The notes under the pieces are model-generated. The model searched no databases and had not been told where the DNA came from. It saw only the letters and a list, made by a program, of their open reading frames with translations. Shown piece by piece: positions 1 through 43,874 of a stretch of 43,874 bases of DNA (position 1 is the stretch's first letter; each line of letters begins with the position of its first letter). The position numbers and the translations under genes were made by a program. This DNA is from Bryobacteraceae bacterium (GTDB taxonomy: Bacteria > Acidobacteriota > Terriglobia > Bryobacterales > Bryobacteraceae): positions 1 through 43,874 of the forward strand of contig JACZJQ010000348.1 in assembly GCA_014860455.1 (NCBI GenBank), written 5' to 3'.

Positions 1-322
1 GCTCACAGTGGAACGTCCCACCAGACCAGGCCCACAGCGTCTCTGGAAGCTCGCCATGCTCAAGCTCGAGCTCAGCCAGGCTCAGATGCCCACCTGCCCG
101 TGGATCAACGTCTAGGACGATCATGCCGTGATCAGGAGCCACGCCGACGTTATCGTCCGGGTGCCGGGTGAACCAGTTCTTTACCTGGTCGATGTCCCTG
201 CTGGCATCTTTGACACCACGGGCAACGAGTTCTCCATCCGGTGCCTTGTCACCCGGTTTCAGCGGTAGGACTTGAAAACCACGGCCGACCAGGTCGAGAG
301 CCGCCTGCGCCATCGGCGTCAT
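1..322 (-). CDS. Primase-polymerase (Prim-Pol) N-terminal domain, partial at left edge
   Basis: This reading frame runs off the window's left edge, so only the first 107 residues are visible. They match the start of bifunctional DNA primase/polymerase proteins: a leading helix ending in GFQVLPLKPGDKAP, then ASRDIDQVKNWF, then NVGVAPDHGMIVLDVDP and SGGTFH. The acidic pair of the catalytic DxD is D71/D73 and the active-site histidine is H105. The ATG at 322 has a good Shine-Dalgarno (GGAGG on the minus strand, 335-331, spacing 8). The upstream small gene stops inside this start (ATGA), so translation is probably coupled. Known family role: priming and replication in plasmids, phages and integrative elements, often with a helicase domain C-terminal to Prim-Pol. 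Whether such a domain follows cannot be seen. Confidence 0.82.
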   Translation of the reverse strand, partial: MTPMAQAALDLVGRGFQVLPLKPGDKAPDGELVARGVKDASRDIDQVKNWFTRHPDDNVGVAPDHGMIVLDVDPRAGGHLSLAELELEHGELPETLWAWSGGTFHCE

Positions 323-543
323 GGCTGGCACCTCCGCACGGCCTGCCAGTAATCCACCATGGCGTCACGTTCGCGGGAGAGCACTTCGAGCTTCCCTTCA
401 ACGACCCGGACGGCTTCCCACGCCGCATCTTTGAGCCGGTCATGGCTCCAAACAGCGACGAGTTCACGCGGGACGTTCAAACAGCCGACGATTAAATCAA
501 GCCTTGAATCCCTGCAGGTGCAAGGCGTATGCTGTAAGGGCAT
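319..543 (-). CDS. Small hypothetical protein coupled to Prim-Pol
   Basis: A 74-residue frame whose TGA overlaps the ATG of the Prim-Pol gene as ATGA, the usual arrangement for translational coupling. The C-terminal half (roughly residues 35-70) is charged and predicted-helical in appearance, with WEAVRVVEGKLEVLSRERD, and could form a short coiled coil. The start is uncertain: the ATG at 543 lacks a clear Shine-Dalgarno, and the frame stays open upstream to about 660. No family recognised. Its position suggests an accessory, regulatory or DNA-binding partner of the replication protein, but that is inference only. Confidence 0.45.
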   Translation of the reverse strand: MPLQHTPCTCRDSRLDLIVGCLNVPRELVAVWSHDRLKDAAWEAVRVVEGKLEVLSRERDAMVDYWQAVRRCQP

Positions 544-778
544 ACTAGAGTCTTCTGGCGCTGTGAGCCCTGCTCGGCCCCGGCGCCTTTCTTTTTGTCC
601 GTTTCGGCCGCTGTGCCAAATTTGTGCCAGCAGAGTGCCGTTACAGACGTTCAGGACGTTCTAGGCTAGGTCTGTTTGCTGTAAGTTCCCTGGAATCAAT
701 GGGGCTTAGATGTCCGAATCCCATGCCGTCCACCATCCCGACCACCCCTTCCATCCCTGTCCACTCGTAGCACTGCCT
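544..778. other. Intergenic stretch with terminator-like hairpin
   Basis: No convincing gene. It contains a plus-strand terminator-like element: GGCGC (557-561) pairs with GCGCC (583-587), an inner GAGC/GCTC pair may extend it, and it is followed by TTTCTTTTT (588-596). No plus-strand gene lies immediately upstream, so the source of any transcript it would end is unknown. The rest is unremarkable. Confidence 0.4.
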
Positions 779-2281
779 TCACCCCGGCTCGTTGAGCCTG
801 TTGGCGATGGCCTCCTCGATCAGACGCAATTCCTCTCCGGTCAGTTCCGGAAACAGCGGTTTCTTTCCCTGCGAGAGACGTCCGTGGTTTTGCAGGAGCA
901 GCTTCACCAGAAGCCGCAGGCGGTTGTCCGGCAGTTCAACCACTTTGCGTACGTCCAGGCATGCTCCATCGAATTGTTCGAGGAAACGCAACTCCTCGGG
1001 CCAGTCCTTCTCGATGGTCTCGGCGATGCAATCGTAGAGGAACTCGGCGTGGCGGGTCAGGTCCGGGTAGCGGTAGAAGTCTTGGGTGTCATTCTGCACG
1101 GTCATCCGGTTGGCGGAATCGAGCGTGTATTCAACCTGAGGATTGACCAACTTGGATACAGTCTCCAGCACGGTTTCGTAGTCCTTCATCCGCCGCTGGA
1201 TTACGGCGGAAACCGGGAAGATCACGCCCTCGGGCGTATATCGCGTCGCGGCGAGGATGTGGTGGATCAGGAACCGATGAAGACGGCCGTTGCCATCCTC
1301 GAAGGGGTGCAGGTAGACGAATCCAAACGAGGCGCAGGCGGTCAAGGGGACGATGTCGCTGGCGTCGGCCATCGAGATCTTGTTCAATAGTTGCAACCAA
1401 CACTCCATCAAGCCGGACAGATCCTCGGGCTTTGGGCAGACGTAGCGGACGTCCTCAGAGTAGTCGTAGCGGCGGGTCCGCCCAACGTAGTTTTGTATCT
1501 CGCGCCAGCCGGAGGCGGCGAAACGCTCATCCTGAACGATGGCGTTTTGCAGCCGGACCAGAGCCGCCTCACTGGCGATATCCTCGGTTCCGGCGCCTTC
1601 GAGCACGGCGAGGAAGCGGGACTCACGATCCGGGGACGGCGTCTCGCCTTCAATCGCGTAGGATGACCGGGTCTCGCTGCGATAGAGGTATTCGGCCACA
1701 CGACGCAGCAGAGATGCATCCAGTCCGATGGTCAGTTGCTGGACCGCCTCGCCGTAGTTGCTGCACTGATGCTGCTGAAGCGCCTTGGTCCGCCGGATGA
1801 GGGGACAGTAGCCAGCGGCGCCCAGGAGGTTGTTCCTGACCCGGTGCCGCTTCGAGATCGGAGCCTTGAAGCGCTTGCTCTGCCAGACGATTTGGCGTTT
1901 TTCGTCGGCGAGAAGGGAGAGGGGAGCGAGGCTGTCGGCAAGCGGAAGCGGCGGCCATGACAGGCGTTCGTAGAGATACCAGGCCCGCCTTGCATAGGCG
2001 CTGTTTGGTTGATCTTGCACCCAGTCCTCGATCACGGCCGGCGGCAGTGCTTCGATGACCCGATGCCAGACACGGAGATCGATCGGTTCATAGCGCAGGG
2101 CGAAGCGAAGATGGTCTCGGAGGGTTCGGCACTCGTAGCTAAGTGGATATATTTCAAGAACTTCGTCTGGACTCTCCACCGTCTGGCGAGCTGTGGGACC
2201 GGTCTCGCTGCGGACGGCGGGCGGCTCCACTGCGAGTTGCAGTTCCCTCAACAGCCCCATCAGGCCGACAGCGTGATTCAT
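779..2281 (-). CDS. Fic-family protein AMP-transferase, N-terminally auto-inhibited type
   Basis: A 500-residue protein with a complete Fic core motif, HPFEDGNGRLHR (residues 325-336), which supplies the catalytic histidine and the phosphate/metal-binding residues for transferring AMP (or another phospho-group) to target hydroxyls. About 115 residues before it lies SYAIEG (207-212), matching the (S/T)xxxE(G/N) inhibitory motif. Its position N-terminal to the core and on the same chain makes this the intramolecularly inhibited class. The first 200 residues are helical-looking and unassigned, and the C-terminal 130 residues may carry a winged-helix-like tail. The start ATG has AGGGAGG seven bases upstream. 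The region in front carries five short repeats (separate entry). Likely cytosolic. Target unknown. Confidence 0.9.
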   Translation of the reverse strand: MNHAVGLMGLLRELQLAVEPPAVRSETGPTARQTVESPDEVLEIYPLSYECRTLRDHLRFALRYEPIDLRVWHRVIEALPPAVIEDWVQDQPNSAYARRAWYLYERLSWPPLPLADSLAPLSLLADEKRQIVWQSKRFKAPISKRHRVRNNLLGAAGYCPLIRRTKALQQHQCSNYGEAVQQLTIGLDASLLRRVAEYLYRSETRSSYAIEGETPSPDRESRFLAVLEGAGTEDIASEAALVRLQNAIVQDERFAASGWREIQNYVGRTRRYDYSEDVRYVCPKPEDLSGLMECWLQLLNKISMADASDIVPLTACASFGFVYLHPFEDGNGRLHRFLIHHILAATRYTPEGVIFPVSAVIQRRMKDYETVLETVSKLVNPQVEYTLDSANRMTVQNDTQDFYRYPDLTRHAEFLYDCIAETIEKDWPEELRFLEQFDGACLDVRKVVELPDNRLRLLVKLLLQNHGRLSQGKKPLFPELTGEELRLIEEAIANRLNEPG

Positions 2282-2296
2282 AGCTGAGCCTCCCTA

Positions 2297-2441
2297 CAAA
2301 AACACATCCGCAGACCGGCATGGGCGCCAAAACGTTCCGATCCGTTCAGAAACGTTCTCTGGCCTAACGGCATGTGTGGATTTCTTATTTTCCATCCAAA
2401 AACATATATTTTCAAGCCGGATCGTTCAAAAACGTATCCGG
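2297..2441 (-). promoter_or_regulatory. Cluster of five short repeats upstream of the Fic gene
   Basis: Five related copies of a 14-base motif lie between the Fic start and the Dabb gene, all in the same orientation. Read on the plus strand they are: CAAAAACACATCCG (2297), CAAAACGTTCCG (2328), CAGAAACGTTCTC (2347), CAAAAACATATATT (2397) and CAAAAACGTATCCGG (2427). The start-to-start distances are 31, 19, 50 and 30, close to whole helical turns. Two copies share the longer flank GATC(C)GTTCARAAACGT, and the last one sits in a CCGGAT/ATCCGG inverted repeat (2418-2441). This looks like a multi-site operator for Fic control; iterons are an alternative. The region is visibly more A/T-rich than its neighbours. 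Confidence 0.5.
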
Positions 2442-2501
2442 CGGAGATGGAGCGCACGATCAGGACGCCCTTCCGGGAATTGGCCGCTGTCGCTGTACGA
2501 A

Positions 2502-2888
2502 CTATTTGACGCTTTGAGTGTCGTAGACGACGACTTTCTTCCAGAGGGCGGATTTGGTGCGGAAGGTGTCGTGGAGCGGGTGGGTGTCGTAGATCTTCCA
2601 GGCGGCTTTGTCGTCGAAGGTGACCAGCCAGTAGTAGGTGAACGAATTATCGACGACGTCGCGGGCGTCGGCCGCGGGCGTGCCGATGAACGAGTAGCGG
2701 ATGCCGGGGATGGCGCGCATCTTGCTCAACTCGGCGAGAAACTCCTTGCGGGCGGCGGGGCTTTCGGGCTGCGCGAGCCAGAAATAGACGTGGTGGAGGA
2801 ACCTACCCTCGACCGGCTTCTGGGCGTTGAGCGAGGGCGTGGCGAGAAGGGCGGCGGCCAGCGCCAGGGTGAAAGTGATCGTTTTCAT
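2502..2888 (-). CDS. Secreted Dabb-domain (stress-responsive alpha/beta barrel) protein
   Basis: A 128-residue protein with a Sec-type signal peptide (residues 1-22, cleavage likely after the alanine of LNA). The mature part begins with the typical Dabb strand RFLHHVYFWLAQP, then a helix (ARKEFLAELSKM), and ends with the second characteristic block YYWLVTFDDKAAWKIYDTHPLH and a terminal strand KKVVVYD. Dabb proteins are dimeric ferredoxin-like barrels; some are enzymes and many are of unknown role. The signal peptide puts this one in the periplasm or outside, where function is unassigned. It lies downstream of no obvious partner and is separated from the Fic gene by the repeat region. Confidence 0.85.
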   Translation of the reverse strand: MKTITFTLALAAALLATPSLNAQKPVEGRFLHHVYFWLAQPESPAARKEFLAELSKMRAIPGIRYSFIGTPAADARDVVDNSFTYYWLVTFDDKAAWKIYDTHPLHDTFRTKSALWKKVVVYDTQSVK

Positions 2889-3248
2889 GGCTAACCGGAA
2901 TTATAGCTGGGGCGGGGCAGGAAGAGGGCAGGCGTTGGGACTGGAGATGGCCGAGGAGGTCTCAACGCGAGTAGCCATGCTTTGTGGCAACGCACAACAG
3001 GTGATGAAAGCGGTTGTCTTAGATAGTGTCAAGACGGCAGGTTGAGGGCCAGAGCCATGTGGACAGATGCAGGAGAAAGTGGCGACACGGCGGAACTGGG
3101 CAGCGCGGCCCCGGGGCCTGTACCGCGGCGGCAGGATCCGGGGACTGCAAAAGGGGACAGCGACCGGGGAAACAGACCGCATCTCGCGGACGGATTCGTC
3201 TTCTGGAACGTCCAGCCCTTTGATTTGAAATGAGTTACACTTCATTGA
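2889..3248. other. Intergenic stretch, no gene identified
   Basis: About 360 bases between the divergent Dabb and GT2 genes. Short open frames exist but none shows a family resemblance, a Shine-Dalgarno or coding bias. It presumably holds the promoters of both neighbours; no strong -35/-10 pair is evident. A weak inverted repeat AATGA/TCATT (3229-3246) lies just before the GT2 start. Confidence 0.4.
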
Positions 3249-4019
3249 ATGACCTTCCGCCAGACGGCGCAACTGCCTGACGGCTCCGCCAGAAACGGGG
3301 CCGAGGCATCGCTTGCCGTCGTGTGTCCGATGGCGAATGAGGGCAGCAGGGGCGCCGATTTTGCCGCCGCGGTCCTGGAGCACTGTGGGGGGATCGCCAA
3401 CGTCAGGTTCTTCGCCGTTCTCGACCGTGCCACGCGGGACAACAGCCTGGAATTGATGCGGGAACTCGAGGCCAGAGAGCCGAGGTTGACCGTGGTCTGG
3501 GCGCCGGAGAACCGTTGCGTGGTGGATGCCTACGTCTGCGGATACCGTCATGCGCTGGAGGCGGGCTTCGACTGGATTCTGGAAATCGACGCCGGATTCA
3601 GCCACCAGCCCGAGGATATTGCCCAGTTTCTCGAAGCCATGCGCGAGGGCAGGGATTGCGTCTTTGGCAGCAGATTCATGAAGGGCGGGGCGATCGTGAA
3701 CAGCCCCCTTTCCCGGCGGCTGGTGAGCCGGGGCGGGACCATCCTGGCCAACCTGTTGCTGGGCACTCGGCAAACGGATATGACCAGCGGCTTCGAGATG
3801 TTCACACACGAGACGCTTCGAATGGTGCTGGACCGCGGGATACAGTCGAGGGCGCACTTTTTCCAGACCGAGATCAAGGCCTACTGCCGGAACCTGAACT
3901 ACGTGGAGATGCCGATCCGTTATGAGGCGGCCAGCCCGGGACTGAGCGGGCCGGCTTTGGCCGATTCGTTCAAGCACCTGTGGCGCCTGGCGCGGATGCG
4001 GATGAAGGGGGAGTTGTAG
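3249..4019 (+). CDS. GT2-family glycosyltransferase (polyprenol-phosphate mannosyltransferase-like)
   Basis: A 256-residue GT-A fold enzyme resembling dolichol/polyprenol-phosphate sugar synthases. It shows the nucleotide-binding start LAVVCPMANEG (22-32), the middle block DAYVCGYRHALEAG (93-106), the acidic motif EIDAGFSHQPEDI (112-124) and the acceptor-loop FGSRFMKGG. Members of the family transfer a sugar from a nucleotide sugar to a lipid phosphate at the inner membrane. The second aspartate of the usual DAD is glycine (D114-A-G116), a variation worth noting. There are no membrane segments, so it lacks the C-terminal anchor of some relatives. Two bases separate it from the STELLO-like gene, so the two are probably co-transcribed. 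Product unknown. Confidence 0.85.
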   Translation: MTFRQTAQLPDGSARNGAEASLAVVCPMANEGSRGADFAAAVLEHCGGIANVRFFAVLDRATRDNSLELMRELEAREPRLTVVWAPENRCVVDAYVCGYRHALEAGFDWILEIDAGFSHQPEDIAQFLEAMREGRDCVFGSRFMKGGAIVNSPLSRRLVSRGGTILANLLLGTRQTDMTSGFEMFTHETLRMVLDRGIQSRAHFFQTEIKAYCRNLNYVEMPIRYEAASPGLSGPALADSFKHLWRLARMRMKGEL

Positions 4020-4021
4020 GT

Positions 4022-5071
4022 ATGGCGAATCAAGCGCCGCGGGTGGGGCTGGCGGGCGCGGTGGTGGTCACCTCCATCGCCGAACCGAATGCGGCTCTCC
4101 GGGCGCTTGCGCAAGGATGCGCCGAAGCCGGATATGGCTTTTATGTCATCGGGGACGTGCCGAGCCCGCCTGACTTCAGAATCGATCATTGCCGGTTCGT
4201 GCCACTCGCCGAACAGGAGCAGAGCGGTTGGAAGCTGGCCGAACTGCTGCCGAAGCGGCATTACGCAAGGAAGAACCTCGGTTACCTGATAGCGATGGCG
4301 GCGGCTTCGCCGGTGATTGTCGAAACCGACGACGATAACCTGCCAAAGCCTGCATTCTGGCGCCAGAGGCGGCGTGAGGCGCGGGCGCGGGTGGTGGAGA
4401 GCCAGGGCTGGGTGAACGTATACGCGCTGTTTTCCAGCGCGATGATCTGGCCGCGCGGGTTGCCGCTGGATGAAATCCGTAAACCGCAGCCCGAGCCGGG
4501 TTCACTCACCGAAGCCGGGATCCGGTGCCCGATCCAGCAGGGATTGGTCGACGGCGATCCGGATGTCGACGCAGTCTACCGGCTGCTGTTCCCGCTGCCT
4601 GGCGAGTTCCGCGCCGGATTCAGCGTGGCCCTGAAACCGGGCGCGTGGTGCCCGTTTAACAGCCAGAACACCACCTGGTTTCCGGAAGCCTACCCGCTGA
4701 TGTACCTGCCTTCCTTTTGCACGTTCAGGATGACCGACATCTGGCGCAGTTTCGTCGCTCAGCGGATCGCATGGGAGAACGGGTGGCCGCTGCTTTTCCA
4801 CGAGGCTGACCTGTTCCAGGAACGCAACGTCCACAACCTGATGAGGGATTTCCAGGACGAGGTGCCCGGATACCTGAATAACCGAAGGATCTGTGAGGAA
4901 CTCCAGCGGGTGAGCCTCAGGCCGGGCACGGATCGGCTCGGGGAAAACCTGCTGATCTGCTACGAAGCCCTTGTCCGGACAGGCGTCATCGAGAAGCCCG
5001 AATTGGGTCTGGTGCAGGCATGGACAGAAGATGTGGAGAGGGCGGCGGCGAGTTTCCCGGCGGCGCCGTAG
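4022..5071 (+). CDS. STELLO-like (DUF288) glycosyltransferase
   Basis: A 349-residue protein resembling the STELLO/DUF288 family, known in plants as Golgi proteins tied to cellulose synthase assembly and present in scattered bacteria. Seen here: an N-terminal Rossmann-like strand AGAVVVTSIA, KNLGYLIAMA (85-94), and the acidic nucleotide-binding motif VIVETDDDNLP (98-108). Later blocks FNSQNTTW and SFCTFRMTDIWRSF are also typical. No signal peptide or membrane span, so cytosolic. I chose the ATG at 4022 rather than 3980 because GGGGGAG lies just ahead and the earlier start would overlap the GT2 gene by 40 bases. Together with the upstream GT2 it probably builds a glycan or glycolipid. Confidence 0.8.
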   Translation: MANQAPRVGLAGAVVVTSIAEPNAALRALAQGCAEAGYGFYVIGDVPSPPDFRIDHCRFVPLAEQEQSGWKLAELLPKRHYARKNLGYLIAMAAASPVIVETDDDNLPKPAFWRQRRREARARVVESQGWVNVYALFSSAMIWPRGLPLDEIRKPQPEPGSLTEAGIRCPIQQGLVDGDPDVDAVYRLLFPLPGEFRAGFSVALKPGAWCPFNSQNTTWFPEAYPLMYLPSFCTFRMTDIWRSFVAQRIAWENGWPLLFHEADLFQERNVHNLMRDFQDEVPGYLNNRRICEELQRVSLRPGTDRLGENLLICYEALVRTGVIEKPELGLVQAWTEDVERAAASFPAAP

Positions 5072-5125
5072 CAGCGTACAGCGGTCGACACTCAGCCGGG
5101 CGAGCCGGCAATGGACTGGCGGCCG

Positions 5126-6628
5126 TTACTTCAGCCTGTACAGTGCCACGCCGTGGCGATCGATCTCCGCTGACACCTGATCCGATACGGGCACCAGGTC
5201 CTGTTGCCGCCAGAGGTCACGCACGCCTCGCTGTCCTTTCAGCCCAAGGTCGGCGAACGAGGCCGATACGCGGCGGGGCTGTTCGCTTAAGTTGAACAGG
5301 CCCACCGCGACCGAACCGTCTTCCAGCGGTTTGACCATCACCAACTCGTCGTCGTTCTTGCGGATGACGCGGGCCTGCTTGCCCAGCGGGTCCTGGTTGA
5401 CGTCGATCACTTCGGCATTGCAGAGGACGTTCAAGGTGAACTCGTCGAGCCGCCCCATGTCGCCGGAGAAGAACAGCGGCGAGGCCATCATCGACCACAG
5501 CGACATGTAACTGTACTGCTCCCAGGCGGTGAGCGTGGTCTGCTTCGGCGCCTGGCTCATGCTGCGGGCGTTGCCGATGGTGCCGATCAGGATGTAGTCA
5601 GGATCATTCCAGCCGCCCGGACCGGCGTAATCGGCCAGCAGCATGTTCTTGAAGGCGATCGAATAGAAGCCCGGCAAGCGGGTGTCCCTTTCCAGACCCA
5701 GGTCGCCGGTGGTCCGCCACGACTGTCCGCCCACCTCGGCGCCCCACTTCCAGACGTCGCCCATGCCGTACTGGCAGAGGTTGAACTGAATGTCCCGGTT
5801 CTGTCTTTCCAGCAGCCCACCCATCAGCGCGTAGGGCTTGGTGAAGTCCTCGCGCGTGGCCGGCTTCACCAGCCGCCCGTAGGAGCACCAGTCGTACTTC
5901 AACAGGTCGTAGCCCCATTCGGCGAAGGTTCGGGCGTCGATCTCCTCATGCTGCCAGGCGGCGGTGTACTGGGCGCAGGTAAGGGGCCCAGGGCCGGTGT
6001 AGATGCCCGCCTTCAAGCCTTTGGCGTGGATGTAGGCGGTCAAGCCGGGCATGTCAGGAAAACGAAGATTGGGACGGATCCTGCCCGACGAGTCGCGCGG
6101 CGCGCCGTTCAGCGCCGGGTCGTCAGAGCCCGGTTTCATCATCCAGCAGTCGTCGATCGAGACATAGGAATAGCCGTAATCGGCCATCCCTGAGGCGACC
6201 ATGGCGTCGGCGGCTTCGCGGAACAACTTGTCGGAAACGCGGTCGTAGTGAGTGTACCAATGGTTCCAGCCCATGGGCGGGGTGAGCGCGATGGTGTCGC
6301 CGACGGTGAGGCGGAATTCGCGCGACGCTTTGCCGTGCGCGTTCGAGGCGCGCAGCGTCACCTTATTCAGGCCCGGTTTGGCGGGGGCCGTACCGGTGAG
6401 GATTCCGGTGGCCGCATCCAGCTTGATCGACGCCGGCAACCCGACGGCCTCGAACTTCATCGGCCGCGCGCCGGTGGCGGGGATCCGGTACAGAAACGGC
6501 CTGCCGGGGCGGACGCCGTAGACGCGGGGCCCGTTGATGCGCGGTTCGGGTCCGGGCTTCGGCGTCAGGATCGGCATCTCGGCAGCCAGCAGGGGCAGCG
6601 TGGTGAGGGCGAGCAAGGCAAGGCGCAT
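5126..6628 (-). CDS. Secreted GH27 alpha-galactosidase-like glycoside hydrolase
   Basis: A 500-residue exported enzyme. A signal peptide (1-16, ending LLAAE) precedes an immunoglobulin-like putative sugar/matrix-binding domain (about 25-110). The catalytic (beta/alpha)8 barrel starts at PPMGWNHW (117-124). The GH27 nucleophile is D246 in LLKYDWCSYG and the acid/base is D309 in SWRTTGDL; SIDDCW (158-163) and GGWNDPD are further family hallmarks. A C-terminal beta domain carries the NQDPLGKQ linker. Family activity: retaining hydrolysis of terminal alpha-galactose or alpha-N-acetylgalactosamine; substrate not predictable here. It follows the AddB-like gene by 73 bases on the same strand and may have its own promoter. 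It fits a polysaccharide-degrading lifestyle. Confidence 0.93.
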   Translation of the reverse strand: MRLALLALTTLPLLAAEMPILTPKPGPEPRINGPRVYGVRPGRPFLYRIPATGARPMKFEAVGLPASIKLDAATGILTGTAPAKPGLNKVTLRASNAHGKASREFRLTVGDTIALTPPMGWNHWYTHYDRVSDKLFREAADAMVASGMADYGYSYVSIDDCWMMKPGSDDPALNGAPRDSSGRIRPNLRFPDMPGLTAYIHAKGLKAGIYTGPGPLTCAQYTAAWQHEEIDARTFAEWGYDLLKYDWCSYGRLVKPATREDFTKPYALMGGLLERQNRDIQFNLCQYGMGDVWKWGAEVGGQSWRTTGDLGLERDTRLPGFYSIAFKNMLLADYAGPGGWNDPDYILIGTIGNARSMSQAPKQTTLTAWEQYSYMSLWSMMASPLFFSGDMGRLDEFTLNVLCNAEVIDVNQDPLGKQARVIRKNDDELVMVKPLEDGSVAVGLFNLSEQPRRVSASFADLGLKGQRGVRDLWRQQDLVPVSDQVSAEIDRHGVALYRLK

Positions 6629-6701
6629 GGACGGCTCCTGAGAATCCGTGAATCGGAGTTCGCCATGAGTTTATCGCGAACCGTTGGAGGATGTCCTTCT
6701 G

Positions 6702-9359
6702 TCAGGCCGTGGCTGGGGCGACCCGCCCGCGCCTGATCTCGGTGATGCGGCAGGCGGACTTCATTTCGCAGTACTCGCAAACATCGTCGATTGCCGGATT
6801 CGGCGCGATCACGCCATCCAGGATACGCGCCGCCGCGTTGCTGGCGCGGTCGAGCGCGGACTGGATCATCTCTGCGGCGTCGCCCTTGAACTTCCAGGCC
6901 TCGGCTGAGCGCAGGGGTACGTATGCGGCCGCCTGCGGTTTGTAGCCCATATCGCGCAGCGCGGCGAGATAGATGCCGAGTTGCAGCAGGGCGCCGGCTT
7001 CCTCAAGGCGCTTGAGCCGGTCGAGTTTGCTGGCCCTGGAGTACTTGAAATCGATGACGCGGCAGTTGCCCTCTTCATCGACGTCGTAGCGGTCGATGCG
7101 TCCCTTTACAACCTCCCCTGAATCGAGCGTCACCTTTGCCGCCTGTTCAAAACTCGCCTGGAAGCCGGCATCGATCTTCGGATCGGCCGCGTAATGGCGA
7201 AGCGCCCGTAAAGCGCGGAGGCGTTCGAACTCCGCATGATAGCCCGGTGGCACCCTCAACTTGCGGGTCAGCCGCTCCCAGTGAGATTCGAAGATCCTTT
7301 CCACCGGCCCGCCGCGTTTGTGCCACTCGACGATTACGGCATGGACCAGCGACCCGAGCGCGAGCATATCCAGCCGCTCAGCCGGGCGCGCCGGCGCCTC
7401 GTCCAGATCAAGGCTATGGCGGGAGAAGTAGACGAATGGGCAGGAGAGAAACGTCTCCAGCGCGGTCCCGGAATGGGTTTCATGGACGCGGCGCAACGCG
7501 GTCCTCGCATCACCGGAAGCCAGCACAGTCGGTGGCGCGGCGGGCGCGGGACGCGACGGCCGGATGAGGACAGGCTGAGCGGGCGCGAGTTCGGCATCGA
7601 TGGACGCGAGTTCAAAGCTTGGCAACGTGGCCTCGCCCTTGGCGTCGAACTGAGGATAGGAAAGGACGGCCAGTTGGGTGGCGCGGGAGCGAGCCAGCGA
7701 GAACAGGAACCTTTCTTCCTGGTCGCGGCCCTCGCGGGTGCGCAGTAACACGCCCGACTGCCTTGCGCGGATGCGCAGATCGTTCGGCAAGATTGGCTCG
7801 ATACCCGGATGGCGGGGAAATTCACCCTCCAGCAGTCCGGCGACGAAAACAACCGGCAACTCCCACTGGCGCGCTTCATAGACATCCATCAACGCCACGG
7901 CGTCGCGGCGGTTGCTGGCCAGGCGCAGATCGCCGCCACGGATCGCCATCCAGGCATGACGCCAGTATTTCTGGAACGGCGCCGGTTCGTCGCCAAGCAG
8001 CGCCGCGCCGTCACTGAGCGCGGACCGGACCGAGGCGATGGCGGCGGCCCGGGCGCGCGACAGACGCGCCGACTCGATCGTGGCGCTGTCAGGAGGCAGA
8101 GCGAGCGCCAGCAGCGGCGCCAGCGACTCGGCCCACTGAGCCGCCGGAAGCGACTTGCCGTTCCAGTCCGCGGCAGCCTCCAGCGCAACAAGCGCCTCCA
8201 TGATCGCGTCGCCGCCCTGGCAGCGTTCGGCCTCGGCCTTCAGTCTGTCGATGCCGGAAAACGGCATGGCCTCAATCACCTTCGTGGTGAAACGCTCGAT
8301 CGCCGGCGACACGCCGGCCCGAAAAGCCGGATTGCGCAACACAGCCAGCGCCGCGCCGGATTCCCAGCCCGTCTCAATCGCAGCGGCCAAGTCCGACATC
8401 CAGACGGCGACAGGGTGCGCCGACAACGGTCTGGCCAGAAACGAACGGAACGGGATGCCGAAACGTGAAAAGGCAGACTCGATCAGTTCAGAAAACGATC
8501 CCGCCGACCTCACAATCACGCCAATCTCGCTGTACCCTAAGCCCTGATCCCGCAAACCGACGATGCGCCGGGCTATCTCATCGGCCTCGCGGTGAATGGT
8601 CGCCGCCGGGGCGATCTCGACCTTCGGCAAAGACCGCACGGCACTCAGGCGCTGCTCCTCGGCTCCAGCCGCGCGCAGGCTTTGGCGGGCCTCGGCCGCG
8701 CCGGGCCACTCGGGCAGCGTGATGGTGACTCGCAGGCGCCTTGCCGCGGCCCGGATGAGCGATACCTCGACAGGCGACAGCGTGAAGAAACCGTCGAAGT
8801 ACAGCGCATCGCAGCCGCTCAGAGACCTTTCGACGATTGCCGAAGCCGCCGCCGAGACCAGGCCCGGAGCCATTAGCAGTTGCCGGCGTGTCAGTTCGGC
8901 CTCCACCTCTGCGTAGACATTGCCCAGGTCCGCCATCGCCGGCGAAGTCCAGACGCGCATCGAGCCAAGAGCCTGCCACTGGTCCGGTCCGCAGCCCGCG
9001 CCGCCAAGCTCCAGCATTGCACCGGCGATTGCGGCAGCCAGGCCGGGCGTGTCCATGGCGCAGGCGAAAGCACGGGGCTTCAGCCGCTCAAGCGCCTCTT
9101 CCACAATCAGGGTCAACTCGGTTTCGCCGGCAGCCCGCTTCTCCGGCAACAACTCGGAGATCAGGCCCGCGAGCGTGATGATGCGCGAGGGCCGGACAAG
9201 GAAGCCCTCTCGCGCCAGCAGGTTGCGAGTATGGGCAGCCATGGTTGACGTCGGCACGACCAGGCGGAAACGGCCGTCGCCTTTCGACAAACGCGCACGG
9301 ATCTCGTCGAGGATCAAAGTCGTCTTGCCCGAACCGGGCGGGCCGATGATCAGTTTCAT
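6702..9359 (-). CDS. AddB-like PD-(D/E)XK nuclease/helicase-related protein
   Basis: An 885-residue protein laid out like AddB of AddAB recombination nucleases. An N-terminal Walker A, GPPGSGKT (6-13), opens an inactive-helicase-like body. The C-terminal nuclease has GRID (D756) and VIDFKYSR (D770, K772) of the PD-(D/E)XK fold. The iron-sulfur staple is formed by the cysteine of FLSCPF and C861/C864/C870 in VCEYCEMKSAC, spanning the nuclease as in AddB. The family resects double-strand breaks with AddA. No addA lies in the window; instead the gene ends a tight operon after the LptFG fusion (4-base gap). Likely DNA repair, with the partner encoded elsewhere or the protein working alone. Confidence 0.87.
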   Translation of the reverse strand: MKLIIGPPGSGKTTLILDEIRARLSKGDGRFRLVVPTSTMAAHTRNLLAREGFLVRPSRIITLAGLISELLPEKRAAGETELTLIVEEALERLKPRAFACAMDTPGLAAAIAGAMLELGGAGCGPDQWQALGSMRVWTSPAMADLGNVYAEVEAELTRRQLLMAPGLVSAAASAIVERSLSGCDALYFDGFFTLSPVEVSLIRAAARRLRVTITLPEWPGAAEARQSLRAAGAEEQRLSAVRSLPKVEIAPAATIHREADEIARRIVGLRDQGLGYSEIGVIVRSAGSFSELIESAFSRFGIPFRSFLARPLSAHPVAVWMSDLAAAIETGWESGAALAVLRNPAFRAGVSPAIERFTTKVIEAMPFSGIDRLKAEAERCQGGDAIMEALVALEAAADWNGKSLPAAQWAESLAPLLALALPPDSATIESARLSRARAAAIASVRSALSDGAALLGDEPAPFQKYWRHAWMAIRGGDLRLASNRRDAVALMDVYEARQWELPVVFVAGLLEGEFPRHPGIEPILPNDLRIRARQSGVLLRTREGRDQEERFLFSLARSRATQLAVLSYPQFDAKGEATLPSFELASIDAELAPAQPVLIRPSRPAPAAPPTVLASGDARTALRRVHETHSGTALETFLSCPFVYFSRHSLDLDEAPARPAERLDMLALGSLVHAVIVEWHKRGGPVERIFESHWERLTRKLRVPPGYHAEFERLRALRALRHYAADPKIDAGFQASFEQAAKVTLDSGEVVKGRIDRYDVDEEGNCRVIDFKYSRASKLDRLKRLEEAGALLQLGIYLAALRDMGYKPQAAAYVPLRSAEAWKFKGDAAEMIQSALDRASNAAARILDGVIAPNPAIDDVCEYCEMKSACRITEIRRGRVAPATA

Positions 9360-9363
9360 GGCG

Positions 9364-11682
9364 CTATGTCTTCAGGCGGGTCAACAGGTATGCGCCGGCC
9401 AAGGTGAAAACCACATGCGGAGACCACGCCGCCAGCGCGGGTGGCAGCAGTCCGACGTTGCCGAACTGCTCAAAAAGGAAGTTCAGCGCGAAATAGGCGA
9501 TGGCGATGACGAAGCTGACCCCGACGCCGGTCATCGCCCCGCGACTGCCGGTCAGGAAAGCAAACGGCACCGAAATCAACGCCATCAACAGCGCGAACAG
9601 CGGCGCCGAGAACTTGCGGTTGTACTGCACTTCGAGCGGCACCACGCTGAAGCCGCTTTGGCGCAGTTCGCCGATATAGTCGCGAAGCTGCTCGAAGTTC
9701 ATCTGCTTGTATGTCTTCACCTCCTTGGCGAACCACGACGGCGGCTCGTCCAGGGTGGCGAACGTGGCCGTTTCGCCGGAGAAATTGAGGAAACGGTCGT
9801 TCTTGGGTTTCAGGTCGCGGGCCCAGCCGTCCTGGAAGACCCAGGTCTTCAGCCGCGGTTCCCAGCGAGCCTGCGACGCCTTGATGTGACGTTTCAACTG
9901 AAACGCCGCGTCGTCGAACTCAAAGACGCTGACATCGCCCAGCATCTCCTTTTCCGGATCGAACAGCTTGTAGTAGTAAATCCTCGACCCGCGGCCGAAG
10001 ATCCACTGCCGGCCGGGGCTCAAATAGGTCTGCACGGGCCGGCCCTTGATCCGGTTGCGGATGGCGTCCTGAACCAGGTTGGCCTGGGTGACCACGTAGT
10101 GGTCGAAGGCAAAAAGCCCGATACTCAACATGGCCGCGGCAACAAAGACTGGCGTGGCCAGCCGGTAGAGGCTAACGCCGCAGGCCTTAAAGGCCGTGAT
10201 CTCGTTGTTCTTCGCCATCACGCCAAACGTCACCAGCACGGCCACCAAAACGCTGACCGGCGCCGCGTCGAAGATCAGCTTCGGCGCCAGAAACACCAGG
10301 TACCGGATCAGTTCCGGCATCGGGATCTGCTGTCTGAAGACGTCGCCCAACAGTTCAAAGAAGTTGAACACTTCGGTCAGCAGCACGAAACTGGCTAGCA
10401 GGACGCTGAAATAGAACAGGAAACTGGACAGCACCATCGCGTCAATCACCAGCGGCAGCGCCGCCACGCGCCTTCGCGAACCCGGCCTCGCCGTCGCCCG
10501 GCGCAGCGCCGAGGCGATGCGCCCGGTGTGCAGCGCCGCCCACGACTTCACCGTGCCGAACAGGTCCCGTCCCGCGGTCTTTTCCAGCCTGGCCAGCATC
10601 ACCACGCCGAAAATGGCGAAGAAGACGTTCGGTATCCAGACGGCCAGGGTGGCGTTGATGCGGCCTTCCCTGGCCAATCCCACCAGGCTCACCAGCGCCA
10701 TGTAGTAGAAAAACGCGAAAGCCACCGTGATCACGAACGCCGCCGACTTGCCGCCCTTGCGCGAACTCACGCCCAGCGGCATGCCCGTCATTGCCAGCAG
10801 CAGGCAGGCCAGGGGCAAGGCCAGCCGCTGGTGGAACTCGATGTTCGCTTCCGGGGACTTTGAAATCTCCGGGAACAGTTCCGAGGTGGATGTCGCCGAG
10901 AACAGTTTCGCCTTCACGGCCGCCCGTTCCCGAGCTTCGAGCACTTGCTCGCCCTGGGGATACGAGACCCGGTAGTAGGTCTCCGGATCCGGCCCGGCCT
11001 CGTAGGTGCTATTGTGCTGCATGGTCATTTGCAGCCGGTTTCGCGCGGCATCCGGGGTCACCATCGCTTCGCCCGTCAGCGTGACACGCGGACCCTCACC
11101 CTGCTCGCCCGACCCCATCGACTTCCGCTGCCCCGCCGGCGTCATGTCGGCGATGAAGATGTTCCGCCACCGCACCGGCTGGCCCGGCAGCACGTCACCG
11201 ACATAGAGGATCGTATTCGGAAAGCTCTCTTCGAACACCCTTGGCTGGATCTCGGCGGTCACCTGCGCCGCGCCCATTTCGTTGAGCACACGGATTGTTT
11301 CGGTGTTGCACCACGGCGTCAGCCAGAGCGAGCAGAATCCAGTAAACAGAACCGCCGCCAGTCCAAACGCCGCCGCCGGTAAGGCCAACCGCCGCGCCGG
11401 AATCCCGGAGGCGCGCAAAGCGATGATCTCGCCGTCGCTCGACATTCTCGACAACGCGATCAGCGTGCCTGACAGCACGCCAAGCGGTATGGTGAGCGGC
11501 ATGGTGGCCGGCAGCAGCAACAGAAACAGATAGCCGACGTTCGCGGGGCTTGTCGATGCGTTCACCAGGATGGCGAACAACTGACCCGCCTTCTGCAGAA
11601 ACAGAACGAAGACAAACAGCACCGACCCCAGCACGGCGCTGGCGAAGATCTCGACAAAAAGAGTTCGCCCGATCAGGCCCAT
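9364..11682 (-). CDS. lptFG: LptF-LptG fusion, LPS-transport permease
   Basis: A 772-residue inner-membrane protein containing two complete YjgP/YjgQ units in one chain. The first (about 1-395) has membrane segments near residues 8-30, 50-80 and 100-125, a periplasmic beta domain and the C-terminal trio starting at RLALPLACLLLAMTG. The second (about 405-772) repeats this plan, ending with FSAPLFALLMALISVPFAF and LAAWSPHVVFTLAGAYLL. In most Gram-negative bacteria LptF and LptG are separate and form the LptB2FG ABC transporter that extracts lipopolysaccharide. The fusion would fix their ratio. lptB, lptC and lptA are not nearby. It sits 12 bases after the PmbA-like gene and 4 before the AddB-like gene. 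Confidence 0.92.
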   Translation of the reverse strand: MGLIGRTLFVEIFASAVLGSVLFVFVLFLQKAGQLFAILVNASTSPANVGYLFLLLLPATMPLTIPLGVLSGTLIALSRMSSDGEIIALRASGIPARRLALPAAAFGLAAVLFTGFCSLWLTPWCNTETIRVLNEMGAAQVTAEIQPRVFEESFPNTILYVGDVLPGQPVRWRNIFIADMTPAGQRKSMGSGEQGEGPRVTLTGEAMVTPDAARNRLQMTMQHNSTYEAGPDPETYYRVSYPQGEQVLEARERAAVKAKLFSATSTSELFPEISKSPEANIEFHQRLALPLACLLLAMTGMPLGVSSRKGGKSAAFVITVAFAFFYYMALVSLVGLAREGRINATLAVWIPNVFFAIFGVVMLARLEKTAGRDLFGTVKSWAALHTGRIASALRRATARPGSRRRVAALPLVIDAMVLSSFLFYFSVLLASFVLLTEVFNFFELLGDVFRQQIPMPELIRYLVFLAPKLIFDAAPVSVLVAVLVTFGVMAKNNEITAFKACGVSLYRLATPVFVAAAMLSIGLFAFDHYVVTQANLVQDAIRNRIKGRPVQTYLSPGRQWIFGRGSRIYYYKLFDPEKEMLGDVSVFEFDDAAFQLKRHIKASQARWEPRLKTWVFQDGWARDLKPKNDRFLNFSGETATFATLDEPPSWFAKEVKTYKQMNFEQLRDYIGELRQSGFSVVPLEVQYNRKFSAPLFALLMALISVPFAFLTGSRGAMTGVGVSFVIAIAYFALNFLFEQFGNVGLLPPALAAWSPHVVFTLAGAYLLTRLKT

Positions 11683-11694
11683 GGGGTCACCGCA

Positions 11695-13530
11695 TCAGGG
11701 CGCCGATGGCGGCGGCACCACGGGCAGCTTTGGCGCGTCATCGCGAGCAGGCTCGAGTTCGAGATCCTCGAACAGCACGCCCGGAGCCGCCACCGAGCAT
11801 CCGACGACGGAACTGCCCGCACCGGACAACGCCAGCGGCATCCCGTTATCCACATAACTGAAAACGGCCGTCTCGCGCGAAGCGGCCATGATGTCGCGGA
11901 ACGAGCGCGTGCCCAGGTTCCTGAACCGCAACCCCCGGACCAACTTCTCCGTGCCGTCCGGGTACACCTGATAGACCAGCACGGGATTGCTCACCGGACG
12001 CCCCCCGCCGCCGCTGGCCGTCCGCTGGCTCAGCCGGCGCAGGTCGTCGATCGACCCGTGCGACGGGAAGTCCATCTTGCGGACGATAATCCCATAGGGC
12101 TTGCCCTGCTGCTTGATCATCTCGATCATGCGCGTCTTCAGCGCGCTCAGAGCCTCGGACTCGGCCGCCTTCACAAACAGGTTCGAGATCCTCGGCTGGC
12201 GCACCCCAAAGGCGCCCGGCAGCCGCGCCCGGCCCGTCGAAGCCAGCACGCCCCGCACCGGCTGGCGAGTGGTCAACAGCGTTTTCAACACGCCTTTTTC
12301 CACCACGTTCAACGTCCGCGGCGTCACGCCCTGCATGTCCACTTTGTATTGGCCCGCCAGCGGCTGGCCGTCGTGCACGGTTGCGCTGGGATCGTCGATC
12401 AGATCCATCCATTCCGGCAGCACGCGGGAGCCGAGACGCGCCTCGTAGTCGCTGCCTCCGAACGGCACTGACCGGCCTGGTTCGGCCACCGGGCGGCGGA
12501 CCACCGAGAGGTGGGCGCCGACGATCTCGCCGAAGAGTTGCGCCGCGGCCTGCGGCTCGAACAGCACCGGCCCGACGTAGGTCTCGCCTCGCGGCGCCTC
12601 GGCCAGACGGTCCAGATTTGCCGCCACCGCGCGCACGTGGGCGTTCAACGCCTGGTCGCCGGGCAGCCCCGACGGGCTCAGTGCGACGAGTGTCGCCCCG
12701 TCATAAACCATGAATCCATCCTGGGCCTGACGGCTTCCGCGGGCATGGAGGTAGGCGATCTGATCGCCCACCCGGACCCAACTTCCCTCGCTGTTGGCGT
12801 AGTAGAACGTGCCTTGCGAAACCTGAAACTCAACCAGTCCCCCCGTATTCTCGGGCGAGGCCGAGAACAGCGCGGACAACTCCCTCACACGCCGCGACCA
12901 GAGGTCCTTGTCGGCCGGAGGCTGTTTCACCTGCTCAATGAGAATCGTCCGCGGGGCCCCGCTGAAATCGGGCAGCCGGTCCTGCACGGTTACGCCTCGC
13001 AGCGACGCCGTCTTGCGCCCGATCGCCTCCACCGCCGTCTTGTAGGCGCGGTCGAGACTCAGCCACATGGCGGCTCGCAGGTTCAATAAGTGGTCGTCCA
13101 GCGGCAGCAGGCCGGTATCGTATCGGGTGCCGGCATAGAAATCACTGTAGATGGATCCGGTATTGTCGAAGTCCGGCCGGCCCACCCGGACGCCAACCCG
13201 GAGCGGCCTGAACCGGTTCTCCCTCAGGTCGAAAATCGCGCCGAAAGAGGCTGCGATCGCCATGGTCCGCGCGTCCTCGACGCTGATTTCGACGTAGTAG
13301 GGTGGATCGCTCATCAACCGCAGGTCGCGGGCCCGGCCAAGTTCCTCCGCGGCGGCCCGCAGGATGGGATCCGAGTTGATGGCCGCCGTCAATTTCGCAG
13401 CCGCTGGATCGGGCTTCTGAGCCTGCGCAGGCCCACCGCTCTGTCCGGCTCCGCCCGCCGCGGCCTGCCGCAGGCACAATGCGCCACCGGCCAGAAGAAT
13501 CGGCAACGTGAGCAGGATTCCCGGTTTCAT
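11695..13530 (-). CDS. Secreted PmbA/TldE-like partner lacking the zinc motif
   Basis: A 611-residue TldD/PmbA-family protein with an N-terminal signal peptide (about 1-25). Conserved blocks are recognisable (YVGPVLFEPQAAAQLFGE, FGVRQPRISNLFVKA, GIIVRKM, RGLRFRN) but the zinc-protease motif is absent: where TldD has HExxxH, this has GEIVGAHLS. That is the pattern of TldE (PmbA), the non-catalytic half of the TldD/TldE heterodimeric metalloprotease. The ATG overlaps the stop of the upstream TldD gene (ATGA), supporting co-translation and complex formation. Unusual point: classic TldD/E are cytosolic, whereas both of these carry export signals. Confidence 0.85.
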   Translation of the reverse strand: MKPGILLTLPILLAGGALCLRQAAAGGAGQSGGPAQAQKPDPAAAKLTAAINSDPILRAAAEELGRARDLRLMSDPPYYVEISVEDARTMAIAASFGAIFDLRENRFRPLRVGVRVGRPDFDNTGSIYSDFYAGTRYDTGLLPLDDHLLNLRAAMWLSLDRAYKTAVEAIGRKTASLRGVTVQDRLPDFSGAPRTILIEQVKQPPADKDLWSRRVRELSALFSASPENTGGLVEFQVSQGTFYYANSEGSWVRVGDQIAYLHARGSRQAQDGFMVYDGATLVALSPSGLPGDQALNAHVRAVAANLDRLAEAPRGETYVGPVLFEPQAAAQLFGEIVGAHLSVVRRPVAEPGRSVPFGGSDYEARLGSRVLPEWMDLIDDPSATVHDGQPLAGQYKVDMQGVTPRTLNVVEKGVLKTLLTTRQPVRGVLASTGRARLPGAFGVRQPRISNLFVKAAESEALSALKTRMIEMIKQQGKPYGIIVRKMDFPSHGSIDDLRRLSQRTASGGGGRPVSNPVLVYQVYPDGTEKLVRGLRFRNLGTRSFRDIMAASRETAVFSYVDNGMPLALSGAGSSVVGCSVAAPGVLFEDLELEPARDDAPKLPVVPPPSAP

Positions 13531-15239
13531 TGCGCCCCTCCGCTGATCATCGGCCTGGGCAGCAGCGGCGGACGGTCGGTTTGCGTGGGCTTTCGCTGCA
13601 CCTCAATCTCGGAGACCAGCAACGCCGGCGAAACGGCCGAAACCGGCACCTGCCCCGACTCGGCGCCGCAGTACCCGTTGAAGACCTCGTCCTTGTCGCT
13701 GGTGGCCAGAATCTTCTCGAAACTCGCCAGTGGCGTGCCGACGATGTCCACGCCCCTCACCAGCTCAGGCGGGCGGTTCGGATAGATCCGGTACACCACC
13801 AGCGGGATCACGGTGAACGCCTGCAGCCCTCTCCGCCGCGTTGTCGTGTAGCCGCCTGTGACCGTATCGAAAAGAAGCCCGTACGGCTTGCCCTGGCGAA
13901 TGACCTCTTCAATCAGCATCTTGCGGAGTTCGGCATCGCTCACCCGCTTGGCCGACTCTACGATCAGGTTTGACTGGCGCGCAATCGCCTCATAGCCCGG
14001 CTGGCGCCGGCCATGGCCGTTCGAACTCAGCCCGCTGGGGATCGGTTCCCGCGAAACCAGGAAGCTCTTCAGCGTCCCGCTTTCCACAACGCGCACCGGT
14101 TGTGCCGGGCGGCCTTCGTCGTCGAAGGCGTACCAGCCGTTCAGGTCCACGCCGGCCGCGGATTTGCGGGTTGGGTCGAAAAGGACGGAAAGGAACGGCG
14201 GCAGCACCTGCTTGTCCAGACTGTTTGTGAACGTCTGGCCCTCGGTTTCGTCCTTCTGGCGGTGGCCCTCGACACGGTGTCCGAAAATCTCATGGAAGAA
14301 CACGCCTGCGGCCCGCCCCGACAGGATCGCCGGCCCGACATAGGGGTCCACCGGCTGAGCCTTTAGCAGCGCGGACACGGTCAGCGCCGTCCTTCTTGCG
14401 GCCTCGATCAGAACGTCGTCCTTGGGTAGTCCGGCTGGGTCGGCGGCGTCAAAACTCTCTGTGGTGACAAGGTCCTGCCCGTCGTAGGCCTTCACCCTGG
14501 CCACGACGCCCCAGCGGGCAAAGTTTCTGCCGTGGCTCACCGATGTCCCTTCGGAGTCGACAAACGTCCGGCGCTCCGTGCGCACATTCAGCGAGACCGT
14601 CGAGGTGATGACGCCGAAGACGCCGGTGGCCGCCGAATGTTTGCGCAGACGGTTTGCCCATTCCTGCGCGTTGACCTTGGTTGCCGGCGTATCCACCGCG
14701 CCGGTCACCGGCTTCTCGGCCGAAAAATCAGGAACCTTGGCCGCCGAAACCGCCAGGCCGGTAGAACTCTTAACCTTGATATATCTCTGCGATGCAACGC
14801 GCCACGCGCGGTCGGTTTCACGCCACAGGATCCGCCGCACCGAGGCTTCGTTATCCTCCACCGGCAGTTCGGCGGAGGCCGAAAAGCTCTGCCGCTCGCC
14901 GCCGGCGACACGGTAGTTATCGAACTCCGGGGAACCGACCCGGACTGAAACGTCCAGCCGCCGCCGGCGCTGTGAGCTCGAGTTTTGCAGCGAGCCCAGG
15001 ACGGCCGAGATGTCGTGCGAATCGACCTCGGTCACCTGGTAAGAGATGTAGTAAGCCGCCGGTTCGGCTTTCGAAAGGCCGTCCAGATTTCGCTTCAATT
15101 CCGAGGAGAGAATCTGGGCAAGGGCGGGCGAGGCCGGCACAGCCGGATTCTTCGAGGCTTGGCCGTTTGCGGCGCCAGGCGCCTGCGTCAGCGCGTAGAG
15201 AGTGAGAACTCCCAGCGCTCCCAGAGGTTTGCGCAACAC
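13527..15239 (-). CDS. Secreted TldD-like zinc metallopeptidase
   Basis: A 570-residue TldD-family protease. The zinc site HEIFGHRVEGH (316-326) is intact, followed by family blocks GLSSNGHGRRQPGY, SNLIVESAKRV and GYTTTRRRGLQAF. TldD with TldE cleaves unstructured peptides, for example in modified-peptide maturation and degradation of the CcdA antitoxin. I place the start at the GTG at 15239: it yields a clean signal peptide (LGALGVLTLYALTQAPGAANG). Longer versions with an ATG at 15572 would read through the response-regulator gene in another frame. The PmbA-like partner overlaps its stop. No peptide precursor or maturation gene was recognised next to it. Confidence 0.87.
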   Translation of the reverse strand: MLRKPLGALGVLTLYALTQAPGAANGQASKNPAVPASPALAQILSSELKRNLDGLSKAEPAAYYISYQVTEVDSHDISAVLGSLQNSSSQRRRRLDVSVRVGSPEFDNYRVAGGERQSFSASAELPVEDNEASVRRILWRETDRAWRVASQRYIKVKSSTGLAVSAAKVPDFSAEKPVTGAVDTPATKVNAQEWANRLRKHSAATGVFGVITSTVSLNVRTERRTFVDSEGTSVSHGRNFARWGVVARVKAYDGQDLVTTESFDAADPAGLPKDDVLIEAARRTALTVSALLKAQPVDPYVGPAILSGRAAGVFFHEIFGHRVEGHRQKDETEGQTFTNSLDKQVLPPFLSVLFDPTRKSAAGVDLNGWYAFDDEGRPAQPVRVVESGTLKSFLVSREPIPSGLSSNGHGRRQPGYEAIARQSNLIVESAKRVSDAELRKMLIEEVIRQGKPYGLLFDTVTGGYTTTRRRGLQAFTVIPLVVYRIYPNRPPELVRGVDIVGTPLASFEKILATSDKDEVFNGYCGAESGQVPVSAVSPALLVSEIEVQRKPTQTDRPPLLPRPMISGGAQ

Positions 15240-15292
15240 GATAGCAGAATAGCACGCGTGTTCAGAGCGGTTCCGCGCGGCCGGGTCTGGAC

Positions 15293-15961
15293 TCAGGCGG
15301 CGTTCGCCGGAGCCGCCCCGGCGCCGAATTCGCCTTTGTTGCGGAAACCGCTGATCGCCAGGCCGTACCTGCCGCGAACGCCTGTCTTTTCGAAGATGTG
15401 TTTCAGGTGGATCTTGACCGTGCCTGGCCTGATTCCGAGTTCCTGCGCGATCTCCTTGTTCTTCATGCCGCGCTCGACCAGCAGGAGCACCTGCCGTTCT
15501 CTGGACGTCAGATCGTTCCGCCCGAACCGGGCTTCCCGGCCGGAGTCGTTGAAGACGCAGCCCTCCATCCATGTGGCGTGTCCGGCGACCGTCTTGAGGC
15601 AGGCGAGGATGGTACTCACGTCCGCGGTCTTGCTGAGAATGCCCCGCGCTCCAGCCTGTAGCAGCCTGAGGGCTTCCTGCTCGTTCATCGAATTCCCCCA
15701 GACGATGATGCCGGTCCGCCTTGAGGCAAGCGAATCGGCGGAGGCCAGTGCGTCAATCACGGCCTGCAAGCCCAGCGTCTTATCGATGACAAGCAGGTCC
15801 ACAGGGTCCTGCCGCACCAGTTGCAGCCCCAGAATCAGGCTGCCCGCGCTCCAACGGATTCGGAAATTCGCCGATCCGGCGACAATTGCCTTCATGCCTT
15901 CTACCGTGGCGGGCTGCGTATCGAGGAGGCCGATGGTCTTCGGTGTTGGTTCAGATGACAT
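15293..15961 (-). CDS. REC-LuxR response regulator (NarL type)
   Basis: A 222-residue two-domain regulator. The receiver domain (8-125) has the likely phospho-acceptor D60 (DLLVIDKTLG) and conserved lysine in GILSKTAD. The DNA-binding LuxR helix-turn-helix occupies about 149-205: DLTSRERQVLLLVERGMKNKEIAQELGIRPGTVKIH is split by the usual turn. The acidic pocket is slightly reduced (a single D14 at the first strand). No histidine kinase is in the window. It lies 53 bases upstream of TldD on the same strand and diverges from the CpaE-like gene, so it may control either. A perfect 14-base palindrome lies in the shared promoter region. Confidence 0.9.
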   Translation of the reverse strand: MSSEPTPKTIGLLDTQPATVEGMKAIVAGSANFRIRWSAGSLILGLQLVRQDPVDLLVIDKTLGLQAVIDALASADSLASRRTGIIVWGNSMNEQEALRLLQAGARGILSKTADVSTILACLKTVAGHATWMEGCVFNDSGREARFGRNDLTSRERQVLLLVERGMKNKEIAQELGIRPGTVKIHLKHIFEKTGVRGRYGLAISGFRNKGEFGAGAAPANAA

Positions 15962-15979
15962 ATCGATATCCGGCCATTA

Positions 15980-15993
15980 AGAGCCTCGGCTCT
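15980..15993. promoter_or_regulatory. Palindrome between divergent response regulator and CpaE-like genes
   Basis: AGAGCCTCGGCTCT has six-base arms around a two-base centre and lies in the 159-base gap (15962-16120) between two divergent genes. LuxR-type regulators bind short dyads of this size, so it is a candidate operator for the adjacent regulator. This is suggestive only; a chance palindrome of this length is possible in GC-rich DNA. Confidence 0.3.
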
Positions 15994-16120
15994 CTGACCG
16001 TTCGCTTATTAGTCCTCGCACGAGTGGAAAGCTCTCAAGTTTTTGCCAACTCGCGACGATAGACCCTATGAGGCCGGAAAAACAGACTCCGGTCACCTAA
16101 TTAACGGTTCAGGAGATGCC

Positions 16121-17314
16121 GTGGCGGCCACGCCCAGAAGCCTCGGACATTGGAAAGTACTGCTCATCGTCCCCGACCAGGAGACCCGAGCCACCCTGCA
16201 CGGCCTTTTGCAGGGGCTGCTTCCCTTCTCGCAGGTCTGCGACTTGACGAACTACCCCACCCGCGCGGTGCTGGAAGAGGCCCTGCTCGAGTACGGGACC
16301 ACGCTCTGTTTTGTTGACGCCACGTCGAACCAGGAGTGGGCGCAGGCCCTGCTCAGCGACCTGGCCATGCTGAACTCCAAGCTGCCAGTGGTGGCGGTCC
16401 ACGGCCGGAGCGATCCGGACTTCATTCTCCGCACTCTGCGCGCCGGCGCAACCGAAGTTCTGATCAAGCCGCTCGCCGAAGACCAGTTCATTTCGGTCCT
16501 GGAGCGGTTGCACGCGGTCCACGGCGCCAATCACCATACAGGCAAACTGATTGCGATGATCCCGGCCAAGGGCGCCTGCGGGTCTTCGACCATCTCCTGC
16601 AACCTGGCGCATTATGCTCGCCGCGCCGGACTGTCGCGCGTCCTGCTTGCCGACCTTGACCCCTTGACCGGGACCATCCCATTCCTGCTTAAGCTGAGAT
16701 CGCTTTACAGCTTCGTCGACGCCCTCACCCGGAGCACTTCGCTCGACGAGGACATCTGGCGAGGCCTCGTCGCCGGTTGGGGAGGCATCGACGTCCTTCT
16801 CTCCCCCGATAAGCCCGTCCACGGCATCGACGACCACAGCGACGCCTCAGCGATGCTCCAGTTCTCCGGTATGATCTACGACCTCGTGATCACCGACACC
16901 AACGTGCCTTACGGTCCGTGGGCGCTCTCCATCGCCCGAAGTTGCGATGAACTGCTGCTGGTCACCACAAACGAACTGTCGAGCCTTCAGGCGGCCCAGA
17001 AGGCGCTCGCCTACTTCGACCGCAACCGGATCGAGCGATCGAAGGTCCACGTCGTGGTCAATCGCTTCAGCAAAGACGTCGGACTCAGCCAGGAAGTGAT
17101 CGAAGCGGCCCTGCACACCGAGGTCTATCACCTCATCCCGAGCGACTTCGTGACGATCAACCGTTCCCTGGTCGAAGGCCGCGCCGTGCCAAGTACCACT
17201 GCTATTGGCCGGAGCATCGAGGCCCTGGTCGAGAAACTGACAGGCAAGGCCGTTTCCCTGCCGAAACCCAAGTCGTCATCTTTGACCAACCTCTTCGGAT
17301 TGCTCCGCCGCTAG
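16121..17314 (+). CDS. CpaE/TadZ-like ATPase with N-terminal receiver-like domain
   Basis: A 397-residue protein. Residues 12-133 form a receiver-like domain (D66 at the phospho-acceptor position in TLCFVDA, and KPL near 116). Residues 142-375 are a MinD/ParA-type ATPase with the deviant P-loop AKGACGSSTISCN (149-161), Walker A' LLADLDP (175-181) and LVITDTN as Walker B. This is the architecture of CpaE/TadZ, which places Flp/Tad pilus machinery at the pole. I prefer the GTG at 16121, because AGGAG sits five bases ahead (16111-16115), over the TTG at 16043. No other Tad genes are in the window, so it is an orphan here. Confidence 0.85.
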   Translation: MAATPRSLGHWKVLLIVPDQETRATLHGLLQGLLPFSQVCDLTNYPTRAVLEEALLEYGTTLCFVDATSNQEWAQALLSDLAMLNSKLPVVAVHGRSDPDFILRTLRAGATEVLIKPLAEDQFISVLERLHAVHGANHHTGKLIAMIPAKGACGSSTISCNLAHYARRAGLSRVLLADLDPLTGTIPFLLKLRSLYSFVDALTRSTSLDEDIWRGLVAGWGGIDVLLSPDKPVHGIDDHSDASAMLQFSGMIYDLVITDTNVPYGPWALSIARSCDELLLVTTNELSSLQAAQKALAYFDRNRIERSKVHVVVNRFSKDVGLSQEVIEAALHTEVYHLIPSDFVTINRSLVEGRAVPSTTAIGRSIEALVEKLTGKAVSLPKPKSSSLTNLFGLLRR

Positions 17315-17350
17315 TTACAAGCCCGCCCGCCTGCTATCATCAGCCCCAGG

Positions 17351-18340
17351 ATGATTGCGCTCGACTCAGACGAAGCCATCCCCCTGCTTTCATTGCGTCT
17401 TGGGAGTTCACCAGGCTCGCTCAGGCTCACGCCACTTGGGGGCGGCGTCTCAAATCTCGTCTATCTCATTGAAACGGCTACTCTTCGCTGCGTCGCAAAA
17501 CAAGCGCTCGACAAACTCCGCGTCGAGCAGGACTGGTTCTGCTCACCGTGCCGCATCCACAGCGAGGCCGCCGCCATGCGGGCATTCGGCCCGGTGCTGC
17601 CGCCCGGGTCGGTTCCGGCTCTCCTGTTCGAGGACTTCGAGAATGGCATCATTTGCATGGAGGCCGCCCCAGCCGATGCCCTTCCATGGAAAGACCTTCT
17701 GATGCGTGGAGAGTTCGACGAGAGGCCGGCTCGCAGAACCGGCCTCCTCCACGCGGCGTGGATTCGCGAAAGCGCAGTCAGGCCCGAGTGGGGTGAGGAG
17801 TTCGGCAGCGTTCAGACGTTTATTGACCTAAGGGTGGACCCTTACTTACGGTCAACCGCCGCCCGCCACCCGGACTTCGCCGGGCATTTCGCGTCTCTGG
17901 AAAGACAGTGCCTGCAGCGCCGAATTTCTCTCGTTCATGGTGACCTCAGCCCAAAGAATCTTCTGGTCAGCAACGACGCCGTCACCCTGATCGACCACGA
18001 GGTAATCCATTGGGGCGACCCTTCGTTCGACGCCGCGTTTCTCACCAACCATTTGATTCTTAAGGCTTTCTATCACGGCAACCAGACACCCCACCTGCTG
18101 GCGCTGGCCCATGCCTACTGGCAGGCGCTGCTCGGCGGCATCGGGCCGGGCATGGCCTGGATCGAGCAAGCCGCCATGGCCCACCTCGGCGGACTGATGC
18201 TGGCCCGTGTGGATGGCAAGTCGCCTGCTGAGTATCTTGACGAGAATATGCGAGTAGCTGTCCGTAGCAGGGCCCGCGATCTGCTTGCGAACCCACCGCC
18301 AGACTGCGAATCGGCCTTTGAAAGGTGTTTTAAATCATGA
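17351..18340 (+). CDS. APH-fold small-molecule kinase
   Basis: A 329-residue kinase of the aminoglycoside/choline/methylthioribose phosphotransferase fold. Visible: glycine loop LGGGVSNLVYLI (29-40), ATP lysine CVAKQAL (K50), catalytic loop LVHGDLSPKN (194-203), and metal-binding LIDHEVIHWGDP (213-224), where DHE replaces the commoner DFE. Early block LRVEQDWFCSPCRIHSEAA resembles sugar-type kinases such as methylthioribose kinase more than antibiotic kinases. Its TGA overlaps the ATG of the enolase-like gene (ATGA), so the two are very likely made together and act in one pathway. Substrate unknown; resistance is unlikely given the context. Confidence 0.85.
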   Translation: MIALDSDEAIPLLSLRLGSSPGSLRLTPLGGGVSNLVYLIETATLRCVAKQALDKLRVEQDWFCSPCRIHSEAAAMRAFGPVLPPGSVPALLFEDFENGIICMEAAPADALPWKDLLMRGEFDERPARRTGLLHAAWIRESAVRPEWGEEFGSVQTFIDLRVDPYLRSTAARHPDFAGHFASLERQCLQRRISLVHGDLSPKNLLVSNDAVTLIDHEVIHWGDPSFDAAFLTNHLILKAFYHGNQTPHLLALAHAYWQALLGGIGPGMAWIEQAAMAHLGGLMLARVDGKSPAEYLDENMRVAVRSRARDLLANPPPDCESAFERCFKS

Positions 18341-19653
18341 GTTTAAGGATCCTCGGCCTGCGCGCTATGGAGATCCTCGACTCGCGAGGCAACCCAACAG
18401 TCGAGGTCGAATGCACCCTTTCCGACGGCACATCCGCACGCGCCCAGGTCCCATCGGGCGCCTCGACCGGACGCCGTGAGGCGCTCGAACTCCGCGATGC
18501 CGATCCGCTACGCTTCGGCGGCAAGGGCGTCCTCCGGGCAATCAGCAATGTTGAAACCGAGCTCGCACAGGGCCTACGCGGCGCAGATGCAGAAGACCAA
18601 ACGGACCTCGACCGCCGGCTGATCGAGCTCGACGGCACGCCTGGCAAGTCGCGCCTCGGCGCCAACGCCATCCTCGGCGTCAGTTGCGCCGTTGCCCGCG
18701 CGACAGCTATCTCCAAGGGAATACCCCTCTGGCAGAGGCTGGGGGAGATCAGCGGCCTCCGCCCCTGCCTGCCAGTGCCAATGGTGAACATCATGTCGGG
18801 CGGCCATCACGCCGGATTCAACATCGAACTCCAGGATTTTCTTGCACTTCCGGTCGGACTGAGTTCGTTTGGTCAAAGTCTGCGGGCCGTCCGCGAGATT
18901 CTGTACGCGACGAAAGAGATTCTGGCGGAGCGTGGCCTTCGGATGACAGGCGTGGCCGACGAGGGCGGCTGGGGGCCGGATCTGCCGTCGAACGAATCGG
19001 CGCTGGAGGTGCTGACCAGGGCTATTGAACGGGCCGGATACCGGCCGGGCGAGCAGGTCGCCATCGCCATCGACGCCGCCGCCTCGCATTACCATCGCGA
19101 CGGCGCCTACCACCTTCAAAGCGAGAAGCGGTCTGTGTCGACGCCGGAACTGATCGCCCTCTACGAATCCTGGAGCCGGCGATTCCCCATTGTCAGCCTG
19201 GAAGACGGCCTGGACCAGGACGACGAGGCGGGCTGGCGGGAACTGACCGCCCGTCTGGGCGGGAAGATGCAGGTGGTCGGCGACGACTTCCTGACGACGA
19301 ATCCCGCTCGCGTACGCGAATCGATCGGCTTCAAGACCGCCAACGCCGTCCTGGTAAAGATGAACCAGATAGGGACTCTGACTGAGACCTTCGAGGTCGT
19401 TCGTTTGGCGGCGGCGGCCGGCTGGCGGGCGGTGATCTCGGCCCGCAGCGGCGAAACCGAAGACTCTTTCCTTGCCGACCTGGCCGTGGCTTCAGGCGCC
19501 GGGCAGATCAAGGTAGGCGCGACGGCGCGCTCGGAGCGTCTGGCGAAGTACAACCACTTGCTGTGGCTGGAGCGCGATTGCGGCCTGGCGTGGCCCGGCG
19601 GCGGATTACTTCCGCCCGTCCCGCTTGGCCTGGTGGGCGGCGATCCGCTTTGA
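18337..19653 (+). CDS. Enolase paralogue with altered catalytic residues
   Basis: A 438-residue enolase-family protein, full length. Metal ligands D246, E289 and D316, the loop SGASTG (40-45), E209 (DEGGWGP), K341 (VKMNQIGTLTE) and K392 (IKVGATARSER) all match enolase. Two active-site positions do not: the glutamate of the QEF motif is D167 (IELQDF), and the histidine of the SHRSGE motif is A369 (VISARSGETED). In yeast numbering these are E168 and H373. H158 of the flap is kept (GGHHAG). So it may have shifted substrate or weak 2-phosphoglycerate dehydration. It is coupled to the kinase gene and overlaps the SET gene tail-to-tail by 48 bases. Annotation as housekeeping enolase would be unsafe. 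Confidence 0.88.
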   Translation: MSLRILGLRAMEILDSRGNPTVEVECTLSDGTSARAQVPSGASTGRREALELRDADPLRFGGKGVLRAISNVETELAQGLRGADAEDQTDLDRRLIELDGTPGKSRLGANAILGVSCAVARATAISKGIPLWQRLGEISGLRPCLPVPMVNIMSGGHHAGFNIELQDFLALPVGLSSFGQSLRAVREILYATKEILAERGLRMTGVADEGGWGPDLPSNESALEVLTRAIERAGYRPGEQVAIAIDAAASHYHRDGAYHLQSEKRSVSTPELIALYESWSRRFPIVSLEDGLDQDDEAGWRELTARLGGKMQVVGDDFLTTNPARVRESIGFKTANAVLVKMNQIGTLTETFEVVRLAAAAGWRAVISARSGETEDSFLADLAVASGAGQIKVGATARSERLAKYNHLLWLERDCGLAWPGGGLLPPVPLGLVGGDPL

Positions 19654-20154
19654 GCGTTTCGTTTCGCGGATCAGATTGATCGTTCCGCGGCACTTGGGCG
19701 CGCCGCAGGAACAGTCCACCTTTTCGACATCGTGATCGAAGCGATAGTCGACGGTGAGTTCCTCGCCGGGCTGAATGTCGCGCTTCGAGTAGTAATAAAT
19801 GTGGCCGCCGGTGATGCGGGCCTTGCAGTTGGGTTGGCAGCAGTGGTTGATGAACTCGGCTCCGCTGCCGCCGACCGAGCCGTCCAATGTCCAATACTTG
19901 TCCAGCGTGAACAGGTAGTTCAGTCGCGTGCTTATCCGGGCGCGGCGGGCGGTTTCGACGCGGCTGATACGTTCGCCCGTGTATTCGATCACCTTATGGC
20001 CTTTGGGGATGAACTCGCCGGCGATGACGCCCCAGCGATGAATGGGCGAGGCCTCGATGCGGATCTTGAACGCGGCGTAGCGCTGGTCGATGACCGGCGC
20101 GCCGTCCTTGGGAGCGGGATCGTTGTGCTGTTCGGGGGATGGCATATCGGGCAA
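19606..20154 (-). CDS. SET-domain protein lysine methyltransferase-like
   Basis: A 182-residue protein consisting mainly of a SET domain (about 28-140) with a post-SET zinc motif. SAM-binding start RWGVIAGEFIPKG (40-52), VIEYTGE (55-61), FINHCCQPNC (101-110) and GEELTVDYRF with catalytic Y137 are all present, followed by CSCGAPKCRG (148-157), whose cysteines together with one of NHCCQPNC can bind zinc. This is a near-complete eukaryote-style catalytic unit. The N-terminal 25 residues are disordered-looking, and the C-terminus is lysine/arginine rich (NLIRETKRSKRIAAHQAKRDGRK, split by turns). Target may be a chromatin or ribosomal protein; unknown. Its 3' end overlaps the enolase-like gene by 48 bases on the other strand. 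Confidence 0.9.
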   Translation of the reverse strand: MPDMPSPEQHNDPAPKDGAPVIDQRYAAFKIRIEASPIHRWGVIAGEFIPKGHKVIEYTGERISRVETARRARISTRLNYLFTLDKYWTLDGSVGGSGAEFINHCCQPNCKARITGGHIYYYSKRDIQPGEELTVDYRFDHDVEKVDCSCGAPKCRGTINLIRETKRSKRIAAHQAKRDGRK

Positions 20155-20181
20155 CGGCAGATTTCGGCGGGTGGATACAAG

Positions 20182-20218
20182 AGACGCCCCCGGCGGCTTC
20201 AGGCGGCCGGAGGCGTCT
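20182..20218 (-). terminator. Stem-loop after mdh
   Basis: Arms AGACGCCCCCGGC (20182-20194) and GCCGGAGGCGTCT (20206-20218) pair with one mismatch around an 11-base loop. It lies between the end of mdh (20236) and the SET gene (20154), on the path of mdh transcription. No strong U-run follows, so it may attenuate or protect mRNA rather than terminate efficiently. Confidence 0.55.
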
Positions 20219-20235
20219 GTGGGACTTCGGCCGGA

Positions 20236-21267
<1,032 letters not shown>

Positions 21268-21278
21268 TGCTATTTCCG

Positions 21279-22265
21279 ATGTTACCGCCAGCGTCAGCAC
21301 AGCAATTCCTCGACCGCCAACTCGAGCGCCTGCGCGCCCAGCCGAGGCGCCGCCGCATCGTTTTTGGCGAGGGCGACGATCCAAGGGTAATCGAAGCGGC
21401 CGTCAAATTGAAGCGTGAAGGTCTGGTTGAACCGCTTTTGATCGGCGGCAAGGGCGACACGGGCGGCGTCGAGACGATCGATCCGGCAGGCCATCCACGC
21501 TTCCGCGAATACGTCCGGATGTATCATGATCGCCGCCGATCAAAGGGCGTCACCGAACCGGAGGCGCAGCGGGCGGCGCTGAATCCGCTGGTCTTTGCCG
21601 GCTTGATGGTCGCATCAGGCGATGCCGACGGCTTTGTCGGAGGCGCGGCCACGACCACCGCCGAGACCTTCCGCGCCGCCGTTTCGACAATCGGCGTGAA
21701 GCAGGGCGTCAAGACGGTTTCCGGCGTCATGATCATCTGTGTCCACGACCAGACCTATGGCGCGGGCGGCGTCCTGGCCATGGCCGACCCGGCGCTGATC
21801 GTCGATCCGACGGCCTCTCAACTGGCCGACATGGCCATCGCCACGGCCGAAACCACTCGCACGGTGATCGGCGTCGAGCCAGCCGTTGCGTTGCTGTCGT
21901 TCTCGACGAAGGGGAGCGCGAAGCACCCGTTCGTGGAAAAGGTGCGTGAGGCGCGGCGCATCGTCGAGGCCCGCGAGCCCGGGTTGCATATCGATGGCGA
22001 ACTGCAGGCCGACGCGGCGCTGGTGGAAGCCGTGGGACGTTCAAAGGCTCCCGGATCGACGGTCGCCGGGAGAGCCAATACGCTCATCTTCCCCGATATC
22101 GCCAGCGCCAACATCGGCGTGAAACTGGTGGAGCGGCTGGGCGGATCGGTCAATACCGGCCCCTTCTTTCAGGGGCTCGCCAAGCCGGCAAACGACCTGC
22201 CGCGCGGCTGCCTGTCGGACGAGATCTACCGCGTGGCACTGGTTACGGCCCTTCAAGCGGGGTAA
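21279..22265 (+). CDS. pta: Phosphate acetyltransferase/butyryltransferase-family enzyme
   Basis: A 328-residue PTA_PTB domain protein: it transfers acetyl from CoA to phosphate (or the reverse). Visible blocks: RRIVFGEGDDPRVIEAA near the start, NPLVFAGLMVASGDADGFVGGA, ALLSFSTKGSA, and the C-terminal NTLIFPDIASANIGVKL and QGLAKPANDLPRG. The length fits stand-alone catalytic Pta without the long regulatory N-terminus. I took the ATG at 21279; the frame extends 34 codons further upstream, but those residues are not family-like and would overlap the mdh promoter. No acetate kinase gene is adjacent; a deacetylase-fold gene follows six bases later. Confidence 0.9.
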   Translation: MLPPASAQQFLDRQLERLRAQPRRRRIVFGEGDDPRVIEAAVKLKREGLVEPLLIGGKGDTGGVETIDPAGHPRFREYVRMYHDRRRSKGVTEPEAQRAALNPLVFAGLMVASGDADGFVGGAATTTAETFRAAVSTIGVKQGVKTVSGVMIICVHDQTYGAGGVLAMADPALIVDPTASQLADMAIATAETTRTVIGVEPAVALLSFSTKGSAKHPFVEKVREARRIVEAREPGLHIDGELQADAALVEAVGRSKAPGSTVAGRANTLIFPDIASANIGVKLVERLGGSVNTGPFFQGLAKPANDLPRGCLSDEIYRVALVTALQAG

Positions 22266-22271
22266 GTCAAA

Positions 22272-23213
22272 GTGCTTCCCTTCCCTGCCATCTACCACGA
22301 CGGCTACGACCTGAACTTCGGCAAACACGTCTTCCCCACAAAGAAGTACCGGCTGATCCGCGACATGCTGGCGGAGGCGTACGGCGCATCGAACGGCGAT
22401 TTCCACGCGCCTGAACCCGCACCGCGCGAAGACCTGATGCTGGTCCACAGCCAGGATTGGATCAAAAAACTCGAAACCGGCACGCTGACTTACCAGGAAG
22501 TGCTGAAGCTCGAAGCGCCCTATTCGCGGCAAATGGTCCAGGCCTATTTCCTGGCTGCCGGCGGGACGTTGCTGGCGGCGAGAGAATCGCTCCGCTCCGG
22601 CATGGCGATGAACATCGGCGGCGGTTTTCATCACGCCTTCACTGGACATGGCGAGGGCTTCTGCGCGGTGAACGACATCGCCGTGGCGGTGCGCGCGCTT
22701 CAGCGGGAAGGCAAGATCAGGAAGGCGATGGTGGTGGATTGCGATGTCCACCACGGCAACGGCACGGCGTCGATCTTCGCCTCCGACGCCAGTGTGTTCA
22801 CGCTGTCAATCCATCAAAGAGACAACTACCCGGCCGAGAAGCCGCCATCGTCGCTCGACATCCACCTGGCCGACGCCACCGGCGACCGGGAGTACGTGGA
22901 CAAGCTCGGCGACGCCATGCGGGCCGTGTTGGCCGGCTACCGGCCTGATCTGGTGATGTATGTCGCCGGGTCGGATCCGTTCCACGACGACCAACTCGGC
23001 GGATTATCGTTGACCAAGGAAGGCATGCTGACGCGCGACCGGCTGGTCTTCGAGACGGCCTTCCGCGGCCATGTTCCGGTGTGCGTTACCCTGGCCGGCG
23101 GCTATGCGCACCAGTTGACCGACACCGTGAGACTGCATGCACAGACGTACAAGGCGGCCGTCGAGGCGGCGCACGAGTGCGGCTGGCCGTCACTGCCGGG
23201 CGCGTCAGTCTAG
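22272..23213 (+). CDS. Histone deacetylase-fold hydrolase
   Basis: A 313-residue arginase/deacetylase-fold enzyme close to the HDAC11/class IV-type bacterial members. Catalytic histidines are H120/H121 (NIGGGFHHAF). Zinc ligands come from VVDCDVHHGNG (D158, H160) and AGSDPF (D234). The transition-state tyrosine is in LAGGYAHQL. These enzymes remove acyl groups from amines: lysine side chains, polyamines or small metabolites. The start is a GTG at 22272, six bases after pta, so the pair is likely one transcript: acetyl-phosphate chemistry next to deacetylation. It overlaps the convergent sulfatase gene by nine bases. Confidence 0.92.
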   Translation: MLPFPAIYHDGYDLNFGKHVFPTKKYRLIRDMLAEAYGASNGDFHAPEPAPREDLMLVHSQDWIKKLETGTLTYQEVLKLEAPYSRQMVQAYFLAAGGTLLAARESLRSGMAMNIGGGFHHAFTGHGEGFCAVNDIAVAVRALQREGKIRKAMVVDCDVHHGNGTASIFASDASVFTLSIHQRDNYPAEKPPSSLDIHLADATGDREYVDKLGDAMRAVLAGYRPDLVMYVAGSDPFHDDQLGGLSLTKEGMLTRDRLVFETAFRGHVPVCVTLAGGYAHQLTDTVRLHAQTYKAAVEAAHECGWPSLPGASV

Positions 23214-24587
23214 GACTTTGGGCTGTTCCCGCGGCGATGTGCCGTCTGGATCATTCACACGGGCGCCTTTAGGCGGCGGGACGCTTCCGGAAAGCAGCGG
23301 GTCGCCGGTTTCTTTCATCCAGCCCTGAAGCGTGCCGCGCATCTTGTCGAGCGTGGCGCGGTGGGCAGGGTCGGCGACCAGGTTGCGTGATTCCGCGGGG
23401 TCAAATGTCAGATCGTAGAGAGCTTCGGCGTCGACAGGCTGGGTGCGCCATCCCTGGTCGAGCCAGTGGGTCTTGCTCAGTCCGTCGTCGCAGTTGGGCA
23501 GGTTCTGTTTGCCGCGGCCGTCGAAACGGCGGACGTAGTTGAAACGGTGGCTGCGGACCGCGCGCGCCGGCTCGTAGGCGGCATGGTAGGAGACTTCGCC
23601 GAAAAGATGGTCGCGGATCTCGGCCCGCTCACCGCGGATCAGGGGCATCATCGACCGGCCCTGGAGGTAGCCGGGCGCGGGCAGGCCGGCCACTTCGCAG
23701 ATTGTTGGGAACAGGTCGATGTGGGAGATGAGCGAATCTGAGACCTTGCCGCCGCCGAATCCGCCCGGTCCACGCATCATCAGCATCACCCCCATGCCGT
23801 GCTGGCTCAGGTTGCACTTCATGCGCGGGAAGGCGATGCCGTGGTCGGTGGTGACGATGACCAGAGTGTTTTCGGCCAGGCCGGCGCGGGCCAGCGAATC
23901 GAGGACACGTCCCATGGAGTCGTCCATGACGCGCGCCGAGGCCTTGAAGGCGGCCATGTCGGCGCGGGTGGAGGGCGTGTCGGGCAGTGTGGATGGGGGC
24001 AGCGTGTAGCGGGGGTCTTCGGCGGGCCCGGGCGCGGGGAACTCGCGGTGGGTTTCAAAGAACCCGCAGGCCAGGAAGAACGGCTGCTTGGGGCGGGATT
24101 CCAGATACCGGGCGGCGGCGGCGGAGACTTCGGGTCCGCGATTGCCCTTGGTTTCGAGGACGCGCGCGTAGCCCAGATCCGGTATCCTTGGCGCCGTGGT
24201 TTCGTGCTGGACCCCGCTTAGAACGGTCTCATAGCCGTTGCGGCTCAGGAAACTGGAGAGGTGCTGGCGCGGATCGTTGAGGCTGAATCCTCGATGCGCC
24301 AAGCCGAACATGCCGCAGGAGTGGGGCGCCATGCCTGTGAGCAACGCGGCGCGGGAGGGCGAGCAGGTGGGCGCGGCGTCAAAGGCCTGGCGGAACAGGA
24401 CCGACTCGGAGGCGAACTTCTGCAGGTTCGGCGTCGGGATGGCATGGCCGTAGGGCTGGATGTACCGGCCCGTGTCGTGGGAATGAAGGTAGACGATATT
24501 CGGGCGGGCAGCGTTGGCGGCGCCTTTGAGGATGGCGGGGGCGAGTCCGGCAGACAGGCCGCTGGCAAGCAACGTACGACGGTCCAT
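23205..24587 (-). CDS. Tat-exported formylglycine sulfatase
   Basis: A 460-residue type I sulfatase. The signal starts MDRRTLLASGLSAGLA with a twin-arginine-like motif, so I take the ATG at 24587 (a longer frame exists without sense). The catalytic cysteine to be converted to formylglycine is C75 in CSPSRAALLTG. The metal-binding start reads PNIVYLHSHDTGRY, with HD in place of the commoner DD. VIVTTDHGIAF supplies later metal ligands. Such enzymes desulfate polysaccharides or glycosaminoglycans outside the cell. No formylglycine-generating enzyme gene is in the window. Confidence 0.93.
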   Translation of the reverse strand: MDRRTLLASGLSAGLAPAILKGAANAARPNIVYLHSHDTGRYIQPYGHAIPTPNLQKFASESVLFRQAFDAAPTCSPSRAALLTGMAPHSCGMFGLAHRGFSLNDPRQHLSSFLSRNGYETVLSGVQHETTAPRIPDLGYARVLETKGNRGPEVSAAAARYLESRPKQPFFLACGFFETHREFPAPGPAEDPRYTLPPSTLPDTPSTRADMAAFKASARVMDDSMGRVLDSLARAGLAENTLVIVTTDHGIAFPRMKCNLSQHGMGVMLMMRGPGGFGGGKVSDSLISHIDLFPTICEVAGLPAPGYLQGRSMMPLIRGERAEIRDHLFGEVSYHAAYEPARAVRSHRFNYVRRFDGRGKQNLPNCDDGLSKTHWLDQGWRTQPVDAEALYDLTFDPAESRNLVADPAHRATLDKMRGTLQGWMKETGDPLLSGSVPPPKGARVNDPDGTSPREQPKVLD

Positions 24588-24733
24588 GCAGTACCTTCTA
24601 TCATGGATGAGCCACTGAGCGGGGAATTCCATCCCCGGTCCATTCGGTATGTGCGAAAAAATTCCGGTCAGGGTAGAATCAAGAGCAAGGGACGGCACAT
24701 CCCTTTAACTGGGACTGGCCGTATTCTATCCAC

Positions 24734-25537
24734 ATGAACCGCAAGCTCATCCACCGGCTTTCACTTACCCTCACCGCCGGGCTTTTCCTGGCGCTGGCTC
24801 AGGGCGCGGTGGAAGTGGGCCGCGAGACGGGCGCGCCGTTTCATATGGCGTTCGGCATCGCGGTGGGCGTGTTGACGCTGGTCTGGGTGGTTGGCGTCAG
24901 GAAAGCAAGGCCTGAGGCATTCCCGTTGGCCCTTTCGGTCCTGGCGACTGTTGGCCTTTCCGGCCTGACCGGGACCGCCACTGATCCTGCGCTGAAAGTC
25001 GCCCACGCCGCGTTCAGCCACCTGGCATTCGCGCTGGCGGCGGCGGGCGCGGCGATGACATCAAATTCCTGGGAAGCCAAACTGGCCGTGGCCGATGGCG
25101 GATTTCCGACCTTACGGTCGCTGGCCTGGATGACGCCGGCGGCGGTGGTGATGCAGGTGGCGCTTGGAGCCGCCTACCGTCATAAGATGACCGGCCTGAT
25201 CCCGCATGTCTCCTGGGCGTTTGTCGCGGCGATGTTCGTCATCATGACCGCGGCGTTCACCATGACGCAGTGCGGCAAGCACCCGGCTCTGAAGAAACTC
25301 TCCATCTGGCTGATCTCAATCACCGGCGTTCAATTGATTCTGGGCGTCGTCGCCCTGATCGGCCGCATCGCCGAGAATGAGGCGGCACGTTCGGCCTGGA
25401 TGGTGGTCTCAACCACTTCTCATGTTCTGACCGGCGCGGTGGTGCTGGCCCTGACCATGGCACTTTCGGCGCAGACGCTGCGCCATGTCGAACCAGTCGC
25501 GGCGACGAACCTGGCCGCCACGGGGCAAAACGGATGA
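24734..25537 (+). CDS. CtaA/COX15-like haem A synthase homologue
   Basis: A 267-residue polytopic protein with about eight membrane helices. Four histidines sit where CtaA binds haem (H37 at FHMAFG, one in VAHAAFSHLAF, one in LIPHVSWAF, and one in STTSHVLTG). QVALGAAYRHKMTG matches the mid-protein CtaA motif. The first periplasmic loop is very short (GAVEVGRETGAPFH) and lacks the paired cysteines of the classical enzyme. It heads a run with CtaB, an ABC exporter, SCO and DUF420, all oxidase-maturation genes. Its last codons overlap ctaB (ATGA). Activity as haem A synthase is likely but unproven. Confidence 0.8.
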   Translation: MNRKLIHRLSLTLTAGLFLALAQGAVEVGRETGAPFHMAFGIAVGVLTLVWVVGVRKARPEAFPLALSVLATVGLSGLTGTATDPALKVAHAAFSHLAFALAAAGAAMTSNSWEAKLAVADGGFPTLRSLAWMTPAAVVMQVALGAAYRHKMTGLIPHVSWAFVAAMFVIMTAAFTMTQCGKHPALKKLSIWLISITGVQLILGVVALIGRIAENEAARSAWMVVSTTSHVLTGAVVLALTMALSAQTLRHVEPVAATNLAATGQNG

Positions 25538-26391
25538 ACAGCTACCTCGCCCTCACCAAGCCGCGCATCACCTGGCTCATCCTGATGAGCACCGGCATCG
25601 GCTATTACTTCGGCCAATCCGGACCGCTGAACTGGCTGGTCCTTTTCCACACGATGCTGGGCACGGCGCTGATCGCTTCCGGCACGGCGACGTTGAATCA
25701 ATGGTACGAACGAGACGCCGATGCGCGGATGAAGCGCACCGCCATGCGGCCGATTCCGGCCGGGCAGGTGAAGGCGCGCGACGCGCTGCTTTTCGGGTTG
25801 GCGCTGCTGGTGGCGGGCGAGATTGACCTGGCCTATTTCGTGAACCCGCTCACCGCCTGGGTGGGCCTGGCGACGGTGGCAAGCTATCTGCTTTTCTACA
25901 CGCCTTTGAAGCAGCGGACCTGGTGGTCCACCACGGTGGGCGCGTTTCCAGGAGCGGCGCCGCCGCTGATTGGATTTGCCGCGGCAAGCGGTGCGCTGAC
26001 CGTCGAGGCGTGGATCCTGTTCGCCATCGTCTTCCTCTGGCAGTTCCCGCACTTCTACGCCATCGCCTGGATGTACCGCGACGACTATGCGCGAGCCGGC
26101 ATCCGCATGTTGCCTGTCGTCGAACCCGACGGCATTTCGACTTCGCGCCAGATTCTGGTCACGGCCGCGATCCTGATCCCCGTCTCGCTGCTGCCGTCGT
26201 TTTTCTCGATGACGGGCCACTGGTATCTGGCCGCCGCGCTCATCCTGGGCGGGCTGTTCCTGAAATCGGCGGCGCTGTGTGCGCGCGAAAGGACGGCGGT
26301 GAACGCGCGGGGCGTGTTGAAGGCATCGGTCATGTACCTGCCTCTGCTGTATCTCGCCCTGGTGATCGACAGCCGCTGGTTGAACTTCTAG
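25534..26391 (+). CDS. ctaB: Protohaem IX farnesyltransferase (haem O synthase)
   Basis: A 285-residue UbiA-family membrane prenyltransferase that attaches farnesyl to haem B. It starts with LALTKPRITWLILM, has the first aspartate-rich motif NQWYERDADARMKRT (residues 50-64), and later YTPLKQRTWW, WQFPHFYAIAW and the second aspartate motif YRDDYARAGIRMLPVV. About nine helices. It is translationally coupled to the CtaA-like gene by ATGA and directly followed by the ABC ATPase (stop then ATG), so the block is a single operon for haem-copper oxidase assembly. Confidence 0.95.
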   Translation: MNSYLALTKPRITWLILMSTGIGYYFGQSGPLNWLVLFHTMLGTALIASGTATLNQWYERDADARMKRTAMRPIPAGQVKARDALLFGLALLVAGEIDLAYFVNPLTAWVGLATVASYLLFYTPLKQRTWWSTTVGAFPGAAPPLIGFAAASGALTVEAWILFAIVFLWQFPHFYAIAWMYRDDYARAGIRMLPVVEPDGISTSRQILVTAAILIPVSLLPSFFSMTGHWYLAAALILGGLFLKSAALCARERTAVNARGVLKASVMYLPLLYLALVIDSRWLNF

Positions 26392-27330
26392 ATGGGCGCA
26401 CAGATCGTCGAAGCCTCCGCACTACGCCATGTTTACGGCGACCGTCCGGCACTGAACGGACTGTCGTTTACCGTGGTGGAAGGCGATGTCTACGGCATCC
26501 TGGGCCCGAACGGATGCGGCAAGTCCACGCTGTTCCGAATCCTCTGCACACTCGAAAAGCCGCAACAGGGCAAGGCGTCTGTCACCGGACTCGATGTCGC
26601 CACCGGCGGCATGAGGCTGCGCGGCGAGATCGGCGTCGTCTTCCAGAACGGCAGCCTGGACCGGCGCTTGACTGTGCGCGAAAACCTGGTTGCGCAGGGC
26701 CATTTGCAAGGCATCAGCGGAAAGCCGCTCAACGGCCGGGTGGACGAACTACTGGCCGAGTTCAACCTCGAAGATCGCGCCAAAGACGAGACTCGGACTC
26801 TCTCAGGGGGCCTGAAGCGCAAGGTCGAAATCGCCAAAGCGATCATCCACCGCCCGCGCGTTCTGCTGCTGGACGAAGCCTCCACGGGCCTGGACCCATC
26901 GGCGCGGCGCGAAATGTGGGCTGCGCTGAAACGTCTTCGCGAAAGCACCCCGGTGACGATCCTGTTCACCACCCACCTGATGGACGAAGCCGAAAACGCC
27001 ACCCGGCTTCTGCTGATCTCGCACGGCCGGGCCGTGGCCGAGGATTCGCCGGAGAGGCTGAAATCGCTGGTCGGCGGCGACGTCGTGCGGTTTGAGTCGT
27101 CGAATCCGGATTTTGCCGCCGGACTGAAAGAACGCTTCGGCGTCGGGACGCAGGAGGCCGGCGGATTCGTCTCCGTCGAAACACCGGCGGGCCACCGTTT
27201 CATCGCCGACGCCTTCGAGGCGTTCCCTGGACAGATCGTTTCGGCGTCGCTGCACCGCCCGACCCTCGAAGACGTCTTCTTCAAACTGGCCGGCGAACGT
27301 CTGGCCGGCTCGGAGGCCGCTGGTGCTTAG
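26392..27330 (+). CDS. ABC transporter ATP-binding subunit
   Basis: A 312-residue ATPase. Walker A is GPNGCGKST (38-46), Q-loop VVFQNGSLDRR, signature LSGGLKRKVEIA (137-148), Walker B RVLLLDEAS, H-loop FTTHLMDEAENAT. The C-terminal 80 residues form the tail typical of DrrA/CcmA/NatA-type exporters that pair with ABC-2 permeases. It starts at the base after the ctaB stop and overlaps the permease gene by eight bases. In comparable gene orders this exporter sits among oxidase-assembly genes; its cargo is not established. Confidence 0.93.
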   Translation: MGAQIVEASALRHVYGDRPALNGLSFTVVEGDVYGILGPNGCGKSTLFRILCTLEKPQQGKASVTGLDVATGGMRLRGEIGVVFQNGSLDRRLTVRENLVAQGHLQGISGKPLNGRVDELLAEFNLEDRAKDETRTLSGGLKRKVEIAKAIIHRPRVLLLDEASTGLDPSARREMWAALKRLRESTPVTILFTTHLMDEAENATRLLLISHGRAVAEDSPERLKSLVGGDVVRFESSNPDFAAGLKERFGVGTQEAGGFVSVETPAGHRFIADAFEAFPGQIVSASLHRPTLEDVFFKLAGERLAGSEAAGA

Positions 27331-28075
27331 GATCTACATGCTGGCCGTGCGCGCGGTTTTTGTCCGCGACATGCTCCATTTCTGGCGCGAGCGCAGCCGC
27401 GTGTTCGGATTCGTCGCCTCGCCGCTGCTGTTCTGGCTGCTGCTGGGTGCGGGCTTCGGCGATATGGGCAAGTTCTTCAACGGCTCGCTGCTGTTGAGCG
27501 TGATGTTCACGGCAGTTTTCTCCTGCATGTCGGTGATCGAAGACCGGCGCGAAGGGTTCCTGTTGTCGGTGCTGTCGGCGCCGGCGCCGAGGTGCGCGCT
27601 GGTGTCGGGCAAGGTGCTGGCAGGATCGGTGATGTCGGGTATTCAGGGACTGTTGTTCCTGCCTCTGCTGATCATCACCGGACGCCCAATGACGGCTGGC
27701 GACATCCTCGCGTCCGCGGGTGCGCTGGTGCTGTGCGGCGCGGCGTTCACCTCGCTCGGCTTCTGGATGGCCTGGAAGAGCCGCACGCCGCAGGGCTTCC
27801 ACGCCATGATGAACCTGATCCTGATGCCGCTGTGGCTGGTCTCGGGCGCGCTGTTCGACACCTCCACCGCCCAACGCTGGATCCGCGTGGTGATGGACCT
27901 CAATCCGCTCTCCTATTTCCTCGCCGCCCTGCAGCGCACCATCCCCGCCGACCCGTCCTGGGCCGGACCGCAACTCGGCGAGGGCCTGCTTTGGACTTCA
28001 ATTTGTGGCATCTTGTTCCTGACGGCCGCTGTGATGAACGTCGAGCGCCGTCCTCTCGGAAAAGACGGCCTATGA
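27323..28075 (+). CDS. ABC-2 type permease
   Basis: A 250-residue membrane protein with six hydrophobic spans, matching ABC-2 exporter permeases: RDMLHFWRERSRVFGF at the N-terminus, then EDRREGFLLSVLSAP and NLILMPLWLVSGALFD and DLNPLSYFLAALQ, the classic ABC-2 signature area. It starts at a GTG overlapping the ATPase gene by eight bases, and ends in an ATGA overlap with the SCO gene. Partner of the preceding ATPase. Confidence 0.92.
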   Translation: MLRIYMLAVRAVFVRDMLHFWRERSRVFGFVASPLLFWLLLGAGFGDMGKFFNGSLLLSVMFTAVFSCMSVIEDRREGFLLSVLSAPAPRCALVSGKVLAGSVMSGIQGLLFLPLLIITGRPMTAGDILASAGALVLCGAAFTSLGFWMAWKSRTPQGFHAMMNLILMPLWLVSGALFDTSTAQRWIRVVMDLNPLSYFLAALQRTIPADPSWAGPQLGEGLLWTSICGILFLTAAVMNVERRPLGKDGL

Positions 28076-28629
28076 TCCGCCATACGCTTGTTGTTTTAGC
28101 CCTGGCCTCGATGGCCGGGTGCGGCTGGCATTCCGGCCTGCCCACCTACGGGACGGTCCCCGAATTCAGCCTGACGAGCGAATCCGGCAAGGCGTTCGGC
28201 ACGCCCGACCTCGACGGCCGTGTCTGGGTGGCAAATTTCTTCTTCACCACCTGCAACGGACCCTGCCCGCGCATGTCCGCCCAGTTCCACAAACTGCAGA
28301 CGATGACGAAGAACTCGCCCGACCTCCGCCTCGTCTCGTTCACCATCGACCCCAAAAACGACAACGTCGAAGCCATTGCCGCCTACGCCAAGCGCTGGAA
28401 GGCCGATCCGGTCCGCTGGCGCTTCCTCACCGGCGCGCCGGAGGCGATCAAGGTCCTGAGCTGGGACACCTTCCATCTCTCCGAGGTCGGCGGCGCGCTG
28501 GAGCATTCTACCAAGTTCGCCCTGGTCGACAAGAAACTCCAGATCCGCGGCTACTACGATTCGCTCGATTCAAATGGTCTCGCCGAGCTTGCCTCCGACA
28601 TCGAGAAACTGGAAAGAGAGATTTTCTAG
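28072..28629 (+). CDS. SCO1/SenC copper-chaperone lipoprotein
   Basis: A 185-residue thioredoxin-fold protein used in building the CuA centre of cytochrome c oxidase. Lipoprotein signal with lipobox ending at C17 (SMAGC). Copper ligands: C61 and C65 (FTTCNGPCPRM) and H145 (ALEHSTKF). The true start at 28072 overlaps the permease stop as ATGA; an upstream extension of the frame has no biological sense. Anchoring in the periplasmic face of the inner membrane, or in the outer membrane, fits the Lgt gene further down. Confidence 0.95.
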   Translation: MIRHTLVVLALASMAGCGWHSGLPTYGTVPEFSLTSESGKAFGTPDLDGRVWVANFFFTTCNGPCPRMSAQFHKLQTMTKNSPDLRLVSFTIDPKNDNVEAIAAYAKRWKADPVRWRFLTGAPEAIKVLSWDTFHLSEVGGALEHSTKFALVDKKLQIRGYYDSLDSNGLAELASDIEKLEREIF

Positions 28630-28636
28630 GAGTCCC

Positions 28637-29044
28637 ATGCGCAACCTGCCCACGCTCAACGCCTTCCTGAACGCCATCGCCGCCGGACTCCTCATCCGCG
28701 GCTACTTTCTCATCCGCCAGGGACGCCGCGAAGAGCACAAGAAGATAATGCTGATGGCCTTCACCACGTCGGTGCTGTTTCTCATCAGCTATCTGGTCTA
28801 CCACTACAGCGTCGGATCGGTGAAGTTCCAGGGCGAGGGCGCCATCCGCACGGTCTATTTCACCATCCTGCTGACACACACCGTGCTGGCCGCCGCCGTG
28901 GCGCCGATGGCGCTCATCACCCTGCGCCGGGCGCTGAAGGGCAACCTCGACGGCCACAGCAAACTGGCCCGCATCACCCTGCCCGTCTGGCTCTACGTCA
29001 GCGTCACCGGCGTGGTGATCTACCTGATGCTGTACCATCTCTAG
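28637..29044 (+). CDS. DUF420 membrane protein (CtaM-like)
   Basis: A 135-residue four-helix protein of the DUF420 family: NLPTLNAFLNAIAAGLLIRG start, RQGRREEHKKIMLMAF after helix 1, SYLVYHYSVG, LLTHTVLAAAVAPMALITL and HSKLARITLPVWLYVSVTG. Histidines H36, H58 and H83 line the helices and could bind haem or copper. Related CtaM is required for haem-copper oxidase activity in Gram-positive bacteria. The start at 28637 follows AGGAG by four bases and the SCO stop by seven. Confidence 0.9.
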   Translation: MRNLPTLNAFLNAIAAGLLIRGYFLIRQGRREEHKKIMLMAFTTSVLFLISYLVYHYSVGSVKFQGEGAIRTVYFTILLTHTVLAAAVAPMALITLRRALKGNLDGHSKLARITLPVWLYVSVTGVVIYLMLYHL

Positions 29045-29045
29045 T

Positions 29046-29534
29046 TTGGACCCCTCTTCGCAGCTCATCGAGCTTCTCCAGCCTCAGCCCGGTGAACGCA
29101 TCCTCGATCTTGGATGCGGCATCGGCGAACTCTCCGCACGCCTGGCCTCCTCCGGCGCCTCAATCACCGGCCTGGACCGTCTCGGATTCCTCCTCGAACA
29201 GGCCCGCTTCAAGTTCCCAGGCGTCGAGTTCGTCGAGTCCGACTTCTTCGACTACACCCCGCCCGCCCCCTTCGACGCCGTCTTCGCCCATGCCGTCCTG
29301 GACTGGATCCAGCCCCCTGACCGCGCCCTCAAACGCATCTTCCAATTCCTCAAACCCGGCGGCCGCCTGGCCGCGGCCCTCGGCGGCGCCAACGAAACCG
29401 CCCGGCAACTGGAAGCCTACTACGCGCCCAATCTAAAGGACTACGCCAAGCTCCTCAAGAAAGCGGGCTTCGCCGTCGAAACCTGCGAGATGCGCGGGCA
29501 AGACCTCTTCGTCCTCGCCCGGAGGCCCCGCTAA
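29046..29534 (+). CDS. Class I SAM-dependent methyltransferase
   Basis: A 162-residue Rossmann methyltransferase. Motif I is ILDLGCGIGELSARL (19-33), the motif II acid is in ITGLDR, and FDAVFAHAVLDWI and LKPGGRLAAAL give motifs III and IV. The start is a TTG one base after the DUF420 stop. The C-terminal part is short for UbiE/MenG-type enzymes, so the substrate is unclear; trans-aconitate methyltransferase-like proteins are the nearest pattern I recognise (LDLGCG...LDRLGFLLEQA). Co-transcribed with lgt. Confidence 0.87.
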   Translation: MDPSSQLIELLQPQPGERILDLGCGIGELSARLASSGASITGLDRLGFLLEQARFKFPGVEFVESDFFDYTPPAPFDAVFAHAVLDWIQPPDRALKRIFQFLKPGGRLAAALGGANETARQLEAYYAPNLKDYAKLLKKAGFAVETCEMRGQDLFVLARRPR

Positions 29535-29537
29535 CCC

Positions 29538-30329
29538 ATGCTCCCCAAGATCATTTCGTTCGGCGACTTCTTCCTGCCCACTTACGGACTGCTGGTGGCC
29601 CTAGGCTTCCTTGCCGGCGTCTGGGTGACAACGCGTCTGGCCCGCCGCGACGGACTCGACCCCGAGACCATCACCAACCTCGCCGTCTACTGCGCCCTGG
29701 CCGGACTGGCCGGCGCAAAGCTGATGATGTTCTTACTGAACTTCGACTACTACTCGTCGAATCCCAGCGCACTGTTCAGCTTCGACACCCTGCTGTCGGC
29801 CGGCGTCTTCCACGGCGGCTTCCTGGCGGCGATGGCCTTCGCCTGGTTCTATGTCCGCAGACAGAGGCTGCCCTGGCTCCAGGCGCTCGACGTACTTGCC
29901 CCCGGCGCCGCGCTGGGCCACGCCATCGGCCGCCTGGGCTGCTTCGCCGCCGGTTGCTGCTGGGGCGACCGTTGCGACCGTCCCTGGGCGGTCACCTTCT
30001 CAAACCCCGACGCCCACTCGATCACCGGCGTCCCGCTCGGCGTCGCCTTGCACCCCACCCAACTCTACGAAGCAGCCCTGACTTTCGCCATCGCCTACGT
30101 CCTCTATCGCGGCTTCTCGCCAAATAGAAATCAAGGCTGGACCTTCGGGCTCTATCTCGCCCTCTATGGCCCAGCCCGGATAGTGACTGAGTTCTTCCGT
30201 GAACACGACCAGGCGCCCCCGTTCGGCGGGCCCCTGACGTGGACTCAGCTGATCGCGCTCGCGCTCACTGCCCTTGGCTTCTGGCTGATCCTGCGCGCGC
30301 GATCCGCGTCACCAAGAACTACTTCATAG
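29538..30329 (+). CDS. lgt: Prolipoprotein diacylglyceryl transferase
   Basis: A 263-residue inner-membrane enzyme that attaches diacylglycerol to the lipobox cysteine of prolipoproteins. Seven helices. Family hallmarks: LPTYGLLVALGFLAG near the N-terminus, AGVFHGGFLAAM (essential His-Gly region), GHAIGRLGCFAAGCCWG (the Lgt signature arginine) and ALHPTQLYEA, with EFFREHD near the end. The SCO lipoprotein in the same run is a natural substrate. It overlaps the convergent Gfo/Idh gene by 11 bases. Confidence 0.96.
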   Translation: MLPKIISFGDFFLPTYGLLVALGFLAGVWVTTRLARRDGLDPETITNLAVYCALAGLAGAKLMMFLLNFDYYSSNPSALFSFDTLLSAGVFHGGFLAAMAFAWFYVRRQRLPWLQALDVLAPGAALGHAIGRLGCFAAGCCWGDRCDRPWAVTFSNPDAHSITGVPLGVALHPTQLYEAALTFAIAYVLYRGFSPNRNQGWTFGLYLALYGPARIVTEFFREHDQAPPFGGPLTWTQLIALALTALGFWLILRARSASPRTTS

Positions 30330-31380
30330 CCACGGCGCGGCCGGTCTTGATGCTCTGCTTGGCGGCATCGAGAATCTGAACCACCTGAACGTTGATGTCG
30401 ATGCCGACCATCCCGCCAGGCTCGGTCTTGGTCTCAATGCAGTGGATCATGTTGGCGATCGGCTCGGCGGCTTCGGGCTTGAGCGGCTCGATTACGGCAT
30501 CCTGCGCCGGGCCGCGGCTCGGGCGGACTTCCACCTTCTGGCGGGTCATGTAAATGCTGCCCTGGCGGCCGAACACTTCCAGATCCTGGAAGCTGCGCGG
30601 CAGATCCCAACTGCCTTCGAGCACGGCTACCGCCTTGGGGTAGTGCAGTATGAGGGTCGCGTTGTCCTCCACCTTGCCAAACTCCTCGGGCCGGAGGTGG
30701 TTCACCGTGGCGTAGACGGTGGTGGGCTTGCCCAGGTACCAGAGGCTCCACAGCGCGTTGTAGCAGCCGAAATCGACCAGTGCGCCGCCGCCGTTCTTCA
30801 CCGGGTCGGTCAGCCATTCGAAGAACCACTTGTTCAGGCCCTTCGGACCGCCCGGCCCGCCGTGGCCCACCACGCCGCGGATGCGGTAGATCTGGCCGAC
30901 GTCGCCTTTGTCGGCGATCGCCTTGGCGACGTAATTTGACGGCCACCAGGCCATCTGATAGTTCGACATGACGTAGATGCCGTTCTTGCGCGCCAGGTCG
31001 CGGATGGCGACCGCGTCCTTGCCCGTCGAGGCCAGCGGCTTTTCGAACATGACGTGGATCTTGCGCGGCGCGCAGTACTGGACGATTTCCAGATGGCGGT
31101 TGTTCTCGACGAACGCCCAGACGATCTCTGGTTTGGTCTGGTCGATCATCTTCCTCCAGTCGGCCTGGATCAGGCCGGCCGGGACTCCGCGCTTCTGCGC
31201 TTCGGCCACCAGTTCGGGCACGGTTTCAGCCACGCCGACGAGTTTCGCCGGCTGGCCCTTCACCATTTTGCCAAGGTGCCCCCAAACGTGGGAATGGACG
31301 AGGCCCACCACCGCGATGGTGTGCTCGGCGGCCACGGCGGGCATGGTCAGTAGGACGGCATAGGCCAGAAGTTTCTTCAT
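30319..31380 (-). CDS. Exported Gfo/Idh/MocA-family oxidoreductase
   Basis: A 353-residue protein. A Sec-like signal (1-18) is followed by a nucleotide-binding fold, but the usual GxGxxG at the first strand is altered to VGLVHSHVWGHLGKM. The catalytic EKP is intact (FEKPLASTGKDA), and the C-terminal alpha/beta domain has WFFEWLTDPVKNGGGALVDFG, typical of this family, followed by a possible catalytic HxxxH-type region. Gfo/Idh enzymes oxidise or reduce sugars and inositol using NAD(P). Exported members need a tightly held cofactor. Many such exported relatives occur in acidobacteria and planctomycetes; substrate unknown. Confidence 0.88.
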   Translation of the reverse strand: MKKLLAYAVLLTMPAVAAEHTIAVVGLVHSHVWGHLGKMVKGQPAKLVGVAETVPELVAEAQKRGVPAGLIQADWRKMIDQTKPEIVWAFVENNRHLEIVQYCAPRKIHVMFEKPLASTGKDAVAIRDLARKNGIYVMSNYQMAWWPSNYVAKAIADKGDVGQIYRIRGVVGHGGPGGPKGLNKWFFEWLTDPVKNGGGALVDFGCYNALWSLWYLGKPTTVYATVNHLRPEEFGKVEDNATLILHYPKAVAVLEGSWDLPRSFQDLEVFGRQGSIYMTRQKVEVRPSRGPAQDAVIEPLKPEAAEPIANMIHCIETKTEPGGMVGIDINVQVVQILDAAKQSIKTGRAVAMK

Positions 31381-31563
31381 GGATCAGTTTCCTTCTTTCT
31401 TCGCCGGCGGGCATCTGCCGGGGCGATTCCAGGATCGAATGTAAAAACGTTGCATCTAAATTGTAATCACTTCCGGTACGGGCGACTTCCGTCACGAAGT
31501 GTGGTAAAGTTCATAGCCAACTACCGGGCTTGCAGAAAACCATCCGACCGATGGAGGGGAAGC

Positions 31564-34500
31564 ATGAATGTGAAGCTCTATGTGTTTCTGGCCGCGCTCG
31601 CAGTCGCTGCCGCCGGAACGCCGGTTTGGGGGATGCAGACGGCCGACGACTGGCAGGCGCGCATGGCGCAGGCCGAACTCCGAGGCGAAGCAGGCGCCAT
31701 ACTAGGCGACCTGAACAGGGCGATCGACGCCGATCCGACAAACGCTCAGTTGCTGGCCATCAGGGCGCGCAACCTCGATGCCCGTCGCCACCCATCGACT
31801 CGCGCCGCCTACGAGCGGGCGCTTTCGGCACAAGGGCTCGAGCCGGCTGAGCGAGACGGGATCCTGCGGCGGTTGGCCGCACTCGACCTGATGGAAGGCG
31901 ACCGCGCCGCGGCAGGAAAGCGGCTGTCGCAACTCGCATCGCCGGTCGCTTTGCCCGAAGCGTCCGGCACGAACAAAGTCCCGACAGGCGAGGTGGTGAT
32001 TCCCGGACCCATGTCGGGTTTCTCCCGGATGGCGGCACTGTCGCCCGACATGCCGGAAACCGAGATCCTGACCGCGCTGTCCCGCAATATCGTCACCAGC
32101 GGCTATCAGGCCGTGAGCGGCAGCGAGAGCCTGGAACAGACCGAGTATCTCAAGCTCATCCTCCGCTATGTCAGCCAGGCGCGCGAACTCGAAAATCTCG
32201 CCGGCCCTGGGAAGATCCTCAAGATCGAGCAATGCGACTCGCCGAAGACCGGCGAACTGCTCCGTATCCTGGGTTTCCGGATGAGAGGCGGCTGCGGCAG
32301 CGAGGTGGTGCTGGAGACGGTCAACGCCTCACGCGCGTTCCTGACGATTGACTCCGGCTTCCCGCTTGCCGAGCTCGAACAGTCGCTGCGCACCAACCGT
32401 GTCTTTGAAGCCGACTACACGCCGACCCGCGTGAAGGTGCTGTATGGCCCCGAGTACTGGCTATCGGCGAAGGAGAAGTTCTCGGGCGAACTCATCGACG
32501 CCTTCCTCGGCGATCCGGCGCTGTGCCGGCTCTATCTGGGCATCGTTAAACTCGATCAGGAAACGGCCGAACAGGTGCGCAGGGCAATGCCGGTGGCGCG
32601 CGTACGCGCCTTCGCCCACGTCTTCGACTTCTTCGGCGGCATGCTCCGCCTGAAGGACGGCAAAGCCGTCATTCCCGGCGGGCAGCGCTCTGCCGGCGCC
32701 TGGGGCGACCTGGTCGGCGCCAGCCCCGACAAGGGCGTCGAGTTCATCGAGAAGCTGATTATGAAGGACGACGGCTGGATGGCCAGCTACTTCGATTCGT
32801 TATCGCGGATCGAGGGCCCCGTCCAGGACTACCTCACCGAGCCCGCGCGGCTGAAGCGTTTTTACACAGCCCTGCGCGGCCGCGTCACCAGCCCTGGCCC
32901 GGCGCGCCCGGTGTTCAGGTCCAATACCGACCTGATGCTGCTCACCACGCGCCTGCGCATGGCGGGTCCGAACCAGCCGCACCTGCCGGGCGGGCTGGAG
33001 GTTTGGAAGAACCTCTTCGTCAAGCACCCGCAGGGCAAGTACGACGGCAAGCTGACCAGGGCCGCTGCCGGATGGAAGGAGCCCGACGATCTTCTGGAAG
33101 CGCTTTTCGGGCTGTCACGCAAAGCGGTCGAGAATGAGCCGCTCAAGATATTCCTGTCGATCAGCGACATCGAACGGCGCCGGGCTGCGCCGCTCGCCGC
33201 TCCGACCGTCGACCGGCTGGCCCGCGCTTACCGGGTGATGGGCGCTCAATATCCGTTGTTCAGTGAATCGCCGACCATCAGCGATGCGTCGATGATCCGG
33301 TTCCTCGACGCAGCCGAGGCCGTGTCCAAGATCGGCAACAACGTAGACAGAGCGGACACCGCCGGCACGTTTCAGGCGCTTACCGCGCTGTGGCAGGTTC
33401 TATACAGGCAGAAGCTGATCCCCGAGCAGCAGGCCGACGCGACTTTCTCCGCGATCATCGAACCGTTCCTGAAGGTGCGGGCGGACGGCCCGCTGTTCGA
33501 TGCCGGCCGCTCCGGCGTCATGGCCCTGCTCAAGGCCGCCGGCACCCCGGACGGCGTGAACCCGCAGGACCGCATGATCGACCTGCTGGCCGGCTCGGCC
33601 ACCACCGACGACCAGCAGACCATGGACGAACTCCGCGCCGACATGCTGCGCGTCTTCGAGGCCCAGAAACTGGTCTCGCTGAAGGTGATCTTCGATCTCG
33701 CTGACCACTTGGAAAGCCTCTCCCGCGGCGAACGGCTGAACGCCGCTCTGCTCAACCGGTTGGCCGCCCGGGTCTCCGACTTGAACCTGCCCAAGGCGTC
33801 GATGTCCACCCAGGAGCGCAACGCAACTTCGTTCGGCTACTGGACTGAGCGCCACCTCGAAGACCAGCGCAAACTCAACTTCCGCGCAGTGATCGACAAA
33901 GCGGCAGGCGATGCGAACAAGCTGAAGGACGCCCGCGGATTGCTGGCGCCGATCCTGCGCGACACCCTGGTCGGACTGCTCTATGTGCATTACGCGCCGC
34001 CGGGAGCACAATTGCTCTACACCAACCCATTGTTTGCGCGCAGCCACGACTTCATCGGCATCCAGGGCGCGCAGCAAACCTGGCGGCAGACCGAAGTGCT
34101 CGGCAACGGCTGGCCGTCGTCGGCCGGAGGACGGCTGGTCGGCTCTCTCGCCACCCTGCCCTATGCCCTGGCTGAAGCCGAGCAGAACTTCCTGATTCCC
34201 ACCCGCGAACAGGCCCTGATCTGGGGCGACCTGGTTCCGCAAATGCTGGTCAGCGCCAAGCTGCCCCGCTGGTGGAACGTCTCGCCCGCCCAGATGCACT
34301 TCATGGCGCTCCACCTGCGCCATGGCGAGGATCTGCTCGCCGCGGCGGTGACATCGCCCGGCCTGCGGACGCAGGTGCTGGATGTTCTGGACAAATCAGT
34401 TGCGCCGGTCCGGCTCCGCCGCATCGCCAACGAGCTGGCGGCGGGCGATCTTCCGGCGGCGATCGAGGACGTCACGCCGGCGGAGTTCTACCTGCTGGGC

Positions 34501-34950
34501 AAATACGCTGCCGAGAATAAGCTGAGCCTGCCGGGTGGTTTCGGCGGCTCCATTGCCGCGCTGGCCGAGGCGGACCCGCAGCGGTTGAACCACCAGGCCA
34601 TCTCGGAGGCCTTCGGCACGCCGAAGCCCACGCTGGCCAACACCATGAGGCCGCAACTACTCCACCTGCGGACCTTCCCGACGCTGATGGGCTTCTCCAG
34701 CCGCATCATGGCCGAAAGCTGGGAGTCGAATAATCTCTTCTTCGCCGCGCTGGCCGACGAACTGCGACTACGGCCGTCTGAACTCAACATCCGCATTCCG
34801 CAGTGGACGCAGAGAACGGTGGAGCAGATCTTCGCCACCCACCTGGAGGACTGGCCGGCGCTGCTGCGGTCCATGCGAACCATCGCCAGCCAGGCGCGAG
34901 ACGAGGCCCGCAAGGCCGCGGCCGCGCAGCAGAAGGCGTCGCTCGAATAA
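31564..34950 (+). CDS. Secreted 1128-residue protein of unknown function
   Basis: Starts at ATG 31564 with AGGGGA upstream. A Sec signal peptide (1-23, ending GTPVWG) is followed by a helical repeat-like region (about 30-130: AILGDLNRAIDADPTNAQLLAIRAR and AAYERAL) that resembles TPR. The remaining thousand residues are alpha-rich with no domain I recognise; they include pieces such as LTTRLRMAGPNQPHLPGGLEVWKNL and HLEDWPALLRSM, but no catalytic signature. The last 20 residues are a charged, alanine-rich helix. Nineteen bases later comes a VWA gene and then a terminator, so both form a transcription unit. I infer an envelope or extracellular scaffold, partner of the VWA protein. Confidence 0.85.
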   Translation: MNVKLYVFLAALAVAAAGTPVWGMQTADDWQARMAQAELRGEAGAILGDLNRAIDADPTNAQLLAIRARNLDARRHPSTRAAYERALSAQGLEPAERDGILRRLAALDLMEGDRAAAGKRLSQLASPVALPEASGTNKVPTGEVVIPGPMSGFSRMAALSPDMPETEILTALSRNIVTSGYQAVSGSESLEQTEYLKLILRYVSQARELENLAGPGKILKIEQCDSPKTGELLRILGFRMRGGCGSEVVLETVNASRAFLTIDSGFPLAELEQSLRTNRVFEADYTPTRVKVLYGPEYWLSAKEKFSGELIDAFLGDPALCRLYLGIVKLDQETAEQVRRAMPVARVRAFAHVFDFFGGMLRLKDGKAVIPGGQRSAGAWGDLVGASPDKGVEFIEKLIMKDDGWMASYFDSLSRIEGPVQDYLTEPARLKRFYTALRGRVTSPGPARPVFRSNTDLMLLTTRLRMAGPNQPHLPGGLEVWKNLFVKHPQGKYDGKLTRAAAGWKEPDDLLEALFGLSRKAVENEPLKIFLSISDIERRRAAPLAAPTVDRLARAYRVMGAQYPLFSESPTISDASMIRFLDAAEAVSKIGNNVDRADTAGTFQALTALWQVLYRQKLIPEQQADATFSAIIEPFLKVRADGPLFDAGRSGVMALLKAAGTPDGVNPQDRMIDLLAGSATTDDQQTMDELRADMLRVFEAQKLVSLKVIFDLADHLESLSRGERLNAALLNRLAARVSDLNLPKASMSTQERNATSFGYWTERHLEDQRKLNFRAVIDKAAGDANKLKDARGLLAPILRDTLVGLLYVHYAPPGAQLLYTNPLFARSHDFIGIQGAQQTWRQTEVLGNGWPSSAGGRLVGSLATLPYALAEAEQNFLIPTREQALIWGDLVPQMLVSAKLPRWWNVSPAQMHFMALHLRHGEDLLAAAVTSPGLRTQVLDVLDKSVAPVRLRRIANELAAGDLPAAIEDVTPAEFYLLGKYAAENKLSLPGGFGGSIAALAEADPQRLNHQAISEAFGTPKPTLANTMRPQLLHLRTFPTLMGFSSRIMAESWESNNLFFAALADELRLRPSELNIRIPQWTQRTVEQIFATHLEDWPALLRSMRTIASQARDEARKAAAAQQKASLE

Positions 34951-34969
34951 CCACCAGGAGACACTCAAG

Positions 34970-35965
34970 ATGAAAAAGCGAAACAAGATCCTGATCCTCA
35001 CCACCTTGCTCGCAGCCGTCCTGGCGCTGGCCGGAGTATTGGCGGCGCAACAGCCAGTCTTCCGAATCAAGGTGGACATGGTGGTGCTCAGCTTCACCGT
35101 CACCGACAACCGCGGACGCTACATCAACGGTCTCAAACCCGGCGACTTCCGCATTCTCGAGGACGGCATCCCGCAGAAGCTGACCACTTTCTCGGAAGGC
35201 AGCCGCCCGCCGCTGCGCGTACTCGACAGCGGCGCTACCGAGCCCATCGCCGCCGGGGCCGGCGAGCCCGAGCGCGGCGGCATCTCCACCGACGCCCTGG
35301 TCGGCACCAACGTCTTTGTACTTTTCGACACCAGCAACTACATGTACCGCGGCTTCGTTTACGCCTCTGACGCCATCGCCGACTTCATCCGAGGCCTGGA
35401 CCGCGCCGACTCGGTCGCCGTCTACACGTTTTCACGAAACCTGAACCGTGCCGCGCCCCTGTCGCGCGAACGAAACGAAGTTCTGCAGGGCTTGAGAAAG
35501 GCCGTCGCCGGCGACGAAGCAGCCCTCTATAACGGCCTGCTGCTTGCCCTGCGCGACGCCGCCAAGGTGCCGGGCAGGAAAGTGGTCATCGTCTTCTCGA
35601 ACGGCCCGGATTCGGCCTCGATGGTGGCGCCCGACGACGTCCGCGCCGTCGCCGAGGATGAAGGCATCCCGATCTACGTCATCTCAACCAGCGACCTGAA
35701 CCGCGACCCGATCTCCACCGGCGTCTTCCGCCGCCTGTCGGCGCGCACCGGCGGCAAGACCTTCTTCGCCAAGACCTGGCAGAAGCAGGTGGAAGCCTTC
35801 GAAGCCATCCGCGAGGATCTGGGCAACTCCTATACCGTCACCTACTACCCGCAGCCCAACCCGAACGAGGGTTTTCGCCGCATCTCGGTTGAGTTGGCAA
35901 ACGATCCGGGCAAGAAGATGCGCGTCAGCGCCCGTCCGGGCTACCGCCCGCGCATGGGCAGCTGA
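34970..35965 (+). CDS. Secreted VWA-domain protein, acidobacterial type
   Basis: A 331-residue exported protein: N-terminal signal (1-26, ending LAAQ), then a short beta region with FRIKVDMVVLSFTVTD and LKPGDFRILEDGIPQ that is the family's hallmark, then a von Willebrand A domain (about 112-290). The metal-site motif DxSxS reads DTSNY (D120, S122, Y124), so the third position is changed. Ends with YPQPNPNEGFRRISVEL and RARPGY-like C-terminal strand. Family members are abundant in acidobacteria and presumably bind partners or surfaces. It follows the 1128-residue gene and is ended by a clear terminator. Confidence 0.9.
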   Translation: MKKRNKILILTTLLAAVLALAGVLAAQQPVFRIKVDMVVLSFTVTDNRGRYINGLKPGDFRILEDGIPQKLTTFSEGSRPPLRVLDSGATEPIAAGAGEPERGGISTDALVGTNVFVLFDTSNYMYRGFVYASDAIADFIRGLDRADSVAVYTFSRNLNRAAPLSRERNEVLQGLRKAVAGDEAALYNGLLLALRDAAKVPGRKVVIVFSNGPDSASMVAPDDVRAVAEDEGIPIYVISTSDLNRDPISTGVFRRLSARTGGKTFFAKTWQKQVEAFEAIREDLGNSYTVTYYPQPNPNEGFRRISVELANDPGKKMRVSARPGYRPRMGS

Positions 35966-35993
35966 TCCGCGCCTCTCGACCGAACGAACTCCC

Positions 35994-36026
35994 GGCCCCG
36001 CGTCCGCAGCGGGGCCTTTCTTTTTT
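35994..36026 (+). terminator. Intrinsic terminator of the VWA unit
   Basis: Perfect eight-base stem GGCCCCGC (35994-36001) / GCGGGGCC (36009-36016) with loop GTCCGCA, directly followed by TTTCTTTTTT (36017-36026). It lies 28 bases after the VWA stop. Confidence 0.92.
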
Positions 36027-36040
36027 ATCATCGTTTTCCT

Positions 36041-36091
36041 GTTGACAATCTACAGGAGGAGGCACATACTCCTGTTGGTAGTCAACAGGAG
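36041..36091 (+). promoter_or_regulatory. PadR promoter within an extended operator dyad
   Basis: -35 TTGACA (36042-36047), 17-base spacer, -10 CATACT (36065-36070). The region is also an inverted repeat: left arm 36041-36058 (GTTGACAATCTACAGGAG) matches the reverse complement of 36069-36086 (CTCCTGTTGGTAGTCAAC) at 15 of 18 positions around a 10-base centre. The core ACAGGAG/CTCCTGT arms are perfect. The Shine-Dalgarno AGGAG (36087-36091) precedes the PadR ATG by five bases. This is what autoregulation by a dimeric PadR repressor would need, since the dyad covers both promoter elements. Confidence 0.82.
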
Positions 36092-36096
36092 ACGAC

Positions 36097-36435
36097 ATGG
36101 CCGCACCCAAAGCCGACCTTCTCCAGGGCACGCTCGATCTGCTGGTCCTGAAAACGCTTCACACGCTCGGACCCACGCATGGGTGGGGCATCGCCCGGCG
36201 GATCGAGCAGGTCTCCGAAGACTTGCTGCAGATGAACCAGGGCACGCTCTACCCGGCTCTGCTCCGCCTGGAACAGCGCGGGTTGATCCGCTCGGAGTGG
36301 GGCGTCTCGGACAATAGGCGCAAAGCGCGTTTCTATTCGCTGACACCGGAGGGCGCCGCTCAATTGGAGACCGAAGTCGAGAACTGGCGGCGCATTTCGG
36401 GCATCATCGCGCGGGTCATCGAGGGCTCGTCTTGA
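36097..36435 (+). CDS. PadR-family transcriptional repressor
   Basis: A 112-residue winged-helix regulator of the short PadR-s2 type. It begins with LLQGTLDLLVLKTLHTLGPTHGWGIARRI, has the recognition helix MNQGTLYPALLRLEQRGLI, wing SEWGVSDNRRKARFYSLTPEGAAQL, and a C-terminal dimerisation helix. Such regulators often control the permease gene next to them. Nineteen bases separate it from the large permease gene, so the two are presumably co-transcribed from the dyad-embedded promoter. The inducing signal is unknown. Confidence 0.95.
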   Translation: MAAPKADLLQGTLDLLVLKTLHTLGPTHGWGIARRIEQVSEDLLQMNQGTLYPALLRLEQRGLIRSEWGVSDNRRKARFYSLTPEGAAQLETEVENWRRISGIIARVIEGSS

Positions 36436-36454
36436 CTGCGAAGGAAGGCTTTCC

Positions 36455-39100
36455 ATGCTGATCAAGTTAACGATCCAGCGGCTGGCGGCCCCGTTCCGGA
36501 AGGACCGTCTCGACAAGGCTCTGAACGAAGAGATCCAGTTCCACCTGGAGATGGAGACCGAGGAGAACATCCGCGCGGGGATGACTCCTGAAGAGGCCCG
36601 CTTCGCGGCTCTGCGCAAGTTCGGAGGAGTGGAGCAGGCCAAGGAGGCCTATCGCCGCCAGTCCGTGTTTGGCTGGCTGGAAGACCTGATCCGCGACGCC
36701 CGGCACGCCGTCCGCGGCCTGCTGCGCAATCCCGGCTACTCGGCGCTCGCCATCCTCTCGCTCGCCCTGGGCGTAGGCGCCAACACGGCGGTTTTCACGC
36801 TGATCCGGGAACTGTTGCTCCAGCCCCTGCCATACCCGGAGCCGGCCCGGATCCTTCATCTATACGAGTCGATGACCTGGCAGGGCTCGCAGGTTTGGGG
36901 CGCAGGCGTGTCGGTTCCAAACCTGGAGGACTGGAGACGGGAGAACACATCGTTTGAGTCGATCGGCGCGTTCAACATGGCGGGCGTAAACCTCTCTACG
37001 GACGAAGGCGCTTCCTTGGTGGCGGCGGCGCAGGTGGACGGCGAGGTCGCCAGGGTGCTTGGCGTGAAACCCCTGATGGGGCGGGCCATCGAAGCGGCTG
37101 ATTGCGAGCGGGGACGCCCGCCGGTCGCCGTGCTCAGCCACGGGTTGTGGACTGACCTGTTTGGCGGTGACCGCGCCGCTGTCGGCAAGACCGTGAGCAT
37201 CAACGGTGTGACGGCAACCGTTGCGGGCGTGATGCCGGAGGGCTATGTGTTTCCAGCCCGAAGCCAGACCCGCATCTGGGTGCCGCTCATCTACCGCCCT
37301 GAGCAGCGCCAGGAACGCGGCACACACTGGCTGCGCGTGATCGGCCGCCTGAAGCCTGGCGTTTCTGTCCTTGACGCCCAGAGCGACCTGAACCGGGTAG
37401 CCCGCGCATTGGAGAAAGCCTACCGGGACAACGCCACCCGGGGCGTCCGGATCTCTCCGCTGCTGACCGATTCAATGCGCGAGGTTGCCCGTGCCATGGC
37501 GGTTCTGACCGGTGCCGTGACCTTCATTCTCATCCTGGCCTGCGTCAATGTCGCCATCCTGACCCTTGCCCGCGCCGCCGCGCGCCGCCGGGAACTGGCC
37601 GTCCGGTTGTCGCTTGGGTCGAGCCGCTTCGGCATTGTGCGGTTGCTTGTGGGCGAGGCACTGATCCTCGCAGCCGCCGGCGGGCTGTGCGGTCTCGCCG
37701 TCGCCGGTTGGAGCCTGCGCGCGCTCGAGGCCGCGCCTGATAACCCGTGGCGGTTCACCGGTGCCCTGAGCCTCGACATGACCACGCTGGCCTATTGCGC
37801 CGCGTTGGCGCTGGTCTCGGCCGCTCTCGCCGGGCTCTGGCCGGCGCTGCGCATGAGCCGGTTGAACCTGCAGACCGCGCTGAAGGAGGGTGCGTCGGCA
37901 TTCCTGAGTGCCGGAATCGCCAGGCGGAGCCGGCTGATGGTGGTCGAGGTGGCGCTTGCCCTGGTTCTGGTCCTCGGAGCGACGCTTCTGGTGAAGAGCC
38001 TGGGCCGGCTGGCGGCGTTCGACCTGGGCTTCCGCACGGAAAACCTGGTCACCATGCGGGTCGCGCTGCCCGAGGCGCGGTACGAGCCAACCGAAACCGC
38101 CGGATTCTATGGCCGGTTCATCGAAAGGGTGGAGCAACTGCCCGGCATCAGCCGGGCGGGCATCATCAACGTGCTGCCCATCACGCCGGTGAACATGAAC
38201 ATGAACGTGACCATCGAGGGCCGCCCGCTGGACCGCCCCGGCCACGAACCCGCCGCCGAACACCGCACCGTCAGCCCCGGCTACTTCCAGGCGATGGGCA
38301 TCGCGACCCTGCGCGGCCGCCAGTTCACCTCCGCCGACAGGAACAGCCGCCGCAACGTGGTGCTGATCAACCGCCAGATGGCCGAACGCTATTTCCCCGG
38401 CCAGGACCCGGTCGGCAAGCGCATCGGCCGCGGGACACGGCCCGTGCCCGACGCCTGGCTGACCATCGTTGGCGTGGTCGGAGATGTCCGCGAAACGGGC
38501 ATCTACCGGCCCGCGCCGACCGCCATTTATGAGCCGATGACGCAGTTCGACCGCAACCCCAGCGCGGTTTCGCTTGTCGTCCGCACCAGTCTCAGCGCCG
38601 AGGCCGTGGAGGCCGCAATCAGGAGCGAACTCCGCGCCGCCGACGCCGACGCAGTGCTGCACATGGTCAGGACCATGGAGCGCGTGGTCGAGGACGCGAC
38701 TTCGGGCACGCGCTTCCTGGCGTTGCTGCTGACGCTGTTCGGAGTATTGGCGGTGGCGCTCGCAGTCACTGGCGTATACGGCGTGACGGCGTTCCAGACC
38801 GCGCGCCGGACCCACGAAATCGGCGTCCGCGCGGCCATGGGCGCGACCCGGCCGGCCATCCTGGCGATGGTGCTCATCTCAACGATGCGTCAGGCGCTGG
38901 CCGGCATCGCCGCGGGCATCTGCTGCGCCCTGGCGATGAACAGGATTATCCGGAACTACATGATCAGCGAGGGCGCCGTCGATATCGCGACATACCTCCA
39001 GGTGACCTTCGCCATCGCCTCCATCACCGCGCTGGCCGGACTGATCCCGGCCTGGCGGGCATCGCGGATCCAGCCGGCCGCCGCGCTGCGGGAGGAGTAG
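36455..39100 (+). CDS. Large FtsX/MacB-like orphan permease (acidobacterial type)
   Basis: An 881-residue membrane protein. Residues 1-75 are the soluble permease-prefix domain (LNEEIQFHLEMETEENIRAGMTPEEARFAALRKFG). Residues 95-480 and 490-881 hold two MacB-type periplasmic domains and FtsX-like membrane blocks. Motifs include ALGVGANTAVFTLIRELLLQPLPY, RELAVRLSLGSSRFGIVRLL and EIGVRAAMGATRPAILAMVL, with LIPAWRASRIQPAAALREE at the end. There is no ATPase domain and no ABC gene alongside, which is typical for acidobacterial duplicated orphan permeases. It is controlled with PadR. Cargo unknown. The following convergent gene starts two bases after its stop. Confidence 0.95.
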   Translation: MLIKLTIQRLAAPFRKDRLDKALNEEIQFHLEMETEENIRAGMTPEEARFAALRKFGGVEQAKEAYRRQSVFGWLEDLIRDARHAVRGLLRNPGYSALAILSLALGVGANTAVFTLIRELLLQPLPYPEPARILHLYESMTWQGSQVWGAGVSVPNLEDWRRENTSFESIGAFNMAGVNLSTDEGASLVAAAQVDGEVARVLGVKPLMGRAIEAADCERGRPPVAVLSHGLWTDLFGGDRAAVGKTVSINGVTATVAGVMPEGYVFPARSQTRIWVPLIYRPEQRQERGTHWLRVIGRLKPGVSVLDAQSDLNRVARALEKAYRDNATRGVRISPLLTDSMREVARAMAVLTGAVTFILILACVNVAILTLARAAARRRELAVRLSLGSSRFGIVRLLVGEALILAAAGGLCGLAVAGWSLRALEAAPDNPWRFTGALSLDMTTLAYCAALALVSAALAGLWPALRMSRLNLQTALKEGASAFLSAGIARRSRLMVVEVALALVLVLGATLLVKSLGRLAAFDLGFRTENLVTMRVALPEARYEPTETAGFYGRFIERVEQLPGISRAGIINVLPITPVNMNMNVTIEGRPLDRPGHEPAAEHRTVSPGYFQAMGIATLRGRQFTSADRNSRRNVVLINRQMAERYFPGQDPVGKRIGRGTRPVPDAWLTIVGVVGDVRETGIYRPAPTAIYEPMTQFDRNPSAVSLVVRTSLSAEAVEAAIRSELRAADADAVLHMVRTMERVVEDATSGTRFLALLLTLFGVLAVALAVTGVYGVTAFQTARRTHEIGVRAAMGATRPAILAMVLISTMRQALAGIAAGICCALAMNRIIRNYMISEGAVDIATYLQVTFAIASITALAGLIPAWRASRIQPAAALREE

Positions 39101-39102
39101 GC

Positions 39103-39819
39103 TCAGCCTTCGAGCTCCGCGGCGCGGCGGTGCAGTATGTCGTTCTCGACGCGGATGTGCTCGTGGAGGTCGGCTTCCAGTTCCTTGAGCGTGTTGAAGA
39201 CGGCGCGGAAGTTGGCGCAGGCGTATTCCGGGGCGACATAGTCGCGGGCGACCGTACGCATCGACTTGAGCAATTCTTCGACGCGCGTATGCTCATGCTC
39301 CATCATGCCGATCGGATTGCGCACGCTGCCGAACGGCGATGGCGGCAGAGGATTCCCGTTGGCCACGGCGCGTTCCATCCGTCCGATCGACGGAAACAGG
39401 ATGTCCTCTTCTTTGTGCAGGTGCAGTTCCAGATCCGCCTGGATCTCGACGAAGACCTCGCGCAGGCGGGGCAGCAAAGCGCCGTCGCGGTCGGGGTGGC
39501 GCATGGCCATACGGTCGAGCCGGGCGCGCAGGCGGGGCAGTTCGAGCTTCAGGTACTCATGATGGCGGGCGTTGATGTGCTGGATCAGGTCCCGCAACGA
39601 GATGTTCTCGTCGATGGGGACGGGGAGACGGGGCTGGGCGACGCTGTCGATTTCGGCGGAGACGGCGGCCGGATCGAGCCCTTTCTCGCGGCAAACTTCG
39701 TCAAACGAACGAGTGCCCTGGTCGTGGAAGTCGATGCCATAACGCTCGACAACCAGCAGCGCCCTGAAACTGCGCGACGCCCAATCGTTTACCGTGCCTT
39801 CGATGCGGGTGGATTCCAT
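39103..39819 (-). CDS. RIC-like di-iron hemerythrin protein lacking the cysteine motif
   Basis: A 238-residue relative of iron-sulfur cluster repair proteins (RIC/ScdA/YtfE). The hemerythrin four-helix bundle is intact, with iron ligands in HINARHHEYL, LHLHKEEDILFPSI, MMEHEHTRVEELL and LHEHIRVENDILH. The N-terminal ScdA domain is present (VVERYGIDF...RSFDEVC), but the conserved CCGG after GIDF is replaced by HDQG (residues 32-35). So thiol/iron delivery by that domain is probably changed or absent. Upstream, the start codon lies in the palindrome TTCCATGGAA and the Shine-Dalgarno may be covered by a small hairpin. May deal with nitric-oxide damage. Confidence 0.88.
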   Translation of the reverse strand: MESTRIEGTVNDWASRSFRALLVVERYGIDFHDQGTRSFDEVCREKGLDPAAVSAEIDSVAQPRLPVPIDENISLRDLIQHINARHHEYLKLELPRLRARLDRMAMRHPDRDGALLPRLREVFVEIQADLELHLHKEEDILFPSIGRMERAVANGNPLPPSPFGSVRNPIGMMEHEHTRVEELLKSMRTVARDYVAPEYACANFRAVFNTLKELEADLHEHIRVENDILHRRAAELEG

Positions 39820-39845
39820 GGAACCAGTGTCTCCTGGAAGCCGAA

Positions 39846-39877
39846 GCGCCGGCAGTGATCGAAGTCACTGCCGGCGC
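39846..39877 (-). terminator. Perfect 13-base stem-loop between TIM-barrel and RIC genes
   Basis: GCGCCGGCAGTGA (39846-39858) and TCACTGCCGGCGC (39865-39877) are exact reverse complements around the six-base loop TCGAAG. It lies downstream of the TIM-barrel gene (ends 39913) and just before the RIC start. No U-run follows on the minus strand, so a role in termination, mRNA stability or protein binding is open. Confidence 0.6.
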
Positions 39878-39912
39878 CGGATGCGGAATGAGTTGTTCTG
39901 CCCAGGGACGGA

Positions 39913-41010
39913 TTACAGGGCCGCCATCACTTCCTTGTAGAGATAGCGCATGCCTTCGATGCCATCCCACGGGCCATCTTCGTATTCCAGGGCGATGATG
40001 CCCTTAAAGCCGCCGGCCGTGAGGATCCTGACGCACTTTTGCACGTCGACTTCCTTCCAGCGGTTCCAATACTTGGCGTGGACGGTGTGGTGGGTGTAGG
40101 GCAGCAGGGCCTTGATCCCGTGGTAGAGCATATATTCGTGCTCCCAGTTGCAGAAGTCGGGGGAGGCTTCGCAATAGGGGTGGTTCACCTCGTCGAGGAT
40201 GATGCGCACGTTCATGGGGTTGGCGCTGAGGCCCCAATGGTTTTCGATGGTGACGATGACTCCGACCTTGGCTCCGTAATCGGCCATCTCTTTGAAGGAT
40301 TCGATGGCGTTGTTGAGGTACTTGACGATCTCGTCGTTGCGGGGATAGTCGCGCGTGGCGGTGGCTTCAGGGACGATGCGGGGGCCGCCGGTGTTGACGC
40401 GCATGGTCTTGGCGCCGATCTGAGCGCTGCCGTCGAGCCATTTCTTGGCCACTTCGATGCCGGCGCGGCGCTTGGCGGGGTCGAGGTCGCAGATGTCGCG
40501 CGGGGCGTTGTTGGACACATGGTGGCACTTGACGCCGGTCTTGGCGATGTTGGCGGCGAGTTTGTCTAGCCACTTTTTCGCGGAGGGCAGCGACGGGTCG
40601 AACTCATAGGCCGTGCGGGTGTTGCCGCCAAACGTCATTTCGGTCTTGGCGTACATGGAATCGTCAGTGACGTCGCCGAACAGCGACGACCAGAGGTCCA
40701 TGTGGGTGACGCCGGGGAAGATGTCCTTGGTGAACTGGGGGACATCGAGCATGGTGAGTTCGCCGTACTTCTTCTTGAACTCCGCGGTGCGAGGGTTCTG
40801 GGGGCGTCCGGAGGCCGACGCACGGCTCTTGAATAGCGTGCGGATGGGCCAGGTATTGGAGGCAAGGCGGGCCAGTTTGTCGGCTTCAGTCAACGGACGG
40901 GCCGAGGCAGGTGCGTTGGACACCACAGTCACCACCGCGGCAGCCGGAACCGCCGTGGCTGCCTTGAGGAAATCACGGCGCCGCGCGGGCGCAGCCGGAT
41001 TCTGATTCAT
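39913..41010 (-). CDS. Tat-exported sugar phosphate isomerase/epimerase-like TIM barrel
   Basis: A 365-residue protein with a twin-arginine signal (RRRDFLKAATAVPAAAVVTVV, residues 10-30). The mature domain is an AP-endonuclease-2-type/xylose-isomerase-like TIM barrel: KCHHVSNNAPRDICD, TMRVNTGGPRIVPE, GVIVTIENHWGLS (metal glutamate), CEASPDFCNWEHE and GIIALEYEDG near the C-terminus (last metal glutamate). Such proteins isomerise sugars or act in inositol and ketose pathways. Export is unusual for sugar phosphate enzymes and fits extracellular carbohydrate handling with the Gfo/Idh-like protein upstream. Substrate unknown. Confidence 0.9.
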   Translation of the reverse strand: MNQNPAAPARRRDFLKAATAVPAAAVVTVVSNAPASARPLTEADKLARLASNTWPIRTLFKSRASASGRPQNPRTAEFKKKYGELTMLDVPQFTKDIFPGVTHMDLWSSLFGDVTDDSMYAKTEMTFGGNTRTAYEFDPSLPSAKKWLDKLAANIAKTGVKCHHVSNNAPRDICDLDPAKRRAGIEVAKKWLDGSAQIGAKTMRVNTGGPRIVPEATATRDYPRNDEIVKYLNNAIESFKEMADYGAKVGVIVTIENHWGLSANPMNVRIILDEVNHPYCEASPDFCNWEHEYMLYHGIKALLPYTHHTVHAKYWNRWKEVDVQKCVRILTAGGFKGIIALEYEDGPWDGIEGMRYLYKEVMAAL

Positions 41011-41136
41011 GTTCGTAGGACTCCCTTCTGTCTGTGTCAGAAATTAACAGGCGGTTCTCATCCGGTCCAGGTTGCACTCTGCCGGGCGAGGCCAAACATA
41101 TATTTAGTACCACCAAAGGCACTGTGAGATGCAAAC

Positions 41137-41180
41137 AGGGCCGCCGCCTGCCGGGAGGCCATCCCGGCGGCAACGGCCCT
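41137..41180 (-). terminator. Branched stem-loop after metY
   Basis: Outer arms AGGGCCG (41137-41143) and CGGCCCT (41174-41180), inner arms GCCGGGA (41150-41156) and TCCCGGC (41162-41168) with a five-base loop. It lies 18 bases after the metY stop on the minus strand, followed by GTTTGCATCT, so weak U-rich. A likely terminator. Confidence 0.7.
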
Positions 41181-41197
41181 GAAGACGCACACGGGAA

Positions 41198-42511
<1,314 letters not shown>

Positions 42512-42606
42512 CTATCGGGTTCATGGTGATTTGTCCATAGCCTGTAGGCAACAGATTTGTGACACACTATCGGCGGAAGGAAACGGCGAAAGGCCGGGAG
42601 GCCTCT

Positions 42607-42633
42607 ATGTCGTTTTGGGAACACGAGTCATGA
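42607..42633 (+). CDS. Possible eight-codon leader minigene coupled to the phosphatidyltransferase
   Basis: ATG at 42607 is preceded by GGGAGG (42596-42601) five bases away, an excellent Shine-Dalgarno. It encodes MSFWEHES and stops at TGA 42631-42633, overlapping the ATG of the next gene (42630) as ATGA. So ribosomes may load here and reinitiate on the enzyme gene. The tryptophan codon hints at nothing more specific. It could also be chance, since the enzyme start has GGGA nine bases upstream of its own. Confidence 0.4.
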   Translation: MSFWEHES

Positions 42634-43313
42634 ACCAAACCGACGCCGGATTCAAGCAGGCGCAGCGGGTCCACGGCAGCATGCTGGCGCGCGGGGAGAA
42701 GCGGCTGCTGGTCTGGATCGCTGAACGGATGCCGCGATGGGTGAACTCGGACCATCTGACGGGTCTGGGGCTGGCGGCGATGGCCCTCGCGGGTGTCTCC
42801 TACGCCCTGTCCGCCAGGTCGCCGCAATGGCTTTGGGTGGTGAACGCGGCGCTGGTGCTGAACTGGTTTGGCGACAGCCTGGACGGGACGGTGGCGCGGG
42901 TGCGGGATGCGCAGCGGCCGCGCTACGGGTTCTATGTTGACCACGTTGTGGACGCGGTCTGCGCCACGATGATGCTGACGGGACTGGGACTGTCGCCGTG
43001 GATGTCGTTTCCGGTGGCGATGGCCATCCTGATCGTCTATCTGCTGCTCTCGGTGGAGAGTTATCTGGCCACCTACGCCATTGGCGCGTTCCATATCTCG
43101 CATTTCGGCTTCGGGCCAACTGAGTTGCGGATCCTGCTGATCGTGGGTAACCTCTTCCTGCTGTGCCGGGGCGGGTGGGCCGATATCGCGGGTGAGCGGT
43201 TCCTGATGTTCGACGTGGGCGGAGCGATCGCGGCCGTGGCCATGGGGGTCACATTCCTGATCGCCGCCGGGCGGAACACAATGCGGCTTTACAGGGAGGA
43301 GACACGGCGTTGA
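42630..43313 (+). CDS. CDP-alcohol phosphatidyltransferase-family membrane enzyme
   Basis: A 227-residue integral membrane enzyme of the CDP-alcohol phosphotransferase family. The full signature D(x)2DG(x)2AR(x)8G(x)3D(x)3D is present: DSLDGTVAR (82-90), then GFYVDHVVD (100-108). Helices flank it on both sides (six or so). It transfers a phospho-alcohol from CDP-diacylglycerol or another CDP-alcohol, making phospholipids such as phosphatidylglycerol or inositol phosphate lipids; the family does not reveal which. I use the ATG at 42630; an open extension upstream is not family-like. It overlaps the GtrA-like gene by four bases. Confidence 0.88.
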   Translation: MNQTDAGFKQAQRVHGSMLARGEKRLLVWIAERMPRWVNSDHLTGLGLAAMALAGVSYALSARSPQWLWVVNAALVLNWFGDSLDGTVARVRDAQRPRYGFYVDHVVDAVCATMMLTGLGLSPWMSFPVAMAILIVYLLLSVESYLATYAIGAFHISHFGFGPTELRILLIVGNLFLLCRGGWADIAGERFLMFDVGGAIAAVAMGVTFLIAAGRNTMRLYREETRR

Positions 43314-43735
43314 CCGCAACAGAACCCGCCGTCTGGCGCAGATTTGTCCGGTTCAACGCCGTCGGCGCGACAGGGATCGGCGTTCAACTGGCCGTACTCG
43401 CCCTGCTGAAATCCGGTTTTGGGCTGCACTATCTCTGGGCGACGGCGCTGGCGGTGGAAGCGGCGGTTCTGAACAACTACTTCTGGCACGTGAAGTGGAC
43501 TTGGCGCGAACGTGCGGTCCGCCCGGCCGTGGCTGGACATGCCGTGCGGATGCTGAAGTTCCACCTCGGCAACGGAGCGGTCTCGCTGGTGGTGAACCTG
43601 CTGCTGATGCGCTGGCTGGCAGGATCGCTGGGCATGAACTACCTGGCCGCCAATGTCCTGGCCATCGCCGCCGGCGGCATTGCCAATTTCCTGATCAGCG
43701 ACCGGCTGGTTTTCCTCTCCCGAAATTCGTCCTGA
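43310..43735 (+). CDS. GtrA-family membrane protein
   Basis: A 141-residue four-helix membrane protein of the GtrA/DPMS family. Seen: VRFNAVGATGIGVQLAVLALL, the charged loop LNNYFWHVKWTWRER, then LKFHLGNGAVSLVVNLLLMRWL and VLAIAAGGIANFLISDRLVF. Family members act in flipping or anchoring polyprenol-phosphate sugars for cell-surface glycans. The start is TTG at 43310 overlapping the CDP-alcohol gene. The intron boundary lies one base past its stop. Together with that enzyme it may modify envelope lipids. Confidence 0.88.
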   Translation: MTATEPAVWRRFVRFNAVGATGIGVQLAVLALLKSGFGLHYLWATALAVEAAVLNNYFWHVKWTWRERAVRPAVAGHAVRMLKFHLGNGAVSLVVNLLLMRWLAGSLGMNYLAANVLAIAAGGIANFLISDRLVFLSRNSS

Positions 43736-43775
43736 AATCGGGATAGGGGGAAGCCTCGCGGCTCCTCCCCTCCCA

Positions 43776-43810
43776 CACCACCGGACATGCGGGTCCGCAT
43801 CCGGCGGTTC
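43776..43810 (-). ncRNA. Group II intron domain V
   Basis: Catalytic domain V of the intron, about 35 nt. Lower stem CCGCC with GGTGG, upper stem TGCG with CGCA around a GACC loop, and the catalytic triad CGC in the 5' strand. Position immediately after the reverse-transcriptase stop and before a domain VI stem is as in typical group II introns. Confidence 0.8.
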
Positions 43811-43821
43811 GGCGGGTTGAG

Positions 43822-43874
43822 CTATCCGCCTACAGTCAGTCTCGGAATCCCGAGCGAGTCGAAGTAGGCATTCG
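43822..43874 (-). CDS. C-terminal end of the group II intron reverse transcriptase (partial)
   Basis: Only 16 residues are visible: NAYFDSLGIPRLTVGG then stop at 43822-43824. YFDSLGIPRL matches the C-terminal end common to group II intron-encoded reverse transcriptases/maturases (LtrA family). The rest of the gene lies to the right of the window. The upstream reading is in frame and followed directly by domain V. Confidence 0.78.
   Translation of the reverse strand, partial: NAYFDSLGIPRLTVGG

Follow-up and report, generated by a model that had tools for sequence, protein, structure and literature searches.

An apparently exported TldD-family pair with a putative degenerate paralogue as partner in Acidobacteriota

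We analysed a stretch of 43,874 nt (hereafter the window) of Bryobacteraceae bacterium (a soil bacterium of the Acidobacteriota; assembly GCA_014860455.1, contig JACZJQ010000348.1, positions 1-43,874). The initial annotation had reported a two-gene arrangement at 11695-15239, and this was borne out: a partner gene (11695-13530) and a tldD-like gene (13527-15239), both on the minus strand, overlap by 4 bp. The locus contains the following features.

13527..15239, minus strand: tldD-like catalytic gene, 570 aa, GTG start, with a signal-peptide-like segment at about residues 1-30
14277..14294, minus strand: HEIFGH zinc motif (residues 316-321), homologous to His262 and His267 of E. coli and so predicted to supply the first and second zinc ligands, as given in the excerpted E. 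coli literature
13668..13670, minus strand: Cys524, predicted third zinc ligand (Cys454 in E. coli) and sole cysteine of the tldD-like protein
11695..13530, minus strand: partner gene, 611 aa, with a signal-peptide-like N-terminus and a GGAG-type ribosome site; predicted to be catalytically dead
12514..12531, minus strand: GEIVGA in the partner (residue 334), the counterpart of HExxxH by alignment
15246..15254, minus strand: TGCTATTCT, an extended -10-like box ending 6 bases ahead of the GTG start
9364..11682, minus strand: gene of a fused LptF-LptG permease, 12 bp downstream of the partner gene

Both proteins are members of the TldD/PmbA superfamily (M103, formerly U62). The Pfam profile of the third, C-terminal domain of PmbA/TldD (PF19289, curated cut-off 22) matches the tldD-like protein with 87.2 bits (E = 1.1e-24) and the partner with 56.3 bits (E = 3.4e-15), and the first-domain model (PF01523) matches neither. 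Among PDB sequences, the tldD-like protein matches E. coli TldD best (5nj5, E = 5.5e-11). The clear matches of the two structure models are TldD/E-family chains, 16 for each protein (E up to 0.001). Against these chains, VIA-align Z-scores reach 28.3 over 433 residues for the partner (next unrelated fold: 5.2) and 14.5 over 363 residues for the tldD-like protein (next unrelated fold: 4.5), the latter with a model of low confidence (mean pLDDT 63) that is poor across much of the catalytic half. The models are of moderate quality because the alignments contain 14 close rows.

HEIFGH and Cys524 align with the zinc-ligand set of canonical TldD rows. Hence, the tldD-like protein fits a catalytic TldD, with HExxxH and a remote cysteine as predicted zinc ligands. 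We surveyed relatives of the pair in Acidobacteriota (40 fetched regions of the phylum and 14 close loci). In the fetched regions, all 38 catalytic rows (three of them from the F27 group of single-gene relatives) have the motif HExx-GHR-x-E and 37 have CGAESG (the exception is a gene split over two frames), while none of the 34 partners carries HExxxH. The earlier observation that the partner lost HExxxH (GEIVGA) where the tldD-like protein kept HEIFGH is confirmed. Canonical TldE also lacks this motif, and the unusual point appears to be that its loss in the partner was a separate event. The excerpted account of E. coli TldD presents Lys456 as the clamp tether (PMC5810440). This residue is replaced by Ala in the putatively exported group and Asp272 by His in the window's tldD-like protein, so that the active-site wall differs from that of E. 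coli TldD.

The tldD-like reading frame stays open far upstream, to 15572, and a start therefore had to be picked. All 14 aligned loci share the GTG start and, 6-9 bases upstream of it, a TGnTATnCT box, both without variation. This makes mis-called starts, a reservation voiced in the initial annotation, unlikely. The box is probably the promoter of a leaderless mRNA.

Each of the two window proteins begins with positive charge and continues into a hydrophobic segment. We scored N-termini by their best 12-residue Kyte-Doolittle mean, with 1.6 as a threshold, which is not a calibrated signal-peptide test. The tldD-like protein and the partner score 2.00 and 2.27, the canonical TldD and TldE of the same genome 0.47 and 1.02. 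The threshold is reached by 46 of 48 tldD-like and 45 of 47 partner proteins of acidobacterial relatives, i.e. 91 of 95 together (three further rows without a start upstream of the anchor were left out). None of the three F27 relatives reaches it. Of 18 other acidobacterial TldDs scored in a comparable way, 6 reach it, exactly the six with Tat-like starts, and none of the 12 lacking such a start does. Three of 15 other window ORFs also pass (an alpha-galactosidase, the LptFG membrane protein and one doubtful ORF). The best 12-mers within the mature parts of the window's tldD-like protein and partner score 1.93 and 1.96, so the hydropathy score by itself is weak evidence. No other 12-mer is more hydrophobic than the N-terminal segment in 11 of 14 tldD-like and 11 of 15 partner proteins; in the remaining 3 and 4, another one is. 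Hydrophobic N-termini recur among relatives without conserved sequence. Two partner rows have low hydrophobicity (L008 and L014), and the start of L008 is Tat-like (SRRGWL). The lipobox-like ends noticed in some relatives are scattered, with LLASC in the tldD-like protein of L051 and FLAAC in the partner of L085.

This group has fewer cysteines than the other TldDs of the phylum (p = 1e-6, a value that is too small because the rows are related). The only cysteine of the window's tldD-like protein is the predicted zinc ligand, and 18 of the 48 catalytic copies retain 2-5 cysteines. Together, the hydrophobic N-termini, the conserved start and the few cysteines support, short of proof, the export of both subunits that the initial annotation had proposed.

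Both genes occur in 33 of the 40 fetched regions, one of which has a partial tldD-like gene. The genome retains a canonical TldD/TldE pair elsewhere, on contig C22, and these are its two PF01523 matches. Spread by plasmids was rejected, as searching 72,556 plasmid records with the tldD-like protein (tblastn) returned two weak matches (25-28% identity). In viral contigs, 28 stretches fit a peptide pattern, and tblastn confirmed no relative among them. Inspection of 15 other TldDs of the phylum showed Tat-like starts (RRxF) in six (L092, L097, L100, L103, L105 and L107). An Asp occupies the ligand-Cys position in L097 and L105, and the other four keep the Cys. We rejected a tie between this Asp and the Tat-like start, since L109 and L117 have the Asp and no visible Tat-like start.

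The pair had also been thought to be coupled to Lpt through a common operon. Fused lptF-lptG lies directly downstream of the pair in the window and in 11 of 14 close loci; in L008 and L019, the ~4 kb downstream of the pair gave no match to it. The order tldD-partner-lptFG also holds in L014, L016 and L051, in which no upstream gene of the window is recognised. Across the phylum, LptFG is beside the pair in 2 of 40 regions, both from the window's own family, and has no match in the other 38, several of which end at contig ends. The adjacency was thus seen only in close relatives, and the Lpt link was not borne out as a general rule.

The partner matches the exported TldD in a full-length profile comparison (E = 1.3e-79). 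In the tree, the two share one branch (100/100) and the 7 canonical TldE rows lie apart; this branch is also recovered in a tree of the C-terminal part. The partner and canonical TldE are on separate branches, with supports of 100/97 and 100/99. A clade joining them is rejected (p-AU = 1.4e-40), with the full and C-terminal trees in agreement, and the earlier label of TldE for the partner is not supported. Judging from these trees, the partner is a degenerate paralogue of the exported TldD rather than a canonical TldE, and an active/dead TldD-type pair has apparently evolved a second time. The C-terminal tree does not separate the possible branching orders of partner, exported TldD and F27, with a p-AU of 0.316 for a clade of the first two that excludes F27. 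The place of the exported group among TldDs is unsure because its branch is long (1.99 changes per column in the main tree and 1.45 in the C-terminal tree).

We consider it probable that the pair is a TldD-family (M103) zinc peptidase with an extracytoplasmic site of action. Its likeliest form is a heterodimer exported by Sec to the periplasm, with the leaders cleaved off, the basis for the heterodimer being the tandem overlapping genes. One subunit would carry the predicted zinc site (HExxxH and one Cys), and the other, a degenerate copy of the first, would form the second half of a hollow shell. The analogy with E. coli TldD/E suggests a processive, periplasmic enzyme that unfolded peptides would enter N-terminus first, to be cut into short pieces. 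It is reasonable to suppose a substrate differing from that of classical TldD/E. The partner has AAA at residues 23-25, and the first AxA triplet of the window's tldD-like protein is at residue 36, which speaks against a cleaved leader in the latter. This late triplet could suggest that the N-termini are uncleaved anchors, or that the proteins are lipoproteins, on the periplasmic face of a membrane, as could the lipobox-like ends of the two relatives. We regard this as rather unlikely, given the AAA of the partner, the scattered occurrence of these ends and the AxA triplets that 9 of 14 tldD-like proteins and 14 of 15 partners have within residues 1-30, although some of these triplets are inside the hydrophobic segment. 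That both proteins are cytosolic, with N-termini produced by wrong starts or chance, is highly improbable. The start needed choosing in an ORF open to 15572 and the score is uncalibrated, but the GTG and its box are invariant, cysteines are few, and the threshold is reached by 91 of 95 N-termini, against 0 of 12 in other TldDs without a Tat-like start.

Other functions were weighed against a periplasmic peptidase. The wider TldD/TldE family is said, by the title of a 2022 report by Vobruba, to include N-deacetylases. The pair might hence be an exported N-deacetylase or amidase, its target perhaps an envelope amide, in line with the group-specific active-site residues (CGAE for CGKE, GHR after the second ligand), the missing clamp lysine and the gene for LPS transport that adjoins the pair in close relatives of the window. 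This is improbable: the kinship is known by description and not from sequence comparison, the adjacency was not found beyond close relatives in the 40 phylum regions, and HExxxH and Cys are retained as in peptidases. A direct service to LPS export, e.g. trimming or clearing stalled Lpt components, would explain a common operon with LptFG, and the gene order, which the window shares with 11 of 14 close loci and with the two further regions of its family, even without recognised upstream genes, speaks for it. The 38 regions lacking an LptFG match, several of them ended by contig ends, and the two close loci without it make such a role quite improbable. A more elaborate scenario is unlikely as a whole: a second active/dead heterodimer, independent of E. 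coli TldD/TldE, would have arisen when a TldD was duplicated, one copy was silenced and both were exported, being periplasmic with hardly any cysteine left besides the zinc ligand; in Bryobacteraceae, it would have joined the LPS-export operon and process an envelope peptide or amide.

If the extracytoplasmic pair was indeed rebuilt from a duplicated TldD, the active/dead shell would be a favoured design for TldD peptidases, and one able to act on exported peptides. It would also be a warning that an annotation as TldE may mask another evolutionary origin.

Canonical TldD/TldE are cytosolic. The titles and abstract openings searched mention no exported TldD/TldE pair, an earlier description being possible. 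The F27 group (L076-L078) shares the tree branch, HExxxH and CGAESG with the exported TldD. Unlike the latter, it lacks a signal-like N-terminus and has 5-8 cysteines, and no partner gene was found in the three genomes, one of them 81% complete. The Tat-like acidobacterial TldDs resemble the pair in being TldD-family enzymes with an apparent export signal, but this is an RRxF motif instead of a Sec-type segment and they belong to other branches of the tree. MXAN_2519 of Myxococcus xanthus, a 'Peptidase U62', appears in the list of outer-membrane-vesicle proteins given by the mass spectrometry section of an excerpted report (PMC4158809). It is similar by its TldD-family annotation and its detection outside the cytoplasm, a comparison by description and not by sequence. 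Hence, exported TldD-family proteins are not unique to this pair. According to excerpts of the E. coli study, homologues of TldD/TldE are found in ~60% of bacterial genomes, and E. coli TldD/TldE (PmbA) is the microcin B17-processing protease, MEROPS M103 (PMC5810440). The window pair resembles the E. coli proteins, as described in these excerpts, in the two-subunit TldD fold, with HExxxH and a C-terminal Cys in one subunit and no ligands in the other. It differs in its signal-peptide-like N-termini, in the lack of a PF01523 match and in the CGAE and GHR of its group, CGK and GHG being the usual residues of canonical rows. Finally, its dead partner is a putative paralogue of the exported TldD, whereas the dead subunit in E. 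coli is TldE.

The pair of genes at 15239 to 11695 fairly probably encodes an exported TldD-family zinc peptidase, most likely a periplasmic heterodimer with a degenerate partner. The locus is laid out as follows.

NarL/LuxR-type regulator gene, same strand, 53 bp upstream of the pair
15239 to 11695, minus strand, two-gene unit (tldD-like gene and partner), overlapping by 4 bp
13527-15239, minus strand, tldD-like gene; product of 570 residues, HEIFGH at 316, sole cysteine at 524
11695-13530, minus strand, partner gene; product of 611 residues, no zinc motif, as the initial annotation had it
9364-11682, minus strand, fused lptF-lptG gene (LptFG), 12 bp after the partner gene; 772 aa, TIGR04407 then TIGR04408
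6702-9359, AddB-like protein behind the LptFG gene; 885 residues, PD-(D/E)XK nuclease domain, scoring far under the AddB equivalog cut-offs

Among the relatives found, the closest, at 88% identity, is a MAG that bears the title Candidatus Solibacter sp. Another MAG contig, L018, is titled Arcobacter sp. and has the same acidobacterial gene order (protein identity 46-84%); because of this gene order, its title or binning is probably wrong.

The only Pfam domain recognised in the pair is the C-terminal PF19289, and the Pfam search gave no match to the first-domain model PF01523 in either protein. A separate TldD/TldE pair of the same genome, on contig C22, does carry PF01523. The top PDB sequence match of the tldD-like protein is E. 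coli TldD (E 5.5e-11), and that of the partner is a PmbA, at E 0.1 only. TldD/E-family structures are the sole clear matches of both predicted models (16 chains each, E up to 0.001; mean pLDDT 62.9 for the tldD-like protein and 71.4 for the partner), with VIA-align Z of 14.5 and 28.3, respectively. On these structural matches, the TldD/E fold is predicted to span most of the length of both proteins, even where Pfam is blank.

Since the tldD-like reading frame extends a long way upstream without a stop, the choice of start matters. We aligned the start regions of the window and of all close loci but the truncated L017 (13 of 14), after the GTG starts had been chosen. The box TGnTATnCT and the GTG start were the sole fully invariant positions among 176 columns (14/14 aligned loci), which makes it unlikely that this start is mis-called. 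The two are separated by 6-9 bases and lie at 15237-15254 in the window. Because a box of the -10 type sits so near the start codon, the tldD-like mRNA is probably leaderless in the window's close relatives, with transcription starting at or beside the GTG. Two further loci of the same family (L051, L052) have similar, not identical, boxes; beyond them, the layout was not seen as a rule in the other regions inspected. A GGAG-type ribosome site precedes the window's partner gene and many of its counterparts.

The best N-terminal 12-residue Kyte-Doolittle mean is at least 1.6 in 46 of 48 tldD-like and 45 of 47 partner proteins, where L051-L090 were scored from the earliest candidate start, a choice that favours high values. 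The exceptions are L080, whose gene is interrupted by a frame break, and L061, which has unread bases, among the former, and L008 and L014 among the latter. Under similar scoring, 6 of 18 other acidobacterial TldDs reach this value, exactly the six with Tat-like starts, as do three of the 15 other window ORFs (an alpha-galactosidase, 2.27; LptFG, 2.95; the doubtful ORF w3980, 2.20). The score alone is a weak test of export, since the N-terminal segment is the top hydrophobic 12-mer in only 11/14 tldD-like and 11/15 partner close proteins. These segments are poorly conserved in letters, so it is apparently the hydrophobic property that is kept, rather than the sequence. Cysteines after residue 45 average 1.5 in the 48 tldD-like proteins, 0.7 in the 47 partners and 6.3 in three single-gene relatives on the same tree branch (L076-L078, the F27 group); over the last 440 residues, other acidobacterial TldDs average 3.0 (n = 11) and 5.1 (n = 7), and six TldEs 1.7. 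The comparison gives p of 1e-6 and 0.045, both too small because the rows are related.

Taken together, the conserved start, the N-terminal hydrophobicity and the few cysteines make export of both proteins likely, as first suggested from their apparent signal peptides. The N-termini might instead be membrane anchors. No AxA triplet occurs early in the window tldD-like protein, which slightly raises this reading and slightly lowers that of the exported heterodimer; we consider anchoring improbable. Some partners have twin-arginine, Tat-like starts (SRRGWL in L008, RRRDLW in L009, SRRGFM in L051), and their tldD neighbours look Sec-type.

At a threshold of E 1e-70, the tldD-like profile matched 65 of the 396 Acidobacteriota genomes searched (up to three candidates scored per genome), the next best genome reaching 2.2e-20. 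Three of these hold F27; the other 62 comprise 38 in the window's class (47 sampled) and 24 outside (349 sampled). A canonical PF01523 match occurs in 45 of the same 62 genomes and none was found in 17, hence the exported pair apparently does not require the canonical pair. Both genes are present in 33 of 40 fetched phylum regions (in L079, the tldD-like gene only in part); the remainder are two split copies of one genome, the three F27 regions and two that are cut or broken.

The partner had been taken for a TldE, an assignment that the phylogeny rejects. Its profile matches that of the tldD-like protein across 531 columns (E 1.3e-79). The main tree covered 57 rows and 457 columns; in it, a branch supported at 100/100 separates 15 exported TldDs, 15 partners and the three F27 proteins from all other rows, and the seven canonical TldEs are set apart (100/99). 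Forcing partners and TldEs into a joint clade costs 161 log-likelihood units (p-AU 1.4e-40). The grouping is the same in a tree of the C-terminal part without the longest rows (52 rows, 249 columns). Because the rows nearest the partners (exported TldD, F27 and HESxGH TldDs) carry HExxxH, the partner most plausibly lost this motif independently of TldE. PMC10885120 already carries the proposal that TldE descends from a TldD whose catalytic residues were lost, and the step from TldD to a dead subunit seems to have happened again here. F27 proteins are single-copy, keep HExxxH, have 5-8 cysteines and look cytosolic, without a signal; no partner was found in the three genomes searched (one 81% complete). 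F27 may represent the pre-duplication state.

The proposed coupling to Lpt through a shared operon does not hold up as a general rule. Of the 14 close loci, 11 have LptFG adjoining the pair, with near-full-length matches; it was not found within about 4 kb in L008 and L019, and the L017 contig ends too soon. Only 2 of the 40 phylum regions have a match, both in the window's family, several others being cut short. The order tldD-like gene, partner, LptFG is kept without any recognised window upstream gene in L014, L016 and L051. This adjacency, seen in close relatives only, fits a family-level operon rather than a general functional tie.

Exported TldDs as such are probably not new, given the acidobacterial TldDs with Tat-like starts and a 'Peptidase U62' listed among Myxococcus vesicle proteins in PMC4158809. 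Inspection of 15 other acidobacterial TldD ORFs showed RRxF-type starts in six (L092, L097, L100, L103, L105, L107). In the HESxGH branch, Asp occupies the ligand-Cys position in L097 and L105, together with a Tat-like start, and in L109 and L117 without one; PMC5810440 mentions such an Asp for Gemmatimonas. The same paper proposes that E. coli TldD/E forms a closed shell, draws in unfolded N-termini and trims short pieces from them. The chemistry is likely similar here, as the zinc ligands are conserved in the tldD-like group. However, the position of the E. coli clamp Lys456 is Ala in the exported group, that of Asp272 is His in the window tldD-like protein and, unlike most canonical rows, the exported group has GHR and CGAE near the active site.
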